Origin: Acidobacteriota bacterium
GTDB lineage: Bacteria > Acidobacteriota > Terriglobia > Terriglobales > Acidobacteriaceae
Assembly (NCBI GenBank): GCA_013289765.1
Contig: JABCZI010000009.1
Coordinates: 124,001 to 188,000 of the forward strand
Direction of reading: 5' to 3'
Length of the DNA: 64,000 nucleotides
The notes under the pieces were generated by a model, which was not told the DNA's origin, made no database searches, and worked only from the letters and a program-made list of their open reading frames with translations. This document shows, one piece after another, positions 1 through 64,000 of this stretch. How positions within the stretch are numbered: position 1 is the stretch's first letter; every line of letters starts with the position of its first letter. A program made the translations under genes and the position numbers.

Positions 1-1
1 T

Positions 2-817
2 TCGGGCAAGGCGTCGGTGCTCAAAGCCTTCGAAGATCTGGGTTACTACTGCGTCGATAACCTCCCTGTCGAACTGATTCCGCGATTCGCCGAAATGGCA
101 TTGCAATCCACCGAGATCCGGCGCACGGCGCTGGTCGTGGATGTTCGCGAGGGTTCGAAACTCGAGCAGTTTCCCGGCATCCTAAGCGCCGTGCGGCGGA
201 TGATTCCGACGAAGGTCGCCTTCCTCGAAGCGTCCGACGCCGTTCTCGTGCGGCGGTTCAGCGAAACTCGGCGCCCTCACCCGCTGGGTACGAATGCGCC
301 CGTCAATGCTTCGCTCAAAGCGGAGCGGCGACATCTCGAAAGCATTCGCAAGCTGGCGGATTTCGTGATCGACACGTCGAAATTTAACGTACACGAACTG
401 CGCGCCCATATTACCGAGCGCTTCCGCGAGCAGTCTTCGGAAAGAAGTATCTTGGTTTCCTGCGTGAGCTTCGGATTCCGCCACGGCTTGCCTGAGGAAG
501 CCGATCTGGTTTTCGATGTTCGTTTCCTGCCCAATCCGCACTTTGTGCCGGCATTCCGGCCGCTCACCGGACGCGACAAGCGCGTGGCCAAGTACATCCT
601 TTCTTTTCCGCAGTCGCGCGAGTTCATCCGCCGCATTTCCGGCCTGCTGGTCTATCTTTTGCCGCACTACATTAATGAGGGCAAAAGCTATCTCACCATT
701 AGTTTCGGCTGCACCGGGGGACAGCACCGCTCGGTCATGATTGCGGAAGAGGTGGGTAAGCGACTGAACAAAGCGGGATACCACCTGAAAGTTGTGCATC
801 GGGATATGCCGAGGTAG
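2..817 (+). CDS. rapZ: RNase adapter protein RapZ (5' truncated by window edge)
   Basis: RapZ/YvcJ-family P-loop protein. In enterobacteria it is an RNase E adapter controlling GlmS through small RNAs; elsewhere it is a nucleotide-binding regulator. The reading frame is open from base 2, so the first few residues lie outside the window. The visible start SGKAS is the end of the Walker A loop, with Ala where Ser/Thr is usual right after the Lys. It is followed by the family-typical FEDLGYYCVDNLP. Further signatures are VFDVRFLPNP in the middle and GCTGGQHRSV near the C-terminus. The family length (about 285 aa) fits a loss of only about 10 residues. An ABC exporter follows on the same strand after 217 bp. 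Confidence 0.95.
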   Translation, partial: SGKASVLKAFEDLGYYCVDNLPVELIPRFAEMALQSTEIRRTALVVDVREGSKLEQFPGILSAVRRMIPTKVAFLEASDAVLVRRFSETRRPHPLGTNAPVNASLKAERRHLESIRKLADFVIDTSKFNVHELRAHITERFREQSSERSILVSCVSFGFRHGLPEEADLVFDVRFLPNPHFVPAFRPLTGRDKRVAKYILSFPQSREFIRRISGLLVYLLPHYINEGKSYLTISFGCTGGQHRSVMIAEEVGKRLNKAGYHLKVVHRDMPR

Positions 818-827
818 GAAGAAAGGC

Positions 828-930
828 GTCGTTAGCCGATGGTCGTTAGTCGTTAGCTTTGCGGCCTCCGGCTTCCGGACTGCATTCTTCCCCAGCTTTG
901 GCAAACGACCAACGACTAACGACCACCGAC
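828..930. repeat. Inverted repeat of GTCGTTAG-type units
   Basis: TGGTCGTTAGTCGTT (840-854) and its exact complement AACGACTAACGACCA (911-925) form a 15-bp stem around a loop holding a second motif, GGCCTCCGGCTTCCGG. Related GTCGTTAGTC units recur at 29983-30021. It fills most of the 217-bp gap after rapZ. I see no gene here; it looks like a dispersed palindromic repeat and might also act as a transcript end. Confidence 0.7.
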
Positions 931-1034
931 AGTGTTCTGCCAACGACAAAGCGCCCGTGACCGCAGTAAAATAGCCCCTTGCATTTCACGCTCATACAAA
1001 CGGCAATAAGCCACCGCGGGCTGCCCGGAGCACT

Positions 1035-2879
1035 ATGCGGCAACTGACCCGGCTGGTGCGTTATGCGCTGCCCTATTGGTGGCAAATTCTGTCGTCCGTT
1101 GTCCTAATGGCGGCCGTCGGTGCGCTTGATGCGTTCAAGTATCTGCTGGTTCGACCTGTGTTCGATCGGGTATTGAATCCAGCCACAGGATCGAAAGACA
1201 TCCAGCTATTTGTAATTCCGGGCACGCATCACGCGCTTTTTCTGCAACAACTTGTTCCCGCACGATTTACCAATGCTTGGACGATTGTTGCGTTTGCTTT
1301 GGTGGCTTCCACGATTCTGAAAGGAATTTGCGACTACACCGGCACCTATCTGGTAAATCACGCCGGCTTCGGCATGATTACCGATCTGCGCGACGATCTT
1401 TACAACGCGATCCTGCGCCGGTCCGCAGCGTTTTTTTCCAAGCACACGACCGGCACTCTGCTCTCCGCCATCATCAATGATATCGAGCGCGTGCAGTATG
1501 CCATGTCGACGGTGCTCGCGGAATTCCTGCAGCAATTTTTTACTTTTCTGTCGGTGGCGGCCGTGGTGATCGTTCTGGGCGGGAACCTGGCGTGGGTGCT
1601 GCTACTATTCCTGCCTGTAATTATTTACTCATCACGCAAGATCGGGTCCCGCGTGCGCACCACCACCCGGCATGGGCAGGACAAGCTGGCTGAGATCCAA
1701 AATATTCTGCACGAAACCATTACGGGCAACCGCATTGTCAAGGCGTTCAATAGCGAGAAATGGGAGATTTCGCGCTTTCGCGGAGCGGCGCGCCGGCTGT
1801 TTCGCGCGAACTTGCGCTCGGTGGCCGCGACCGCGATCAGTTCGCCGCTGATGGATATTGTCGGCGTGGTCGGCATCGCTCTATTGCTGCTGATGGGCCG
1901 CTCCCGAATTGCGCACAACCAAATGACCCCGGGCGTTTTTGTAGCTTTCATCACGGCGGTATTCAGCCTCTACAATCCGGTCCGTAAGTTCGCTTTGTTC
2001 AATAATAATTTCCAGCAGGCTTTGGGAGCTTCCAGCGAAATTTTCAAGTTCATGGATGTCGAAGACGACGTCCGCGAAAAGCCGCACGCCAAGCGCCTGC
2101 CGCCGTTTGCGCAGAGCGTGAACTTCGATCATGTCAGCTTCACCTATGGCAGCGAGGGTCAGGACGCCCGCGTGCTGCACGATATCAATCTCGAAGTTGA
2201 GCGCGGAGAAGTTGTGGCCATCGTGGGATCCAGCGGTTCGGGCAAGAGCACGCTGGTGCATCTGATTCCGCGCTTTTTCGATACCACTCAAGGGCGTCTG
2301 CTCATCGATGGCCACGACGTTCGCGATGTGACCCTGATTTCGTTGCGGGAGCAGGTAGGAATCGTCACGCAAGAAACTGTTTTATTTAATGACACGGTTC
2401 GCAACAACATCGCCTATGGCCAGCCGCACGTGGCATTGAAGGATGTTGAGGCCGCCGCTCGCGGGGCTTTGGCGCACGATTTCATCAAGTCATTGCCCGC
2501 GGGGTACGATGAAGTGATTGGAGAACGGGGAGTGCGCCTTTCGGGAGGAGAGCGGCAACGCATCGCCATTGCCCGCGCAATTCTGAAAAATGCGCCGATC
2601 TTAATTTTGGACGAAGCTACGTCGGCTCTCGATAGTGAATCGGAAGCCCTTGTGCAATCAGCCTTGCACAACCTGATGAGCGGCCGCACTGTGTTCGTGA
2701 TTGCGCACCGGCTTTCGACGGTGCGCCGCGCCGGCCGCATCGTGGTGATCGAAAACGGCGCCATCGCAGACATTGGCTCGCACGACGATCTGATGGCGAA
2801 GCTCGGCACCTACCGCCGTCTCTACAACTTGCAGTTCGCTGATTTCGAGCAGAAGATGGAGCCAGCTCAACCCAGTTAA
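1035..2879 (+). CDS. ABC exporter, fused permease and ATPase (MsbA/lipid-exporter type)
   Basis: Half-transporter of 614 aa with an N-terminal six-helix exporter membrane domain (about residues 15-330) and a C-terminal nucleotide-binding domain. Visible motifs: Walker A GSSGSGKST near residue 398, signature LSGGERQR near 501, Walker B ILILDEATSALD near 520, and the H-loop IAHRLST near 556. Family members act as homodimers in the inner membrane, exporting lipid A precursors, lipids or drugs. The position among envelope and housekeeping genes suggests an MsbA role, but substrate cannot be read from sequence. A GGAGC ribosome site precedes the ATG. The yicC gene follows after 29 bp, probably in the same transcript. 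Confidence 0.9.
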   Translation: MRQLTRLVRYALPYWWQILSSVVLMAAVGALDAFKYLLVRPVFDRVLNPATGSKDIQLFVIPGTHHALFLQQLVPARFTNAWTIVAFALVASTILKGICDYTGTYLVNHAGFGMITDLRDDLYNAILRRSAAFFSKHTTGTLLSAIINDIERVQYAMSTVLAEFLQQFFTFLSVAAVVIVLGGNLAWVLLLFLPVIIYSSRKIGSRVRTTTRHGQDKLAEIQNILHETITGNRIVKAFNSEKWEISRFRGAARRLFRANLRSVAATAISSPLMDIVGVVGIALLLLMGRSRIAHNQMTPGVFVAFITAVFSLYNPVRKFALFNNNFQQALGASSEIFKFMDVEDDVREKPHAKRLPPFAQSVNFDHVSFTYGSEGQDARVLHDINLEVERGEVVAIVGSSGSGKSTLVHLIPRFFDTTQGRLLIDGHDVRDVTLISLREQVGIVTQETVLFNDTVRNNIAYGQPHVALKDVEAAARGALAHDFIKSLPAGYDEVIGERGVRLSGGERQRIAIARAILKNAPILILDEATSALDSESEALVQSALHNLMSGRTVFVIAHRLSTVRRAGRIVVIENGAIADIGSHDDLMAKLGTYRRLYNLQFADFEQKMEPAQPS

Positions 2880-2908
2880 ACTCAGTAATCGAATTTAAGA
2901 AATCACTC

Positions 2909-3856
2909 ATGCCCATCCGCTCCATGACAGGTTTTGCGCAGGTCAAAGGTGAACTCACGAGCCCCGCCGAGGGAAGCGTCAATCCGCCTCCGGCTGCCTT
3001 GGTCTCGAATCAAAGCCATGGACACGTTGCTTTCTCGCTCTCGCTCAAGTCGGTCAATCATCGATTTCTTGATCTCCATTTTCGTCTGCCTTCTGGCTCC
3101 GACTCGCTTGAAATGCAACTGCGCCGTCTGCTCAAGGAAAAAATTGCCCGCGGACACGTCGAGGTCACGCTCAACCTGGAGCGCGGGAACAGCGAAACTT
3201 TAGCTTTGAATCGTCCGTTGGTCACCGCGTATATCAAGGCCTTTCGGGAAGCAGCCGCCGATTTCTCCGTTGCGGCGGAGCCGGACCTCAATACGATTCT
3301 GCGTATTCCGGGCGCGCTCGATTCCGCGCGCGATCCGGAAGACGGCGCACTGGAGTCGGAGGTCATGGCCCGGGTGGGCGAAGCTCTCGATCGGTTGAAC
3401 CAGATGCGAGAACAGGAAGGCCGCAGCATTGAGCGCGAACTCCGCCAGCGCATGGAACACCTGGGAGAAGCCGTGAAGACGGTGCAGACTCATCGCCGCA
3501 TGGTCTTGCAAAGCTATGTGGAGCGGTTGCAGACGCGCTTGCAGGAGCTTCTCGGCGCGACCACAGACCGCGAACGTGTGCTTCAGGAAGCTGCGCTCCT
3601 GGTGGATCGCAGCGACATCCAGGAGGAGATTGTCCGTCTGGAAAATCACGTCCAGCATTTTCTGGGGCTGCTCGATGAAAATGGAGAAGTGGGGAAGAAG
3701 TTGGATTTTCTGCTGCAGGAAATGAATCGCGAGGCGAACACGCTGCTTTCAAAGACATCCGGCCTGGCTGGCGATGCTCTGAGAATCACCGAGGCCGGGC
3801 TGGTGATGAAGGCCGAAATCGAAAAATCACGCGAGCAGGTGCAGAACCTGGAATGA
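2909..3856 (+). CDS. yicC: YicC/YloC-family endoribonuclease
   Basis: 315-aa member of the YicC family of stress-linked endoribonucleases involved in mRNA and sRNA turnover. The start MPIRSMTGFAQ and the C-terminal block EMNREANTLLSKTSG with KAEIEKSREQVQN are hallmarks of the family. The E. coli protein is 287 aa; the extra length here lies in the N-terminal loop (about residues 15-35). The stop codon overlaps the start of gmk (ATGA), so the two are translationally coupled. That yicC-gmk neighbourhood is common in bacteria. Confidence 0.95.
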   Translation: MPIRSMTGFAQVKGELTSPAEGSVNPPPAALVSNQSHGHVAFSLSLKSVNHRFLDLHFRLPSGSDSLEMQLRRLLKEKIARGHVEVTLNLERGNSETLALNRPLVTAYIKAFREAAADFSVAAEPDLNTILRIPGALDSARDPEDGALESEVMARVGEALDRLNQMREQEGRSIERELRQRMEHLGEAVKTVQTHRRMVLQSYVERLQTRLQELLGATTDRERVLQEAALLVDRSDIQEEIVRLENHVQHFLGLLDENGEVGKKLDFLLQEMNREANTLLSKTSGLAGDALRITEAGLVMKAEIEKSREQVQNLE

Positions 3857-4572
3857 GCGTTCCTCACAAACCTCTGGTCTACATTATTTCCGCCCCATCC
3901 GGCTCGGGCAAGTCGACGCTGGTCAACGAATTGTTGAAGACGGTCAGTGATTTGGAATTTTCCATTTCCTATACCACACGCGCTCCGCGCGGCAGCGAGA
4001 CCAACGGCCGGCAGTACTATTTTATTTCGCGCCCCGAATTTGAAAAGATGATCCACGAGGACCAGTTCCTCGAGTATGCCCGTGTGTTTGAGAAAGATTA
4101 TTACGGAACCGCCCGGCGTTTTCTGCACGAGGCGGAACGCAACGGCCGCGATCTTTTGCTCGATATCGACGTACAAGGGGCGGCACAAATTCAGCAAAAG
4201 CTTCCCGGCGCTATTAGTATTTTTATCCTGCCTCCCAATCGGAAAACTTTGGAAGAGCGCTTGCGCAAGCGCAGTGAAGACTGCGATGAGGTCATCCAGC
4301 GCCGTTTAACAGCGGCGACCCACGAGATTGAGAATTACGACCGCTACAACTACATTCTGATTAACGATCAGTTGGAAGATTCCATCGAGCTTCTGCGAGG
4401 GGTGGTTCGGTCCGAGCGCCTGCTACGGGGGGGGCGGCCGCTCTCCAGCGATGAAGATAAAATTGTGAAATTGGCGGACTGCTGTCGCCTGGCCAACGTA
4501 CGCGAGCGTCTGAAACCGATTCTCGACTCATTCCGGACTCCAGGCGATTCGGGAGGGATTGATCCTCGGTAA
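3853..4572 (+). CDS. gmk: Guanylate kinase
   Basis: Cytosolic kinase converting GMP to GDP with ATP. The P-loop SAPSGSGKST lies at residues 13-22. The GMP-binding region shows SYTTRAPRGSETNGRQYYF, and the lid/core region shows LLLDIDVQGA. At 239 aa it is longer than the usual 200-210 because of a C-terminal extension after about residue 200. It overlaps yicC by 4 bp and is followed by rpoZ, the conserved gmk-rpoZ order seen in many bacteria. Confidence 0.97.
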   Translation: MSVPHKPLVYIISAPSGSGKSTLVNELLKTVSDLEFSISYTTRAPRGSETNGRQYYFISRPEFEKMIHEDQFLEYARVFEKDYYGTARRFLHEAERNGRDLLLDIDVQGAAQIQQKLPGAISIFILPPNRKTLEERLRKRSEDCDEVIQRRLTAATHEIENYDRYNYILINDQLEDSIELLRGVVRSERLLRGGRPLSSDEDKIVKLADCCRLANVRERLKPILDSFRTPGDSGGIDPR

Positions 4573-4710
4573 CTTTATTCGACACTCGCAGCCCCCATAA
4601 CCTTGGGTTTCGTGGGAAAATAGGTAAGCAGTTCTTGGCTTCCCCCGCGAAGAACGAAGCGCATTTACTTTCGTTATCAAATTCAGAATCCCAGCAAGGG
4701 GAGAGAATCC

Positions 4711-4947
4711 ATGAAATTGATCGAAGGCTTCGACAGCAATTATCGCTACATTCTGGTCGCGGCTCGACGCGCCCGGCAGCTGCAATCCGGAGCACCTCCG
4801 GTTGTTCAAACCAATTCGCGGAAGCCTTGCCGCATCGCGCAGGACGAAATTCGTGCCGGCAAGGTGAAGTGGGAGATTCCCGAACTTCGCAGCGCCGCCG
4901 AGCAGGCCGCCGAAGTTCTGGATAAAGCCTTCGGACACGACGCTTAA
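4711..4947 (+). CDS. rpoZ: RNA polymerase omega subunit
   Basis: 78-aa omega subunit that helps fold and stabilise the beta' subunit of RNA polymerase. Recognised by the pattern SNYRYILVAARRARQLQSG followed by an acidic helix, and by its place right after gmk and before coaBC. A strong ribosome site (AAGGGGAGA) lies before the ATG at 4711. A longer overlapping frame begins upstream but is a shadow. Confidence 0.92.
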   Translation: MKLIEGFDSNYRYILVAARRARQLQSGAPPVVQTNSRKPCRIAQDEIRAGKVKWEIPELRSAAEQAAEVLDKAFGHDA

Positions 4948-5117
4948 CCTGCGCGGATTTTTACTTCGTGTGGCAGTTTGCTGGGAGTCGGGCGAACGAA
5001 GTGGCGTCGCAAGCGAAGCGGCGTTCGTGCGGGCAGGGTTCGTATCGGGGCACACCTTCAGTCGTGCCGGAAGCGTTGCGAGCCGGAAGCGTCTCCAGGC
5101 GCAGCCTGGTAAAGCGT

Positions 5118-6365
5118 ATGAAAGTTGCTCTCGGAGTCACGGGCGGCATAGCGGCTTACAAGGCAGCCGAGATTGTGCGGCTCCTGCAAGACCGTGCCAT
5201 TCGCGTGCAAGTAATCATGACGCGTTCCGCCCAGGAGTTCATCCGTCCCCTCACATTTGCTGCGCTCTCCGGTGAGAAAGTTATCACGGGGATGTTCGCG
5301 CCCGGAGAAGAGCAGGCCGCCACCACTGATTCGGCCAAGATCGACTCGGCCAACCTCGATTCTGCGATTGAGCACATCGCGGTTGCGCAGTCGATCGACG
5401 CGCTGCTGGTGGCTCCAGCCACCGCTGACGTTCTCGCCCACTTCGCCCAAGGTATCGCCAGCGATTTTCTGACCACACTGTATCTAGCCACTACTGCGCC
5501 GGTTGTCGTCGCTCCGGCGATGAACGTCAATATGTGGAATCATCCCGCGACGCAGGCGAATCTGGAAATTCTTCGCCAGCGCGGCGTGAAGGTTGTCGAG
5601 CCCGGCGCGGGATATCTAGCCTGTGGCATGACCGGCTCAGGCCGTCTTGCCGAGAACGAAGCCATCGTTACCGCGGTCCTCGAAGCGTTGGGTGCTTCGC
5701 AGGATCTCAGTGGCGAAACTGTGCTGGTCACGGCGGGCCCGACGCGGGAAAAAATCGATCCCGCGCGCTACTTGACCAACCGCTCCAGCGGACGCATGGG
5801 TTATGCCGTCGCCGAGGCCGCGCTGCGCCGCGGCGCACGCGTGCTCCTGGTTAGTGGCCCCACGGCTCTCACTCCACCGGCAGCGGCTGAAGTGACGCGC
5901 GTGGAATCGGCCGAGCAAATGCGCGATGCCGTTCTCAACCTTTTGCCTCAGTCGACCATCGTTATCAAAACCGCGGCCGTTTCCGATTACCGCGCGAAGT
6001 CGATCTTTGGACAAAAACTAAAACGCAAGGGACCGATGGTTCTCGAGCTCGAGCCGACCGCCGATATTCTCAAAGAAATTTCTTCGCGAAAGCAATCGCA
6101 GATCATCGTTGGCTTCGCTGCGGAAACCGAGAACGTCCTCGAAAACGCCCGCCAGAAGCTCGCCAGCAAACAACTCGATGCGATCGTCGTCAACGACGTT
6201 TCCCGCGAAGGCGTCGGTTTCGATTCCGATCGCAATCAGGTCACCATCATTACGAATGATGAAGTTGTCGACGTTCCCGAAACTACGAAGTGGGAAGTGG
6301 CTCAGCGAGTTCTGGATCAGGCCGTTCGCATCCGCCAGCGGCGCAAGTCGCCGGTAAAAGCCTGA
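5118..6365 (+). CDS. coaBC: Bifunctional phosphopantothenoylcysteine decarboxylase / phosphopantothenate-cysteine ligase
   Basis: Two central steps of coenzyme A synthesis: CoaB joins cysteine to phosphopantothenate, and CoaC (FMN-dependent) decarboxylates the product. The N-terminal flavoprotein domain starts MKVALGVTGGIAAYKA and holds PAMNVNMW and the lid ACGMTGSGRLAE. The C-terminal ligase domain has TAGPTREKIDPARYLTNRSSG. The frame is open back to 4968, but those 50 residues translate a repeat-like stretch (GGGCACACCTTCAGTCGTGCC at 5048-5068) and are not family sequence, so I start at 5118. panB and panC of the same pathway are further on in the window. Confidence 0.95.
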   Translation: MKVALGVTGGIAAYKAAEIVRLLQDRAIRVQVIMTRSAQEFIRPLTFAALSGEKVITGMFAPGEEQAATTDSAKIDSANLDSAIEHIAVAQSIDALLVAPATADVLAHFAQGIASDFLTTLYLATTAPVVVAPAMNVNMWNHPATQANLEILRQRGVKVVEPGAGYLACGMTGSGRLAENEAIVTAVLEALGASQDLSGETVLVTAGPTREKIDPARYLTNRSSGRMGYAVAEAALRRGARVLLVSGPTALTPPAAAEVTRVESAEQMRDAVLNLLPQSTIVIKTAAVSDYRAKSIFGQKLKRKGPMVLELEPTADILKEISSRKQSQIIVGFAAETENVLENARQKLASKQLDAIVVNDVSREGVGFDSDRNQVTIITNDEVVDVPETTKWEVAQRVLDQAVRIRQRRKSPVKA

Positions 6366-6404
6366 CTGAAACAGTTTCTCCCTTCTCAATTACAATCGGA
6401 ACCA

Positions 6405-7253
6405 ATGCCCCGTACCCTTGATCCAGAATTGCGGCGCGCTCTCGCCGAACGCGTTCGTTACTGTCATGAGATGGGCATCCACGATTTCTACCGGCGCGAA
6501 AGCGCCGCACCCGATCAGATTCCATCTTCCACATTCCAGTCAGAACCTCGAGAGGAAATGGCCGCAAGAAAATCCGTTGTCGCCCGAACAATTATCGAGG
6601 ACAACCTCGTCGCAATTACTCCGAATTCTGAACTGGGCGTCTCCGATCCCGCCGCCGCGCTGAAGTTGATTCGCGAAGACCTGGGCGACTGCACTCGTTG
6701 CAAACTTCACCAGCAAGGCCGCAAGCAGATCGTGTTCGGTGTGGGCAACCCGCACGCTGAACTCATGTTTGTGGGCGAAGGCCCCGGCGCTGACGAGGAC
6801 GCACAGGGCGAACCCTTTGTGGGACGCGCCGGCCAACTGCTCAACAACATGATTAAAGCCATGGGCCTGCGGCGCGAGGATGTCTACATCGCGAACATCG
6901 TGAAGTGCCGTCCTCCCGGCAACCGGACCCCGGAGCCCGATGAGTGCGGGACGTGCTCGCCATTTCTGATGCGTCAAATTGCGGCGATCAAGCCCAAAGT
7001 TCTGGTCGCGCTCGGCGCCACGGCCGCGAAGAATTTGCTGGCGATGAATTCCTCCCTGGGAGATTTGCGAGGCCGCTGGTTCGACTTCAAGCCTCCTGCC
7101 AGCGATCCATCCTGGCCCGGCGCGCGCCTTGCCGTCACCTATCACCCTGCCTATTTGCTGCGCGATCCTCGGCAAAAAGGCGAGACCTGGAAAGATCTGC
7201 AGATGGTCATGAAATATCTGGGCATCGAAGCGCCGAAAAAAGGCGCGGAGTAA
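6405..7253 (+). CDS. Family 4 uracil-DNA glycosylase, Fe-S type
   Basis: Removes uracil from DNA in base excision repair. The core motif [20 protein letters not shown] carries the catalytic region. Cysteines expected to hold a 4Fe-4S cluster are in CTRCKL and [15 protein letters not shown]...C. The second active-site motif is [10 protein letters not shown] near the C-terminus. It is longer (282 aa) than minimal family-4 enzymes (about 200) because of an N-terminal extension of about 80 residues with no clear domain. It lies just upstream of priA on the same strand. Confidence 0.92.
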
Positions 7254-7271
7254 GAGAATCTAAAAAGAGTA

Positions 7272-7298
7272 GTCATCCCTCGCTTCGCTCGGGATGAC
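7272..7298. repeat. Palindromic repeat (GTCATCCC...GGGATGAC)
   Basis: Arms GTCATCCC (7272-7279) and GGGATGAC (7291-7298) enclose the loop TCGCTTCGCTC. A truncated relative lies at 46074-46097. It sits in the 90-bp gap between the glycosylase gene and priA and may end or stabilise the upstream transcript; no T-run follows. Confidence 0.65.
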
Positions 7299-7343
7299 AT
7301 GAATAAAAGATGACGCTTCTTTCGTAATTTATCCTTCCAATCA

Positions 7344-9797
7344 ATGCCCGAGTTCTGCGACGTAGCCCTCGCCGTCCCGCTCGACATGGTTTTCACGTAC
7401 CGTGTCCCTGCTGAAGCTGTGCCCGTCGTCGGCGGGCGCGTGCTCGTCCCCTTCCGCCAGCAGCGCATGACCGGGATCGTGGTGGAGCTGCATGACCGCA
7501 AGCCAACGGTAAAACTCAAGCCCATTTTCAGCGTGCTCGATATCGCGCCCGTCCTTGATGACCAACTGCTACGCTTGGGCCGCTGGATTGCCGATTACTA
7601 TCTTGCCCCTATCGGCGAAGTCTTCCGCACCATGCTCCCGCTGAACGCGGAATTCAAACGCGCCATCGCCTACCGCATCGCCGCCGACGGCCACAAGGCA
7701 CTGCATCTCGCCGGAATATCGGGATCGTCGGCGCGCTCGCGCCGAACTCCGGAAGAGCAAGCGGCCGAATATAAAGTCCTCGATTATCTGGCCGCCCAAG
7801 AGTCCACGCCCGGAGAAACTATTCAGGTCCGTGAACAAACTCTGCGTTCCGCCACTGGCGTCTCGAAAGTTATTTTGAGCGGTATGGTGCGAAAAAAATG
7901 GCTGGTGCGCGAAGACGTCTCTGCCGTGCGCGATGCCACTCGCACCGTGAAGATCGCTGTCTTGAAATCCACCGAAGGCAAGCTCAACGAGAACCAACGC
8001 AAACTCGTCGATACGCTCGCCGCATCTGGAGGACGCGTAGCTGTTGAAACGTTGCAAGCTCTTGATGTTCCGCGAAGCACGCTCAGCACTCTGGCGCGGC
8101 GGGGCCTGATTGAATTCGTGGAAGAACCCGCGGCTTTCGCCATTTCGCGCAGCAAGCCGCGGCCCTCGTTCGAATTTGATTTCAACGCAGCGCAAACCAC
8201 CGCACTGGCACGTCTGCGCGCTGCCGTCGAAGCGCGAAAATTTTCCGGCATTCTTCTGCACGGCGTTACCGGCTCTGGGAAAACCGCAGTGTATCTCGCG
8301 GGCATGCGTTCGGTTCTTGAAGCCGGACGCTCCGCTATCCTGCTCGTTCCTGAAATCGGCCTTACGCCGGCCGTGGCCGCCGACCTGCATCAAATCTTTG
8401 GCGACGAGGTCGCTATCCTCCATTCCGCGCTCTCGGACAAAGAACGCGCCCAGCAGTGGCATCGCATTCGGAGTGGCGAGGCGCGGATGGTCGTGGGCAC
8501 ACGCTCCGCGGTATTTGCTCCCGTTACCGACCTTGCGCTGATTATCGTCGACGAAGAGCACGATTCCTCTTACAAGCAGGAAGAAACTCCGCGCTACCAC
8601 GCCCGCGACATCGCAGTGGTCCGGGCCAAGATGGCGAATGCCGCGGTCGTCCTGGGCACTGCCACGCCATCGCTCGAATCCTATTTCAATGCAAAGAAAA
8701 ATAAATATGCGCTCGTCGAATTGCCTGATCGTGTGGAGCTGCGTCCTCTGCCCGAAGTCGAGGTCATCGACATGCGCCAGGAATTCCAGGAAACCGGGCA
8801 GGAGCAAGTAATCTCACGCAAACTCGCAGCCGAAATAAAAGATCGCTTCGATCGCAAAGAGCAGGTCATGGTGCTACTCAACCGCCGCGGATATTCGCCC
8901 GTGGTCCTGTGCCGCACCTGCGGGAAAACTCTGGAGTGCCAGAACTGCGCTATCGCGCTCACGCTGCACAAACGCGAGCACAAAATGGTTTGCCACTACT
9001 GCGGATATATTGCGCCGGTGCCGAAAGCTTGCGTTCATTGCAACAGTGAATATGTATATTTCCTGGGCACGGGTTCAGAAAAGCTGGAGGAGTTGCTGCA
9101 CGGCATGTTTCCGCAAGCGCGGATCGCCCGCCTTGATCGCGATACGGTTCGCGGCCACGAAGATTTCGAACGTACTCTGAACGCACTTAGCGATGGCGAA
9201 CTCGATTTATTGGTGGGCACCCAGATGATCGCCAAAGGCCACGACATTCACGGCGTCACTCTAGTTGGCGTCGTGGGCGCGGATAGCGCGTTGGGACTTC
9301 CAGACTTCCGCGCTGCCGAGCGCACATTCCAATTGCTAACGCAGGTCGCCGGCCGCGCGGGCCGCGGGCAAACACCAGGCAAAGTTATTCTGCAAACTTA
9401 TTTTCAGGATCACTATGCTGTGCAATACGCTGCCCACCATGACTTTGCTGGGTTTTACGACAAAGAACTTCGCTTTCGCAGCTGGATGCATTATCCCCCG
9501 TACTCCGCACTGGCCAACGTGCTCATTCGCAGCGACAAGCTGGAAGAAGCGCTGCAGTGGTCGGGGACTCTAGGCAAGTGGTTTGAAAAGAATCGTCACG
9601 AAGGGGTGCGCGTCCTAGGTCCGGCTGCCGCGCCTATCCTGCGGCTCAAGCGTGATTACCGCTATCACTTCGTCTTGAAATCGCCAAGCCGGGAGAAGCT
9701 CAACACAACGCTCCGGGCCATGCTGGCTCATGCCGCGCAACAAAAAATCCCGCGCACGCAGGTGATTGTCGATGTCGACGCTCTGTGGCTGATGTAG
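7344..9797 (+). CDS. priA: Primosomal protein N' (replication restart helicase PriA)
   Basis: 817-aa superfamily 2 helicase that reloads the replisome at stalled forks. The helicase Walker A GVTGSGKT is near residue 307 and the DEEH box (IIVDEEHDSSYKQEE) near 402. A zinc-binding stretch with CRTCGKTLECQNC and CHYCG...CVHC lies near 522-566. The C-terminal helicase lobe has AGRAGRG. It is longer than E. coli PriA (732 aa), with an extra segment around residues 115-180. The ATG at 7344 fits the usual start (PEFCDVALAVPLD). Confidence 0.96.
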   Translation: MPEFCDVALAVPLDMVFTYRVPAEAVPVVGGRVLVPFRQQRMTGIVVELHDRKPTVKLKPIFSVLDIAPVLDDQLLRLGRWIADYYLAPIGEVFRTMLPLNAEFKRAIAYRIAADGHKALHLAGISGSSARSRRTPEEQAAEYKVLDYLAAQESTPGETIQVREQTLRSATGVSKVILSGMVRKKWLVREDVSAVRDATRTVKIAVLKSTEGKLNENQRKLVDTLAASGGRVAVETLQALDVPRSTLSTLARRGLIEFVEEPAAFAISRSKPRPSFEFDFNAAQTTALARLRAAVEARKFSGILLHGVTGSGKTAVYLAGMRSVLEAGRSAILLVPEIGLTPAVAADLHQIFGDEVAILHSALSDKERAQQWHRIRSGEARMVVGTRSAVFAPVTDLALIIVDEEHDSSYKQEETPRYHARDIAVVRAKMANAAVVLGTATPSLESYFNAKKNKYALVELPDRVELRPLPEVEVIDMRQEFQETGQEQVISRKLAAEIKDRFDRKEQVMVLLNRRGYSPVVLCRTCGKTLECQNCAIALTLHKREHKMVCHYCGYIAPVPKACVHCNSEYVYFLGTGSEKLEELLHGMFPQARIARLDRDTVRGHEDFERTLNALSDGELDLLVGTQMIAKGHDIHGVTLVGVVGADSALGLPDFRAAERTFQLLTQVAGRAGRGQTPGKVILQTYFQDHYAVQYAAHHDFAGFYDKELRFRSWMHYPPYSALANVLIRSDKLEEALQWSGTLGKWFEKNRHEGVRVLGPAAAPILRLKRDYRYHFVLKSPSREKLNTTLRAMLAHAAQQKIPRTQVIVDVDALWLM

Positions 9798-9811
9798 AAG
9801 AAGGTGAAAAA

Positions 9812-9852
9812 CGGGGCGGCCCAGTTTCCTAACAGACTGACTCGCCGCCCCG
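9812..9852. terminator. Hairpin between convergent genes
   Basis: Arms CGGGGCGGC (9812-9820) and GCCGCCCCG (9844-9852), a perfect 9-bp stem with a 23-nt loop, lie between the end of priA and the end of the convergent gene at 9858. There is no long T-run. The position suggests a shared transcript end. Confidence 0.5.
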
Positions 9853-9857
9853 ATTAC

Positions 9858-10856
9858 CTACTCGTTCTCTCTTAAAAACGCCATGCCATGCGGGCTCACC
9901 ATACCGGTGACCACATTGGTGATCACGCCAGTATCCAGATCCAGTTCCCCTACTGAAGTCGGCGTAGCCGAATAAGCGGCTGCGGGAGCGAAAATGTCCT
10001 TGGAAATAGCGTAGACCGTTTCTCCATCGCGGTCCGAAACTAGAACTACTCCGTGGCTCGACGTCGCATAAATCGTGTCGTCAATCTGGACTGACGCTCC
10101 ATCCAGAGTAAGCGGCAAATGGTAGACGCTCTGATCAACCCCGCCGGGATGATGCACAATAATCAGCTCGGCGTCCGCCTGGCTATCCAGCACGAGATCT
10201 CCAAACGGATCGAACTTCATCGAATCGGGATCCTGCAGGTTCAAGGCCACCGGAGCGTCGGTTGGAATATCAGTCGCCGTCGCCGTGCCCATCAGCACTG
10301 GTGTGATCGTGACTTTGTTGCCGTTCAATTCAGCGCGGACGATTGCGGGAGCGTTATTCGGGTTGTTGGCCGGGTTCGACGCGCTGATAAAGACGTCCTT
10401 GCCATTGAAGGCCATGTCATCATACCCGCCGCCATGCGGCGTGGGACCGAAGGTGTAAACCTTCCGGATTCCCGTGTGCGGGTCAATGATCACAAGGTTG
10501 GGGCTTCCATCTTCGTTCTGCATCGCCCACAGTAACTTCGTCCTGGGGTCTACCTTCAGGCCATCATTGTGTCCCTTCACAATGTAAGTCGTGACGACAT
10601 TGCCACTACGGTCATATTCGACGATGGTACTGCTCTTGCCATCGGAACCGTCGGGGGCAGCGTTGTTTCCGTATCCGACGAAAATATGGCCGTCGAGCAC
10701 AGCGATGGAGTCAGGTTGAAAATAAACTCCGGGAACGCTGGTGGCGAATGTGGAGACCGTGTACGGAATGTTCGCCGTGACTTGCGCGGCCGCGACCAGA
10801 GCTATGAGTGGAAGAAAACAAGCGACGATCATGCGGACCGAATTTCTGATTTTCAT
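9858..10856 (-). CDS. Secreted beta-propeller-like protein of unknown function
   Basis: 332 aa with a clear signal peptide (MKIRNSVRMIVACFLPLIALVAAA). The mature part has repeated stretches such as SIAVLDGHIFVGYGN, DGLKVDPRTKLLWAMQNE, YDDMAFNGKDVFISAS and SMKFDPFGDLVLDSQ, spaced like blades of an SMP-30/NHL-type propeller. I see no catalytic motif. It is probably periplasmic or secreted, and transcribed alone toward priA. Confidence 0.8.
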   Translation of the reverse strand: MKIRNSVRMIVACFLPLIALVAAAQVTANIPYTVSTFATSVPGVYFQPDSIAVLDGHIFVGYGNNAAPDGSDGKSSTIVEYDRSGNVVTTYIVKGHNDGLKVDPRTKLLWAMQNEDGSPNLVIIDPHTGIRKVYTFGPTPHGGGYDDMAFNGKDVFISASNPANNPNNAPAIVRAELNGNKVTITPVLMGTATATDIPTDAPVALNLQDPDSMKFDPFGDLVLDSQADAELIIVHHPGGVDQSVYHLPLTLDGASVQIDDTIYATSSHGVVLVSDRDGETVYAISKDIFAPAAAYSATPTSVGELDLDTGVITNVVTGMVSPHGMAFLRENE

Positions 10857-11126
10857 GGAGCTTCTCCTTGCGAGGTTTGCCCGGAGATTTCGCTTTGGGC
10901 ATCCTTTGGACGCACCGAGAGGGACCTTCGATTGTTAATTGTGCGTGAATAGTTCGCGAGGTTTCCTGAGCAGTCGGTCGATCTCGTTGTGGCAGCCCGC
11001 CTTAACAGACAGGGATGGATGACGGCGTAGACAAATCTGAGAGTGCTTCCTTCTTTGCGCGTCAAACTAGCCCGCTGTCAGTTTTCCCGCTAACATGATG
11101 CTGGCGGAAAGTAACTGAGAGCCTGC

Positions 11127-11879
11127 ATGCGCGGCCTGAAAGACAAACGAGTCCTCATCACCGGAGGCGCCAGCGGAATCGGTGCGGCCACCGCCGCACG
11201 CTTTCTCGAAGAAGGCGCTCGCGTCTGCATTCTCGACCGCGATCCCAAAGCTTGCGAAGCGGTTCGTCAGGAACTGCCTGCAATTTCTGAGGCCATCATC
11301 GCAGATGTCACCGACCTTATGCAGGTGGAAGCCGCATTCGCCAACGCAGTTCGCGTGATGGATGGAGTCGATGTCCTCATCAACAATGCCGGCATCAGCA
11401 TCCGCCACAAATTCCTCGACATCACGCCCGAAGAGTGGGACAGAGTGATCGCAGTAAATCTCACCGGCGTCTTCTATGTGGCGCAAACCGCCGCCCGCCA
11501 CATGACGCAGCGCGGCAGCGGAGTGATTCTGCAAACCGCTTCCACCAACGGCATCATGGGCTATCCCTACTATGCCGATTACAACGCAACCAAAGCCGGA
11601 GTGATTGAACTGACGCGCTCCATGGCGCTCGAACTCGCGCCCAATGTGCGCGTCTGCGCCGTGGCGCCGGGATATGTCCTTACTCCCATGCAGCGGTCCG
11701 AATACAGCGAAGCAATGCTCGATGAAGTGAACCGAAAAATCCCCCTCCGCCGACACGCCCAACCCGAAGAGATCGCGGCATTGTTCGCTTTCCTCGCTTC
11801 GGATGACGCTGCTTACGCCACCGGCCACGTCTACACCATGGACGGCGGCGAAACCTCTGGTGGCCTGGCCAGCCGCTAA
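11127..11879 (+). CDS. Short-chain dehydrogenase/reductase (SDR)
   Basis: 250-aa classical SDR. The cofactor motif ITGGASGIG is at residues 10-18, NNAG near 88, catalytic Ser in QTASTNG near 138, and the YxxxK pair in DYNATKAG near 151-155. An acidic residue (Asp) after the second strand (CILDRD) predicts NAD(H) preference. It ends MDGGE as usual. The substrate is not evident. Its stop codon overlaps that of the convergent nucleotidyltransferase gene. Confidence 0.92.
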   Translation: MRGLKDKRVLITGGASGIGAATAARFLEEGARVCILDRDPKACEAVRQELPAISEAIIADVTDLMQVEAAFANAVRVMDGVDVLINNAGISIRHKFLDITPEEWDRVIAVNLTGVFYVAQTAARHMTQRGSGVILQTASTNGIMGYPYYADYNATKAGVIELTRSMALELAPNVRVCAVAPGYVLTPMQRSEYSEAMLDEVNRKIPLRRHAQPEEIAALFAFLASDDAAYATGHVYTMDGGETSGGLASR

Positions 11880-13096
11880 TGGTGCGCGATCTTTTGTTCC
11901 GTATCCCGCGCAAACCTGGACGCCAGCCGCGCCAGTCGCACCACACGATATAGAGGGAACAAAATCCTGGGCAGCCGGATGGCTTTCCATTCTCCGGGCC
12001 CCGGGGTAAAAGCCAGCCGCGTAAAGAACCGTACTCGATCCAGGCGTCGCTCCCGAAGCCGCATCATAAGACGAAAATAGTGCACCTCGCGGCCCGCGTA
12101 AGAGTCTCCACGCATCACACCATTTGCAACTTCATCAGCGAAAGCCCGTGCGGCGCGATTCGAGAGAATCGAGCTTTCGATGGATGCCGGAATTACCGTC
12201 GTCAAGAATCGCTCCGTCAACAGTAGTGTGACATGCAAAATTCGCTCAATGCCAAGTTCTCGCGCCCGCGACTGCACCCAATCCCAATTCAATTTCTCGC
12301 GCTTCAAAATCTGCGCAATATCGCACAACCAAATCAACCGTCCCCAAACATGTTTCGCCGCATGTATCGACAACACCAGCAGCAGATCTTCAGCAGAAGG
12401 CGTTTTCACGCGGCGGCCGGCGACCGTTACGTTCACCGCACGTGCAAAAAGTCCGTTCATGTTGAAGTCCACGGAGTAGAAACGGGGTTGCAGCGCCCAT
12501 TGCAATTCCAGTACGTTGCATCCCATCGGACTGTCGAAAGTGCACTCGTATCCTGAATCGAAGTAGGCTTCCTGAGCATTCTCCGCGATCGGAACCCGGG
12601 TTGTGTATCCCAGTTCGCAAACTACTTTCTTGATTCGCGGTACATCCCGCCTGCGGACGAACAAGTCGATATCGCCGGATTGGCGCAGCGCCATGTCACC
12701 GTAATAAGCCTCGGACAAGACCAGCCCCTTGTACGGGATCACTTCAATTCCCAGAGCATCCAGGCGATGCCCAATGCGGATCAGTTCCCTCGTCAGAAAA
12801 AGCGACTTACGAACATTGCTCTCATGTCGCTCGCGAAGCGTGGTCAACACTGGCGAAGGAACAATGTCCTGAAGTTGCGAGAGATTCTGATACAACAACG
12901 AGCATGTGCCGTGGTGATCCGCCAGGCGGAGCACTTCTTCCCAATCGATTTCCTGGTCGAGTAAAGACCGCGTTCGATCCAGTCCCTCTGGCGAATCAGC
13001 GCAACTGGCGGTCAGCAAAAGCTTCCACTCGCACCCACGTGACGTAGCGGGCGCGGAATCTTCCGCAGACGGAGATACGCTGGTTCCTAGGTTCAC
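11876..13096 (-). CDS. Nucleotidyltransferase family protein (PF14907-like)
   Basis: 406-aa protein resembling the uncharacterised nucleotidyltransferase family often found next to polysaccharide or peptide-modification genes. The catalytic-type motif is SGDIDLFVRR near residue 140, preceded by IPYKGLVLSEAYYGDMALRQ. The start is a GTG at 13096; an ATG 14 bp upstream is out of frame. The substrate is unknown. It overlaps the SDR gene tail to tail. Confidence 0.8.
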   Translation of the reverse strand: MNLGTSVSPSAEDSAPATSRGCEWKLLLTASCADSPEGLDRTRSLLDQEIDWEEVLRLADHHGTCSLLYQNLSQLQDIVPSPVLTTLRERHESNVRKSLFLTRELIRIGHRLDALGIEVIPYKGLVLSEAYYGDMALRQSGDIDLFVRRRDVPRIKKVVCELGYTTRVPIAENAQEAYFDSGYECTFDSPMGCNVLELQWALQPRFYSVDFNMNGLFARAVNVTVAGRRVKTPSAEDLLLVLSIHAAKHVWGRLIWLCDIAQILKREKLNWDWVQSRARELGIERILHVTLLLTERFLTTVIPASIESSILSNRAARAFADEVANGVMRGDSYAGREVHYFRLMMRLRERRLDRVRFFTRLAFTPGPGEWKAIRLPRILFPLYRVVRLARLASRFARDTEQKIAHH

Positions 13097-13305
13097 ACTG
13101 CTGCCGCCATGTTATCAGCAAGGAACCTGCTCTTCGTCGCGGATGAAAGACTGGCGGATGAAAGACCGTTGGAGAAAACCTGCCCAGTCCGAACCGGCCG
13201 GTTACCTTCGTCACCTTACCTTTTCTTTCTCAGTCCTGCGTCCAGCCCTGGTACTGTCAAACTAGAGGGGTCAGCGCAGCGCAGTTGGGCTCAAGCGCTC
13301 TTCGC

Positions 13306-13761
13306 ATGGAAATACTCACACCAAAAACGCCCCGGCGCAGCACGCGAGTGCGCGTGGAGATCCCGGTGGTTGTCACCAGCATGGATCGCAGGCATGCGTT
13401 TTCTGCCGAGTGCGTCGTTATTGTAGTGAGTCCCCAGGGCTGCGGATTCCGCACCTTGCAAGCATTGCCCCTGGAGACGCCAGTCCTGTTGGGTAACCTG
13501 CCGGGTGGAGCAACCGCTACCGGCCGCGTTGCGAGTTGCGTGCCGCTGGGCAGTGACGGCAGCTATTTTCTGATCGGAGTCTCCCTGTACAACGCTGGAA
13601 ATGTCTGGGGAATTGCCAATCCCCCGCAGGACTGGGATAGCGTCGTTACTACTGGAACCGCCACGTCTGCGAAAGCGGGCAAGCCCATAACGAAAAACGG
13701 GAATGCCTGGCCCTACAACCGCTTTTCGGAACAGGGTGAATCCCACCCCGGCCGAAAATAA
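13306..13761 (+). CDS. PilZ-like domain protein
   Basis: 151-aa cytosolic protein beginning MEILTPKTPRRSTRVRVEIPVVV. The RRxxRxxxxxPV start followed by a small beta-rich domain resembles PilZ cyclic-di-GMP receptors. The second PilZ motif (D/NxSxxG) is degenerate here (VVIVVSPQGCGF), so ligand binding is doubtful. An in-frame TTG at 13285 is possible, but the ATG puts the PilZ arginines in the usual place. A second PilZ-like gene follows on the same strand. Confidence 0.65.
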   Translation: MEILTPKTPRRSTRVRVEIPVVVTSMDRRHAFSAECVVIVVSPQGCGFRTLQALPLETPVLLGNLPGGATATGRVASCVPLGSDGSYFLIGVSLYNAGNVWGIANPPQDWDSVVTTGTATSAKAGKPITKNGNAWPYNRFSEQGESHPGRK

Positions 13762-13901
13762 ATACCTCATCAGCGTTCGCCATCATACGGCCGCGCCGCA
13801 CCCAGCCGCCGATGTTCCAGGAGATGTTCCAAAGGTTTGGGCCCCTGACGTTCTTTGGTAATCTCGATACGCTTGCGCCAAAGTGCCATACTTTACGCAC
13901 G

Positions 13902-14291
13902 ATGTCGCACATGCCAGAATCGATTGCGCCGGATTCGTCTTTAAGACCGATAGTCCAGGACCGCCCCTTTCGCGTCAAACTTCGCGGCTCCGTTCTAACC
14001 TTGATTCGACTCCCTAACCAGCGCCAGATACGGGGGAAATTGCATCAGCTTTCTGTGAGTGGCGGCCTCGTGCACCTGGAGAAACCGCTCGACGAAAAGC
14101 TGAAAGTCGAATTCATCTTTCATCTCGGAACGAACACGATCCGCGAACAAGCGGAGATCATGTTCCCGATGTGGGCCACGCAAGGATGGCTCCAGCCCTT
14201 TCGCTTCGTCGGACTGCCCGAAGCCAGCAGGAATGTTCTAGAAACCAGCTTGCAGTCGTTCGTCCAGAGCGTTCAAGGGCCTGTTTCCTGA
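13902..14291 (+). CDS. PilZ-like domain protein
   Basis: About 129 aa, beta-rich, with RQIRGKLHQLSVSGGLVHLE matching the second PilZ motif (xLSxSGxxx) and LKVEFIFHLG after it. The frame is open from 13812, so 30 more residues are possible; none of the candidate starts has a good ribosome site. Its role is presumably cyclic-di-GMP response or a structural PilZ fold; the first RxxxR motif is weak (RPFRVKLRG). Confidence 0.6.
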   Translation: MSHMPESIAPDSSLRPIVQDRPFRVKLRGSVLTLIRLPNQRQIRGKLHQLSVSGGLVHLEKPLDEKLKVEFIFHLGTNTIREQAEIMFPMWATQGWLQPFRFVGLPEASRNVLETSLQSFVQSVQGPVS

Positions 14292-14383
14292 TTTTCATTA
14301 TTTCTCCATTTGACGACTCTTCGCGCGCCCGCCCACAATGTCCATAACCTTTTTTCGAAACATAAGGGTCGGGTGGACGGGCA

Positions 14384-15010
14384 ATGGTATCCAGCAATCT
14401 AATTTTCTGGGAAGTCGATACTCAAGCCGACTTCATGCTTCCGGGCGGGAAGCTCTACGTTCCTGGAGCCGAACGCTTGCTCCCCAACATTCGCAAGCTT
14501 ACTGACGCTGCCCGCCAGGACCTCGTGTTTTTGGTTTCTCACGGCTGCTACCACGCGGAAAACGATCCCGAATTCACAACATTTCCGCCGCACTGCATCA
14601 AAGGAAGCCCCGGCTCCGCCTATGTTCCCGAAGCGCTCGCCGATAGAATCGTCACCGTCCCGAACGAGTCCGGAGCCACGTTGCCGCGCGATCTCGCGCC
14701 CTACCAGCAGATTCTGCTCGAAAAGCAAACCCTCGACATCTTCGCCAGCCGCCACGCCGACGAGCTCGTAAAACGTTTGCCCGCCGAAGCCGAATTCGCA
14801 GTCTTCGGAGTGGTCACCGAATACTGCGTTCGCTTTGCCGCGAAAGGATTGCTCGATCGCGGCCGCCGCGTCTCGGTAGTCGCAGATGCGATCGAAACCT
14901 TAAAAGCAGAAGATGGAGACCGCACAGTGGCGGAATTAAAAGCGCTCGGAGCAAGATTTATTACGACCGGCGAGGCTCTAGATTTACTTAATGGCGTCGC
15001 GGTTAGGTGA
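14384..15010 (+). CDS. Isochorismatase-fold cysteine hydrolase, nicotinamidase-like
   Basis: 208-aa enzyme of the PncA/isochorismatase fold. The predicted triad is Asp in WEVDTQADFM near residue 11, Lys in LLEKQTLDIF near 112, and Cys in VTEYCVRFAAKG near 149. The stretch FPPHCIKGSPGS matches the nicotinamidase signature. The usual metal-site DWH is replaced by SHGCYHAENDPEF. Likely nicotinamide to nicotinate in NAD salvage, but another amide substrate is possible. Confidence 0.82.
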   Translation: MVSSNLIFWEVDTQADFMLPGGKLYVPGAERLLPNIRKLTDAARQDLVFLVSHGCYHAENDPEFTTFPPHCIKGSPGSAYVPEALADRIVTVPNESGATLPRDLAPYQQILLEKQTLDIFASRHADELVKRLPAEAEFAVFGVVTEYCVRFAAKGLLDRGRRVSVVADAIETLKAEDGDRTVAELKALGARFITTGEALDLLNGVAVR

Positions 15011-15066
15011 GCTTGACTGCACCTGAATGTCAATGAAGAGCTAAATCCTGACCAGACCACGCGTTG

Positions 15067-15903
15067 TCACCCAGCCAGCGATTCAATTTGCCGCACTACA
15101 TCACTCGAAAGCCCAAGCACGCCACTCGCCAAATCCTGCTTCATGTGCTCAGTATCAGAAGTTCCCGTCAGCGGCAGCATCCCGATCGCACGCGCAAAAG
15201 CGAACACAACTTGCGCCGGGTTCCCGCCGGCGCGCCGGGCGACATCGAGAACCAACGGATGCCGCAGCACCTCCACATTCGCCGTAAGCAGCGAAAATCC
15301 CTGATAGACAATCTTCCGTTCCCGGCAGAACAATCTTATATCGCGATCCCAGCCCAGCCTCGCGTAGCAGCGGTTCTGCACAAACGATGGAAGTTCAACA
15401 CCCAAAGCTTCCATCTGTTCCAGATGCTCTATCGAAACATTGCTTACTCCAAGCAGCCGCGTGCGACCGTCATCCCGCTCCTTCTTCATCGCGTTCCAAA
15501 CTTCCGTGTCCGTATCGGCCCAACCATATCCAGACGACGGACCATGCAGAACAAAACTGTCGACCCAATCGGTCCCAAGATGTTCCAGCGAACTCGCCAT
15601 CGACTGCGCGACCTGAACGGATAACTTTGCCATGGGATCATAGGGCAACCGATCGTCCTGTCCCGGCCGATAGGTAAATTTCGTCTGCAAGAAAAGCTGC
15701 GCTCGCGTCACCACTCCCGAGCGATATGCTGCTGCCAGCCCCTCACCTACTGCCGCCTCAAAATAATGGCGCCGTTGGTTGGCCGTATCGATCCCCCGAA
15801 ACCCCGCGCGCAGCGCCAGTTCCACCAGTGACGCAGTGCGCTCTTCCTTCCATGCGGTGCCATAAAGAAAATCAGGACTAGAACCAGCTCGCGAGATCTC
15901 CAT
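15067..15903 (-). CDS. Aldo/keto reductase
   Basis: About 278 aa with the NADPH-dependent aldo/keto reductase barrel. The active-site set is Asp in RGIDTANQ, Tyr in RRHYFEAAVGEG, Lys in LQTKF and His in FVLHGPS. I start at the ATG 15903 (MEISRAGSSPDF), not the GTG at 15960, because the added residues are not family-like. The gene is divergent from the truncated tRNA copy. The substrate is unknown. Confidence 0.88.
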   Translation of the reverse strand: MEISRAGSSPDFLYGTAWKEERTASLVELALRAGFRGIDTANQRRHYFEAAVGEGLAAAYRSGVVTRAQLFLQTKFTYRPGQDDRLPYDPMAKLSVQVAQSMASSLEHLGTDWVDSFVLHGPSSGYGWADTDTEVWNAMKKERDDGRTRLLGVSNVSIEHLEQMEALGVELPSFVQNRCYARLGWDRDIRLFCRERKIVYQGFSLLTANVEVLRHPLVLDVARRAGGNPAQVVFAFARAIGMLPLTGTSDTEHMKQDLASGVLGLSSDVVRQIESLAG

Positions 15904-16003
15904 GGCGTTATTCTGCCATGAACGTTGCACCGCACACTTCCACAAGACTCTCAGCGGCACTACTGTAAAATGTTTTCACGTCCGGTAAGCCTCCGTGAAA
16001 GGC

Positions 16004-16044
16004 CGGGCCCGTAGCTCAGCGGTTAGAGCAGTGGACTCATAATC
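16004..16044 (+). repeat. attL: 5' half of tRNA-Ile2 left by integration
   Basis: First 40 nt of the tRNA (acceptor 5' strand, D arm, anticodon arm up to TCATAATC) plus one preceding base, identical to 23331-23371. After 16044 the sequence diverges from the tRNA into element DNA. It cannot fold as a tRNA; the native tRNA promoter presumably lies upstream of it (weak -10 TAAAAT near 15966). Confidence 0.92.
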
Positions 16045-16151
16045 TCCTAATGCTCAGCCAGTTTCGATATTTGTCAATGACTTACGTGCTCTTCCGTGCT
16101 GCTAAATGCTGCCCTTTATCCGCGAATAAGTGAAAGATTTGTGAAAGAAAT

Positions 16152-16553
16152 TCACTTGCTGCCAGCAGCGCTTTTTGCTTTCTCGCCACGGCGTCGCTCT
16201 TTAGCGCCCATAGCTGTTAGCATCTTTGCTCGCGTCTCAGGGTCTTGGCGCCAGAAGTTGGCGCTTTGAAGTTGTCGTGCTTCAGGGTCTTCATAGTACT
16301 TCTTCATCACAGCCGACATCTGCGCTCTCGCCTCTGGATCTTCATAATGCTTCTTCTTTGCTGCTGACTGCCGTGCGCGAGCTTCGGGCGTTGCCTGAGC
16401 AATCTTTTGTGCTACTGAAGCCCGTGCGCGAGCTTCAGGATCAGCCCACCTAGCTTTTGCCGCAGCAGACCTTCGGGCGCTATATTCAGGGTCAGCCCAA
16501 ATAGCTTTCGCCGCAGCGGACCTTCGAGCGTGTTCCTCAGGGCTCTTCACCAT
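16152..16553 (-). CDS. NUMOD3-like modular repeat protein, possible DNA binding
   Basis: 133 aa made almost wholly of 15-18-residue units such as DPEARARASVAQKI, TPEARARQSAAKKKH and DPEARAQMSAVMKK, about seven in all. The pattern (acidic-E-x-R-x-x-x-S-x-A-x-K) resembles NUMOD3-type DNA-binding modules found attached to homing endonucleases, here without any nuclease domain. Highly basic. It is divergent from the methyltransferase gene. I do not know a characterised stand-alone homologue. Confidence 0.65.
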   Translation of the reverse strand: MVKSPEEHARRSAAAKAIWADPEYSARRSAAAKARWADPEARARASVAQKIAQATPEARARQSAAKKKHYEDPEARAQMSAVMKKYYEDPEARQLQSANFWRQDPETRAKMLTAMGAKERRRGEKAKSAAGSK

Positions 16554-16639
16554 CGTGTTCTCACGATACGAGAGCAGCGCTGAGCGTCGAAAGTTACCGT
16601 GGTGTCAGCATGGGGTGAGTTATACTTGCCAAGTCCAAG

Positions 16640-17578
16640 ATGCCCCAGCTTGCAAGTTTTGCCCTCAACTACGCGCACAAACCAGTCGGTAAATCACTCA
16701 TCGTTCATGCAGATTGTTTTGAGTGGATGGGGAGCGCTCCGGAAAGTTCGGTCCATGGCATTGTGACCGATCCGCCCTATGGCGTGAAGGAATATGAGTT
16801 CGATCAGCTTGAAAAACGTGCTAATGGCAATGGTGGAATCTGGCGCATCCCACCGTCATTTGATGGGTCTGTGCGCCAGCCTCTTCCACGCTTCACTGCG
16901 CTGAATGCCAAGGAGCGCAAGCAGCTTACCGAATTCTTCACCGAGTGGGCGAAGGTTGCAGTGCATGTGCTCAGACCGGGTGGTCACGTCTTCATTGCTA
17001 CAAACTCTTTCCTGTGCCAGTTGGTCTACAGCGCACTCGTAGCAGGAGGGCTTGAGTTTCGGGGTCAACTGATTCGTGTTGTGCAAACTCTACGCGGCGG
17101 TGACCGACCAAAGAACGCGGAAGAGGAATTTCCCGACGTATGCTCACTGCCACGTGGCAGCTACGAGCCGTGGGGGATCCTGCGCAAGCCGCTACCTGCT
17201 GGTTTGAAGGTGAGTGATTGTCTCCGCAAGTTTGAAACTGGCGGTTTGCGCCGCTTGCCGGAAGGGTTGCCGTTCACCGATCTTGTTGAAGCCGGACGCA
17301 CGCCGCGTGCAGAACGGCAGCTTGCTAAGCATCCAAGTCTGAAGCCGCAAGCGTTGCTGCGCGAGCTTGTCTATGCTGTACTGCCGCTGGGCAAGGGCAT
17401 CGTGCTTGACCCCTTCATGGGTTCGGGGTCAACAGTAGCAGCAGGGAATGCCGTAGGCGTGGCGTGTATCGGAGTCGAGAAGAACGAAGAGTATTTCGAA
17501 ACAGCAGCGCAATCAATTGAACGGTTGACTAATGTCGTTGTTCCGCGAGACCAGCTAAAGTTCCCCTTGCTGGCGTAG
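16640..17578 (+). CDS. Site-specific DNA methyltransferase (N6-adenine or N4-cytosine, beta class)
   Basis: 312 aa. The catalytic motif TDPPYGVKEYEF is near residue 48 and the SAM-binding motif DPFMGSGSTVAAG near 258; that order (IV before I) marks the beta class. The target-recognition region lies between about 75 and 240. DPPY is compatible with N6-adenine or N4-cytosine methylation. A TATACT box at 16621-16626 puts a start site only a few bases before the ATG, and there is no clear ribosome site. It overlaps the convergent nuclease gene by 24 bp, giving a type II restriction-modification pair. Confidence 0.9.
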   Translation: MPQLASFALNYAHKPVGKSLIVHADCFEWMGSAPESSVHGIVTDPPYGVKEYEFDQLEKRANGNGGIWRIPPSFDGSVRQPLPRFTALNAKERKQLTEFFTEWAKVAVHVLRPGGHVFIATNSFLCQLVYSALVAGGLEFRGQLIRVVQTLRGGDRPKNAEEEFPDVCSLPRGSYEPWGILRKPLPAGLKVSDCLRKFETGGLRRLPEGLPFTDLVEAGRTPRAERQLAKHPSLKPQALLRELVYAVLPLGKGIVLDPFMGSGSTVAAGNAVGVACIGVEKNEEYFETAAQSIERLTNVVVPRDQLKFPLLA

Positions 17579-18196
17579 CTCAGGGCACTTGTAAATCCAG
17601 TTTGCCATCATCTTCGCTGCGCCAGCTTTGGTCACACTTGCCGTAATCGTCCTGCGGCTAGTTTCTGAACGACCTGCAAAAAGCCAGTCAGCCTTCGTGA
17701 GCATGGCGCCCACGACCAGCAGAAATTTGAATGCTGTTGTCTTCTTCACTTTCGGTCCTTCACGCCCGCTCTGAAAGACGAAGACCAGCAGCCACACATC
17801 TTCAGCATTGTGACCCTGCCAGCCCTGCAAGTATCGTGAGGCTTTGATTTCGATTCCGTCGCTACCCGCGTGCTGCGCTGCATCGCCTGGATATTTCCCC
17901 GTTGGTAGCATGTCCGGGTGTCCGTTGTGATAGAGATTCTTGACCACAGTCGGACAGTGCTTCGGAATACGGGCGCCCATCATCTCACCCACCAAGCTGC
18001 TGAAGTTTGCCTGCATCATTGTGTTTTCTAAGCTGGCCATTTCCTTGGTGTGGAGCTGGCTATCAATCAGAGTGAGGAACTCGATGAAATCCTGCATCGC
18101 CGCTTGCACATGAGCAGTCGTGACGTTAAACGGAATTTTCGCATTCGGATTGAATCCATCTTTGTCGATGGGTTCGGGCAGGACGAGAGCGGCCAT
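17555..18196 (-). CDS. Putative type II restriction endonuclease (PD-(D/E)xK)
   Basis: 213 aa. The central stretch NGHPDMLP...GSDGIEIKASR has the spacing of a PD-(D/E)xK core (Asp of HPD, Glu-Ile-Lys of IEIKAS). It is followed by WQGHNAEDVWLLVFVF, a common beta strand after the active site in restriction enzymes. The nuclease role is supported by the tail-to-tail overlap with the methyltransferase. The recognition site cannot be predicted from sequence. Confidence 0.75.
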   Translation of the reverse strand: MAALVLPEPIDKDGFNPNAKIPFNVTTAHVQAAMQDFIEFLTLIDSQLHTKEMASLENTMMQANFSSLVGEMMGARIPKHCPTVVKNLYHNGHPDMLPTGKYPGDAAQHAGSDGIEIKASRYLQGWQGHNAEDVWLLVFVFQSGREGPKVKKTTAFKFLLVVGAMLTKADWLFAGRSETSRRTITASVTKAGAAKMMANWIYKCPELRQQGEL

Positions 18197-18252
18197 CGCC
18201 AGAAAGAATACAGGGCGCAGCAGTCATTGCCAAGGGGCGGTAACTATGGGGT

Positions 18253-18290
18253 CACCAAGGTGCTATTTACTGTCACCTGCTATCAGGTGA
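18253..18290. promoter_or_regulatory. Two palindromes upstream of the ribbon-helix-helix gene
   Basis: CACCAAGGTG (18253-18262) and TCACCT-GCTATC-AGGTGA (18273-18290) share the half-site TCACC/GGTGA and lie 12-50 bp before the ATG at 18302. Likely operators for the small DNA-binding protein encoded next. Confidence 0.55.
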
Positions 18291-18301
18291 TACTGGTTGA
18301 C

Positions 18302-18481
18302 ATGAAAGTGAAAGCGAAAGCACAACGCATTCCCGTAAACGTCGATCTCGAAGACTTTCAACGGCTGAAATCACTCTCTGAGGGCACTGGCATTCCAGCG
18401 TCGGCTTTGCTGCGTCGGGCGCTCAAAGAGTGGCTCGATGAAAATCAATCACGGCTGCTGAAGTTTCTCGGAACCAAATAA
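18302..18481 (+). CDS. Ribbon-helix-helix (CopG/Arc-like) DNA-binding protein
   Basis: 59 aa. The N-terminal basic strand KAQRIPVNVDLEDFQRLKSL followed by helix-turn-helix GTGIPASALLRRALKEWLDE is the ribbon-helix-helix pattern, a dimeric repressor fold. The frame is open further upstream, but the ATG at 18302 gives the correct domain length. No partner toxin lies beside it, so it is more likely an element regulator than an antitoxin. Confidence 0.75.
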   Translation: MKVKAKAQRIPVNVDLEDFQRLKSLSEGTGIPASALLRRALKEWLDENQSRLLKFLGTK

Positions 18482-18553
18482 CACAGCGGCTCTACCCAGC
18501 GCGTCAACGCTGAGCAGAGCCATCACCAAGTACACTCGCGGAGGCGAGCACAC

Positions 18554-18802
18554 ATGGCTGGATTAAAGTCTACCGGAAGGCAATCTCATGCTGCGCACTT
18601 CACCGACCACTTGGATTGTAACGAGCGAAATGCGCTCCGAGTACTGCTGCTGACAGAAAACGGACTCGCAGACCTCCGTCACGCTCTGAGCATCCACACG
18701 ATCCGCATTCTCTCTGATGCTGAATACAAGACGGGTTGCGCTCATCGCGGCACGACGGCGGACTTGTTCGACAAACATCGGCATGCAGTAGCGCCGCGCT
18801 AG
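18554..18802 (+). CDS. Small hypothetical protein
   Basis: 82 aa, not recognised. Support: a GGAGG ribosome site 9 bp before the ATG and a strong intrinsic terminator on the same strand right after the stop. An overlapping reading frame on the other strand (18563-18784) has neither. Confidence 0.4.
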   Translation: MAGLKSTGRQSHAAHFTDHLDCNERNALRVLLLTENGLADLRHALSIHTIRILSDAEYKTGCAHRGTTADLFDKHRHAVAPR

Positions 18803-18821
18803 ACTTTTCCCCGTCGCACTC

Positions 18822-18855
18822 AGCCCTGCGGACTCGCATCCCGCAGGGCTTTTTT
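18822..18855 (+). terminator. Intrinsic terminator
   Basis: AGCCCTGCGG (18822-18831) and CCGCAGGGCT (18841-18850) form a perfect 10-bp stem with a 9-nt loop, followed by TTTTT. Ends + strand transcription of the RHH and small-protein genes. Confidence 0.9.
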
Positions 18856-18905
18856 CATGTACTCAGACACTCATCCATTCTCAGGACGACGCGCTCCGCG
18901 AGTCC

Positions 18906-19616
18906 CTATGCTGCCACTTGGCGGGGTTTGTGCCGTTTGCTGCGGCTGAACATCCGTCTACCGTTAATCGAGTTTGGCTCTGGGTAGCCGAGTTCGATAG
19001 ATTCATTGGTCAAGCGTCGGATGATCTGGCGAATGGTGCAAGACTTCAAACCGAGATCGCCGGAAATCTGCGACGAGTTCAGACCCTCTCGGAAATATTT
19101 CCAAATGATCGCGCAGAGAATGCGAACTGGATCACGGTTGAAAATGAGAGCGGCGTCGTACTCTGTGATCAAGCACCTAATCCGCTGGCGGCGCTCCGCA
19201 TCAGTGTCACTAGATTTCAATGAGATGTACTCTGCACAAAGCGTATCGAGTCGCTGCTCAAGTCGCGGCATCTGCTGCCGGATGACCGACTCCGCATTCT
19301 GAATCTGCTGCTCCAATGTTCCAGTCGCAGACAAGCACTTCAGGCGACCGCTACGCCGTTCGAGATATCTCAGCAGCACTCGCTGAAGGTCGGGAATGTT
19401 CAGCGCCCAAACTGGCACTTCAAAGCTGCGCCCTTTGAAGCTCTTCGGACCTTTGTAGGTAGCCATGCGCCCGATGTCTTCATATGCAAGTCCGGTTGAT
19501 TCAGTACCGCCATCAGCGATGGAATGCGCGTTAACAGGGTATTGCTTTGTGAATTGAAAAATGTGGGTATCGAAATGATCGGCTTGCGGCTGCGTTGGAC
19601 AGAAAGTTACTTGCAT
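18906..19616 (-). CDS. Element-encoded HTH protein of unknown function
   Basis: 236 aa from the ATG at 19616, which has a clear AAGGGG ribosome site; an in-frame start further upstream is less likely. The middle is helical (about residues 105-165, coiled-coil-like). The C-terminal part, WKYFREGLNSSQISGDLGL then TIRQIIRRLT, looks like a winged or simple helix-turn-helix. It ends in a very basic tail. Not recognised beyond that; perhaps an element replication or regulatory protein. Confidence 0.65.
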   Translation of the reverse strand: MQVTFCPTQPQADHFDTHIFQFTKQYPVNAHSIADGGTESTGLAYEDIGRMATYKGPKSFKGRSFEVPVWALNIPDLQRVLLRYLERRSGRLKCLSATGTLEQQIQNAESVIRQQMPRLEQRLDTLCAEYISLKSSDTDAERRQRIRCLITEYDAALIFNRDPVRILCAIIWKYFREGLNSSQISGDLGLKSCTIRQIIRRLTNESIELGYPEPNSINGRRMFSRSKRHKPRQVAA

Positions 19617-19806
19617 TGTGGTCCCCTTACTGTCGGAAGGAGTGTTTGGGTTCTCCCGAAGATGAGCGGAGCAGGTTTTCTCAACGCCCATCAACGAGGA
19701 ACTTTTTGTGTGAGAGCAGAAAAGGAGGTTAACTGCTCCCACACCGCTGCTCAGGACTCACGATCTCAAGCAGCACGGCGCCCACATCACTAGGCGCCGA
19801 AAACTT

Positions 19807-20046
19807 TTAGACACACTTGATGCCAGATTGAATCCGAGGCTGCACAACGCCGTAGAGCACAACAGCGCGCTCGTCGTCGGTTAATGGACGACCGCCAACA
19901 GCTTTGCAAGCATCTCGCAACTTTCCGAGCTGCTCATCAGTGAGAGCAGCGCCACGAATGAAGTTGACCCACGAATGGTCACGATCTGCGCGGGATTTTT
20001 CGACCTGATTTGTTGCCGCTCGTTGCTGGTCCACATGTTCAAACAT
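19807..20046 (-). CDS. Small phage-type hypothetical protein
   Basis: 79 aa starting MFEHVDQQRAATNQVEK, with an AAGGAG ribosome site 8 bp upstream. Helical, charged, no recognised domain. It lies downstream of the collagen-like gene in the leftward block of the element and overlaps no other good candidate. Confidence 0.6.
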   Translation of the reverse strand: MFEHVDQQRAATNQVEKSRADRDHSWVNFIRGAALTDEQLGKLRDACKAVGGRPLTDDERAVVLYGVVQPRIQSGIKCV

Positions 20047-20086
20047 TTCTATCTCCTTGAAAAAAGTTCGTCTTTTGAAAGTGCTC

Positions 20087-20539
20087 TCACAGCGCCCGCG
20101 CCGCTGCTTTCGAGCGCAGCCACTGTATGTATTCGCCAGCCCGCGCATTCATGTCGAGCAGACCTTGCACCGTCGTTTTGAGCGTCGCCAATTCAGCACG
20201 GCAATTTGCAATCACTGCTCTCGCCTCTGCCAGTGCTTCGGTGGTGTCCGGTCCGGCTGGACCACGTTCGCCGCGGTCCCCCTTGGGTCCGGCGAGGCCA
20301 ACAGCCCCGGCAGGTCCCGCTACAGTTGAATCCCTTCCCGGCAGGCCGGGTGCCCCCTCTCTCCCGTTTCTACACTGGCAATCCGAACCGTCGCGCCCAG
20401 CTTTTCCTGCTGGTCCGGGGACTGCTGGGCGCTGTTGCAGCGAAGTCACATCGCGACGCAACTCGGTAGCTGCATTCTCTAAGAGCCCAAGACGCGAGTG
20501 TACGGCGAATTTGTTTGGTGATGTTTGGTTGCTTGCCAT
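20087..20539 (-). CDS. Collagen-like protein, probable phage fibre component
   Basis: 150 aa. An N-terminal helical segment (to about residue 37) is followed by Gly-X-Y triplets: PGPAGKAGRDGSD, a short CQCRNG break, then REGAPGLPGRDSTVAGPAGAVG and onward to GPAGP (about residues 40-98). A C-terminal helix follows (LAEARAVIANCRAELATLKTTVQ). Collagen-like triple helices flanked by coiled coils are typical of phage tail fibres and particle spikes. AGGAGA ribosome site. Next to the head-tail adaptor gene. The two Cys in CQC could crosslink chains. Confidence 0.8.
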   Translation of the reverse strand: MASNQTSPNKFAVHSRLGLLENAATELRRDVTSLQQRPAVPGPAGKAGRDGSDCQCRNGREGAPGLPGRDSTVAGPAGAVGLAGPKGDRGERGPAGPDTTEALAEARAVIANCRAELATLKTTVQGLLDMNARAGEYIQWLRSKAAARAL

Positions 20540-20547
20540 GATGTCTC

Positions 20548-21147
20548 CTAATTCAGGTCTCTCGGTTGCGCAGTGATCTGCTGGCGGCTGTCGTTAATTT
20601 CGACACACATCAGACACAGCATCTTGTTCCGCTCATCGGGGTTCTGCACCGATGTGATTTGGAATTGTCTACCGTTAAACCACACCTGAAGAGCCGACGT
20701 AACTCCGGTGTACGGTGGCGCCACGCCCAAGTTTTTCCACTCGATGCCTGTGCTCGGATCACCGTCAGCGGTAAAGCTGCCAGCTACTCCATTCCACGGC
20801 TGCGGAGCAAAAGGACCGGAGAGTCCAGCCGACTGCGCTTGCTGAAGATTGCCGTTCGAGTCTTCGCAGAGGTAGCCAACAGGGTACTCAGTGTTCGCTT
20901 GCCATGACGGAGCAGCACCGATGTATCTGATGATGACTTGATGAGTCACCAGCGAAGCCTGCGACTCCAGGACGAGAGTCTCCATACCGGAGAGCGCTTC
21001 CACGCTGCTCCAGACATTCGCATAGAGCACATCGGCAGACTTATTGAATCCCCCGGTGCTGTCCTGCACGTTGGACACTTTTACCAAGTCAATGCGATGC
21101 CGCAACTTTCCTGCTTGAAGCCTTCCGTTTCTCCATTGAATAGCCAT
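20548..21147 (-). CDS. Phage head-tail adaptor-like protein with inserted module
   Basis: 199 aa. The start QAGKLRHRIDLVKVSNVQDSTGGFNKSADVLYANVWSSVEALSGME matches the head-closure/head-tail joining family (SPP1 gp16, HK97 gp10-like), which is normally about 110 aa. The C-terminal strand FQITSVQNPDERNKML fits the same family. Between them, about residues 80-145 form an extra Trp-, Gly- and Pro-rich module (WQANTEYPVGYLCEDSNG, WNGVAG) resembling small carbohydrate-binding repeats. The start is the ATG at 21147; an upstream extension is unlikely. Confidence 0.72.
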   Translation of the reverse strand: MAIQWRNGRLQAGKLRHRIDLVKVSNVQDSTGGFNKSADVLYANVWSSVEALSGMETLVLESQASLVTHQVIIRYIGAAPSWQANTEYPVGYLCEDSNGNLQQAQSAGLSGPFAPQPWNGVAGSFTADGDPSTGIEWKNLGVAPPYTGVTSALQVWFNGRQFQITSVQNPDERNKMLCLMCVEINDSRQQITAQPRDLN

Positions 21148-21173
21148 TGATTTAAGCCTTATTCTGCTCGGCT

Positions 21174-21917
21174 TTATCTTGTTGCGAGCGCCTTCTTGCT
21201 TGCCGCACATGCTCTTGCGCCGTCCTCAGAATCTTCGGTTTCAGCAGCACGGGCGTGGAGGTCCGCAGCAGCGTGATGAGCAGCACAGGAGTCCATAGTC
21301 TTTGCTTTGCTTGCGCACGCCCGATGATACTTAGCAGCCTCTTGATGCTCGCGCATCGTCATTTCAGGGTCGCTCACCGCTCCACCATCTGCTCGTATCT
21401 GTCTACCAACTGCGGCGCAACGTAGCTGGTTGAAAGCATCTTCGCTGTAGCCGAGTTTCCTACCGCGCAATACATCCTCAAATGAAAGTGGGCTGTACTG
21501 TGCAGCAAGGCTTCGAGCATCAGCGATGCGCTGCCGCCGCCCAGCTTCGAATGCGGCGATCTGAGCACGAATCGGCGCCTGATCTGAGACAGGAGTGATG
21601 CAGTAATCAACTCTGCGAGCTTGCACTGAAGTCCCCCGAGGGTAGGCAGGTGAGGCTACTGGCGCAACGTCCAGCAGGAGAGCACGCTTGATCAGGCGTA
21701 GAGCGCATATCTTGTTGCCTGCTTGGTCGTGATGCTCGTGGCCAGTGGCGCAACCCACAATTGCTGCCCTGCGCTCACTGTGATACGCACGCTTTGCTCG
21801 TTGACGTGCGATTTTGCGATCATGTGCGCGGAATGCGGAGATAACCAGTCCGACGGGTGTCTGACGCCACCTGCGCTGCCTCTCAGCGTTACTGTCATTT
21901 TGCTCAGATAGAGACAC
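21174..21917 (-). CDS. Possible HK97-type prohead protease remnant with helical tail
   Basis: 247 aa from a GTG. The stretch LIKRALLLDVAPVASPAYPRGTSVQARR resembles the C-terminal end of the HK97 prohead protease family (LxEVSPVxxPAYPxTSV), but the N-terminal catalytic part (His-Ser) is not evident. The C-terminal 60 residues are Ala/His-rich helix (HQEAAKYHRACASKAK, HHAAADLHARAAE), as seen in phage assembly proteins. It could be a decayed protease or a scaffold-like protein; the start is uncertain. Confidence 0.45.
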   Translation of the reverse strand: MSLSEQNDSNAERQRRWRQTPVGLVISAFRAHDRKIARQRAKRAYHSERRAAIVGCATGHEHHDQAGNKICALRLIKRALLLDVAPVASPAYPRGTSVQARRVDYCITPVSDQAPIRAQIAAFEAGRRQRIADARSLAAQYSPLSFEDVLRGRKLGYSEDAFNQLRCAAVGRQIRADGGAVSDPEMTMREHQEAAKYHRACASKAKTMDSCAAHHAAADLHARAAETEDSEDGARACAASKKALATR

Positions 21918-22011
21918 GAATCCGACCCTCCCCTGTATGACTTTGAGCTTCCCAACTGGAATGAGTATGCTACAAAACGGGAGGCAAAGTCAACGCTAAA
22001 CTATTGAAAAC

Positions 22012-22070
22012 ACTATAGTTACAGCTATCACCTACTATAGTTCGCTGACAGTTGCTGTAGAGCGCTATAG
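22012..22070. repeat. ACTATAG repeats upstream of the integrase
   Basis: ACTATAGTT at 22012-22020 and 22034-22042 (22 bp apart) and GCTATAG at 22064-22070, in an AT-rich 200-bp gap between the protease-like gene and the integrase. Candidate arm-type integrase sites or regulator binding sites; they surround the likely integrase promoter. Confidence 0.5.
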
Positions 22071-22128
22071 ATTCCGCTGCTACTCCCATCACTTAGAGCA
22101 TAAGATGTTGTGGTGAAAAGGAGAGCGC

Positions 22129-23325
22129 ATGGGACGACGAGCTAAAGGTGAAGGGTCGCTGCTGAAAATTTATGGGAAGAAGGACGCAAACGGCAATAAG
22201 AAAGCCGTCAGCGAGATTTGGTATGCGCAGTACCGTCACCATGGTAAAACGGTGCGCGTCAGCACTGGCGAAACATCGAAAATGAAGGCGCTCCACGAAC
22301 TGCGTCGTCTGATGAGTGAGCGCGATGGCGGCTTGGCGCCTGATGCAAACAAACTCCGCTATGCTGATTTACGGCAGATGCTGATTGACAACTATAGAGA
22401 GAAAGAGAATCGCACGCTGACGACCGACGCTGATGGGGAAGAAACAGTCCATGGCCTGAAGCAGCTTGACCAGTTTTTCGGATACGGCAAAGATAACCCA
22501 GGTCCGCGAGTCTTTGAAATAACCCCGCAGACTTCGCAGCACTTCGCACGTAAGCGGAAGGCGCAAGGCGTTGGCAATGCGATCATCAACCGTGGCTTGG
22601 CATGTCTGCGCCGGATGCTGCGGATCGCACATGGAGACGACAGGATCGCGCGAGTCCCCAAAGTGCATTTTCTGCCGGAGCCACGAGCGCGGAAGGGATT
22701 TCTCGAACTGCCAAAATTTAATGAGCTACTGGCGCTGCTGCCGACACACCTGAAGCCGCTCGTCCTCTTCTTGTACTACTGCGGAGTGAGAGGCGGCGAA
22801 GCAAAGCAAATTGAATGGTCGCAGGTCGATCTCGACAGGCGGCTCATCAGGCTTGAAGAAGAGCAGACCAAAACAGATGAGGCACGATACGCGCCTTTGC
22901 CAGCGGAGCTAGTGATGCTGCTGAAGACTATTGAGCCAAAAACTGGGAAAGTTTTCGATGACAAGAATCTGAGGGTAGAATGGCAGAAGGCTTGCGCTGC
23001 ATGCGGACAGGGCACGCGGACGCTAGTTGAGCCAAAAACCAAGGGCGGATGGTCATGGTACAGGTACAAAGGGCTTGCGGTCCATGATCTACGACGTAGC
23101 GCAGTGCGCAATCTGGTTACGGTTGCAAGCGTACCTGAGAAAGTTGCCATGTCGATAAGCGGTCACAAGACGAGAGCCGTATTCGACAGATACCACATCG
23201 TCAGCACAACAGATGTGAGTGCGGCGATGAGCAAACTCGAATTAGCCGCCAGCGGGATTGGTGAAAGTCTTGTGAAAGAAGAGATTGCTGCTAGCAAGAA
23301 GAAGCGTGCAAGTAGCAGAAAATAA
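22129..23325 (+). CDS. int: Tyrosine recombinase (phage-type integrase)
   Basis: 398 aa. The catalytic set is Arg in YYCGVRGGEAKQ near residue 218, HDLRRS near 318 (His and second Arg), GHKTRAVFDRY near 344-354 with the nucleophile Tyr. The N-terminal half holds an arm-binding/SAM-like domain. Ribosome site AAGGAGAGCGC before the ATG. The stop codon ends 6 bp before the tRNA, so the att site lies immediately downstream, the usual integrase-att linkage. Confidence 0.95.
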   Translation: MGRRAKGEGSLLKIYGKKDANGNKKAVSEIWYAQYRHHGKTVRVSTGETSKMKALHELRRLMSERDGGLAPDANKLRYADLRQMLIDNYREKENRTLTTDADGEETVHGLKQLDQFFGYGKDNPGPRVFEITPQTSQHFARKRKAQGVGNAIINRGLACLRRMLRIAHGDDRIARVPKVHFLPEPRARKGFLELPKFNELLALLPTHLKPLVLFLYYCGVRGGEAKQIEWSQVDLDRRLIRLEEEQTKTDEARYAPLPAELVMLLKTIEPKTGKVFDDKNLRVEWQKACAACGQGTRTLVEPKTKGGWSWYRYKGLAVHDLRRSAVRNLVTVASVPEKVAMSISGHKTRAVFDRYHIVSTTDVSAAMSKLELAASGIGESLVKEEIAASKKKRASSRK

Positions 23326-23330
23326 ACAAT

Positions 23331-23371
23331 CGGGCCCGTAGCTCAGCGGTTAGAGCAGTGGACTCATAATC
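23331..23371 (+). repeat. attR: 41-bp direct repeat inside the intact tRNA
   Basis: Identical to 16004-16044. It ends in the 3' side of the anticodon stem; from 23372 the chromosomal 3' half of the tRNA continues. Confidence 0.92.
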
Positions 23372-23407
23372 CATTGGTCCAAGGTTCAAATCCTTGCGGG
23401 CCCACCA
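23332..23407 (+). tRNA. tRNA-Ile2 (anticodon CAU, lysidine type)
   Basis: 76 nt with CCA encoded. Acceptor GGGCCCG pairs with CGGGCCC. D stem GCTC/GAGC, anticodon stem GTGGA/TCCAT with loop CTCATAA (anticodon CAT), T stem CAAGG/CCTTG. The loop context ACTCATAATC is that of the minor isoleucine tRNA whose C34 is changed to lysidine by TilS, reading AUA, not of Met tRNAs. The 5' half derives from the inserted element. No promoter space separates it from the integrase gene. Confidence 0.95.
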
Positions 23408-23519
23408 ATTTCTCGGGGAAGTAGCTCCGCATCCGCTCCGAAGTATTTTCGCGATGCCGATTCCCCTGGCAGTCTTATTCCAGTTTGCGGAGATTTCAAC
23501 TCAATGTGACAATGTGTGC

Positions 23520-24362
23520 ATGCATAAATCTTTCACCACAGCGATACATATATTCGCGGCTGCGATGCTGCTAGGGAATGGCCTGGCGCAGGACACTCCG
23601 GCCCCGACAACTCCAAAAGCTCCGTCATCGGCGGCTACTGCCGGCAAAGCTCAGACTCCGGCGGCAAAGCGCCCGGCCACCGGCGCAAAGACCTCAGCCC
23701 CGCTCGCGCTCAAAACTTCAAAAGATAAATTCAGCTACGCTCTCGGAATGAAGATGGGCGCGAATCTCCACAAGCAATCGGTTCCGGTAGACCCAAATAT
23801 TATGGCGCGTGGCTTGAAAGATGGCCTCACCGGCGGTAAGACTTTGCTTACCGAGGAACAGGCGCAAGCCGCCATCGTGGAAGTGCAGAACGATATGCGC
23901 AAAAAGCAGCAGGAGAAAATGCAAGCGGAAGGCGCCGGAAACAAGAAAGAAGGAGACGCTTTTCTTGCTGCCAACAAAGCTAAAGAAGGCGTAGTCGCAT
24001 TGCCCAGCGGCTTGCAATACAAAATTCTGAAAGCAGGCACGGGACCGAAGCCCACGGCGGCCGATTCCGTGGTTTGCAACTATCGCGGCACGCTGATCAA
24101 CGGCACGGAGTTCGACAGCTCCTACAAGCGCGGCCAGCCCGCGACCTTCCCCGTGACCGGCGTCATTAAAGGATGGACCGAGGCGCTTCAACTCATGCCA
24201 GTCGGCTCCAAGTGGCAACTGTTTATCCCTCCCGATCTTGCTTATGGGGAGCGCGGACCGGCTCCTGAAATTGGTTCAAACTCTACACTAGTGTTTGAAG
24301 TGGAACTCTTGTCGATCGAAAACAAGGACAAGGCTTCCGATAAAGATCAACCGAAGAAATAA
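23520..24362 (+). CDS. Secreted FKBP-type peptidyl-prolyl isomerase (Mip/FkpA-like)
   Basis: 280 aa from the ATG at 23520. Signal peptide MHKSFTTAIHIFAAAMLLGNGLAQ, then a Pro/Ala/Thr/Lys-rich linker. An FKBP N-terminal dimerisation domain follows (FSYALGMKMGANLHKQSVPVD to about residue 165), then the C-terminal FKBP domain with YRGTLINGTEFDSSYKRG, GVIKGWTEALQLMPVGSKW and IPPDLAYGERG. Periplasmic folding helper. Upstream in-frame residues before 23520 include tRNA sequence and are not coding. Confidence 0.93.
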   Translation: MHKSFTTAIHIFAAAMLLGNGLAQDTPAPTTPKAPSSAATAGKAQTPAAKRPATGAKTSAPLALKTSKDKFSYALGMKMGANLHKQSVPVDPNIMARGLKDGLTGGKTLLTEEQAQAAIVEVQNDMRKKQQEKMQAEGAGNKKEGDAFLAANKAKEGVVALPSGLQYKILKAGTGPKPTAADSVVCNYRGTLINGTEFDSSYKRGQPATFPVTGVIKGWTEALQLMPVGSKWQLFIPPDLAYGERGPAPEIGSNSTLVFEVELLSIENKDKASDKDQPKK

Positions 24363-24386
24363 ATGACGAAAACGGCTTCCAGCGCT

Positions 24387-24433
24387 CGGCTTCCGGCTTG
24401 AAAGTTTTTGCGAATGCCGGAGGCCGGAAGCCG
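24387..24433. repeat. Palindromic repeat (CGGCTTCCGGC arms)
   Basis: CGGCTTCCGGC (24387-24397) pairs exactly with GCCGGAAGCCG (24423-24433). The same GGCTTCCGG core occurs in the loop of the repeat at 828-930. Located just after the FKBP gene, so it may double as a transcript end. Confidence 0.6.
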
Positions 24434-24567
24434 GACCTTGCTCCGGGCTGCCCGATTAACCACTTTGGGGCAGCCTAGCTTTCAATCGTTGACAGCCGCG
24501 GTGCGGCCAGAGTAGCGTTCCTTTCAGTCTGCGGTAGAAATTATCCTTAGCGTAGGAGGCCCGCTCA

Positions 24568-25023
24568 ATGTTGTGCAGATTTCTCTGCGCAGCAACTCTG
24601 TGTCTAATGGTGAATATCGCTGCCGCCCAGGATCCCACCAAGGCGGAACCCAAGCATTACAAACTGCACTTTGAGAACGAGCATGTGGTGGTGATTGACA
24701 TCCACTACGGTCCCCGTGAGCGGTCGGAACTCCACGAGCATCCCGGTGGAGTAGTGGTCAACCTCACCGCTGGGCATCTCAAATTCACTGATCAGAATGG
24801 CAAGGTCCAGGAAGTATATGCCAAGGCGGGCGAATCCCGATGGTTCCCGCCGGTCAAGCACAAAGTGGAGAATCTCGGCGATGAAACCTATAACGCGGTT
24901 TACATCGCCATTAAGGGTAAGTCGTCCGCTGCCGCAACCGATCACCCGCAAAGTTCACCCGTAAACTCGCTGCAGATTGCACAAATCCTCGCAGCATTTG
25001 CGCAAGCCACAGCGAGACCCTGA
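24568..25023 (+). CDS. Secreted cupin-domain protein
   Basis: 151 aa with signal peptide (MLCRFLCAATLCLMVNIAAA). A single small cupin barrel carries YGPRERSELHEHPGGVVVNLTAGHLKF (metal ligands His-x-His) and WFPPVKHKVENLG (second His). It could bind a metal and a small ligand; the substrate is unknown. Periplasmic. Confidence 0.85.
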   Translation: MLCRFLCAATLCLMVNIAAAQDPTKAEPKHYKLHFENEHVVVIDIHYGPRERSELHEHPGGVVVNLTAGHLKFTDQNGKVQEVYAKAGESRWFPPVKHKVENLGDETYNAVYIAIKGKSSAAATDHPQSSPVNSLQIAQILAAFAQATARP

Positions 25024-25082
25024 AACGCGAGCGGCGCTTCGCGTTCTAATGCATCAGAAGACGCTGGTTCGGAATGCTCAGG

Positions 25083-25340
25083 TCACGCCGCCTCATCGGT
25101 TAGTGGGTCACTCTGATTTTCATGGCAGGGACTCGGCAGGATTTTCTCCTCGGACCTGGCCGCGTACTCAGGTGCTGGGCAGAACAGTGGACGATAATGT
25201 TGATGCATGCACCGGTGGCACCTGGCAAGATCGAGAAGCATCAAGACACACATTCGGCCCAGCAGAGTCTCTGGCTGCGAACGATACACTGCAAAGTTGC
25301 CGCAGTAAGGGCAGCCGTCATTCAACCTGATTTTATTCAT
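25083..25340 (-). CDS. Small zinc-ribbon protein
   Basis: 85 aa from MNKIRLNDGCPYCGNFAVYRSQPETLLGRMCVLMLLDLARCHRCMHQHYRPL. The two CxxC pairs (CPYC and CHRC) with a hydrophobic stretch between suggest a zinc ribbon near or in a membrane. No good ribosome site, so the start is uncertain. Function unknown. Confidence 0.5.
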   Translation of the reverse strand: MNKIRLNDGCPYCGNFAVYRSQPETLLGRMCVLMLLDLARCHRCMHQHYRPLFCPAPEYAARSEEKILPSPCHENQSDPLTDEAA

Positions 25341-25354
25341 TAGAAAATTGGACT

Positions 25355-25522
25355 CTACTCTTGCTCCTGCAGTTCTCGGCCGAGGGACTCCAATATCGCC
25401 AACGCTTCGTGGTCGCTGCAATTGGCATGTCCTGCCACGAACTGTTTCGCTTGTTCCAGGTTTAATTCTTTTACTGAAGGAAATGAATAAGGCCTTTTAT
25501 TCCCGGGGGAGTCTTTCTTCAT
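25355..25522 (-). CDS. Small hypothetical protein
   Basis: 55 aa from the ATG at 25522 (MKKDSPGNKRPYSFPSVKELNLEQAKQF), or 60 aa from a GTG at 25537. Helical C-terminal half (HEALAILESLGRELQEQE). No recognised domain; just upstream of the zinc-ribbon gene and possibly cotranscribed with it. Confidence 0.4.
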   Translation of the reverse strand: MKKDSPGNKRPYSFPSVKELNLEQAKQFVAGHANCSDHEALAILESLGRELQEQE

Positions 25523-25728
25523 AACTAATTTTCCCACGGTTCACCATGCGAAGGGATCCCTCCTGCGATCTTGTTACGAAATCAGAACAAGATTTGCTTA
25601 ACGGCAGGCGGTATTGAAGGGTTCCTGAAAATCAGATCTCATCACCCACTCCGCACCGCTTCGGTTTCTCCCCCATAGTCCCCTGTAGTAATCTTGCAGA
25701 TGGAGAAATTTCTGACTGAAGGAAGTGT

Positions 25729-26004
25729 ATGGCGCACACCGTGTTCTGCGTGAAATTGAAAAGGGAACTCCCCGGCCTTGAGGAGCCACCCTTCGACAAC
25801 GATCTCGGCCGCAAGGTCTATGACAACGTAAGCCAGGAAGCCTGGCGCATGTGGACTGAGCACTGCAAGATGCTGCTCAACGAATATCGCCTGAATCCCG
25901 CCCGCCGCGAAGATCAGGAAGTGATCGTTAAGCAGTTGGACCAATTCTTCTTCGGTGAAGGCTCCGCCGTTCCGAAAGAGTACGTTCCACCGGTGCAGAA
26001 ATAA
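25729..26004 (+). CDS. Fe(2+)-trafficking protein (YggX family)
   Basis: 91 aa. Start AHTVFCVKLKRELPGLEEPPF with the conserved Cys near residue 7, then QEAWRMWTEHCKMLLNEYRLNP, as in YggX. Family members protect Fe-S clusters from oxidation. It lies convergent to a DtxR-type metalloregulator gene, consistent with iron biology. Confidence 0.92.
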   Translation: MAHTVFCVKLKRELPGLEEPPFDNDLGRKVYDNVSQEAWRMWTEHCKMLLNEYRLNPARREDQEVIVKQLDQFFFGEGSAVPKEYVPPVQK

Positions 26005-26055
26005 CAAAGCACCAGCGCGGAACTCTCGTAAGCAGGCTGGGCACGCCCATCGCCT

Positions 26056-26706
26056 CTAGCGGGAAACCCAGACCCGCTCGGCGGCAGCGCGGCCGAGCGA
26101 GATATTTCCCGCAGTCGTGGATAGGGTGAGGGTCTGATCGTAGTTGCGCTCGAGCAATCGCAGCTTCGATCCCGGACGGATGCCGCGGGCTTCGAGAAAT
26201 TCCAGCAAGCGCCGGTCCCGCTCGTAAATTCCGCTGACCGAGTAGGCACTGCCGGGTGCGGCGTCGGCCAGAAGCGTAAGGCCGCGTTGCCGGCGGCTGG
26301 CGGGGCTTTCCATCTCGCTCAAATTGCCGTGAGGACAGGCGCCTGACTTGCCCAGCTTGGCCAGGAGCTTCGCCTCGAAGTCGGGGGATACGGCGTGCTC
26401 CAGCCGCTCAGCTTCATCGTGGACTTTCCACCATTCCATACCGAAGAGTTCCGCTAACATACGTTCGATGAGATGGTGCCGCAGCGTGAGTTTGCGGGCG
26501 ATGGTGCGGCCCGCGGCCGTGAGGCGCACGTGCCCGTCCGATTGAACCCGGACCAGGCCGTCCTTTTTCAGGCGGCGGACCGCCATCGTAACAGCCGGTG
26601 CCGAGACTTTCAGCCAGTTCGCGAGCCGGGCCGAGATCACGGATTCGCCTTCACTCTCAGCCTCGAGGATGGCCTTGAGATAGTCTTCCTTGGAGACGGT
26701 GATCAT
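26056..26706 (-). CDS. DtxR/MntR-family metal-dependent transcriptional regulator
   Basis: 216 aa. Winged HTH (SKEDYLKAILEAE...LANWLKVSAPAVTMAVRRLKKDGLV) at 5-60. The dimerisation/metal domain has LTLRHHLIERMLAELFGME, HDEAERLEHAVSP and CPHGN, and a C-terminal FeoA/SH3-like domain follows (residues about 140-216). Fe(II) or Mn(II) repressor of metal uptake genes. It is divergent from purD, whose promoter region it shares. Confidence 0.92.
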   Translation of the reverse strand: MITVSKEDYLKAILEAESEGESVISARLANWLKVSAPAVTMAVRRLKKDGLVRVQSDGHVRLTAAGRTIARKLTLRHHLIERMLAELFGMEWWKVHDEAERLEHAVSPDFEAKLLAKLGKSGACPHGNLSEMESPASRRQRGLTLLADAAPGSAYSVSGIYERDRRLLEFLEARGIRPGSKLRLLERNYDQTLTLSTTAGNISLGRAAAERVWVSR

Positions 26707-26744
26707 CTGTCGAGATTATACGACTGCCTTATTGGAGCGCCCGT

Positions 26745-26774
26745 TTGACAGCCTTGTTTGCTCTCCCCTACTCT
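26745..26774 (+). promoter_or_regulatory. Possible purD promoter
   Basis: Consensus -35 TTGACA (26745-26750) and a weak -10 TACTCT (26769-26774) with an 18-bp spacer, 16 bp before the purD ATG. Confidence 0.35.
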
Positions 26775-26789
26775 TGATTTTCTCTGGCT

Positions 26790-28061
26790 ATGAGAGTTTT
26801 AGTTTTAGGAAACGGTGGACGCGAGCACGCGCTGGTATGGAAACTGCGGCAGTCGACGCGGATTTCGAAGCTTTACTGCGCTCCGGGCAATGGCGGCATT
26901 GCGGACGAGGCGGAATGTTTGCCGGTGGATGTGAAGAGCCTGGATTCGATCGTCGCGCTGGGCGAAAAACTTCGTCCTGACCTCACCGTGGTGGGACCGG
27001 AACTGGCGCTGACCTTGGGCGTGGTGGATGAATTCACGCGGCGCGGCTGGCCTGTCTTCGGGCCGACCAAGGCGGCGGCGCAACTGGAATGGAGCAAGAG
27101 TTTCGCCAAAGAGTTTCTGCAGCGGCATCGGATTCCAACAGCCGCCTACGCGATCTGTGACTCGGTCGAGGAGGTGCGCAATGCACTGTCGCATTTTCAC
27201 TTGCCGGTCGTGGTGAAGGCAGATGGATTGGCGGCAGGCAAAGGTGTGGTGATTGCCGCGAGCAAAGAAGAAGCTCTTAGCGTGGCAGCTGAGATGTTTA
27301 GCGGCAAGATGGTAGGAGAAGCGGGAACGCGGGTGGTGCTGGAAGAATTTCTGAAAGGCGACGAGCTTTCGTTTTTGGTGTTGAGCGACGGCGAACGAGT
27401 TGCGCCGCTCGTGGCCGCGCAGGATCACAAACGCATTGGCGATGGCGACACCGGTCCCAATACCGGCGGCATGGGCGCTTATTCATCTGCCGAAATTGTC
27501 GACGACAAGATGCAAAACTGGCTGGTAAACCATATTGCGCGGCCGGTGGTGGCGGGCATGAAAGCGGAGGGCGCGGAATATAAAGGCGTACTTTATTGCG
27601 GCCTGATGATGACAGCCCGGGGGCCGATGGTACTGGAATTTAACTGCCGGTTCGGCGATCCCGAGACGCAGCCGATTTTAATGCGCCTGGAAAGCGATCT
27701 GGTCGAGGCGCTGGAAGCCTCGATTGAAGGGCGCGTCAGCGAAGGCGATTTTAAGTGGTCGCGCGATGCGGCAGTCTGCGTGGTAATGGCTTCGGGAGGA
27801 TATCCAGGGACATTTGACGTGGGAAAAAACATTGCGGGCTTGAATCAGGTTGCCGCGATCGACGGAGTAAAGGTGTTTCACGCGGGAACGTCGAAACGCG
27901 ATGGAGAGTTTTTTACGGCTGGCGGCCGGGTCCTGGGAGTAACGGCACGGGCGGGGGATCTGCGGACGGCAGTACGCATAGCTTATGATGCGTGCGGGAA
28001 GATTCGGTTTGAAGGGGCGACGTATCGGAAGGATATTGCGGGACGCGCGCTAACGAAATAA
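26790..28061 (+). CDS. purD: Phosphoribosylamine-glycine ligase
   Basis: 423-aa ATP-grasp enzyme of purine synthesis (second step, making GAR). Start MRVLVLGNGGREHALVWKL; ATP-grasp motifs VKADGLAAGKGVVIA and GDGDTGPNTGGMGAYSSAE; metal site LEFNCRFGDPETQ. Full family length. purE follows after 12 bp, so the pair forms a short pur operon. Confidence 0.97.
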   Translation: MRVLVLGNGGREHALVWKLRQSTRISKLYCAPGNGGIADEAECLPVDVKSLDSIVALGEKLRPDLTVVGPELALTLGVVDEFTRRGWPVFGPTKAAAQLEWSKSFAKEFLQRHRIPTAAYAICDSVEEVRNALSHFHLPVVVKADGLAAGKGVVIAASKEEALSVAAEMFSGKMVGEAGTRVVLEEFLKGDELSFLVLSDGERVAPLVAAQDHKRIGDGDTGPNTGGMGAYSSAEIVDDKMQNWLVNHIARPVVAGMKAEGAEYKGVLYCGLMMTARGPMVLEFNCRFGDPETQPILMRLESDLVEALEASIEGRVSEGDFKWSRDAAVCVVMASGGYPGTFDVGKNIAGLNQVAAIDGVKVFHAGTSKRDGEFFTAGGRVLGVTARAGDLRTAVRIAYDACGKIRFEGATYRKDIAGRALTK

Positions 28062-28073
28062 TTCTGGGGAGAA

Positions 28074-28580
28074 ATGATGAGTAAGGTGCTGGTTTCAATT
28101 GTGATGGGCAGCGATTCGGATCTTGAGATTATGCGTGAGGCGGGAAAAGCGTTGGAGGAGTTCGGCATCGCTTACGAGATGGATGTGACTTCCGCGCACC
28201 GGTCTCCGGATCGGACAGCGGACTTCGCGCGCAAGGCCGCGGGCCGCGGAATTCAAGTGATCATCGCCGGTGCGGGAGGGGCGGCGCATCTCGCGGGTGT
28301 GATTGCGGCTCATACGAATCTGCCCGTGATCGGTGTGCCCATTCCTTCGACGTCATTGCAGGGAATGGATTCCTTGCTGGCCACGGTGCAGATGCCAGCG
28401 GGGATTCCGGTGGCGACGGTGGCAATTGGCAAACCCGGCGCAACGAATGCCGGAATTCTGGCGGCGCAGATGATCGGGTTGAGTGATGCTGCTGTTGCGA
28501 AGAAGCTTGAGGGACACAAAGAAAAGCTGGCGCGCGGGGTGGAGGAGAAGTCGAAGAAGTTGAAGGGGTCGGGCGGGTAA
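28074..28580 (+). CDS. purE: N5-carboxyaminoimidazole ribonucleotide mutase
   Basis: 168 aa. [23 protein letters not shown] (the catalytic His region), and [24 protein letters not shown] are PurE hallmarks. The class I enzyme moves the carboxyl group of N5-CAIR to give CAIR. Two adjacent ATG codons (28074, 28077) are both possible. The C-terminal tail is Lys-rich. No purK is visible nearby. Confidence 0.96.
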
Positions 28581-28675
28581 TGAGCCACTGGGTTGGGTTT
28601 AAGGGTTACTGGGGTAAAGGAAAATCTTTAACACAGAGGGCACGAGGGACACAGGGTAAGGCTGGAATTACCCGT

Positions 28676-29044
28676 TTACCACAGACGCTTAAGCTTTCCC
28701 TGTCGCCACTGGTCGAGATTCATCCATGCCGTCATGCCGAGCGCCTTTGGCTCTTTGGCCAGGAGTTCGAGCACCGGCTCGGCCTGATCCGGGGCGAAAA
28801 ACAGGGCTGGAGTGGCCGAATCGAGTCGAGCCCAAGGGTCGGTTGACTTTAGAAGCGATAGCAAAAGGCTGATAGCGGAAGGCACACGACTCGCTAACTC
28901 ACGACGTATCGCAACTTCCTCGGTGAATAGCTCATTCGCTGACTGCGAATCGTTGTTCCAAAGAGCACGTCCTCGAGCAATCGCAACTTGTTCATATCTA
29001 GCTACGAGCTCTTCATTCGATGGCGTTTTCATTTCGTTCATCAT
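28676..29044 (-). CDS. DUF2019-type protein
   Basis: 122 aa from MMNEMKTPSNEELVARYEQVAIARGRALW. The pattern (short helical start, RGRALW, ELxxR, pairs of HEAT-like helices with STDPWARLDSATPALFFAPDQAEPVLELLA) fits my memory of DUF2019 proteins, about 110-120 aa, of unknown role. The open frame continues upstream but overlaps galU and is not family-like. Confidence 0.65.
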   Translation of the reverse strand: MMNEMKTPSNEELVARYEQVAIARGRALWNNDSQSANELFTEEVAIRRELASRVPSAISLLLSLLKSTDPWARLDSATPALFFAPDQAEPVLELLAKEPKALGMTAWMNLDQWRQGKLKRLW

Positions 29045-29094
29045 GGCAACATGATTCCATACTTGGAAAAGAGTCAGGATGAAACGTTCTTTTA

Positions 29095-29976
29095 CTACAG
29101 ATTCAGTCCCTTGAGATATTCGCGGAACGGCGCGCCTAAATCCTCGCGCTTCAGAGCGAATTCCACGGTGGCTTTCAGGAATCCGAGTTTGTCTCCGGTA
29201 TCGTGGCGGCGGCCTTCGTAGACGTAGGCATACATCTTTTCTTTCTCCAGGAGCAAGTGCATGCCGTCCGTCAGTTGAAGTTCTCCGCCGGCGCCGGTAG
29301 GTGTTTTCGCGAGGCAATCGAAGATTGTGGGCGTCAGAATATAGCGGCCGATGATGGCCAGGTTCGAAGGCGCGTCTTCGGGCTTAGGTTTCTCCACCAT
29401 ATTCTTGATTTCGAACAGACGTTCGCCGAAGCGGCTGTCGACTGGCTTGACGTCGAGAACGCCGTAGGAAGAGATCATCTTGCCTTCGATGATTTGAGTG
29501 GCCAGCACCGAGCATTGCGTCTGATCGAAAACTTCGACCATCTGCTTCAGGCATGGGACCTTTGCGTCAATCACGTCGTCGGCGAGCAGTACGGCAAACG
29601 GCTCGTTGCCGACCATTTCCCGGGCCATGAGCACGGCATGGCCGAGGCCGAGCGCCTCTTTCTGGCGAACGTAGGCGACGTAGATCATGTCGGAAATGGA
29701 GCGCACGATCTGCAGCAGGTCGGTCTTGTTGCGCTCTTCCAGCATCTTCTCCAGTTCGTAGCTGACATCGAAGTGGTCTTCGATGGCCTGCTTGCCGCGT
29801 CCAGTAATGATCAGGATCTGGTTGCAGCCCGAGGCCATGGCCTCTTCCACGCCGTACTGGATGATGGGTTTATCTACCAGCGGCAGCATCTCTTTGGGCT
29901 GAGCTTTGGTTGCGGGAAGAAAACGTGTGCCGAGGCCGGCGGCAGGGAACACTGCTTTGCGGACTTTCATGGTCAT
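29095..29976 (-). CDS. galU: UTP-glucose-1-phosphate uridylyltransferase
   Basis: 293 aa, makes UDP-glucose for envelope polysaccharides. Signature VRKAVFPAAGLGTRFLPATKAQPKEMLPLVDKPIIQYGVEEA, plus LADDVIDA and VEKPKPEDAPSNLAIIGRYIL. Two in-frame ATGs (29976, 29970). Upstream is a GTCGTTAG-type repeat. Confidence 0.96.
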   Translation of the reverse strand: MTMKVRKAVFPAAGLGTRFLPATKAQPKEMLPLVDKPIIQYGVEEAMASGCNQILIITGRGKQAIEDHFDVSYELEKMLEERNKTDLLQIVRSISDMIYVAYVRQKEALGLGHAVLMAREMVGNEPFAVLLADDVIDAKVPCLKQMVEVFDQTQCSVLATQIIEGKMISSYGVLDVKPVDSRFGERLFEIKNMVEKPKPEDAPSNLAIIGRYILTPTIFDCLAKTPTGAGGELQLTDGMHLLLEKEKMYAYVYEGRRHDTGDKLGFLKATVEFALKREDLGAPFREYLKGLNL

Positions 29977-29982
29977 AAGGAT

Positions 29983-30021
29983 GGTCGTCGATCGGTCGTC
30001 GTTAGTCGGTCGTCGTTAGTC
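29983..30021. repeat. Tandem GGTCGTCGTTAGTC units
   Basis: Two adjacent 14-bp copies (29994-30007, 30008-30021) after a partial copy GGTCGTCG (29983-29990). Same family as the inverted repeat at 828-930. It lies upstream of galU in a 224-bp gap. Confidence 0.65.
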
Positions 30022-30200
30022 TCTGCCGATTCGATTTCAGTTGCCCGGTTATTGTACCCGTTGGGGTTCGGGGTGGCGATACAGGCTACGGTGTAGAGGA
30101 AGCAGTCCACATTTGGGAAAACATTTCTGTATTTGCAATCCGGCAGCGAATCCCTTAGCTTCGTTCTTCCGATGGTACAAGTAGGAACAGGAGCTATGTC

Positions 30201-30656
30201 ATGAAGGCCGTGAAAGTCTGCCTTGCAGTCGCGTTCATAGTATTCATAGAACTTGGAGCCTACGCTCAGGTTAACTCGTTCGACCCCAACAAAGCCCGGG
30301 TGCTGGCCCTCGAAAACGCATGGAACGAAGCGGAAAAGAACAAGGATGCGAAGGCGATCGCCGGGTTGCTTGCTCCTACTTTTTTTTACACCGATTCCGA
30401 CGGCTCCTTCATGAACAAGGATCAATATCTTGCCAGCATTCGGGAGGCGGGCTATCGTCCCGATCAGATCGTGAATGATTCGATGAATGTGCATGCCTAT
30501 GAACATGCGGTGGTAGTCACCGGAACCTACAAAGAAAAAGGCGCAGAAAAAGGGAAGGCTTACAGCCGGCGCGGCAGGTTTACCGATATGTGGGTTCGGG
30601 AAAAAGGAGGATGGTTGTGCATGGCCAGCCAGGAGACGCTGATTACCAGCCATTAG
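30201..30656 (+). CDS. Secreted SnoaL/DUF4440-like (NTF2-fold) protein
   Basis: 151 aa with a signal peptide (MKAVKVCLAVAFIVFIELGAYA). ENAWNEAEKNKDAKAIAGLLAPTFFYTDSDGSFMNKDQYLAS is typical for the DUF4440 branch of the NTF2 fold; it continues to RFTDMWVREKGGWLCMASQE. AGGAG ribosome site. A ligand-binding or accessory role; no catalysis can be inferred. Confidence 0.85.
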   Translation: MKAVKVCLAVAFIVFIELGAYAQVNSFDPNKARVLALENAWNEAEKNKDAKAIAGLLAPTFFYTDSDGSFMNKDQYLASIREAGYRPDQIVNDSMNVHAYEHAVVVTGTYKEKGAEKGKAYSRRGRFTDMWVREKGGWLCMASQETLITSH

Positions 30657-30700
30657 CGCCCGGGCCGTTGCGACGGAGGATGAATCTGCCCCCTTCGCCC

Positions 30701-33700
30701 CTAGGATGGGCCGCTGCGCACTTCCGGCGCCGTTTCCACGCTTGCCAGTTGCTCCAATATTGTGCGCAGAGCGCGCAGAACTTCTTCCGCAGCCGTCGCT
30801 TTCAAAACAAACTTCAACATGCCGTCAGGGGTGAACTGCGCCCCGCGTTGGGCGGAGACAAAGCGGGCGAGCTGCTCCGGATCCACGGCGGCGTTCTGCT
30901 GAAATTTCAGAGTGACCGAATCGCGTTTGCGCTCGATGGCATTGACCCCGACTTTCATGCACAAAAGTTTTAGCGAGGCATAGTCGAGCAAATTGCGGAC
31001 CGCTGGCGGAGGCGGGCCGTAGCGGTCTTGTAACTCGGCGGATACGTCGCTCAGTTGTGATTCAGTTTCCACACGCGCCACGCGCTTATACATCTGCAGG
31101 CGCTGGTTCTCTTCGGGCACATAGCTCGCGGGAATCCGAATGTTGAGGCCGAGGTTGAGCTGGGTCTCAGCTTCATCAGGGGCGGCTTCGCCCTTCATTT
31201 CACGCACGGCTCGCTCCAGCATTTGAGTGTAGAGCTCGAAGCCGATAGCTTCGATATGGCCGCTCTGTTCGCCGCCTAGCATGTTGCCTGCGCCTCGAAG
31301 TTCAAGGTCGAGAGCGGCGATTTTGAATCCCGCGCCGAGATCGGAAAATTCTTTCAGTGCGGCCAAGCGGCGGCGAGCGATTGGCGTGAGCTCGATTTCC
31401 GGGGGAAGCAACAGATACGCGTAAGCGCGGCGATTGGAGCGGCCGACCCGGCCACGCAATTGGTAAAGCTCGGAAAGACCGAGGCGGTCGGCACGGTTGA
31501 TCAGAATTGTGTTGCAGAGCGGAATGTCGAGACCGTTCTCGATGATTGTGGTCGAAACCAGGATGTCGGCTTCGTGGTGCATGAACTTCAACATCACTTT
31601 TTCGAGTTCGCCCTCGGACATTTGTCCGTGGCCAACGATGATGCGAGCCGGCGGGATCAGCGCCTGGAGCTTGGCTGCGATCTCAAAAATCGTATCGACG
31701 CGGTTGTGGACGAAATAGACCTGGCCGCCGCGCTCCAGTTCCTGCTCGATGGAGGACTGTATGAGTTTCTCGTCCCATCCCGCGACTACGGTTTGGATGG
31801 CCATGCGGTCTTTGGGCGGAGTTTCGATCACGCTCATGTCGCGCAGGCCCACCAGCGACATGTGCAAGGTACGCGGGATTGGCGTGGCCGACATGGTGAG
31901 CACATCGACCTGCTTGCGCATTTGCTTGATCCGCTCTTTGTGGCGGACTCCGAAGCGCTGTTCTTCGTCGACGATCAGCAGGCCGAGATCGGAAAATTTG
32001 ATGTCTTTGGAAAGAATGCGATGCGTGCCGATGAGGATATCGATTTTGCCGGCTTCGGTTTTCTCCAGAATTTCTTTTTGCTGTTTCGGAGTGCGGAAGC
32101 GGCTGATCATTTCAATTGTGACTGGGAAAGGTGCGAAGCGCTGCTTGAAAGTTTCGTAGTGCTGGAAAGCGAGCACGGTGGTGGGCGCCAGAACCGCCAC
32201 CTGTTTATTGTCGTTGATGGCTTTGAAAGCGGCGCGCATGGAAACTTCAGTTTTACCGTAGCCGACATCGCCGCAGAGCAAGCGGTCCATGGGCTGCGAG
32301 GACTCCATGTCGTTGATGACATCTTTAATGGCTTGCGCCTGGTCTTCGGTTTCATTGAATTCGAAAGCGTCTTCGAATTCGCGGAACCATTCATTGCCCG
32401 GCGGAAAGGCGTGTCCAACGGCGGTTTTGCGCTCGGCGTAAAGTTTCAGAAGTTCGTCGGCCATGTCTTGCATGGCTTTTTTGACGCGGGATTTCGTCTT
32501 CGACCAGGCAGCGGTTCCGAGATGACTTAGAACCGGCTTAGCGCCTTCTGACGAACGATATTTCTGAACCAGGTCGAGACGCGTGAGCGGGACGTAGAGA
32601 CGAGCCGCTTCGGCGAATTCGAGCAGCATGAATTCGGCGGGACCATCGCCGTGATTGATTTCCTTCAATCCATGATATTGGCCGATGCCGTGTTCGACGT
32701 GGACCACGTAGTCGCCGACCTGCAGGTCGCGGAAGTCGGACAGAAATGCGGAGACTTTGGATTTCGACCGCTGCGGACGCAAAGCGACGGATTCGGATTC
32801 ATCGAAGAGATCGCGCGCGCCGAAAATGGCAAGATTGGCATCGGGAAGCATCACGCCGTCTGGAACGTAAGCCGTCGCGAGAGTGGTGGTGAGAATTTCT
32901 CCGGCGAAGTAGCTGGTTTCGTCGGCATAGCTTTCGCCGCCACGAGTGCGGCTTCCAAGGCGGAACGAAACGTTGTACTCGGTGAAGACGTCGGCCAGCC
33001 GCTCGACTTCGCCGGTGTTGGGAACGGCGAATAGCACGCGTTTGCCGGCAGCGTTCAGCTTTTGCACCTCTTCGAGCATGGCCGGAACCGCGCCATGGAA
33101 GCGCGGCGAAGGTTGGGTGAGGAATGTTACGGAGTCTTCGTTGATGTCGCGGGTGATGCCGAGGTGCTCAATATCGGCCCCGGGAAGAGTGGATGTTTTT
33201 TGCCACCAGTCATCCGGCGCGAGGTAAAGGTCTTCGGGGCGGACGAGATTGCCCACGCCGCTGCGCTCGTGAGCTTCGGAAACGCGAGTCCAGAAGCGGT
33301 CGAATTCCTGCCGAAGTTGATCGGTCTCGTCGAGCAGAACGGCGGCGCGGGGGATGAGATCAAAGACCGTATGGTCAGCTCCGGCGACAGGAGTGTAGAA
33401 CTCCCAGCCGGGGAAAACGTTCAATCCACCGGCGCGGACGGCGGCTTCGATGATTTCTTCGGAACCCGGCTTTCCTGAGCCGACAATGCGTTTGCCGCTG
33501 AGGCGTGTATGAATTGCGCCGAGGAGTTGTTCGCTCACGGGAGTTTCGGTGAGTGGAAGCAGCAGGGCTTCATCGACGGGATTCGAGGAACGCTGGGACG
33601 CAGGATCAAACTTGCGGATGGAATCAGCTTCGTCGCCGAAGAATTCGATGCGCAGCGGACGGTCCGCTTCGGGCGAGTAGACGTCGAGGATGCCGCCGCG

Positions 33701-34261
33701 AACGGCGTACTGGCCGGGCATCTCGACCACGTCGGTGGAAGTGTAGCCGACAGTGTTGAGGTGTGCCAGCAGGGATTCGAGATCGAAAGATTCACCGCGC
33801 CGGATCGTGCGCGCGAGATCGGAATAGTAATCGCTGGAACGCAGCCGAATCGCCGTCGCCGCGACTGGCGAGACCACGATGGACGCCGCTCCAGTTGCGA
33901 TTTTCCATAACGCTGTGGCGCGCTCTTCCTGGAGTTCGGGATGCGGCGAGAGATTCTGAAAAGGAAGAACATCGCGTGCCGGAAGTGAAATGACTGAGTC
34001 CGGATCGCAGGCTGAGGTGAGTTCGCAGAATCCGCGCAGGATCGGGACCAGGTCTTCGACGGCGCGGTTATCGTTGACGACGAAAATCAGGGGGCGGCCG
34101 GCGGCTCGCTGAAATAGCACGAGCATCAAGGCTTTCGCGGTCGGGGTGAGTCCGGAGACACGTATGCGCCCCGTGCCCTCCTTCAGGTGGGAGGCAACAC
34201 GCGCGAAGGCGGGAAGCTTTTCAGCGTCCACGAAGAGTTCGCGGACGAAGGGCAGAAGCAT
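30701..34261 (-). CDS. mfd: Transcription-repair coupling factor
   Basis: 1186 aa, full family length. It removes RNA polymerase stalled at DNA lesions and recruits UvrA. Order: UvrB-like N-terminal module, RNA polymerase interaction domain (GDYVVHVEHGIGQYHG), helicase with Walker A GDVGYGKTE near residue 667 and DEEQRFGVRHKE near 767, translocase RVGRSNRRAYAYLL, and the C-terminal TRCF domain. Start codon at 34261. Confidence 0.98.
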   Translation of the reverse strand: MLLPFVRELFVDAEKLPAFARVASHLKEGTGRIRVSGLTPTAKALMLVLFQRAAGRPLIFVVNDNRAVEDLVPILRGFCELTSACDPDSVISLPARDVLPFQNLSPHPELQEERATALWKIATGAASIVVSPVAATAIRLRSSDYYSDLARTIRRGESFDLESLLAHLNTVGYTSTDVVEMPGQYAVRGGILDVYSPEADRPLRIEFFGDEADSIRKFDPASQRSSNPVDEALLLPLTETPVSEQLLGAIHTRLSGKRIVGSGKPGSEEIIEAAVRAGGLNVFPGWEFYTPVAGADHTVFDLIPRAAVLLDETDQLRQEFDRFWTRVSEAHERSGVGNLVRPEDLYLAPDDWWQKTSTLPGADIEHLGITRDINEDSVTFLTQPSPRFHGAVPAMLEEVQKLNAAGKRVLFAVPNTGEVERLADVFTEYNVSFRLGSRTRGGESYADETSYFAGEILTTTLATAYVPDGVMLPDANLAIFGARDLFDESESVALRPQRSKSKVSAFLSDFRDLQVGDYVVHVEHGIGQYHGLKEINHGDGPAEFMLLEFAEAARLYVPLTRLDLVQKYRSSEGAKPVLSHLGTAAWSKTKSRVKKAMQDMADELLKLYAERKTAVGHAFPPGNEWFREFEDAFEFNETEDQAQAIKDVINDMESSQPMDRLLCGDVGYGKTEVSMRAAFKAINDNKQVAVLAPTTVLAFQHYETFKQRFAPFPVTIEMISRFRTPKQQKEILEKTEAGKIDILIGTHRILSKDIKFSDLGLLIVDEEQRFGVRHKERIKQMRKQVDVLTMSATPIPRTLHMSLVGLRDMSVIETPPKDRMAIQTVVAGWDEKLIQSSIEQELERGGQVYFVHNRVDTIFEIAAKLQALIPPARIIVGHGQMSEGELEKVMLKFMHHEADILVSTTIIENGLDIPLCNTILINRADRLGLSELYQLRGRVGRSNRRAYAYLLLPPEIELTPIARRRLAALKEFSDLGAGFKIAALDLELRGAGNMLGGEQSGHIEAIGFELYTQMLERAVREMKGEAAPDEAETQLNLGLNIRIPASYVPEENQRLQMYKRVARVETESQLSDVSAELQDRYGPPPPAVRNLLDYASLKLLCMKVGVNAIERKRDSVTLKFQQNAAVDPEQLARFVSAQRGAQFTPDGMLKFVLKATAAEEVLRALRTILEQLASVETAPEVRSGPS

Positions 34262-34303
34262 GCAGGGTTATTTTAGCAGGAGCGGAGCTAAGGATAGTCC
34301 CAC

Positions 34304-34594
34304 TCACCAGCGTTTAGGAGGCCGGCGGGAAGCATGGAAAACACGGAGAATTTCGATTGCACCATTACGCATGCGATAAGGAATCAAATAGCGAGTCTTG
34401 GGGACAGGTAATTCACGCGTCCCAGCGACCCTGCCATGACGGCCGATGGCCGGTTGTTTAGAGAGGAGAGCTACCGCTTCCACGATGCGCTGGACAACTA
34501 AACGGGCTGCGGTTGGATCATCATCCGCAATATAAGCGGCTTCATCATTCAAGTCTTTCAGGGCAGCTCTAAGCCACTTAATCGGCGCGCCCAT
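34304..34594 (-). CDS. ParE/RelE-family toxin
   Basis: 96 aa. MGAPIKWLRAALKDLNDEAAYIADDDPTAARLVVQRI, then GRVAGTRELPVPKTRYLIPYRMRNGAIEILRVFHASRR: the fold and end pattern of ParE. Overlaps its antitoxin gene by 17 bp. ParE toxins poison gyrase, RelE toxins cut mRNA at the ribosome; the sequence favours ParE. Confidence 0.9.
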   Translation of the reverse strand: MGAPIKWLRAALKDLNDEAAYIADDDPTAARLVVQRIVEAVALLSKQPAIGRHGRVAGTRELPVPKTRYLIPYRMRNGAIEILRVFHASRRPPKRW

Positions 34595-34820
34595 TCCACT
34601 TGTCCGTGACGGACTTTACCTCTCCATCACTTGCGAAATCGCCAGCGTCAGCCTCTGCGAGTGCCGCGCGAATCTCTTGGATCTGCCACTCATTAGTCTC
34701 GACATACTCGCGAATGGCCTCAGCCGCCAGAAAGGATTTGCTGCGACGGGTGGCTTCAGACAGGCGATCGAGCCTGTCTTTGACCGCTGGTTCGATTCGA
34801 ATGGTCATCGTCGTGGACAT
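34578..34820 (-). CDS. Ribbon-helix-helix antitoxin of the ParE-like toxin
   Basis: 80 aa from the ATG at 34820 (ribosome site AGGAA). STTMTIRIEPAVKDRLDRLSEATRRSKSFLAAEAIREYVE is a ribbon-helix-helix domain, and the acidic C-terminal tail (ALAEADAGDFASDGEVKSV) would wrap the toxin. First gene of a two-gene operon with overlap. Confidence 0.88.
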   Translation of the reverse strand: MSTTMTIRIEPAVKDRLDRLSEATRRSKSFLAAEAIREYVETNEWQIQEIRAALAEADAGDFASDGEVKSVTDKWNGRAD

Positions 34821-34837
34821 AAAGATTCCTGTGCGTA

Positions 34838-34856
34838 ATTGTACACATTGTAACAC
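34838..34856 (-). promoter_or_regulatory. Promoter/operator of the ParDE-like operon
   Basis: On the - strand GTGTTACAAT and GTGTACAAT lie back to back, giving two possible -10 boxes (TACAAT) 18-32 bp before the antitoxin ATG. The direct repeat is a plausible antitoxin binding site. Confidence 0.4.
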
Positions 34857-34906
34857 AGGCGCGTGAACAACCGGCTAGCCTTGTTCTGCCGGAAACGTTC
34901 TGCCGC

Positions 34907-34926
34907 GACAGCCGAGCCGGCTGTCC
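34907..34926. repeat. GACAGCCG-type palindromic repeat, copy D
   Basis: GACAGCCG-AGC-CGGCTGTC, 8-bp arms. Same family as 47923-47951, 56752-56780 and 61520-61547. Confidence 0.7.
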
Positions 34927-34937
34927 CTGCGCACTGG

Positions 34938-35834
34938 TTAACTGCGTAGCAGGGGACGCGTTAAGCACGTCGGGCCGCCGCTGCCGTTGATGCACAGTTC
35001 AGAGCCAGGAAAGGTGCGCACATCGAATCCAGCTTGGCGGAGGCGGGCGTTGGTGCTGCGATTCTCTTCGATGGCAAGCAAGCGATTATTGCCCAAGGCG
35101 AGGACGTTGCATGCAAGCCTGTCACGCTCGGAAGGATCGATCTCGATGAATTTGAATCCGCGGGACTTTAGCAGTTCGACAGTCTCGACTGCGAGCCAGG
35201 ATAGGTTAACCAGCGCAGTGTGGTCGTCGAGCAGGCTGATCAACGACATCAGATGCAGGCAAGCGGATGGCCCCGGGCCGTAGGGTAAAGGTGCGGATAG
35301 AACTTCGATACCTTTGGGGGCGAGAAGGTCGCGCATCTGGCGAATGCCGACGGCGTTGGTGCGGTAGCCGTGGCCGATCAGCAGCGTTTTCGAATCCAGC
35401 CAGAGAATGTCTCCGGCTTCGGTAGTGCCTGGAGCCGTGATTTTGCCGAAAATCGGGATGCCCAAACTCTCGCAGAACAAGGCGTGGTGCTGGCCTTCGG
35501 CTACGCGGTTCAGCTTGCCGGGCCGCATCATAATCAATCCGAAGTCGGTGGGAAGAGATGCGTCGTGGGCATAGACAGCGTCGAGCGAGAAGTCGGCCGC
35601 AGAGGAAATCGCAATAATTTCTGCTCCAGCGGATTTCAATTCGCGGCAGACAATTTCGTGGTCTTCCTGGGCTCTGGCGAAGTCTGGGGCGCGTTGGAAA
35701 CCCAGTTCCTGCCAATGCGCGACGCGATCCGCCTGGTTCCAGCCTGCGGTGCGGGGCGAACAAACCATCACGAGCTGCAGCGCTCCAACCATGGAGTGCC
35801 CGTTAAAATGCATGCTGGTTGGCGCCTGTAGCAT
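34938..35834 (-). CDS. Amidinotransferase-fold hydrolase (dimethylargininase/DDAH-like)
   Basis: About 298 aa. DAVYAHDASLPTDFGLIMMRPGKLNR, GTTEAGDILWLDSKTLLIGHGYRTN, the His motif CLHLMSLISLLDD and the C-terminal Cys in GGPTCLTRPL fit DDAH-type enzymes of the amidinotransferase superfamily. Likely hydrolysis of methylarginine or a related guanidino compound. Start ATG at 35834; an ATG at 35813 is also possible. Divergent from the DUF427 gene. Confidence 0.85.
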   Translation of the reverse strand: MLQAPTSMHFNGHSMVGALQLVMVCSPRTAGWNQADRVAHWQELGFQRAPDFARAQEDHEIVCRELKSAGAEIIAISSAADFSLDAVYAHDASLPTDFGLIMMRPGKLNRVAEGQHHALFCESLGIPIFGKITAPGTTEAGDILWLDSKTLLIGHGYRTNAVGIRQMRDLLAPKGIEVLSAPLPYGPGPSACLHLMSLISLLDDHTALVNLSWLAVETVELLKSRGFKFIEIDPSERDRLACNVLALGNNRLLAIEENRSTNARLRQAGFDVRTFPGSELCINGSGGPTCLTRPLLRS

Positions 35835-35880
35835 TTTGCCCCCCAATGTTATGAAACTGCCGAGCCACCTAGGAATCTAT

Positions 35881-36174
35881 ATGGGCATTATGGCAAAAGC
35901 AATGTGGGAAGGTGCGGTGCTGGCCGAAAGCAATTCCACGGTAGAGATCGAGGGAAATCAGTATTTTCCACCGCAGGCGATTCGCCAGGAATATTTCAAG
36001 GCGAGCGATGCGCACTCGGTGTGTCCGTGGAAGGGGACGGCGAGTTATTACGACGTTGAAGTTAACGGCATGCGGAATGCCGGCGCGGCCTGGTTTTATC
36101 CCGAGCCGAAGGATGCTGCGAAGCAGATCAAGGGGTATGTAGCGTTTTGGAAGGGAGTGAAGGTGGAGAAGTAG
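35881..36174 (+). CDS. DUF427 protein
   Basis: 97 aa. MWEGAVLAESNSTVEIEGNQYFPPQAI, then HSVCPWKGTASYYDVEVNG, AAWFYPEPKDAAKQIKGYVAFWKGV: the complete DUF427 pattern. Function unknown. An AGGA site 8 bp before the ATG at 35881 decides the start; the ATG at 35890 also fits the family. Confidence 0.9.
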   Translation: MGIMAKAMWEGAVLAESNSTVEIEGNQYFPPQAIRQEYFKASDAHSVCPWKGTASYYDVEVNGMRNAGAAWFYPEPKDAAKQIKGYVAFWKGVKVEK

Positions 36175-36209
36175 GTCACCGGGATTCGCGCTGAGAGGGT
36201 TGGCTCCAC

Positions 36210-36236
36210 GCTTTACTTTCTAGTATAATGTAAAGC
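36210..36236 (+). promoter_or_regulatory. Promoter with overlapping operator of the AbrB-VapC operon
   Basis: Perfect inverted repeat GCTTTAC (36210-36216) and GTAAAGC (36230-36236) flanks a consensus -10 TATAAT (36224-36229). The right arm touches the ATG, so a repressor bound here would block transcription. It also means a very short or absent leader. Confidence 0.65.
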
Positions 36237-36458
36237 ATGGCAACCGCGACTGTTTCCTCGAAGAATCAAATCGTGATCCCACGCGAAGCTCGCGACGCGC
36301 TCGATTTGAGGGCTGGCGACAAGGTTTTAGTGGTGGTGCGAGGAAAACGAGTTCTCGTACTGCAGAAACCGGAATCACACCGGCTCGCAATTCGAGGTGT
36401 GGCCGGAAAAGCATATCCCGCCCGGCATCTTCAGAAAGAGCGCCAGAGTTGGGAGTAG
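36237..36458 (+). CDS. AbrB/MazE-type antitoxin
   Basis: 73 aa. ATATVSSKNQIVIPREARDALDLRAGDKVLVVVRGKRVLVLQ is the swapped-hairpin AbrB DNA-binding domain; the C-terminal tail (AYPARHLQKERQSWE) would bind the toxin. Overlaps the PIN gene by 10 bp. Probably binds the inverted repeat at 36210-36236. Confidence 0.9.
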   Translation: MATATVSSKNQIVIPREARDALDLRAGDKVLVVVRGKRVLVLQKPESHRLAIRGVAGKAYPARHLQKERQSWE

Positions 36459-36901
36459 ATGGGCTGCGGACGTTTCTGCGAGGTCACCAGCGTATCGCGC
36501 TTGATACCAGCATCTTCATTTACCAACTGGAAGCCAATCCCCGCTACATTACTCTCGCAGACACAGTTTTTTCGTGGCTGGAAAGGCCCAAACATGAGGC
36601 CGTCACATCGACGATCACCATGACGGAACTCCTGGTTCCATCGTATCGAGACAAAGACGAGCACCAAGTCGATGAATTCTATGGCCTGCTCTCGACCTAT
36701 CCTAACTTGCGATGGATTCCGCCTGACTTGGAGACGGCGGATCTTGCGGCGCGGCTTCGGGCCGATTATCGCTTACGCACCCCGGACGCAGTGCAAGCCG
36801 CCACTGCCATCCAGTCACACGCGACGGGCTTCGTGACAAATGATCCAGCATTCGCGCGAATCACAGAGTTCAAGACAGCCGTGCTGGACCACTTTCTGTA
36901 A
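36449..36901 (+). CDS. VapC-type PIN-domain ribonuclease toxin
   Basis: 150 aa. The acidic PIN residues are seen as ALDTSIFIYQLEANP, MTELLVPSY, TPDAVQAATAI and FVTNDPAF. Start is a TTG overlapping the antitoxin end; the ATG at 36459 is out of frame. VapC toxins cut tRNA or rRNA. Pairing of a PIN toxin with an AbrB antitoxin is common. Confidence 0.9.
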   Translation: MGVDGLRTFLRGHQRIALDTSIFIYQLEANPRYITLADTVFSWLERPKHEAVTSTITMTELLVPSYRDKDEHQVDEFYGLLSTYPNLRWIPPDLETADLAARLRADYRLRTPDAVQAATAIQSHATGFVTNDPAFARITEFKTAVLDHFL

Positions 36902-36904
36902 CGG

Positions 36905-38377
36905 CTAGAATTCGATGTGGGCACGGAAGGTAGGAACCGCGACTGGTCCTCGATCGCGGTTATAGCCGGGGTTCTGAATATATTGAACGCCGGGGGCGAG
37001 ATAGATTCCGCGCCAGACGTGCACCGTGTAGTAGGACTCGACAATGTTCTCGCGGCCGTAGTTCAACTTTCCGTCGCCCAGAAGGAAGCCGAGGCCACCA
37101 TCGGCGAGATAAGTTTGGTGATCCTTGCAGATTGCGTTGGTCACGAACGCGATGCCGGCGCGATCCTGTTTCCGACGCCACCATGCGCCGTTCGCGCCTA
37201 ACCCTCCGGAAAAAGTTTGATCGACTTCGGTATAGGCGAACGATTCAGTTTTACCGTTATCCCATCCGAAGCGGCCGAATGCCGTCACGTAGCGCGTAAG
37301 GTTCTGCTCAATGTTGATGCCGAAACCATACTTGCGAGTGACATGCCAAGGATGGTTCGTAATCTCCGGAATCGGAGTCAGTCCCGCTTCGAAGTTGGCG
37401 ACGGCCTGCCGATAGATGCCCATGTTGGCGTGATTGACGTAGGCCAGAAGCCGGATCACTCCTGGTTTTTTCGGGATCAGACCGTGACGTAATTCGTATT
37501 CAAAGTTTTCTGCATGAACTTGCCAGGGTCTCCACACAAGATCGATGCCGTTCGCAACTTTCGGCATTAGAGCTTCAGCGAAGCGGAATCCCCAGTTGCG
37601 ATCTTCGAAATCAGCGGTGGCGCCGACGGTGTAGCCGCGCGTGTCGGCGGCATAGTCCCACGCGCCGTTATTGTCGATCGTCCAATTGTCGAATTGGAAA
37701 TGGGTATCGGAGCCTACCGAATTCACATCGAAGAAATCAGGCATGCCAAATTTGCCGAAGCGGACTTCCAAACGGCGGCGCGGCAATTCGTCAAACAGCG
37801 AGAGAAAACTCCGCTGGTTTTCGACTTTATCGTCGCTCAAGGCGAACACCTTGTGGATCATGCCTCGCCCCAGGTAGGGCGCCTTGCTGAGCAGAGGATT
37901 TCTCACAATATCGAGATCCGTATTACCGGCCAGTCCCAGGCCGGTGCTGAGAGCGGCGCCTCCGGCCTCTTCAATGTCTACGAGAAACTCGGTGGACTCA
38001 TTCAGCCGGAAGCCGGTGTAGAGCGTCATCAGCCGAGAGGTGGCTTTCTCGTAGTTTGGGTTCAGGCTGTTTGGTCCGCTGTAGGGCGCATGAAATGGAG
38101 GATGAGTTTGGAAAATAAAATTTGCCTGACCCGCGAGCCAGAGACGGGTGGTTTTGAAATGAGGAAACATTGCTTCGGGGTCCCCGCCTGGCGGCGGATC
38201 GCCAAGGTTGGCGTCCTCTTCCTGCAACGCGGGATCAGGCCTTGTCGCGGAAGGGGCTTCCGGCGATTGCTGCGCCAGTGCCGCTGTCGGCAGTCCGGGT
38301 CCAACAGCGATGGCGGCCCACAGTACCACTAGCAGCCGGTAAGTGCCTGGGTTCGCGTCTTGGGCATGTCGTTTCAT
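36905..38377 (-). CDS. Carbohydrate porin, OprB family
   Basis: 490 aa with a signal peptide (to LPTAALAQ near residue 36). Repeated beta strands ending in aromatic residues, and a C-terminal Phe (RAHIEF) typical for outer-membrane beta-barrels. GYNRDRGPVAVPTFRAHIEF and YLAPGVQYIQNPGYN match OprB C-termini. Outer-membrane uptake of sugars or other solutes. Two palindromes lie about 100-135 bp upstream. Confidence 0.88.
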   Translation of the reverse strand: MKRHAQDANPGTYRLLVVLWAAIAVGPGLPTAALAQQSPEAPSATRPDPALQEEDANLGDPPPGGDPEAMFPHFKTTRLWLAGQANFIFQTHPPFHAPYSGPNSLNPNYEKATSRLMTLYTGFRLNESTEFLVDIEEAGGAALSTGLGLAGNTDLDIVRNPLLSKAPYLGRGMIHKVFALSDDKVENQRSFLSLFDELPRRRLEVRFGKFGMPDFFDVNSVGSDTHFQFDNWTIDNNGAWDYAADTRGYTVGATADFEDRNWGFRFAEALMPKVANGIDLVWRPWQVHAENFEYELRHGLIPKKPGVIRLLAYVNHANMGIYRQAVANFEAGLTPIPEITNHPWHVTRKYGFGINIEQNLTRYVTAFGRFGWDNGKTESFAYTEVDQTFSGGLGANGAWWRRKQDRAGIAFVTNAICKDHQTYLADGGLGFLLGDGKLNYGRENIVESYYTVHVWRGIYLAPGVQYIQNPGYNRDRGPVAVPTFRAHIEF

Positions 38378-38474
38378 TTATTTGCTGTTCTGCTATTTGA
38401 CGTTCCGCACCCATGACCTTGCCGAAGGCAACAGATGGCGCTGGCTTGTAACTCTGCCCGCTCCTTTAATTGAA

Positions 38475-38512
38475 TGTGATTAATGTATCACAGCGAGTTA
38501 ACTATAGTTAAC
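38475..38512. promoter_or_regulatory. Two palindromes upstream of the porin gene
   Basis: TGTGATTAATGTATCACA (38475-38492; arms TGTGAT/ATCACA with 6-bp spacer, CRP/FNR-family-like) and the perfect 16-bp palindrome GTTAACTATAGTTAAC (38497-38512). Both are AT-rich islands in GC-rich surroundings, about 98-135 bp upstream of the porin start. Confidence 0.5.
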
Positions 38513-38651
38513 AATAGTAGCTGGCCGTTCCGGAGGTTAGGGAATCAGTCCTGCCGTCTGATTCCCTAAGCCCCGAGCCTGACCATGATTAGTTCGAGCC
38601 TACCCATGATTGGTTAAAGAGAGGTTACAAAGGCCAACACTGAGTGTTCTA

Positions 38652-38849
38652 TCAGTCTAATGCCAGCCATTGCATGCGGAGTTGCCGACTGCCGTCTTTG
38701 CCGGTGACCACGACCCAGTTCATGCGCAAAGGTTGCCGTTTCGTGTCGTCTGTCCACTGCTGCGGAACGGAAACTTCGTAACGGATTTCGCGCGCGAGCT
38801 GCGTCGTCGCCATCGTCATTGGTTTTGCAAGCAAAGTCATGCAAGCCAT
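38652..38849 (-). CDS. Small hypothetical protein
   Basis: 65 aa from the ATG at 38849 with a strong AAGGAGG ribosome site. MACMTLLAKPMTMATTQLAREIRYEVSVPQQWTDD, then a predicted beta-rich end (RMNWVVVTGKDGSRQLRMQWLALD). Not recognised. No partner gene is adjacent. Confidence 0.55.
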   Translation of the reverse strand: MACMTLLAKPMTMATTQLAREIRYEVSVPQQWTDDTKRQPLRMNWVVVTGKDGSRQLRMQWLALD

Positions 38850-39127
38850 TGTCCTGTCCTCCTTTCTGTGAGTGTCTACCATTCGGTTCGATGCCAGAAC
38901 TCGATGGGAGCAGTAAAAAGTTCATAAAGATTTGACCAGCGAGGCTTCGGATTTTGTTTCCAAACTCTTGAAGCATACTCCCTAGGGTTTGCACATGATG
39001 AATCCGGATCACGAAATGGAGTCGCCCGAAGAATTGGCGAAGACTTGATCGGCTTGGCCCGGGCTTATTTGAAATGAGTGGCGTGAACCGCGCGAAGAGA
39101 AAAGGGAAAACAGGGAAAGGAGCGAAG

Positions 39128-39218
39128 GAAAAAATAAAAAAGACAGCTCGGAGCCCCGAAGCTGTCTCTGTTTAAACCCTCCCGGTTAGAAGGGCAAGCT
39201 ACTAAAGCGAATGTACCT
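39128..39218 (-). ncRNA. Candidate small RNA on the - strand
   Basis: The 500-bp stretch 38850-39350 has no credible gene. On the - strand it holds a strong intrinsic terminator (39141-39167 followed by a T-run down to about 39130) with no - strand coding gene feeding it. Upstream, the - strand carries a stem-loop-rich stretch (CCGGGAGGG near 39180) and a weak promoter-like pair (TTCATG at 39247-39252, CAATAT at 39224-39229, 17-bp spacer). This would give a transcript of about 90 nt. Not matched to any RNA family I know. Confidence 0.35.
39129..39167 (-). terminator. Strong intrinsic terminator on the - strand
   Basis: AGACAGCT (39141-39148) and AGCTGTCT (39160-39167) form an 8-bp stem, extended by a CGG/CCG pair in the loop. 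Read on the - strand it is followed by TTTTTTATTTTTT. No such run exists on the + side. Confidence 0.8.
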
Positions 39219-39350
39219 CGGTCATATTGCAAGGTGATGGCGAAAACATGAACATCTGATTAATTGTGCGGGCGCGCTGCGATACGGCCGCTGCTATAGT
39301 AGTCCGTTGCCGCCAGATCACCGGCCCACGATTATTTCCCGGAGCACTTA

Positions 39351-40664
39351 ATGCCCTCCACCACATCGCGAAAAGTCGAGCAGTCGCGCCGGTTACAGCA
39401 ACGCGCCGAAAGCATGATTCCCGGCGGAGTGAATTCGCCAGTGCGTGCGTTTGGTTCGGTGGGTGGAGATCCTCCGTTCATCGTGCGCGGAAAAGGTTCC
39501 CACATTTGGGACGCCGATGAAAACGAGTTCATCGATTATGTCGGCTCCTGGGGACCGCTGATCCTGGGCCACGCGGCGCCGGATGTGCTCGATGCGATTG
39601 TGGGCGCAGCCTGCAACGGCACCAGTTTCGGAGCGTCGACCCCTTCCGAAGCTGATCTTGCGGAGTTGGTGCTGGCCGCGTTTCCGCCGATGCAGAAAGT
39701 TCGCTTCGTGAGTTCTGGAACCGAAGCCACCATGTCGGCGATCCGGTTGGCGCGCGCTTATACCAAGCGAAAATATATTGTGAAGTTCGAGGGATGCTAC
39801 CACGGGCATTCTGATTCTCTGCTGGTCAAGGCTGGTTCGGGCGTTGCGACTTTGGGCATTCCTGGATCGGCGGGCGTTCCCGAGGAGTTCACGCAGTTCA
39901 CGTTGGCATTGCCCTTTAATAACGTCAACGCCGTGGAGTATGCATTTCAAAAGTTCAAGCACCAGATTGCGTGCGTGATCGTCGAACCGGTGGTCGGGAA
40001 TATGGGATGCGTTCCGGCGGCCGACGATTATCTGGTTGCGTTGCGAATGATCACCGAGCGCGAAAAATCCGTGCTGATCTTTGATGAGGTGATGACTGGA
40101 TTTCGCGTCGCGTTCGGCGGAGCGCAGGAGTTGTACAGCATTCGCCCGGACCTGACGACGATGGGCAAGATTATCGGCGGAGGTCTGCCGGTGGGCGCTT
40201 ACGGCGGATCGAGCGAGATTATGAACCTCGTGGCGCCGCTCGGCCCAATGTATCAGGCGGGCACGCTGTCTGGTAATCCGCTGGCCATGGCGGCGGGATC
40301 CGCAATGTTGCGGCATCTGCGCGATCGGAAGCAGGAGATTTATCCCCGCATCGACAAGTTAAGTAGAGAATTGGTCGAAGGCGTCGCCGCTGCCGCCAAA
40401 GATGCTGGTGTGCCGCTCTGCTACAACCGTGTCGGCTCAATGTTTACGTGGTTCTTTACCCCCGGGCCGGTGACGGATTGGGACTCTGCCTCGAAGTCGA
40501 ATACTGAAGCATTCGGGAAATTCTTCCGCGCCATGCTCGATAGCGGCGTATACCTGCCTCCATCGCAATATGAAGCGGCATTTTTGAGTGCGACGCACAC
40601 GGAAGAGGATGTGCAGCGAACCATAGCCGCCGCGAAGCAGGCGTTCGCAGCAATGAAGCGCTAA
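39351..40664 (+). CDS. hemL: Glutamate-1-semialdehyde 2,1-aminomutase
   Basis: 437-aa PLP enzyme making 5-aminolevulinate for heme in the C5 route. [46 protein letters not shown], and the PLP lysine in [17 protein letters not shown] near residue 272. Ribosome site GGAG before the ATG. Ends 4 bp into the convergent deacetylase gene. Confidence 0.97.
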
Positions 40665-41374
40665 GTCCTTATCTGCTGCATCATCTGCGGTATCGTCACG
40701 AACTCATACCCTTCACTCTTATAGCGGGCGATCAGATTATCCGTAGCCATTACGGTTTGCGAGCGATCCGCTCCAATCTGCTTATGACCTCCATCGTGCA
40801 GGAGGATTACGTCGCCGCCGTGAATCTGGCTTGAGACTTTGCCCTCGATCACGGCGGCCGGCGGGGCGTTCCAATCGTAGCCCGTCACGTTCCACATGAT
40901 AGGTTCAAGCCCGAGTTCACGCGCCACGCGCAGAACGGCGGGCCTGCGGCCTCCGAATGGCGGGCGGAAGAGATTGGAGTGTTGGCCGAGCGCATCCTCT
41001 AGCGCGGAGCGGCATTGTGCAAGTTCCCGGCGGATTTCACCTGCGCTCTTGAAAGTCAGAAAAGGATGACTGAATGTGTGATTGCCGGCCACGTGGCCCG
41101 CTTGAACAATTTCGCGGGCGATCTCCGGACGTTCTTTAACGTAACGTCCAATCAGAAAAAAAGTTGCCTGCACGCCGTGCCGGGCGAGGACTTCCAGCAA
41201 CCGCAGAGTGTGCGGATCGTTGGGACCATCGTCGTAAGTGAGTGCGAGTTGCCGCGAACCGCGCGGCAGGCCTGTGAAAGTTTGGCCATACCATTGCCCC
41301 GTCGGCGACATGGACTGATAGCCTCCAGCGACAGCGGCCGCAGCGGAGATGGCGGAGACGACATAGCCAATCAT
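40661..41374 (-). CDS. Polysaccharide deacetylase (NodB-like)
   Basis: 237 aa with an N-terminal membrane/signal segment ([19 protein letters not shown]). The NodB catalytic motifs are [30 protein letters not shown], and ILLHDGG near the end. De-N-acetylates peptidoglycan or another envelope polysaccharide, anchored at the membrane or secreted. Confidence 0.92.
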
Positions 41375-41552
41375 GCAGGGATTGTAAATCGTCGATCGTT
41401 GATTTCCCGACTATCGATTGGCGCACCGGGTCGGGCTCAATCAGCAATCCTCAGTCAACAGTCTTCAATCGAAATTCCGGGTGTTAACTCTTCCCGCAAT
41501 TGCCACTCGGCGCTATCCGAGATATCCTGCCATTTCCGATTCTTGCGAAATC

Positions 41553-42218
41553 ATGGCTAATCTTTTCGAACTGCCACGTTACATTGCTGTGGAGGGTCCC
41601 ATCCGAGTGGGAAAGAGTACGCTGGCCCGCATATTGGCCGAGCGCTTAAATGCACAGCGCGTGATGGAGCCTGAGTCCAATCCATTTCTCGGCGCGTTTT
41701 ATGAGGGCGAACGGGGCGCCGCGTTTCAGGCGCAGTTCGAATTTCTGGTGCGGCGCTTCGAGCAATTGCAGGCCCTTGACCTGGGACCAACGTCGCAGAA
41801 GACGGTGGTGGCGGATTACATCATCGAAAAAGACAAACTGTTCGCCTGCCTGAACCTTACGGATCAGGAACTCGACACCTACAACCGTTACTACACCCAC
41901 TTCCGCGAGAGTCTGCCCACGCCCGACCTTGTAATTTATTTGCAGGCGACGCCTGAGGTGCTGAAGAAGCGGCTCAAGAAAAAGAATGCGCCGGGCGAGC
42001 GCGCGGTCAGCGATGACTATCTGGAAGAAGTGGTCAAAGCCTACGAGCACTTCTTTTTTCATTACACGTCTTCCGATCTGCTGATTGTGAACACGTCCGA
42101 TATCGATTTTGTCGACCGCAATGAAGACTTGCAGGAATTGCTTCGCAAGGTGACCGAGCCGATCAAGGGCACGCAGTATTTCTTGCCGCTGGGCGGGCAT
42201 GAGGCGGTGGGGGCGTGA
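41553..42218 (+). CDS. Deoxynucleoside kinase
   Basis: 221 aa. P-loop in AVEGPIRVGKST; MEPESNPFLGAFYEG carries the ERS-region acid; FLVRRFEQLQ; LPTPDLVIYLQATPEVLKKRLKKKN is the lid. Phosphorylates deoxyadenosine/deoxyguanosine or deoxycytidine for nucleotide salvage. The start is set at the ATG 41553, although the frame is open to 41418. Confidence 0.92.
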   Translation: MANLFELPRYIAVEGPIRVGKSTLARILAERLNAQRVMEPESNPFLGAFYEGERGAAFQAQFEFLVRRFEQLQALDLGPTSQKTVVADYIIEKDKLFACLNLTDQELDTYNRYYTHFRESLPTPDLVIYLQATPEVLKKRLKKKNAPGERAVSDDYLEEVVKAYEHFFFHYTSSDLLIVNTSDIDFVDRNEDLQELLRKVTEPIKGTQYFLPLGGHEAVGA

Positions 42219-42309
42219 AAACAGTCGTTGGAGGCTGGTTGTCGTAGCCAGCGGAACGCCTTCTCCTTGCGGACTGGTGGTAGAATTGCGCGGAATATGG
42301 AGGTGCCCC

Positions 42310-43926
42310 ATGCGCCCCACCACCGCCCTGCTCGCCTTGGTCCTGTGTGTCGTTCCGCTTGCGATAAGCCAGGAAGAGCATCATCACGAAATGACTGCAG
42401 AGGAGGTTGGTTCGGTCCACTTCCTCACTTCGTGCCGGCTCGATCTCACCGACCCTTTCAACCGCTCGGTCGCGATGCTGCACTCATTCCAGTATGAACA
42501 GGCGCGCCAGGCTTTTACGGAGATCTCCGAGCGGGATCCGCAATGCGCCATGGCGCAATGGGGCGTGGCCATGTCTCATTACCACGGGATGTGGGACAAC
42601 GGGGACACGGCGGCCGGCCGTCTGGCTCTGAATCAGGCAAGGCAGACTGCTGCTGGCAACGCGAAGACTACGCCTCGCGAGAACGCCTACATCGATGCGC
42701 TGGCTGAGATTTACCGCGAAGACGGTAAGGAGGCGTATGCGCACAGCCAGGCTTTTGAGCTGAAGATGGGCGCGCTGCAGGCGGCTAATCCGCAGGACGA
42801 TGAAGCGGCGATCTTTCATGCGCTGAGTTTGGCGATTACGGCGCCCAAGACCGACAAAACCTTTGCCAACCAACGCAAGTGCGGCGAGATTCTGGAACCA
42901 ATTTTCGCCAGGCAACCGCATCATCCGGGCATCGCGCATTACATCATCCACTGCTACGACAATCCGGTGCTGGCCGAGCAGGGTCTGGGGGCGGCTCGCA
43001 TCTACGCCAAGATCGCTCCCGCCTCCGCGCATGCGAACCATATGCCTTCGCATCTGTTCACGCGGGTGGGCTCGTGGGACGAATCCATCAGCTCGAACCT
43101 GAAGTCGGCGGAGCTGGCGGCCGCCGCGGAGGTCGATTCGAAGAACGGCGAAGCGCGCGATCAGCGGCTGCATGCCATGGACTACCTGGAGTACGCGGAG
43201 CTGCAGAGCGGACGAGTGAGCAAAGCGAAGGCTGTGCTGGATGAGATGAATGCGTTGCCGCCGGTTTCTGGGCTGACGCTTACTGGGAATTACGGAGCTT
43301 CGGCGATTCCTGCGCGCTACGCGATTGAACTGGGAAATTGGGAGCAGGCCAGCCAACTTCGCGTGGCGGAGGGCGTGCCTTGGGCGCAGGCGATTACTTG
43401 GACGGCGATCGGCATAGGAAGCGCTCGCTCGAAGAATCCGGAACGGGCGGTTCAAGCCGAACAGAAACTTGCCGACCTTCGCGATGCGATTGCGAAGCAG
43501 AATAACTCCTACTGGTCGAATCAAGTGGAAGTCGAGCGCCGCGAAGTGGCCGCATGGATTGCGGAACTGAATGGCAAGTCAGAGGATGCCTTGAAACTGG
43601 CACGTTCGGCCGCGGACTTGGAAGAGAGCATGGACAAGGCAGCGGTCACCCCGGGGGCTGTGACGCCTGCGCGGGAGATTGTGGCGGAACTGCTGATGAG
43701 CGGGCATCAACCCAAGGAATCGCTGGTGGAGTATCAAGCCGTGCTGAAGATTGCTCCCAACCGCTTTAATGCCTTGTACGGCGCAGCGAGGGCGGCTGAT
43801 GCCGCCGGGGATGCGACGACGGCCAGCGGCTATTTCCGGAAGTTGACCGAAGTTGCTGTTGGCGACGAGCGGCCTGAGCTGAAAACGGCGCGGCAGAAGC
43901 TGGTAGCGGTGAAGGCGCAGAGGTAG
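42310..43926 (+). CDS. Secreted TPR-repeat protein
   Basis: 538 aa from the ATG at 42310 with a GGAGGTG ribosome site; signal peptide MRPTTALLALVLCVVPLAISQ, then a short His cluster (EEHHHEM). TPR-like helical pairs throughout, for example SVAMLHSFQYEQARQAFTEISERDPQCAMAQWGVAMSHY. A His-rich stretch ARQPHHPGIAHYIIHCYD, continued by APASAHANHMPSHLF, could bind metal. Role unknown; such large TPR proteins are frequent in acidobacteria. Confidence 0.85.
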   Translation: MRPTTALLALVLCVVPLAISQEEHHHEMTAEEVGSVHFLTSCRLDLTDPFNRSVAMLHSFQYEQARQAFTEISERDPQCAMAQWGVAMSHYHGMWDNGDTAAGRLALNQARQTAAGNAKTTPRENAYIDALAEIYREDGKEAYAHSQAFELKMGALQAANPQDDEAAIFHALSLAITAPKTDKTFANQRKCGEILEPIFARQPHHPGIAHYIIHCYDNPVLAEQGLGAARIYAKIAPASAHANHMPSHLFTRVGSWDESISSNLKSAELAAAAEVDSKNGEARDQRLHAMDYLEYAELQSGRVSKAKAVLDEMNALPPVSGLTLTGNYGASAIPARYAIELGNWEQASQLRVAEGVPWAQAITWTAIGIGSARSKNPERAVQAEQKLADLRDAIAKQNNSYWSNQVEVERREVAAWIAELNGKSEDALKLARSAADLEESMDKAAVTPGAVTPAREIVAELLMSGHQPKESLVEYQAVLKIAPNRFNALYGAARAADAAGDATTASGYFRKLTEVAVGDERPELKTARQKLVAVKAQR

Positions 43927-44148
43927 TTCGTCCGGCGGCGGGCAGCCCCTGGTTCGTTAGTACAAGCATACGGGTGGGTCTTCGGGCGAAGGCTCTGCAA
44001 ACTATTGAAGGTAAAATATTTAAAGGCTCTTTGGTGGCTGTTACTAAGCGCTAGTTTTCGTAAGGAATCAAAGCTACAATGTTGTGAGCATCCCTGAAGA
44101 TGCTGAACAGGCTCTATCCGGCCTAGCCGGAGGGGCACTGGAGGAAAA

Positions 44149-45066
44149 ATGAGTATCACCCCGTTTGGCGGACGTCCCGGTTTTTCCGGTGACCACGAGC
44201 TCCGCCGCAAAGTTACCACCGCGTCTCTGCGGGAATTGAAACTTCGGCACGAACCCATCACTTGCCTTACCGCCTACGACTACTCCACCGCGCGCCTGGT
44301 CGATGAGGCCGGAATCGAAATGATTCTGGTGGGCGATTCGCTTGCGCAAACTGTTCTGGGATACGACAACACGCTCTCCGTCACCATGGACGAGATGCTG
44401 CACCATGTGAAGGCGGTGCGTCGCGGCGTAAAGAATGCGCTGCTGCTCGCCGACATGCCTTACGGCTCTTATCACCTTGATGCTCAGAGCGCTCTTGGCA
44501 ACGCCACCCGTTTTGTGAAAGAAGGCGGCGCGGAAGTGGTGAAGATCGAAGGCGGCGAAAAACGTGCGGACCTGATTCGGCGCATCATCGACGCCGAAAT
44601 TCCCGTGGCCGGGCACATCGGATTGACGCCGCAGTCGGTCAATGTGATGGGCGGTTACAAGGTGCAGGGAAAGAATCTTGGCGATATCGAGCAGCTCATG
44701 CGCGACGCCGTCGCGCTCGACCGTGCGGGCGTGGCCTGCATCGTCCTCGAAGGAATTCCGCGCGAAGTGGCGGCCATGATCACCGCCGAAGTGGCCACGC
44801 CGACCATTGGGATTGGCGCCGGCCCGGAGTGCGATGGCCAGGTGCTGGTATTCCACGACATTCTGAATCTGACGTTTTCGCCCCCGGCAAAGTTCGTCCG
44901 TCGCTACGGCGATGCCGCCGCCCTGATCGGCCACGCGGTGCGGGCGTTTCGCGCCGACGTGAAATCCCAGCAGTATCCATCGGATGAAGAGTCTTACCAT
45001 CTACCGAAGGAAACCAAGGCTGGCCTGGACACGGTGCTGGCGAGAAAGCGCGCGATGCAGCGGTAA
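44149..45066 (+). CDS. panB: 3-methyl-2-oxobutanoate hydroxymethyltransferase
   Basis: 305 aa, first step of pantothenate synthesis (ketopantoate from 2-oxoisovalerate and methylene-THF). LTAYDYSTARLVDEAGIEMILVGDSLAQTVLGYDNTLSVTMDEM, LLLADMPYGSYH, VVKIEGGEK and GHIGLTPQSVNVMGGYK are diagnostic. GGAGG ribosome site. A TACAAT box at 44076-44081 may be its -10. panC follows after 133 bp. Confidence 0.97.
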   Translation: MSITPFGGRPGFSGDHELRRKVTTASLRELKLRHEPITCLTAYDYSTARLVDEAGIEMILVGDSLAQTVLGYDNTLSVTMDEMLHHVKAVRRGVKNALLLADMPYGSYHLDAQSALGNATRFVKEGGAEVVKIEGGEKRADLIRRIIDAEIPVAGHIGLTPQSVNVMGGYKVQGKNLGDIEQLMRDAVALDRAGVACIVLEGIPREVAAMITAEVATPTIGIGAGPECDGQVLVFHDILNLTFSPPAKFVRRYGDAAALIGHAVRAFRADVKSQQYPSDEESYHLPKETKAGLDTVLARKRAMQR

Positions 45067-45199
45067 GAATTGTTTGCCACGGATTTTCGCGGATCAATTG
45101 GAAAACGGATCAATAAGAAACTGCAAGGCGCGACCCGGGGCAGTTATGTGGATCGCTGCATCCTGAGCATCACTATCCAAGACGGACAACGCGAACCCC

Positions 45200-46060
45200 A
45201 TGAGGATCTGCCAGACCATCGAAGAGATGCGGGCCGCATGCCGCGAGGCCAAGCGTAGCGGGAAACGATTGGGATTCGTTCCGACCATGGGAGCGTTGCA
45301 TGAGGGGCACTTATCGCTGGTGCGGGCGGCGAAAGCTTCATGCGAGGTAGTAGCGGCATCGATCTTTGTAAATCCCTTGCAGTTCGGGCCGCGCGAGGAT
45401 TTGCAGAAGTATCCGCGAGACTTTGATCGCGACCGCGCGCTGTTGGAAAAAGAATCGGTTGAATTATTGTTTGCTCCCTCAGTCGAGGAGATGTATCCCC
45501 CCGGCGCCATTACGTGGGTTGAGGTGGAGGGGCTGAGTGACAGGCTGGACGGGCATTCCCGGCCCGGCCATTTTCGCGGCGTCACCACGGTGGTGGCGAA
45601 GTTGTTTCACATCGTCGAGCCGGATGCGGCCTACTTCGGGCAGAAGGACGCGGCGCAACTGGCGATCATTCGCCGCATGGCGCGCGACCTGAACTTTCCG
45701 GTGGAGATCGTCGCCGGTCCAATCGTGCGCGAAGCCGATGGATTGGCCATGAGTTCACGCAACGCCTATCTCAATCCGCAACAGAGAAAGCAGGCGCTGG
45801 TGTTGCATCGTTCGCTGCTGCGCGTGAAAAAATTGTGGGAAGGCGGCGAACGTGACTTGGCCAGGCTGCGAGCTGCTGGCCGGGAAGAAATTGCGCGAGA
45901 AGATTCGGTACGGCTGGATTATTTTGAGATCGTCGATGCCGGAAGTCTGGAGCCAGTTGTGGACGTTGCTGACGGCGCGCTGGTTGCCGTTGCAGCTTTG
46001 GTGGGAACGACGCGGCTGATCGATAATGTTGCGCTCGACGCGTCGCATGGTGCGCGCTAG
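45200..46060 (+). CDS. panC: Pantothenate synthetase
   Basis: 286 aa, joins pantoate and beta-alanine with ATP. FVPTMGALHEGHLSLV holds the HxGH motif; FVNPLQFGPREDLQKYPR, YFGQKDAAQLAIIRRM and VREADGLAMSSRNAYL follow the family. Same strand as panB; the 133-bp gap between them contains a degraded GCCACGGATTTT repeat. Confidence 0.97.
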   Translation: MRICQTIEEMRAACREAKRSGKRLGFVPTMGALHEGHLSLVRAAKASCEVVAASIFVNPLQFGPREDLQKYPRDFDRDRALLEKESVELLFAPSVEEMYPPGAITWVEVEGLSDRLDGHSRPGHFRGVTTVVAKLFHIVEPDAAYFGQKDAAQLAIIRRMARDLNFPVEIVAGPIVREADGLAMSSRNAYLNPQQRKQALVLHRSLLRVKKLWEGGERDLARLRAAGREEIAREDSVRLDYFEIVDAGSLEPVVDVADGALVAVAALVGTTRLIDNVALDASHGAR

Positions 46061-46073
46061 AAGAAAAATCAAG

Positions 46074-46097
46074 GTCCCTCGCTGCGCTCGGGATGAC
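46074..46097. repeat. GGGATGAC-type repeat, shortened copy
   Basis: GTCCCTCGCTGCGCTCGGGATGAC begins with a shortened left arm compared with 7272-7298. It follows panC directly. Confidence 0.55.
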
Positions 46098-46137
46098 ACG
46101 AAATCGACGACACGGAATCGATGACGCGGAATCTAAG

Positions 46138-46917
46138 CTAACGGGGAAGTACCGCGGCGGCCGTGCTTTGAGAGGGCTGTGGAGGCGATATCCGCTGGCG
46201 CACCATTTCTTCGATATGCGACCACAAGCGTGGGTCGCATTCGCTCTCCATGTGGCCGGGCGTGAAGACGCGGTCGAACCATGAAGCTTCCGGACATGCG
46301 ACAGGAGTTTTCCTGTAGTCGGTGCGATAGTTCCCAAGGATTTCTGTTTTTTCCGGGTTCGCGGCCGTAATACGGGCCCGGCCATGGATGAGGCCGTGGG
46401 GCTGATAGAAGTTCACTGCTTCGGCCACGTTGTCGGGAATGATGGAATCTTTCTGCCAGAGTTTCGCCACACTATCCACCTGGACGGTTAGCAAGACCGG
46501 CACGCCTTGGCGACGCAGGTCTCGAGCCAGCAGCACTGCCGCCGAAGCTCCCCAGCTTTGACCGAAGAGGACGATGCGGGCTCGGGCTTTCTCTTCGGCA
46601 GAGAGAATGCCGTTGTGATCCGTATCGAGAAGCTTGACGATCGCATCGTAAGCGCGTTTTCGTCGCCGGTTTTCGAAGACTCTTACGTAAGTGTCTTTGC
46701 CCACATCCGGACGAATTCGCTTTGCGAGTTGCACCGGACCATGATGTGGATTGTCGTGGCCGACGAATCCACCTACGAAACCGATCACAATATTGGCGGG
46801 AAGCGCGGCTTCATCGGAGCGAAGGGTTGCGGAATCTCCGGCCAGGAGCTGCGGCATAGTTGCAGCCAGCATCACGAACGTGACGGCAAGACAACGGACT
46901 GGAGCGACTCCGCGCAT
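46138..46917 (-). CDS. Secreted alpha/beta-hydrolase-like protein with an EF-hand loop
   Basis: 259 aa from the ATG at 46917 with a signal peptide (VRCLAVTFVMLAATMPQLLAG). IVLFGQSWGASAAVLLARDL is a nucleophile elbow (GxSxG) of an alpha/beta hydrolase. Just before it, LLDTDHNGILSAEEKARA is a canonical 12-residue EF-hand calcium loop (D, D, N, E at positions 1, 3, 5, 12). The acid and His of the triad are not assigned with confidence. A longer open frame upstream is not coding in my view. Confidence 0.75.
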   Translation of the reverse strand: MRGVAPVRCLAVTFVMLAATMPQLLAGDSATLRSDEAALPANIVIGFVGGFVGHDNPHHGPVQLAKRIRPDVGKDTYVRVFENRRRKRAYDAIVKLLDTDHNGILSAEEKARARIVLFGQSWGASAAVLLARDLRRQGVPVLLTVQVDSVAKLWQKDSIIPDNVAEAVNFYQPHGLIHGRARITAANPEKTEILGNYRTDYRKTPVACPEASWFDRVFTPGHMESECDPRLWSHIEEMVRQRISPPQPSQSTAAAVLPR

Positions 46918-47140
46918 GCGGATTTCTGATGAATGAGATGACTCGATTCGTCCGCAGGATGCTGGCAAACGGCAAACGAACGAGCGAGCGAGCGACTCGC
47001 CGGCCCACTTGGGGCGCGCAATTTCGAGCGCGCAATTTCGGCTCAACTGACGCCGCCTGATTACTGACCGCGATGTGCCAAACGCCTGACCAGCAGGGAT
47101 GTCCGGGGCATCTGACCCGATCGACACTCTACACCTAACG

Positions 47141-47815
47141 TCAAGCTTTCGAGTGAGTCTTAAGTCTCTGGCGGGAATTCTTCGGTCCCGAGATGCATTT
47201 GTTTCCGGCGAGGATATAGCGGAGGGGGTGGTCGGCAGCTTTGCTGATGCCGATGCGCGGAGTGATTTGGATTCTTTTTGCGCGAAAGGCGTCGTCTCCA
47301 ATCCATAAACCGGAGGTGCGCGAGGTTAGGTCGCAACCGTTATCGCGGGTGCGAGTGATGCCGAAGGCTTCTGCGAGGCGACCCGGTCCAGACGTGAGCT
47401 TGGGAAAATCTTGTGACCCGTGGCGCAGGACAATTCCGCGCGCACGCGCCATTTCCTCAATCCCCTCGAGTGGTTCGAGGGCGCGAATCAGCACTGACCC
47501 CGCCTTTCCCTCCTGCTCGCACGAGACATTCAGGCAATAGTGATTGCCGTAGATGAAATAGACGTAGGCGTAGCCGGGCGGGCCGAACAAGACTGAGGTG
47601 CGGGCCGTGTTGCCGGCGGAGGCGTGAGCCGCGGGATCGTTTTGTCCGAGATAAGCCTCGACTTCGACGATGCGGGCGGAGATCCGCACCTTTCCGGAGT
47701 CGCGTACGAGAATTTTGCCAAGAAGGTCACGAGCCACGCGGCGCGGGGTGCGCGCGAAGAATTCCCGATCAAGCGGGCGGATGGGGCCAAGCGGCGGACA
47801 GACGGACGATTGCAC
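47141..47815 (-). CDS. 3-methyladenine DNA glycosylase (AAG/MPG type)
   Basis: 224 aa. IVEVEAYLGQNDPAAHAS, GPPGYAYVYFIYGNHYCLNVSCE (catalytic region), VLIRALEPLEGIEEM and SGPGRLAEAFGIT are the eukaryote-like AAG signatures. Removes alkylated purines. Start is a GTG at 47815. Not related to E. coli Tag or AlkA. Confidence 0.94.
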   Translation of the reverse strand: MQSSVCPPLGPIRPLDREFFARTPRRVARDLLGKILVRDSGKVRISARIVEVEAYLGQNDPAAHASAGNTARTSVLFGPPGYAYVYFIYGNHYCLNVSCEQEGKAGSVLIRALEPLEGIEEMARARGIVLRHGSQDFPKLTSGPGRLAEAFGITRTRDNGCDLTSRTSGLWIGDDAFRAKRIQITPRIGISKAADHPLRYILAGNKCISGPKNSRQRLKTHSKA

Positions 47816-47922
47816 TGGTCAGAATGCAGAAGTCAGGACAGAAAAGTCAAAGTGCGAAAGTGGATTAGTGGCGGCACAGTTTGCCGGGGGGGTGAAGAAA
47901 AACTGTCGAGCTTCGCTCAAAG

Positions 47923-47951
47923 GACAGCCGAGGGCGGCTGTCCCCACATGA
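47923..47951. repeat. GACAGCCG-type palindromic repeat, copy A
   Basis: GACAGCCG-AGGG-CGGCTGTC followed by CCCACATG, between the glycosylase gene start and the end of bcp. Confidence 0.75.
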
Positions 47952-47990
47952 GCCATTTCTATCCCGAGCCATTTTTGTACCGAGATCCGA

Positions 47991-48473
47991 CTAAGCTTTT
48001 CCCGATTCCTTCAGATAAGCGAGCACTTCGACGGCGTGGCCTTCGGGCTTAACTTTGGGAAAGATGTGCTGGATTTTGCCGTCCGGTCCGATGACGAACG
48101 TGGTGCGGACGACGCCCATGACTTTTTTGCCGTACATGTTTTTTTCCTGAACCACGCCAAAGGCATTGGCGACTTTCTTGTCGGCATCGGCCAGCAGCGA
48201 GAACGGCAATTTGAACTTGTCCTGAAATTTCTTCTGAGCCTTGGAGGTGTCAGGGGAGATGCCAAGTAACACGGCGCCGCTTTTCTGCATCTGTTTGTAG
48301 GTATCGCGAAATTCGCAGGCCTCGACGGTGCATCCCGGGGTATCGGCGCGAGGATAGAAATACAGCACGACCACTTTGCCACGCAGGCCTTTCAGCGAGA
48401 CTTCTTTGCCGTTCTCGTCCGGCAAGGTAAACTCGGGAGCCTTATCATTGATATTCAGAAGAGCGATATTCAT
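47991..48473 (-). CDS. bcp: Thiol peroxidase, Bcp/PrxQ type
   Basis: 160 aa. APEFTLPDENGKEVSLKGLRGKVVVLYFYPRADTPGCTVEACEFRD carries the peroxidatic Cys (TPGCT) and the resolving Cys five residues on. Start at the ATG 48473 with a GAGG site; the frame is open further upstream but overlaps the divergent gene. Confidence 0.95.
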   Translation of the reverse strand: MNIALLNINDKAPEFTLPDENGKEVSLKGLRGKVVVLYFYPRADTPGCTVEACEFRDTYKQMQKSGAVLLGISPDTSKAQKKFQDKFKLPFSLLADADKKVANAFGVVQEKNMYGKKVMGVVRTTFVIGPDGKIQHIFPKVKPEGHAVEVLAYLKESGKA

Positions 48474-48555
48474 AAGTGCCTCATTTCCACGGAAGACAGG
48501 GTTGAAGACAGCGTCCACAATCTCAGCAGTGGGAAGGCCGAGGCCGGAACGGTTT

Positions 48556-50100
48556 ATGTCCAGAAAGTTCTTATACAGCAGATCGGGGTCGGGCGTCATT
48601 TTCATGCTGGCGATTGCTCTGGCCTTGATGTTTTTAGGGACGGCTTTGCCAAGCGTGGAGCAGGATGGACCACAGCTCAAGCGCCCCCAGCAAACTCCTG
48701 ACGAGAAACCGGTTGAAACTAAAAAAGCGAAAAAAGTGAAGGGGCCACGCGCGGTGGGAATTCTGCAACTCAGCGACGGGAAGGCAATACTAATTCCCGT
48801 GGCGATTCTAGTGGAAGGCAGATTTTACGATGCCAGCGTCTATAAGGCAGAGCCGGTGCCGATGGCGTTGGAGAGTGGGACGGTGTACGAGGCGGAGCAG
48901 GCCGGCGAGTCGCAGGGATTGTTCACGACCAGCGGGGCGATGCATAGCAAAGCTGTGAACAGCGCAAATCCCTGGTGGGGCACGGGAGCTTACTATCAGA
49001 ATGGAACGGAAGCTGCGAAAACTACGCGCAAAGCAGAAGACGTTCCGGTGGGAATGGACAGCAGCGGCGACGAACCGCCGCGGCTGACTAGAAAGAAAGC
49101 TGCATCGGAGTCAACTTCTGGTCCAACTTCTCCGGGCACTTCTGGCTCGCCCCCATCGTCCGGGAAGACGGACGCGAGCGCGACTTCTGGCGGGGACGCG
49201 AAGAAGAAGGCGGAGACAACTTCCGATAAGAGCGCGCAACCGAGCGGTGGAAAAGGATCGCCGCCGGCAGAGACCGGGACGGGGCAGCCGTCGGCCGCGC
49301 AAGTGCCGGCGGAGCAGGCGTCGGTGGGGCAAGCGTCGCCGTCGCAGGCGCCTCCAGCGAAAGAAGCGGAAAACTATTATCGTCCTACGTTGCGGCGGGG
49401 TAAGCCGACTGAGAAGGCGCCCGAAGAAAAAGATACTACGCCCCAGCCTGTAGTTGCTGGACCGGCGGCGGCATCCGTACTGGTGGCTGGAGCGAAACCG
49501 GTGCAACTCATGGCGGCGATTTCGGATTCCGGCGGACCTGATCCGCAGTCCTACAAGTATTTTTGGAAAGAAGGCGAGGAAGATGAGCGGCGCAAGCAGA
49601 TGCTCACTCTGGCAGGAGATGAATTGCGCGCTTACGTGACTGCGCGAACGAAAGGCGCTATTGTCGCCACCGCTCCCGCCAGTAAGCCAGCCAGGCAGAA
49701 GCGCAAGGCAGCGGTGAAGCCCGCGCAACCGGTATTTGAAAACATTCGATTTGCGACGTTCGACGTGTGGAAGAACAACCAACCCGTGATGATTTTGAGC
49801 ACCGAAGCGCACTTTCCCGCCGAGGCGGGAGCGGCGTCGGCGCCTGAAACTTATAGCATCACGCTGGTGAGCCGAACAGATATCTATGGCAGCCTGCGCA
49901 AGTTGTATTCGGGAGTGACTGACAGGTTTCACCTGGATGTTACGCCCCGGCTCGAGCTGATCGATGTCGTGGATGCTGACGGCGACGGTCGAGGAGAGCT
50001 GGTGTTTCGCGAAACCACCGATGGCAGACATGGCTATGTCATTTACCGCGCGACGGGAGACAAGCTGTGGAAAATGTTCGACAGCCTGGGCGCGGAATAG
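48556..50100 (+). CDS. Secreted low-complexity protein with calcium-type loop
   Basis: 514 aa from MSRKFLYSRSG with a hydrophobic signal segment (VIFMLAIALALMFLG). Three parts: a beta-rich region to about 175 (GPRAVGILQLSDGKAILIPVAILVEGRFYDA), a long Ser/Pro/Ala/Thr/Lys linker to about 320, and a C-terminal domain with LIDVVDADGDGRGELVFRE, an EF-hand- or VCBS-like calcium loop. Probably envelope-associated. Not recognised at family level. The start overlaps the 5' region of divergent bcp. Confidence 0.8.
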   Translation: MSRKFLYSRSGSGVIFMLAIALALMFLGTALPSVEQDGPQLKRPQQTPDEKPVETKKAKKVKGPRAVGILQLSDGKAILIPVAILVEGRFYDASVYKAEPVPMALESGTVYEAEQAGESQGLFTTSGAMHSKAVNSANPWWGTGAYYQNGTEAAKTTRKAEDVPVGMDSSGDEPPRLTRKKAASESTSGPTSPGTSGSPPSSGKTDASATSGGDAKKKAETTSDKSAQPSGGKGSPPAETGTGQPSAAQVPAEQASVGQASPSQAPPAKEAENYYRPTLRRGKPTEKAPEEKDTTPQPVVAGPAAASVLVAGAKPVQLMAAISDSGGPDPQSYKYFWKEGEEDERRKQMLTLAGDELRAYVTARTKGAIVATAPASKPARQKRKAAVKPAQPVFENIRFATFDVWKNNQPVMILSTEAHFPAEAGAASAPETYSITLVSRTDIYGSLRKLYSGVTDRFHLDVTPRLELIDVVDADGDGRGELVFRETTDGRHGYVIYRATGDKLWKMFDSLGAE

Positions 50101-50184
50101 AGAATTCCCAGTTCCTGATTTCGGAGCTGAGTTAGTAAGTGCCTTATGCGGCGACTGAGAACCGGGAGCTGAGAAGGGGTTGGG

Positions 50185-50901
50185 TTAGGTTTCGATTCCT
50201 ACATGGCAGACGCGTCCGACCAAGTAGTCGGAGGCAGTCTTGCCCTCTTCCATGGTCAGGACTTCGATGGGGTAGGCCTGGTTATGGGGCCGCAGAATCA
50301 GGTGATTGTCCGCGGTTTCCACATACTTCACCGTACAAGTTTCGTTTTTGAGCACAGCATACATGTTGAATTCGCCTTTGCGGTAAGGCTTGAGCGAGTT
50401 GTAATGGCGGTCGATGAGCAGCGTGGCTCCGGGGAGAAGGCGGGGATACATGCTCATGCCTTCCCGGCCGTCGACCTTGATCAGCACAAAGCGCTCCCAC
50501 TGTTCGCGATCACCTTCCAGTTCCGGCTTCAGTTTTTTTAGAAAACTTTTCTTGAATTTAAGAATCTCCTTCACGTTCATGCTGGTGAGGAGGGGATGGG
50601 TGGCAGCGACGGTTCCGTCGGTAAGCAGGACGTTTTGAAAGTCATCGTTGCTGGGAGGCACGATGGAAGCGCGTTTGTTGACTTCGGAGGGATCAAGAAG
50701 ATCGAGTACGGAGAGATGTTGAACAGCTAAGACCCGGTCCATGCCCTCAAGGCTCAAACCACGCTTACGATTCAAGAAATTGGAGATATGGGCCTGCTTG
50801 AATCCGGTCTGCTGAGCCAGACGGAGGCCAGTGAGATCTCCCTCATCGATACGCTCCCAAAGAGCAGTGCGGAGGTTGTCTTGCAGGACTCGGAATTTCA
50901 T
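50185..50901 (-). CDS. Cro/CI-type repressor with S24 (LexA-like) protease domain
   Basis: 238 aa. HTH at about residues 25-50 (LAQQTGFKQAHISNFLNRKRG). The C-terminal S24 domain has the nucleophile Ser150 in REGMSMYPRLLPGA and a general-base Lys192 in TCTVKYVE, both intact, so self-cleavage upon RecA activation is possible. No clear Ala-Gly or Cys-Gly cleavage site is seen in the linker. Start at 50901, facing six GTATARC heptamers and a divergent small gene. Gene layout is that of a phage lysogeny switch. Confidence 0.88.
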   Translation of the reverse strand: MKFRVLQDNLRTALWERIDEGDLTGLRLAQQTGFKQAHISNFLNRKRGLSLEGMDRVLAVQHLSVLDLLDPSEVNKRASIVPPSNDDFQNVLLTDGTVAATHPLLTSMNVKEILKFKKSFLKKLKPELEGDREQWERFVLIKVDGREGMSMYPRLLPGATLLIDRHYNSLKPYRKGEFNMYAVLKNETCTVKYVETADNHLILRPHNQAYPIEVLTMEEGKTASDYLVGRVCHVGIET

Positions 50902-50910
50902 AGGTCCGGA

Positions 50911-51021
50911 GTATAGCACGTATAGCGTATTGCTAATGGGCTTGAGTTTTCCACAGCCCGTTGGGTATAACAACCTTGACTCTGAAAATTAGCAGCTATA
51001 CGATCGCCCAAGTGGTATAAC
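50911..51021. promoter_or_regulatory. Operator array (six GTATARC heptamers) with divergent promoter
   Basis: GTATAGC at 50911-50917 and 50920-50926, GTATTGC at 50927-50933, GTATAAC at 50965-50971, GCTATAC (inverted) at 50995-51001, GTATAAC at 51015-51021. A + strand promoter, TTGACT (50976-50981), 17 bp, TACGAT (50999-51004), is flanked by and overlaps these sites. The three left sites lie just before the repressor start. Confidence 0.7.
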
Positions 51022-51049
51022 CCATTCCTTTTCCCGGGGATTATTTCCA

Positions 51050-51286
51050 ATGAGTAACCCAGATAACTATAGCGAGGAAAAGAACTTCGTGGAGTTCAGG
51101 CGCAAGGTGCGGGCGGCCGAGGTGCTGTCCGCGTCCATGCAGCAACTGTTGAAATCGCTGGGTTTCACGGGACGAATCAGCGTAGTTGTGCAAAATGGCA
51201 GAGTATTGAAGTCGGGGTATGAGGAAGGATTTTTCCGGCAGCGTGATTCCGGCTTAATGGAGGCGGGCGTGGCGATTGAACCGTAG
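51050..51286 (+). CDS. Small protein under the repressor-operator region
   Basis: 78 aa: helical start (EEKNFVEFRRKVRAAEVLSASMQQLLKSLG) then a short beta hairpin (RISVVVQNGRVLKSGYEEG). Not recognised. Being the first gene opposite the repressor, it occupies a cro-like position, but I see no HTH. A strong terminator follows at 51365. Confidence 0.65.
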   Translation: MSNPDNYSEEKNFVEFRRKVRAAEVLSASMQQLLKSLGFTGRISVVVQNGRVLKSGYEEGFFRQRDSGLMEAGVAIEP

Positions 51287-51364
51287 TAAGTTCAGGAGTT
51301 AGAGGGAGTTAGCGGCAGTTAGCAAATAATTAAATAGCTCAAGCAGGCCATCGTAAGAGAAACG

Positions 51365-51418
51365 AGCCCTGCGTTCGGTTTCCGCATTGAAGCGGCGACC
51401 GGCGCAGGGCTTTTTTTT
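51365..51418 (+). terminator. Intrinsic terminator
   Basis: AGCCCTGCG (51365-51373) and CGCAGGGCT (51403-51411) with inner pairing CCGC/GCGG, followed by eight T. Separates the cro-position gene from the genes beyond. Confidence 0.85.
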
Positions 51419-51484
51419 CGGTTGCTTCTGGTTGAGCGAACGCGTTTCAACCACCACCAACTCAGGCCTGCGCAGGAGGAGTGA

Positions 51485-51754
51485 ATGAAAACAAAGAGCG
51501 AAGAGGACAAGTCCGAGAACGAGATGCGGTTGGAGTTGAAATATTGCGAACGCTGCGGGGGATTGTGGCTGCGACCAGTGGGCGGAGAGCAGGTCTATTG
51601 CGTGATTTGCGCGCGCCAGATGGCCGAACTCCCGCCGGGTTCGTGCGAGGTAGGAAGGGCGAGGATGCAACAAGGGCCGCGATGGGAAGAGGGTCCCCCG
51701 GATAACGGAGATGGGGATGAGGCAGAGGATGCGACCGAGGTGTGGGATGAGTGA
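51485..51754 (+). CDS. Small zinc-ribbon protein
   Basis: 89 aa, ribosome site AGGAGG. MRLELKYCERCGGLWLRPVGGEQVYCVICARQMAELPPG holds two CxxC pairs (CERC, CVIC), a zinc ribbon; the C-terminal half is acidic and disordered. Overlaps the next gene by 8 bp, so translationally coupled. Function unknown, likely protein- or nucleic-acid-binding. Confidence 0.75.
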   Translation: MKTKSEEDKSENEMRLELKYCERCGGLWLRPVGGEQVYCVICARQMAELPPGSCEVGRARMQQGPRWEEGPPDNGDGDEAEDATEVWDE

Positions 51755-52367
51755 ATTTGTGCCTTGGATCGCGGCGCAGGCGGATGAAGAAGCGAAAGAT
51801 GTTCCTACGATGGAGCCAGGGCTCACGCCGAAAGGCACCATCCAATCGACGCAGCCGGCACATTTGGCACACGGAAAAGCAGGGGAAGAATTACCACTGC
51901 ACAATTTTCCGGTGCGACCTGGCGCCACGCAAGGCGGACAGCTTCCGGAGGAAGTGGGGCACGACTGGGATCGCGATCCTGACATATGGCTCTATCGAAA
52001 GAAAACCATGGAGATGCTTCGGCGCTACATGAGATGGTCTCTGGAAGCGGGACGGGTGCCGTCGATACTGGGGCGGGAATTGTTTCGCGCAAAAATTTCG
52101 TCCTACACGGCGACTACTTTTGAAGCGCGGGTAATTTTTTTGCATGACATAGAAACTTGCCTGGATCGACTGGAACATTTTGACCGGCAGATTATTGGGC
52201 GGGTATGTTTGCAAGAGTACGACCACGAAGCGGCGGCGCGAATTCTTCACTGCACTCGCAGAACACTTCTACGCAGACTGCCGGAATTGATTGACGAGCT
52301 GAGCGAGGCGTTTCTCAAGGCGGACTTGCTGGATCGGTTGCCGGAAACGAATGAAGATCCGGCATGA
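51747..52367 (+). CDS. Sigma-region-4-like HTH protein
   Basis: 206 aa from MSEFVPWIAAQADEE. The first 80 residues look disordered. The rest is helical: YRKKTMEMLRRYMRWSLEAGRVPSILGRELFRAKI, then HDIETCLDRLEHFDRQIIGRVCLQEYDHEAAARILHCTRRTLLRRLPELIDELSEAFL, which has the layout of sigma-70 region 4 (LxxLxxxxRxxI...A..L..S..TV.RRL). It could be a late-gene activator of a phage or a domesticated regulator. Cotranscribed with the zinc-ribbon gene. Confidence 0.7.
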   Translation: MSEFVPWIAAQADEEAKDVPTMEPGLTPKGTIQSTQPAHLAHGKAGEELPLHNFPVRPGATQGGQLPEEVGHDWDRDPDIWLYRKKTMEMLRRYMRWSLEAGRVPSILGRELFRAKISSYTATTFEARVIFLHDIETCLDRLEHFDRQIIGRVCLQEYDHEAAARILHCTRRTLLRRLPELIDELSEAFLKADLLDRLPETNEDPA

Positions 52368-52557
52368 GGATTGATGTACGGGATGTGAAGGGCGGATGTG
52401 GACAGCTGGGGTGGATGTCCACATCCGGTTCCTGGTACTCGCGGAAACTGGCTGTGGAAAAAGTTGTCAAGAGGGGAGCGGGGGTCATCGCGGGTCAAGT
52501 GATTGAAACGATGAGGAAAATAAATTTTAAAAAATGTCACAGTTGCCCTATGCAATA

Positions 52558-52566
52558 TGATATAAT
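52558..52566 (+). promoter_or_regulatory. Extended -10 promoter
   Basis: TGATATAAT, a consensus extended -10 (TGnTATAAT), in an AT-rich 90-bp island. The 405-bp gap 52368-52773 holds this promoter, the two terminators just after it, and otherwise nothing I can call. TTATAC at 52571-52576 partly matches the inverse of the GTATARC heptamer. Confidence 0.55.
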
Positions 52567-52602
52567 AGTTTTATACAGTAAAGAAAAAAGCAATAGTCTC
52601 TA

Positions 52603-52659
52603 AGGCGCGCTGAAAAGCGCGCCTTTCGTATTTTGGGCTGCATTCATAGCAGCCTTTTT
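52603..52659 (+). terminator. Two tandem intrinsic terminators
   Basis: First: AGGCGCGC (52603-52610) / GCGCGCCT (52617-52624). Second: GGCTGC (52636-52641) / GCAGCC (52649-52654) followed by TTTTT. They lie 35-90 bp downstream of the extended -10 promoter, so a transcript from it would be short unless it reads through. Confidence 0.75.
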
Positions 52660-52773
52660 GCATTTTTGAGTGAGCTGGACCGGTCACCTTCTCGCGGCGC
52701 TTTTTATTGTCGTCATGGTTATCGTTATCGCTGCTTCGCGAACATAGGCCGGCGCTTGGCGAATGAGGGTTTC

Positions 52774-52926
52774 ATGCGGTTGAAACCAGGATTTCGGAAA
52801 CCAGGATTTCGGAAACCAGGATTTCGAAAACCTGGATTTCGAAATCAGACCGGAAAGTTTTGCGGAGGGCGGGCCAATGGTCAAGAAGAAAGCACGAGGC
52901 AAGAGCAAGAGTACGAGCGAGAGTAA
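52774..52926 (+). CDS. Small basic protein with KPGFR repeats (uncertain)
   Basis: 50 aa: MRLKPGFRKPGFRKPGFRKPGFRNQ then a basic/polar tail. Four KPGFR units come from the 15-bp tandem repeat. GAGGG lies 5-9 bp before the ATG. The gene overlaps the next one by 50 bp in another frame, so it may be a leader peptide or not expressed. Confidence 0.35.
   Translation: MRLKPGFRKPGFRKPGFRKPGFRNQTGKFCGGRANGQEESTRQEQEYERE
52782..52841. repeat. Four tandem 15-bp repeats
   Basis: GAAACCAGGATTTCG at 52782, 52797 and 52812, and the variant AAAACCTGGATTTCG at 52827. Each unit is itself near-palindromic at its ends (GAAA...TTTC). Confidence 0.9.
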
Positions 52927-53359
52927 GCAGAAAAGCACGACAAGACAATCTGCCAAGACAAGCGGGGGCGGTAAGAAAAAGCCGGTGGACATGGTGAGAG
53001 TGCGGGAAAATATCAACAACCTGGTGGGAAACTCGGCGAAAGAGATCGCGGCCAAGGTGATTGAGGTAGCGAAGACGGGGCAACTGGCGTCGGCGAAATA
53101 TTTGTTTGAAGCGGTGGGATTGTATCCAGCGACAGAAGAGACGCGCGCGAAGCCGCCGAATGACTCGCTGGCTTTTACGTTGTTGAAGCACATGGGGCTT
53201 CCGACGGAGCCGGTGATTTGCGATGACGATCTCTTGCCGAATCCAGTGGCGAGCGACTTTCGAGGAATGACGAGCCCGGCGAAAGATACTGCGAAGGAGG
53301 ACCTGGATTGCGGCGGCCAGGAGGAGAAAGAGACGGCCTTGGAACACGGCGATCGGTAG
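52877..53359 (+). CDS. Basic-tailed hypothetical protein
   Basis: 160 aa. N-terminal Lys/Ser/Thr-rich basic tail (about 35 residues), then a helical domain (VRVRENINNLVGNSAKEIAAKVIEVAKTGQLASAKYLFEAVGLYP) and a polar C-terminus. The core resembles proteins I have seen only in acidobacteria, function unknown; it could be a phage small-terminase-like or DNA-binding protein. Start has a GGAGGG site. Confidence 0.65.
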   Translation: MVKKKARGKSKSTSESKQKSTTRQSAKTSGGGKKKPVDMVRVRENINNLVGNSAKEIAAKVIEVAKTGQLASAKYLFEAVGLYPATEETRAKPPNDSLAFTLLKHMGLPTEPVICDDDLLPNPVASDFRGMTSPAKDTAKEDLDCGGQEEKETALEHGDR

Positions 53360-53390
53360 ACGGCGATTGGGGTGAGGAGGATACCGTAGA

Positions 53391-54020
53391 ATGAAGCAGA
53401 GCTACGGTGCGGAAGAGGCGAACCGGCCGCCCTCAGTAATTCGCAGGTGCGCGGCGCTGTCGGTTTCGCCGCGACTGGAATCGCGGCGGAAAGAATTGTT
53501 GAAAGCGATTTCAGCGAATGAATCGCAGCAGGCTCCGTTGAAGGGGAAGGCTCGAAAGGCCGGACGGCTCAGGGTGGGGATGGACATCACGTGGGTAACC
53601 GACCGGATCGCGGTCGGAGGCGGAATCTGGAACGCGGAGAATATGGCGGCAGTATCGCGGGCTGGGATTACGCACATCATCGATATGCAGATCGAGTTCG
53701 ACGACACTCCGCTGGCGGGGGCGCATGGAATTGCGGTTTGCTGGAATCCCGTGGATGATGACTTCGAGCCCAAGCCTGCGGAAGTGTTTGTCCGGGGGGT
53801 GGAGTTCGCGCTGACGGCGCTGGCAGATGAAGGAAGAAAAGTGCTTGTACACTGCGCGGCCGGGGTACACCGGGCGCCGATGATGACGCTGGCGTTGTTG
53901 GCTGTGATGGGATGGTCAGTGGAAGATGCGATGGAGTTGATTGAGGGAAAAAGGCCTGCCGCGGACTTCGCCGAGGTGTATGTACGGAGCGTGGAGAAGT
54001 TCTTGTGCGAGCGAGGGTGA
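53391..54020 (+). CDS. Dual-specificity protein phosphatase
   Basis: 209 aa. The signature VHCAAGVHRAPMMTLALL (HCx5R) is near residue 152, with WNPVDDDFEPKP supplying the general acid Asp loop upstream. The first 65 residues are a basic extension. Cytosolic phosphatase for phospho-Tyr/Ser/Thr or for small phosphorylated molecules. Starts at the ATG 53391; an ATG at 53580 would give only the catalytic domain. Same strand and close spacing with neighbours. Confidence 0.85.
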   Translation: MKQSYGAEEANRPPSVIRRCAALSVSPRLESRRKELLKAISANESQQAPLKGKARKAGRLRVGMDITWVTDRIAVGGGIWNAENMAAVSRAGITHIIDMQIEFDDTPLAGAHGIAVCWNPVDDDFEPKPAEVFVRGVEFALTALADEGRKVLVHCAAGVHRAPMMTLALLAVMGWSVEDAMELIEGKRPAADFAEVYVRSVEKFLCERG

Positions 54021-54081
54021 GCAGAGGGCGGAGACGCGGGCGTGTCAGGGATTGAGAGAATTGAAAAGCTGAGGAGGAAGT

Positions 54082-54669
54082 ATGTTTCAGGCATGCCGCC
54101 CGACCGGGCGGCTTATTTATTTGACGCTGACGGTGATGTTGATATCGAGCATCCGGGTTGCTGCGGCTGAAGAGGGTCCCGCGGCAAAGGCTGGGATGGC
54201 AACGAGTTTCCCGGCGGCGAAGCCGGCTGCCGCAAGAGTTGTGGCGCGGACGGCTTCGCCGGCTCCTCAAAGCGGGCCGACACTGACGGACGTGGTTGAC
54301 ACAATCTATCGCGCCGATGGAACCGAGGCTCAAGGTGTTCTGGTAATCACATGGCCGGCGTTTCTCGAGGCGAATGGGACAGCGGTGGCGGAGGGAACGT
54401 TGGACGTCACGCTGGGAGCGAGCGGTGCGTTGAACGTGGCGCTGGCACCGAATGCGGGGAACAAGCCGGGAACCGAGAAGAAAGATGCGGCGATGTCGTT
54501 TCTACAAAATGCACTGGAAATGACCGACGCGGTCGCGGCCAGGGAAATCATCAATCCGGAAAAATTCAGGCAAGGCATATCTTTGATCATCGACGGAACC
54601 GTGGAGTGTCTGAATGCCTCGACTTGGTGTAAACACACTCCTCCCACAAAAGTACAACCTTCCGCCTAA
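54082..54669 (+). CDS. Secreted protein with phage-fibre-like N-terminal domain
   Basis: 195 aa. Signal peptide (to about VAAAEEG near residue 32), Ala/Pro linker, then LTDVVDTIYRADGTEAQGVLVITWPAFLEANGTAVAEGTLDVTLGASGALNVALAPNAG. This is a beta domain I associate with acidobacterial extracellular and fibre-like proteins (DTIYRADGT...LxISWPAF). After the NAG the usual domain end is replaced by an unrelated helical stretch (AAMSFLQNALEMTDAVAAREIINPEKFRQG), so it may be truncated or fused. Confidence 0.65.
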   Translation: MFQACRPTGRLIYLTLTVMLISSIRVAAAEEGPAAKAGMATSFPAAKPAAARVVARTASPAPQSGPTLTDVVDTIYRADGTEAQGVLVITWPAFLEANGTAVAEGTLDVTLGASGALNVALAPNAGNKPGTEKKDAAMSFLQNALEMTDAVAAREIINPEKFRQGISLIIDGTVECLNASTWCKHTPPTKVQPSA

Positions 54670-54672
54670 GAC

Positions 54673-56004
54673 TCAGCCGACCTCTTCGTTCCAGTTCTCC
54701 AGGGTCTTTTTCACCAGTGCCATGAATTGATCTGCGACGGCACCGTCGATCAGGCGATGGTCGTAGCCGAGGGTGAGATGCACGACTGAGCGGATGGCGA
54801 TGGAATCATTGCCCTCCTTGTCGGTGACGACCAGCGGCTGCTTAGTGATTCCGCCGACGCCCATGATAGCCGAGTTCGGTTGATTGATGATGGGCAATCC
54901 AAAGACAGCGCCGAACTGGCCGGGGTTGGTGACGGTGAAGGTGGAACCTTCGACATCTTCAGGCTTTAGTTTCTTGTTGCGGGCACGCTCGCCGAGATCG
55001 GTGATGCCGCGTTGCAGGCCGAGGAAGTTCAGGTCGCCGGCATTTTTGAGGACGGGGACGATGAGCCCCCAGTCGAGGGCGACGGCGATTCCGACATTGA
55101 TGTTGCGATGGAATCGAATGCTGTCGCCTTCGAGCGAAGCGTTAATGATGGGCCACTGCTGAAGTGCAATGATGGCGGCGCGCACGAAAAACGGCATAAA
55201 GGTAAGGCGGACGCCGTGGCGCTGCTCGAATCCGTTCTTGTGCTTGGCGCGGAGGGCGACGATGCGGGTGAAATCCACTTCATACATGCAGTGGACGTGA
55301 GCGCTGGTGCGGCGCGACTCGATCATGCGCTGAGCGATGATCTTGCGCATGTTGGTTAAGGGAACGAGATCACCGGGATAGGCAGCGGGAGCAGAGCGAG
55401 GAGCCGCCGATGCGGCTGGTGAAGCGGGGCTGGGTGGCGGTGTTGGCGGAGCGACTGGAGCGGGTGCAGAGGACGAAGCCGACGGCCCGCGCTCGACGAA
55501 AGCCATGATGTCCTGTTTGGTGATGCGGCCGCCGAGTCCAGTGCCCGAGATTTGCGAGAGGCTGACGCCGTGTTCGCGGGCGATCTTGCGGACGAGCGGA
55601 GAAGAGCGAGCCTCCTCGTCTTCTGACGATTCTTCTACCGGCGGAGTGCTGGCAGTGGGCGTTGGAGTTGGGGTGGCCGCAGCCTTCTTCTCTTCTCTTT
55701 TTTCTTCTTTCGCAGGCGGAGCAGAAGCTGCGGGCGCAGCTTTTGCTGGCGAGGCCGAGGTTTCGCCATCCACAGAGATCGTACCGACGACCGTATTCAC
55801 GCCAACCGTTGTGCCTTCGGTGACTTTAATTTCTTGCAGGACGCCGGAGGCAGGCGCGGGAATTTCCGCGTCGACTTTGTCGGTGGAGATTTCAAAGAGC
55901 GGTTCGTCGCGCTGAACTTTGTCGCCAGGCTTTTTCAACCACTTGGTAATAGTGCCCTCGACAATGGATTCTCCCATTTGGGGCATGATGATGTCAGTCG
56001 GCAT
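54673..56004 (-). CDS. 2-oxoacid dehydrogenase E2 (dihydrolipoyl acyltransferase)
   Basis: 443 aa. Lipoyl domain 1-77 with the lipoylated Lys in EISTDKVDAEIP; Ala/Pro/Thr linker; E3-binding domain at about 135-170 (SSPLVRKIAREHGVSLSQISGTGLGGRITKQDI); second linker; catalytic domain from about 215 with YDHRLIDGAVADQF (usual HRxxDG). Core of a pyruvate, branched-chain or 2-oxoglutarate complex; E1 as an alpha/beta pair favours pyruvate or branched-chain substrates. Confidence 0.94.
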   Translation of the reverse strand: MPTDIIMPQMGESIVEGTITKWLKKPGDKVQRDEPLFEISTDKVDAEIPAPASGVLQEIKVTEGTTVGVNTVVGTISVDGETSASPAKAAPAASAPPAKEEKREEKKAAATPTPTPTASTPPVEESSEDEEARSSPLVRKIAREHGVSLSQISGTGLGGRITKQDIMAFVERGPSASSSAPAPVAPPTPPPSPASPAASAAPRSAPAAYPGDLVPLTNMRKIIAQRMIESRRTSAHVHCMYEVDFTRIVALRAKHKNGFEQRHGVRLTFMPFFVRAAIIALQQWPIINASLEGDSIRFHRNINVGIAVALDWGLIVPVLKNAGDLNFLGLQRGITDLGERARNKKLKPEDVEGSTFTVTNPGQFGAVFGLPIINQPNSAIMGVGGITKQPLVVTDKEGNDSIAIRSVVHLTLGYDHRLIDGAVADQFMALVKKTLENWNEEVG

Positions 56005-56107
56005 GATTTCCTTCCAGGGGGCCTACAGTTCTAACAGAGCGCCGGAGGCAACAGAATATTATAGCGTCTGGGTGGGTTTGCAGTGAAAAGCGCCTGCCTC
56101 ACTGAGA

Positions 56108-56668
56108 CTAGTCGTGGTCAACTTTCTTCAAGGGCTCTTTCGTCTCAGGTTGAGGAGAGACACCGAAAGTTTTCTGATAGTAATCCTGCACTGCGGGAGG
56201 AAGTTTGTCGAAGTGAGAGAGCAGGCTGGCAATCTTCCACATATCTTGCTCGCTCAGAGTTTTGTCCCAAGCAGGCATGCCCGTGTATCGAACGCCAGTG
56301 CGGATGGTGTAGAAGATGTGCCACTCGGGATCGTCGGGGGGGTCGGCGACTAGATTGGGTGCGGGTGGGTAGAAGGACTTGGAGAGGGAATCCGGTTTGC
56401 GGTCGAGGCCGCCGTGGCAGAGAGCGCAGTTCATGGTGTAGAGCTTCATTCCATCGATATAGTTCTGATCGTTGGGTGGCACCGGGTTGATGGCGTGAGC
56501 AGCGTGGCGCTCCATGGAGGCATCGACGGCGGTATTGGCGATGCGGGTCTCCCAGCGGGGCGGGATCGCATTTGCGTTTGTGGGGATGAAGCCCAGCATG
56601 GCCATGCCGAGGCCGCCGAGAATGAGAACGAGTAGAGTAATGATGACTCCAAGAATGAACTTGCCCAT
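56108..56668 (-). CDS. Membrane-anchored cytochrome c
   Basis: 186 aa. N-terminal membrane anchor (FILGVIITLLVLILGGLGMAML), then a single class I heme site CALCHG near residue 82 and an axial Met probably in YTGMPAWDKTLSEQDMWKIASLLSHF. Periplasmic electron carrier. Its position between E2 and E1beta genes of a cytosolic complex is odd; I see no functional link. Confidence 0.92.
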   Translation of the reverse strand: MGKFILGVIITLLVLILGGLGMAMLGFIPTNANAIPPRWETRIANTAVDASMERHAAHAINPVPPNDQNYIDGMKLYTMNCALCHGGLDRKPDSLSKSFYPPAPNLVADPPDDPEWHIFYTIRTGVRYTGMPAWDKTLSEQDMWKIASLLSHFDKLPPAVQDYYQKTFGVSPQPETKEPLKKVDHD

Positions 56669-56751
56669 GGATGTCCTCCGGGAAGGTCTATTGTGGCAGA
56701 TGGGGCGGGTGAGGCGCTAGTTTGGACCAAGGAAGCGTCGCATCGCGAGTT

Positions 56752-56780
56752 GGACAGCCGAGGGAGGCTGTCCCCACATG
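56752..56780. repeat. GACAGCCG-type palindromic repeat, copy B
   Basis: GACAGCC-GAGGGA-GGCTGTC followed by CCCACATG, between the cytochrome and E1beta genes. Confidence 0.75.
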
Positions 56781-56800
56781 TCCTTCTTGTGCTTCGGAGC

Positions 56801-57775
56801 TTAATAAGCCTTCAGCTTCCGGGCTTCGCGCACTACGTCTTCTACTTTCGGCAGGTAGTGTTCTTCCTGCGGAGGAGAGAATGGGATTGCGGAATCAAGG
56901 CCGGCGATGCGGACGATGGGGCCGTCGAGATCGTCGAAGGCTTCTTCGTTGATGATGGCGGCGATCTCGCCGGCGAGACCTCCGGTGCGGGAGTGCTCGT
57001 GCAGGATGATTACTTTGTTCGTCTTCCTCACGGTTTGCGCGATGGCTTCGCGGTCGAGCGGAGAGACAGTGCGCAGGTCGAGGATTTCGATATCGATCCC
57101 ATCTTTTTTTAGAACCTCGGAAGCCTCCAGCGCGGTGTGGACCATCGCGGCATAAGTGATGATACTGAGGTCGCGGCCTTCTCGGACGATTTTGGCTTTG
57201 CCGATCGGGACAACGTAATCCTCGGCGGGGACTTCGCCTTTGATCCGGCGGTAGAGATATTTGTGCTCGAAGAAGATGCAGGGATTGTTGTCGCGGATGG
57301 CGGCCTTGATCAGGCCTTTGGCATCATACGGCGTGGCCGGGCAGATTACTTTGAGTCCGGGATTGTGGACGAACCACATCTCCGGATTCTGCGAGTGGAA
57401 GGGGCCGCCGTGGACGTATCCGCCGCTGGGGCCGCGCAGGACCAGCGGGGCAGGCGCGCCCCAGAGGTAGTGAGTCTTCGCGACCATGTTGGAAATCTGG
57501 TTGAAGGCGCAGCCGATGAAGTCCATGAACTGGAATTCGGCGACAGGACGCATGCCGGTGAGCGACGCTCCGAAGGCCGCGCCCACAATGGCGGATTCGG
57601 CGATGGGCGTGTCGATGACGCGCTCGGGGCCGAAGCGGTCGATGAAACCGTCAGTGACTTTGAAAGCTCCGCCGTAGATGCCGATGTCTTCGCCGAGGCA
57701 GAAGACAGAGGGGTCGCGGTCCATTTCTTCCCAGATTCCCTGGCGGATGGCTTCGAGGTAGGTTAGTTGGGGCAT
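56801..57775 (-). CDS. 2-oxoacid dehydrogenase E1 beta subunit
   Basis: 324 aa. LTYLEAIRQGIWEEMDRDPSVFCLGEDIGIYGGAFKVTDG, TPIAESAIVGAAFGASLTGMRPVAEFQFMDF and FHSQNPEMWFVHNPGLKVICPATPYDAKG are the E1beta/transketolase-like hallmarks. Pairs with E1alpha, now 1.8 kb away because of the inserted + strand genes. Confidence 0.95.
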   Translation of the reverse strand: MPQLTYLEAIRQGIWEEMDRDPSVFCLGEDIGIYGGAFKVTDGFIDRFGPERVIDTPIAESAIVGAAFGASLTGMRPVAEFQFMDFIGCAFNQISNMVAKTHYLWGAPAPLVLRGPSGGYVHGGPFHSQNPEMWFVHNPGLKVICPATPYDAKGLIKAAIRDNNPCIFFEHKYLYRRIKGEVPAEDYVVPIGKAKIVREGRDLSIITYAAMVHTALEASEVLKKDGIDIEILDLRTVSPLDREAIAQTVRKTNKVIILHEHSRTGGLAGEIAAIINEEAFDDLDGPIVRIAGLDSAIPFSPPQEEHYLPKVEDVVREARKLKAY

Positions 57776-57983
57776 GGATCGAGTGCTCGGATCGTTGATG
57801 TGAAGCTGAAACAGTATTAAAATCTTATCAGAGCATTGTGGTGTTTGTAGAGTTTCCCATTACGGTTGCAAAAGTTGGCACGGGCCTTTTTTCCACATTG
57901 ACTTCCATCCCTAGTGCCCTTAGAGTGCATCGTACTTGCTACCTGCGCGTTCCCCCGCGCACTGTCTGAAGGCGGTCTAATTT

Positions 57984-58208
57984 ATGAATGCTGCGATTCT
58001 GCAAAAAGAAAGCGAAATCGAGAGGGCAGTGATGGACATCGCTCAGCCGGGCGAAGACTATAAGCCCTTAGAGCTAGTCGATCGCGTCGCGGCAAATCGG
58101 GGGAATGACGATTGGAATCGGGACTTGGTTCTAGAAGCGATTTGGCGCCTCATTTCTGAGGGGAAGCTGCTCTTATCCCAGCAGCGCACACTACGTCGCA
58201 AGTCCTGA
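57984..58208 (+). CDS. Small winged-helix-like protein
   Basis: 74 aa: EIERAVMDIAQPGEDYKPLELVDRVAANRG...DLVLEAIWRLISEGKLLLSQQRTLRRKS, the layout of a small winged helix. No closer match. 37 bp separate it from the dGTPase-like gene, so the two are likely cotranscribed. Confidence 0.65.
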   Translation: MNAAILQKESEIERAVMDIAQPGEDYKPLELVDRVAANRGNDDWNRDLVLEAIWRLISEGKLLLSQQRTLRRKS

Positions 58209-58245
58209 ACGACATTCCCTTCCGTCTGACACGGAAGGATGATGC

Positions 58246-59562
58246 TTGGCTCGATCCAAAAGGACAAAGAAAAAATCCGACCTTCGTTACGAGCGCTTCC
58301 ACCCGGATAGCCCACCAGACAACCGTAATAATGGTCAGCGTGATAGAGACAGGATTCTCTATACCTCTGCCTTCCGTCGCCTCGCTGGTGTGACACAGGT
58401 CATCTCCGCGCACGAAGGGCACGTGTTCCACAACCGCCTTACACACTCCTTGGAAGTTGCTCAGCTTGCTCGCCGCGCGGCGGAAAAACTCGCTCGGGAA
58501 CAGCCGAAGGTTGCACGGTCGCTCGGCGGTATTGATCCGGACATTGCCGAAGCTGCCGCGCTTGCCCACGATCTTGGCCACCCTCCTTTTGGACACCTTG
58601 CGGAAGAGGAACTTGATCGACTCTTAGTTCAAGACGACATCAAAGATGGATTCAACGGGAACGCACAGTCTTTCCGGATCATTACGCGCCTCGCCTTGCG
58701 ACGCTCAAATCCTCCCGGTCTAAACCTTACAAGAGCAACGTTGAACGGCGTTCTTAAATATCCTTGGCTACGATGTGCGGGCGGGGAGCGATCAGAGAAG
58801 TGGGGCTCGTATGAGTCGGACCGTGATGTCTTCAATTGGGCCCGCCAAGGGCATCAGGACAACGTGAGGTCTGTCGAAGCAGAGATAATGGATTGGGCCG
58901 ACGACGTAACCTATGCAGTGCACGACGTAGAGGATTTTTACCGAGCTGGGCGAATTCCGCTAGACCGGTTAAAGAACGACACGCAGGAGCGGGAGCGATT
59001 CTTGACGTTCTCTCGCTTAAGATACAAGGACCGCGAGCTAAAGTGGGAATTGGTAAGGGACGGGTTTGCAGAGCTTCTCACGTACATTCCTCTTGCTGAG
59101 CCATTTTCGAGTAACCGAAACGTGCGCGCCGCTCTGCGACACGTGACCGGGGTCTTGATCGCCAGGTATATCAATGCAATAAAGCTGAGACAGGCTACGA
59201 GCATGAACGCGTGCCCGCTTAGGTTCGATCCTGTCCTAAGAGCGGAGGTTTGGATGTGGAAGCAGCTGACATGGTATTACGTCATTAGCAAACCCAGCCT
59301 TGCAACTCACCAACACGGACTGCGACGAGTCATACGTTGCCTATATGAGACTTTTCGCGACGCTGCGATCGCAAAAGACTTTAGCATTTTCCCGGCTGGA
59401 TTCCGTGAGGAACTCGATCAGGTGGACGGCGACTGGGACCAAACTTGCCGTCGCATTGTCGTGGACCTCATCGCGGGTATGGCTGAACGCGAGGCCATAG
59501 TCATGCACAATCGCCTCATGGGTACGGCTCCTGGTTCCGCTTTGGATCATGTGGGATATTGA
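58246..59562 (+). CDS. dGTPase-like HD-domain triphosphohydrolase
   Basis: 438 aa. HD metal set: RLTHSLEVAQLARRA and AALAHDLGHPPFGHLAEE, then MDWADDVTYAVHDVEDFYRAG. Releases triphosphate from dNTPs; family members limit phage or tune dNTP pools. Start is a TTG with a GGAAGGA site; the ATG at 58242 is out of frame. The pair with 57984 is inserted, on the opposite strand, between the E1beta and E1alpha genes. Confidence 0.9.
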   Translation: MARSKRTKKKSDLRYERFHPDSPPDNRNNGQRDRDRILYTSAFRRLAGVTQVISAHEGHVFHNRLTHSLEVAQLARRAAEKLAREQPKVARSLGGIDPDIAEAAALAHDLGHPPFGHLAEEELDRLLVQDDIKDGFNGNAQSFRIITRLALRRSNPPGLNLTRATLNGVLKYPWLRCAGGERSEKWGSYESDRDVFNWARQGHQDNVRSVEAEIMDWADDVTYAVHDVEDFYRAGRIPLDRLKNDTQERERFLTFSRLRYKDRELKWELVRDGFAELLTYIPLAEPFSSNRNVRAALRHVTGVLIARYINAIKLRQATSMNACPLRFDPVLRAEVWMWKQLTWYYVISKPSLATHQHGLRRVIRCLYETFRDAAIAKDFSIFPAGFREELDQVDGDWDQTCRRIVVDLIAGMAEREAIVMHNRLMGTAPGSALDHVGY

Positions 59563-59577
59563 CTTCTGCTCCGGTAT

Positions 59578-60942
59578 CTACTTCAAATGCACTGCTGCTT
59601 CGGTTTCTTTGAATCGGCTCGTCCCCTTCTTCACTTTCGGCATCCCATACTTCGGTTTGATTTCGTGGCACCCCTCTTCGCAGAACACCCCGCCCGCGGC
59701 TGATTCGGGTGTCGGCATCGGCGAGTTCACGGCGATCTCGCGCTCGGCCTCGATCACGCGCTCGACTTCTGAGATCAATTCCGCATTTTCTTTCGCCGTC
59801 AGCCACTTTTTTTCTTTCACCAGATAATTCTCGAGGCGGGCGATTGGGTCGCGCTTTTTCCAGAAGTCGAACATGGGCTTGGGCACATACGCGGCGGCAT
59901 CGTGGATGGCGTGGCCCTTCATGCGCATCATTTTGGCTTCGATCAGGGTGGGGCCCTCGCCGCGGTGGGCGCGTTCGACGGCGTCGCGGGCGGCGTCGTA
60001 GACCTGGCAGGCGTCGGTACCGTCGACGATTACGCCGGGGATGCCGTATCCGATGGCGCGCTCGGCTAGGTCTTTGCAGCGGTACTGCATTTCAGACGGC
60101 GTGGAGTAGGCCCAGAGATTCGATTCGACGAAGAGCACGAGGCCGAGGTTCTGCACCGCGGCGAAGTTGATGCCTTCGTAGGTAACGCCGGTGGATTGGC
60201 CTCCGTCACCGATGTAGGTCATGACGGCGACGTTGCGGCCCTGAAGGCGCGCGCCCAGCGCGACGCCGGAGAGCACCGGAATTAAATCGCCGAGCATGGA
60301 GATGGGCGAAACCATGTTGCGCTTCTCGATGTCGCCGAAGTGCGAGGTCCCGTCGCGGCCGCGCGTGGGCGAATCAGCCTTGGCCATGTATTGCATCATG
60401 GTGTCGCTGGCGCGGAAGCCGCGGACCAGAAGCGATCCCTGGTTGCGGATCATGGGCGCGAACCAGTCGTCTTTATCGAGCGCGTAGGCGGAGGCGCAGG
60501 AGCAGGCTTCCTGGCCGAGTCCGAAATAAACTCCGCCGACCACCTTGCCCTGCTTGTAAAGATTTTCGAGCGCGACCTCCATTTTTCGGTTGAGCAGCAT
60601 GTAGCGGTAGATCTCGATGCACTGCTTCTTGTCAAGATATTTTGAGTCCCGAATGGGCGGGACTGGAGCGTTCAGGTTGCCGGTGACTTCGTAGCGGACG
60701 TGCTCGGTACCATCTTTGTCTTTCTCGATTCGCTGGCTTACGGAGAGCTCGGGATGCTCCAGGCGGGTGTCGGGGATGGAGTAGGTACGGAGGCTAGCAT
60801 CCGCGGTCTTCGATGGGGACCTGGGTGCCCCATTTCTCGCGCCTTTTGCGAGAAGTGGGGATTTCGACTGCGACGTCCAGTTGCGCGGACGCTTTCCGTT
60901 AGAGCTTATTTTGGACTTGGACTTCTTTTTCTTGATAGTCAT
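59578..60942 (-). CDS. 2-oxoacid dehydrogenase E1 alpha subunit
   Basis: 454 aa with a long basic N-terminal tail (about 70 residues). TPP-binding motif IGDGGQSTGVTYEGINFAA; GGVYFGLGQEACSCASAY; RCKDLAERAIGYGIPGVIVDGTD; RMKGHAIHDAAAY takes the place of the phosphorylation loop of relatives. Together with E1beta, E2 and E3 forms one complex; branched-chain or pyruvate specificity is not settled by sequence. Confidence 0.94.
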   Translation of the reverse strand: MTIKKKKSKSKISSNGKRPRNWTSQSKSPLLAKGARNGAPRSPSKTADASLRTYSIPDTRLEHPELSVSQRIEKDKDGTEHVRYEVTGNLNAPVPPIRDSKYLDKKQCIEIYRYMLLNRKMEVALENLYKQGKVVGGVYFGLGQEACSCASAYALDKDDWFAPMIRNQGSLLVRGFRASDTMMQYMAKADSPTRGRDGTSHFGDIEKRNMVSPISMLGDLIPVLSGVALGARLQGRNVAVMTYIGDGGQSTGVTYEGINFAAVQNLGLVLFVESNLWAYSTPSEMQYRCKDLAERAIGYGIPGVIVDGTDACQVYDAARDAVERAHRGEGPTLIEAKMMRMKGHAIHDAAAYVPKPMFDFWKKRDPIARLENYLVKEKKWLTAKENAELISEVERVIEAEREIAVNSPMPTPESAAGGVFCEEGCHEIKPKYGMPKVKKGTSRFKETEAAVHLK

Positions 60943-61070
60943 GTCAAACCGCGGGTCACACCAGAATTGATGGTATCGCGAGCAAGGATAGTTGGGCTAG
61001 AGGCACAAACCGGGGCTGGCGAGGCGTGGAACCGCGTGCAGGTATTGCGGCTCGAAAGCAAGATGGCGGC

Positions 61071-61994
61071 CTAAGCCCAACTTCCATCCTCGTCTTTATG
61101 AAGTTGCCGGAACTCGCGGGGCACCAGCATCGGAACCCCGACCGTTCGTCCCATCAGCGCGTCGAGAGTATCCACCCAAAGCATCTGGCTGGAAAAGACT
61201 GTGCCGAAGTTGCGAGAGATCGATTCGGCGACTGCGTTCAGGTCGAGCGGCTTGCCGAGTTCTTGCCGCATCGACGTTACCGGCTTCGAAGTAATTCCGC
61301 ACGGGATGATCAAGTTGAAGAAGCTGAGATCGGTGTTTACGTTGAGGGCGAAGCCGTGCGAGGTGACGAAGCGGGAAATGTGGATGCCGATGGCGGCGAG
61401 TTTAGCGTCCGAGGGACGAAGCTCAGCGGCTGAAGCCGATTCTTTGTCCAGACCTTTTTCGGCACGACTGAAGTCGTGCCCTTCCCGGTCTCTTGCGGGC
61501 TGGCTCGCTTCGCTTCGCTGGACAGCCGAGGCGGCTGTCCCCACATGGGCACTCGTAGCCTCGGCATCCGTCCAGACACCGGTTAGGCCGGGCACTCGCT
61601 TTGTCGGGATGGTGAAATCGGCGCAGGTGCGGATCAGGACTTCTTCGAGGCGGCGGACGAATTCGATTACACCGAGCGTCTTGCGTTTGCCGTCGGGCGT
61701 AGCGAATCCGCGCAGATCGAAGATTGGATATACGACGATTTGGCCGGGGCCGTGGAAGGTGACGTCGCCGCCGCGGTCGCATTCGAAAAGCTCGACGCCG
61801 CGTTGGGCGAGCAATTCGGGCGATGCGATCACGTTTGCAGCTTTCGCGTTACGGCCCAGAGTGATGACGGGAGAGTGTTCGAGTAACAGAAGAACATCGC
61901 CGATCTTTTCTTCTTTGCGCAGGTCGACGAGTTGCTGCTGCAGGCGCAGGCCGGTGGCGTAGTCCACGGTGCCGAGTTGGATAAGAGAAATCAA
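61071..61994 (-). CDS. lipB: Octanoyltransferase (lipoyl synthesis) with a repeat-derived insertion
   Basis: 307 aa against about 220-250 for the family. Transfers octanoyl from ACP to lipoyl domains such as that of E2. CDRGGDVTFHGPGQIVVYPI, KLAAIGIHISRFVTSHGFALNVN with the catalytic Lys, and LIIPCGI with the catalytic Cys are all intact. Residues about 146-196 between GVWTD and KLAAIG are extra and come from palindromic repeat DNA. The start is a TTG at 61994 with no good ribosome site. Upstream of E3. Confidence 0.92.
   Translation of the reverse strand: MISLIQLGTVDYATGLRLQQQLVDLRKEEKIGDVLLLLEHSPVITLGRNAKAANVIASPELLAQRGVELFECDRGGDVTFHGPGQIVVYPIFDLRGFATPDGKRKTLGVIEFVRRLEEVLIRTCADFTIPTKRVPGLTGVWTDAEATSAHVGTAASAVQRSEASQPARDREGHDFSRAEKGLDKESASAAELRPSDAKLAAIGIHISRFVTSHGFALNVNTDLSFFNLIIPCGITSKPVTSMRQELGKPLDLNAVAESISRNFGTVFSSQMLWVDTLDALMGRTVGVPMLVPREFRQLHKDEDGSWA
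61461..61547. repeat. Palindromic repeats inside lipB
   Basis: GGCACGACTGAAGTCGTGCC (61461-61480), perfect 9-bp arms, and copy C of the GACAGCCG family (61520-61547). A relative of the first, CTTCAGTCGTGCC, lies at 5056-5068 upstream of coaBC. Confidence 0.85.
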
Positions 61995-62006
61995 AGTCTA
62001 AGTTCG

Positions 62007-62067
62007 CCACGGATTTTCACGGATTCACACGGATCAAACCAAAGCGCTTATCCGTGTAAATCCGTGG
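62007..62067. repeat. Long inverted repeat between lipB and E3 gene
   Basis: CCACGGATTTTCACGGAT (62007-62024) pairs with ATCCGTGTAAATCCGTGG (62050-62067) with one mismatch in 18. A degraded relative, GCCACGGATTTT, lies at 45077-45088 before panC. Confidence 0.85.
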
Positions 62068-62070
62068 CCA

Positions 62071-63486
62071 TTATGCATTAATCGCGATCCCGTACACGCT
62101 GTTCGACGCATCCAGCATGGCTTCGGCCAGAGTCGGATGGGCGTGAATCGTCCACATCAAGTCTTCGACGGTGGCTTCGAGTTCCATGGCGGTGACGGCT
62201 TCGGCGATCAACTCCGTCGCCTGCGGGCCGATGATGTGTACGCCGAGAATCTCGCCGTAATCCGCATCCGAAACGATCTTGATGAAGCCTTCGTGCTGGC
62301 CGACGATAGACGCACGCGAATTCGCTGTGAATGGAAATTTGCCGATTTTAACGTTGTATCCTGCCTCGCGTGCTCGAGTTTCGGTAAGCCCGACGCTGCC
62401 AATTTCGGGATGGCAGTAAGTAGCGCCCGGGATGTGTTCGGGGTTGATCGGCTTGCCCGGCTTACCTGCAATTTTTGCCACAGCGACAATCGCTTCCATA
62501 GCCCCGACGTGCGCCAGTTGCGGCGTCCCCAGCACAATGTCGCCGACGGCGTAGATGCCGGGCTCGGCGGTCTGCATCCAGGAATCGGTCTTGATGAATT
62601 CACGGTCCGGTTTAATTTTGGTGCGCTCGAGGCCGATATTTTGTGTGCGCGGTTTGCGCCCCACGGCAATCAGGATTTTTTCGGCGTCGATCTTCTGCTG
62701 TTTTCCGTCAACCGTAATGGTGACGGCGACGCCAGTCTTTGTCTTCTCAACCTTGTCAACCTTCGCGCTGGTGTGAAAGTTAATACCGCGCTTGCGGAAG
62801 ACGCGCGCCAATTCCTTCGAGACCTCTTCGTCTTCAACCGGAACGAGCCGGGGGAGCATTTCAACAATGGTCACTTCGCAATCGAACGAGCGATAGATCG
62901 ACGCGAACTCCACTCCGACCGCTCCTGCGCCGACAATGACGAGCGACTTCGGAATGTCCTTCAGGCTGAGGATTTCAATATTGGTCAGCACGCGATCACC
63001 GGCTTCCAGACCCGGAATCATTCGAGCTTCCGACCCCGTGGCGAGAATCACGTTCTTCGCTTTCAGGTGCGTGGCTTTGTTGTCGTTTATCACTTCGACG
63101 GTGAATACGCCCTTTTGCGCCGAGCCTGTCAGCTTGCCGTATCCTTTTATGGTCTCGACCTTGTTCTTCTTCATTAAAAATTCGAGGCCTTTGGCGTGCT
63201 TGGCGACAATTTTCGACTTGCGATCCTGGACGGCGGCCCAGTTCAGCTTGCGCGCGTCGACGCCTTCGATACCAAATTCTTTCGCGTCTTTCAGGTGGTC
63301 CCAGAGTTCGGCGTTGAACAGCAGCGCCTTGGTCGGGATGCAGCCCACGTGGAGGCAGGTGCCACCCAGAAAGCCGTCCTTTTCGATGAGTGCAGTTTTC
63401 AGGCCCCATTGGCCTGCGCGGATGGCGGCGGTGTATCCAGCGGGTCCGCTGCCGATGATTGCGATGTCGTAAATAGTTTCGGGCAA
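62071..63486 (-). CDS. lpdA: Dihydrolipoyl dehydrogenase (E3)
   Basis: 471-aa flavoprotein. FAD motif IGSGPAGYTAAIRAGQ; redox Cys pair in GGTCLHVGCIPTKAL; NAD motif VIVGAGAVGVEFASIY; C-terminal HAHPTLAEAMLDA with the His-Glu base. Reoxidises lipoyl groups of E2. Same strand as E1alpha and lipB. Confidence 0.97.
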   Translation of the reverse strand: MPETIYDIAIIGSGPAGYTAAIRAGQWGLKTALIEKDGFLGGTCLHVGCIPTKALLFNAELWDHLKDAKEFGIEGVDARKLNWAAVQDRKSKIVAKHAKGLEFLMKKNKVETIKGYGKLTGSAQKGVFTVEVINDNKATHLKAKNVILATGSEARMIPGLEAGDRVLTNIEILSLKDIPKSLVIVGAGAVGVEFASIYRSFDCEVTIVEMLPRLVPVEDEEVSKELARVFRKRGINFHTSAKVDKVEKTKTGVAVTITVDGKQQKIDAEKILIAVGRKPRTQNIGLERTKIKPDREFIKTDSWMQTAEPGIYAVGDIVLGTPQLAHVGAMEAIVAVAKIAGKPGKPINPEHIPGATYCHPEIGSVGLTETRAREAGYNVKIGKFPFTANSRASIVGQHEGFIKIVSDADYGEILGVHIIGPQATELIAEAVTAMELEATVEDLMWTIHAHPTLAEAMLDASNSVYGIAINA

Positions 63487-63646
63487 AGGAATGGTCCTCA
63501 GTAAGAACAGATGATTAAAGGCAAACGAATGATTCTAACAGGGTGGGGCGAGACGCCAAATCAGGGAAGGTGAAAACCGTGAGAATGCGGCGGAGATAGG
63601 AACTCCCTAGCGGGCTTGCGCGCTCAGGGCCGTCTTTCGGCTTCGC

Positions 63647-63672
63647 AGCAGCTTCGCTATCGCGAAGCTGCT
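63647..63672. repeat. Hairpin repeat after rpsA
   Basis: AGCAGCTTCGC (63647-63657) and GCGAAGCTGCT (63662-63672), 11-bp perfect arms, 4-nt loop; followed by AGGATGAC as in other repeats. No T-run. The 247-bp gap 63487-63733 shows nothing else. Confidence 0.65.
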
Positions 63673-63733
63673 ACTCACTCAGGATGACAGAGTGGCGGGA
63701 TGATGGTGATGGGTGATTGGGCGAGATCGGGTA

Positions 63734-64000
63734 TCAGTTGCCTTCGTTGCTGGCGCGCTTCCACGAGATGAGTTCGCCGATAGTTGAACTCGTGCTCGAG
63801 ACAGGTTGCTTGTAAGCCTCGACTTCGGACCGCGAAGCCTCTTCACCGACTGCGCGAATGCTGAGACCTACTTTCTTTTCTTCCGCGCTCATCTTGATGA
63901 TCTTGAAATCATGCTCGAATCCCGGCTCAAGATGCAAAGGCTGACCGTTTCCATCGATCGCCTCTGACTTGTGGCAAAGGCCTTCGACGCCTTCGGCAAT
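63734..64000 (-). CDS. rpsA: 30S ribosomal protein S1, C-terminal part (cut by window edge)
   Basis: Frame open to the last base. Reads IAEGVEGLCHKSEAIDGNGQP, then FEHDFKIIKMSAEEKKVGLSIRA, the last S1 RNA-binding domain, and a short tail ending in SWKRASNEGN. The start lies outside the window. Confidence 0.92.
   Translation of the reverse strand: MAEGVEGLCHKSEAIDGNGQPLHLEPGFEHDFKIIKMSAEEKKVGLSIRAVGEEASRSEVEAYKQPVSSTSSTIGELISWKRASNEGN

Follow-up and report, generated by a model that had tools for sequence, protein, structure and literature searches.

A tRNA-Ile2 gene cut off from its native upstream region by an integrative element, and probably dependent on element DNA, in an acidobacterium

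In a 64,000-nucleotide stretch of the draft genome of an Acidobacteriota bacterium (the window), an intact tRNA-Ile2(CAU) gene lies directly behind the integrase gene (int) of an integrative element, and a half copy of the same gene lies behind native upstream DNA at the element's other end. The intact gene appears, from searches of the assembly, to be the cell's only one of its type, and it very probably depends on element DNA. We hypothesize that a 7.3-kb element entered the gene by tyrosine-integrase recombination within its 5' half, probably at the anticodon stem-loop, bringing its own tRNA 5' half, which would have been joined to the chromosomal 3' half. Most of the rebuilt tRNA would then be transcribed together with int, at the 3' end of the message, and be released by RNase P; the final 60 nt of int may hold a weak promoter that supplements or replaces int transcription. 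As long as int and both att sites are functional, the dependence of cells on the element's DNA would be reversible, and once the element decays it would be permanent. Taken as a whole (entry of the element, a rebuilt tRNA behind int and mainly co-transcribed with it, an arrangement typical of the clade, and dependence on element DNA), we consider this explanation likely.

ARAGORN finds one tRNA in the window, at 23332-23407 on the + strand, with anticodon CAU. The integrase ORF (22129-23325, + strand, 398 aa) matches PF00589 (E 5.8e-13) and phrog_1 (E 1.9e-38), and its stop codon lies 6 nt upstream of the tRNA, which begins, as the first-pass annotation of this DNA had stated, at the seventh nucleotide after the stop. 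The first 40 nt of the tRNA recur exactly at 16005-16044 (no match in 100 shuffles); with one more shared base, the preceding C, the repeat comes to 41 bp, with copies at 16004-16044 and 23331-23371, both on the + strand and 7.3 kb apart. We read the left copy as an att repeat that is now a dead tRNA 5' half, and the right copy as the element-borne 5' half of the intact gene, whose 3' half would be chromosomal. The annotation was also right that the native upstream region had been left before the dead half, as the -10-like box there, CTGTAAAATGT (15963-15973, + strand), recurs before the intact tRNA at the unoccupied same-genus loci L086, L099 and L101.

The element body (16045-23330) holds ten ORFs that we took as genes by hand from a mechanical ORF list, among them a DNA methylase, an Arc-like RHH protein, a head closure protein (Hc1), a collagen-like tail-type ORF, unmatched ORFs and int. 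Seven of the ten lie on the - strand, six of these at 17.5-21.9 kb, and two of those six have family matches. The family matches of the ORFs other than int suggest a reduced prophage or satellite. A short - strand ORF at 16152-16553 consists of near-repeats (ADPEARA-type), matches phrog_22215 weakly, and presumably resembles the DNA-binding repeats of some homing endonucleases; at 22012-22078 three CTATAG palindromes, possibly an operator, surround the putative int promoter. On the left the chromosomal neighbour is an aldo/keto reductase (AKR) gene (15070-15960, - strand; PF00248, E 7.8e-23), and on the right it is a gene for an FKBP-type peptidyl-prolyl isomerase (23520-24362, + strand; PF00254, PF01346).

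These two flanking genes also mark the empty site in relatives, the AKR gene lying near the tRNA and the FKBP gene after it at unoccupied same-genus loci. From 45 rows, including 4 repeats, we took a single tRNA locus for each genome, which made 41 distinct same-genus loci (second copies of three genomes were left out), and in six of them (L084, L086, L094, L096, L097 and L103) an AKR match upstream and a FKBP match downstream fall within about 0.7 kb of the tRNA. At L086 the upstream stretch TACTGTAAAATGTTTGCACGTCC differs by one base from the sequence before the window's dead half, a near-identity indicating that what stayed behind was the native 5' flank with its promoter-like box. An int gene or int tail stands directly before the tRNA in four of the 41 loci: the window itself and three relatives (G001, G012 and G016), where it lies 6-9 nt before the same tRNA.

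The wider class holds many comparable junctions. We searched 41 genomes with the integrase, 45 same-genus ones with an alignment of its C-terminal part, and 399 of the class with its last 111 residues; together with ten named contigs these searches gave 160 loci, which are the best-scoring matches plus 60 further places down the list and so not a random sample, and which a script scanned to yield 146 distinct integrase ends. Of these ends, 48 run into a same-strand tRNA, with gaps from -37 to 96 nt, another 48 point towards a tRNA in convergent orientation, and the remaining 50 show neither arrangement or lie near no tRNA. The int frame is short in 19 of the 48 co-directional cases versus 12 of the 48 convergent ones, a possible excess (locus edges excluded; the search itself was aimed at the C-terminal part). 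In four of the 48 co-directional cases (L170 and L058, with full frames, and L151 and L221, with short ones) the int frame runs 10-37 nt into the following tRNA, so that tRNA sequence supplies its final codons. A tree was built from the 60 rows that were long enough (27 co-directional, 33 convergent); in it the orientation label needs 7 changes versus about 20 when shuffled, and the window's int falls in a clade of 11 rows, all co-directional, which has support of 100/99 and whose targets are Ile2, Glu, Gln, Thr and Asn tRNAs. Judged from this tree, the co-directional arrangement is typical of an integrase clade in the host's class.

A displaced tRNA 5' half was found for seven junctions (the window, G016, G001, L193, L203, L210 and the one on G000:C3, G000 being the host's own assembly). 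An upstream search of 23 co-directional cases gave a same-strand piece of 39-43 nt in four of them (L193, L203, L210 and G000:C3) and opposite-strand partial tRNA matches in L240, L254 and L255; many contigs or stretches ended before a displaced half could appear, and for the other co-directional junctions we infer one. Two further patterns were seen along the way. L270 (G251:C14), which looks like tandem elements at one tRNA, has two tRNA-Asp 5' pieces at distances of 8.4 and 9.9 kb from the stretch's int end; by eye, an arm-like motif precedes the nearer piece. At L130 (G014:C21), L131 (G021:C427) and L121 (G050:C205) the full copy is followed on its own strand, at 2.4-9.3 kb, by partial matches to the tRNA-Ile2 3' half, so that other elements may split the gene from its other end.

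Some of these elements have decayed around a surviving tRNA. In G001 the intact tRNA lies 6 nt after a C-terminal int remnant of about 115 codons, and a dead 22-nt tRNA start lies 2.9 kb upstream, still behind a native TGTGCTAGATTTG box; the opposing gene between the halves looks by eye like an alpha-galactosidase. In G012 an int stub of 113 codons ends 6 nt before the one tRNA gene found, and is bounded upstream by a stop codon that, by eye, seems to end another gene; the search there gave no convincing half copy (best match 21 nt, E 0.02), and none of four G001 neighbour proteins has a match in the G012 stretches searched. At both sites the 5' two thirds of int are missing. In G016 the match to int covers residues 111-370, and another contig carries a TATGCTAGATTGA box together with a half copy (93% over 43 nt). 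G016 and G001, drafts with 7% and 9% estimated contamination, respectively, both keep the native TGCTAGATT box beside the dead half.

The host genome itself offers a parallel, as its tRNA-Arg(ACG) gene at C3:165781 follows a decayed element: TTATAATTC precedes the dead 41-nt half (97.6%) at C3:163931, and for the intact gene a TGCTATGAT box (6.93, p 0.07) lies in the DNA between the halves. This second such element of the host (L061/L278, G000:C3:163931-165857) has shrunk to about 1.9 kb and retains an int stub, and its TGCTATGAT box comes after a G+C-rich hairpin. Elsewhere in the genome an intact 469-aa integrase of another subfamily (L009 1498-3024; G000:C3, about 312200-313720) ends 39 nt before a same-strand tRNA-Val(UAC), which makes a third co-directional junction (its far end was sought up to 1.5 kb), and on G000:C8 the 3' end of a 462-aa integrase frame (L005 1501-2900), read from the opposite strand, overlaps tRNA-Lys(UUU) by 65 nt in a convergent arrangement. 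The G001, G012 and tRNA-Arg(ACG) cases suggest that dependence on element DNA can outlive the element, and that dependence on an int promoter need not.

Promoter-like signals were compared between the native flank and the int side. On the stranded native flank an own-genome PWM gives CTGTAAAATGT a score of 8.88 (0.4% of shuffles as high) versus 1.64 before the intact tRNA (73% of shuffles as high), and the Ile2 model gives 9.49 versus 5.24. A PWM trained on convergent loci reverses this order, with 7.66 on the int side (p 0.04) and 4.2 on the native side (shuffle p 0.26), the latter speaking against CTGTAAAATGT. With seeded models, TGnTAnAAT-type boxes emerged upstream of the host's other tRNAs, and many unoccupied Ile2 genes proved to be preceded by a strong TGCTAGATTGA box; these models, and unseeded searches of further sets, replaced an unseeded search of 40 other own-genome tRNA flanks, which had returned a motif unlike a promoter. 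By a fixed consensus score the window's native side reaches 7.7 within 30 nt, or 11.0 if 45 nt are allowed. Both halves were available for seven elements. In five of these (G016, G001, G000:C3, L193 and L203, the left-side score of L203 being no better than shuffles, p 0.36) the flank of the dead half has a higher -10 score (convergent-trained PWM) than that of the intact tRNA; the order is reversed in the other two, the window and L210, and in L210 the left half appears to lie behind a different element.

Upstream of int, a promoter-like CTGACA-17-TAGATT (22045-22073, + strand), set among the CTATAG repeats, is the only + strand site at the 9-of-12 threshold in 21800-23600, an interval in which both strands together hold 3 threshold sites versus 1.4 +/- 1.1 in shuffles, which is weak evidence alone. 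No strong promoter is visible to our sequence models inside the window's integrase 3' end. The first-pass annotation held that the tRNA is transcribed with the integrase unless a promoter lies within the latter's 3' end; the position of the threshold site before int makes such co-transcription plausible, and a weak internal box exists at 23289-23299.

That box is the starting point of the strongest rival reading, in which a promoter within the 3' end of int serves the tRNA and int transcription is unneeded. The candidate, TGCTAGCAAGA (23289-23299, + strand), is a weak extended -10-like sequence and the best internal one, yet its hexamer is without the final T; two of three -10 profiles pick it (convergent-trained, 7.66, p 0.04; Ile2 model, 5.24, 9.2% of shuffles as high), whereas the own-genome PWM prefers another place, and even there reaches only the 1.64 given above. 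The reading gains from four related junctions in which a -10 box overlaps or includes the int stop (TATAAT in L039, TAGAAT in L240, TAAACT in L254 and L257), and from G001 and G012, which are without the 5' parts of int at the site. Over whole sets, the consensus score lies above the shuffled 90th percentile in 33% of 42 int-side flanks versus 55% of 47 native ones (int-side versus native sets, no significant difference, p 0.34), but the window's own int-side score, 7.5, is about the median of int interiors, 7.45. Int-side flanks do score above int interiors (p 2.5e-7), an apparent promoter enrichment in int 3' ends that we rejected: interiors may differ in composition, and with the independent, convergent-trained PWM the int-side set is not above its own shuffles (p 0.36). 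We therefore claim a -10 box for only a minority of int tails. With cross-trained profiles, -10 boxes at shuffle p <= 0.05 occur in 11-20% of 44 int-side flanks versus 25-65% of native sets, so that an internal promoter in the window is possible; we regard it as a serious but doubtful alternative.

The int-side flanks share a different motif. Unseeded searches, each well above five shuffled sets, returned TGnTAnAAT from 47 native flanks and TAAGTngtTGA from 41 int-side flanks, and the second of these is probably an Int-binding arm site. Inverted copies on either side of a core have the look of arm-type tyrosine integrase sites, and the window has such a pair. The left copy, GTAAGTCATTGAC (16073-16085, - strand), is inverted, lies 28 nt inside the left core and is the best match to the motif in the whole element on both strands. 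The right copy, GCAAGTAGCAGAA (23308-23320, + strand), falls among the final codons of int, at 11 nt from the tRNA; shuffling the 60-nt flank gave an equally high score in 1.5% of cases, but in the whole element this copy is only the 12th best match. The arm model was built from 12 sites picked by eye from the unseeded motif with the window's row omitted, and right-end hits of the training loci are circular. At left ends the motif, on the opposite strand, is supported in the window, L193 and L203 and weak in L210 (8% of shuffles as high); at G000:C3 it lies on the other strand, and in G016 and G001 the model finds none. At right ends the model finds none in L193, G012 and G000:C3.

We favour co-transcription with int because the stretch where a tRNA usually has its -10 box holds this element motif, probably an integrase arm site; int transcription thus seems the likelier main source of the tRNA, a judgement that we hold less firmly than the explanation as a whole. 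Against co-transcription, the CTATAG repeats hint that int is regulated, a poor fit with a constant need for the tRNA, and G001 and G012 keep the tRNA without an int promoter. The earlier claim that the host would become tied to the element and to integrase transcription stands in part: the native upstream region is cut off and only element DNA precedes the tRNA, but the tie to int transcription is not obligatory, given that the only tRNA copy found persists 6 nt behind an int tail in G001 and G012 and that four junctions have a -10 box at the int stop. The tie to integrase transcription is also conditional in another sense, as precise excision would return the native promoter.

Another reading, on which the dependence would vanish because the cell has a further tRNA-Ile2 gene that the assembly lacks or that went unrecognised, turns on copy number. 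The assembly is a draft (4.80 Mb, 18 contigs, 97.6% complete), in which 41 tRNAs were found when the best 150 of 186 candidates were scored. Three are CAU genes of different sequence, all labelled Met by ARAGORN, which from sequence features we take to be Ile2-type (the window), initiator-type (L016) and elongator-Met-type (L022). Ile(GAU), Ala(UGC), Cys and Gly(GCC) were not found among those best 150 candidates, so the list is incomplete, a point in favour of a missed gene. The stronger evidence on copy number is a direct Ile2 search of the assembly, in which all 17 candidates were scored and only one full match and the one half copy emerged. A match of some kind is present in 43 of 45 same-genus genomes, and in 41 it is full-length with an identity of at least 80%; of those 41 genomes 38 have one full-length copy and three have two. 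We consider a second gene improbable. Counting the tRNA-Ile(CAU) genes, as the first-pass annotation had proposed, thus gives a single Ile2 gene in the draft, in keeping with its description of the AUA-decoding tRNA as single-copy; its further description of that tRNA as essential we infer only, from the single copy found, the use of AUA codons (48 of 15622 in 42 mechanically chosen, non-overlapping ORFs of at least 200 aa in the window) and the presence of TilS in the genome.

Transcription of the tRNA from its native promoter, with read-through of the entire element, would fit the shared chromosomal orientation of the half copy and the intact tRNA, but is highly improbable across 7.3 kb in which the six - strand ORFs at 17.5-21.9 kb would oppose any such transcript.

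We also put forward a more general possibility, tentatively and at somewhat less than an even chance: integrases of this clade may use a host tRNA as the 3' cistron of int, and the int tail (arm site, stop codon and, in some cases, -10 box) may become the regulatory region of the tRNA, kept after the element dies, with Int bound at the arm site able to gate expression. Such a ratchet would fix integrase stubs as tRNA leaders, as may be the case in G001, G012 and at the host's tRNA-Arg(ACG). Because a needed tRNA cut from its native promoter recurs in one class, how such a tRNA is expressed becomes testable, as do the questions of whether int must be transcribed when integrated and whether cells become bound to dead elements. 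The sequence sign by which more cases could be found is an integrase stub directly before a tRNA together with a stranded 5' half upstream.

Among known systems, the closest in structure are the tRNA-site islands catalogued by Islander (PMC4383910), in which the tRNA is split, an intact tRNA is rebuilt at one end, a 5' fragment lies at the other and the integrase stands between; 159 of 3919 islands there have a displaced 5' tRNA fragment. The window agrees with that type in having a tyrosine integrase gene in the interval (PF00589, phrog_1), a 5' fragment (16005-16044) upstream of, and in the same orientation as, the tRNA (23332-23407), and an empty site in relatives (AKR-tRNA-FKBP, in the six loci named above). 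Unlike the present analysis, the Islander account, in the portions available, is without discussion of promoter loss or of fixation after decay. Islands at dusA (PMC4482086) are, in the parts of that report consulted, alike in that the integrase adjoins a rebuilt gene to which the island supplies the 5' end, preceded by putative promoter boxes, and unlike in that the rebuilt gene encodes a protein rather than a tRNA. In tRNA-dependent lysogeny (PMC10865867) a host tRNA function likewise comes to depend on an element, but, as described in the excerpts at hand, complementation comes from a separate phage tRNA and not from rebuilding of the tRNA itself; in the window the tRNA is rebuilt and no other tRNA was found.

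For expression, the precedent is archaeal. In the accounts of pTN3-like integrases available in part (PMC8371274, PMC5495485), a rebuilt tRNA with 41 bp shared has been parted from its original promoter, and its expression is attributed to the promoter of the integrase; as there, the window's att site lies in the tRNA 5' half and the native promoter has been separated. In those archaea integration disrupts int, according to the same partial accounts, whereas in the window the int ORF is whole (398 aa) beside the tRNA. A review (PMC8371274) states, in the part available, that such a situation is seldom met in bacteria and cites Williams 2002, which we know only through that review; among the papers listed in our literature searches, none dealt with tRNA promoters inside bacterial integrase tails. 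Expression of a tRNA from integrase DNA is thus known in archaea; to this the window adds a bacterial variant, recurrent in one class, in which int is intact and abuts the tRNA. What is new is the recurrence of co-directional junctions in that class, with a shared motif in their 5' flanks and with remnants left at the tRNA.
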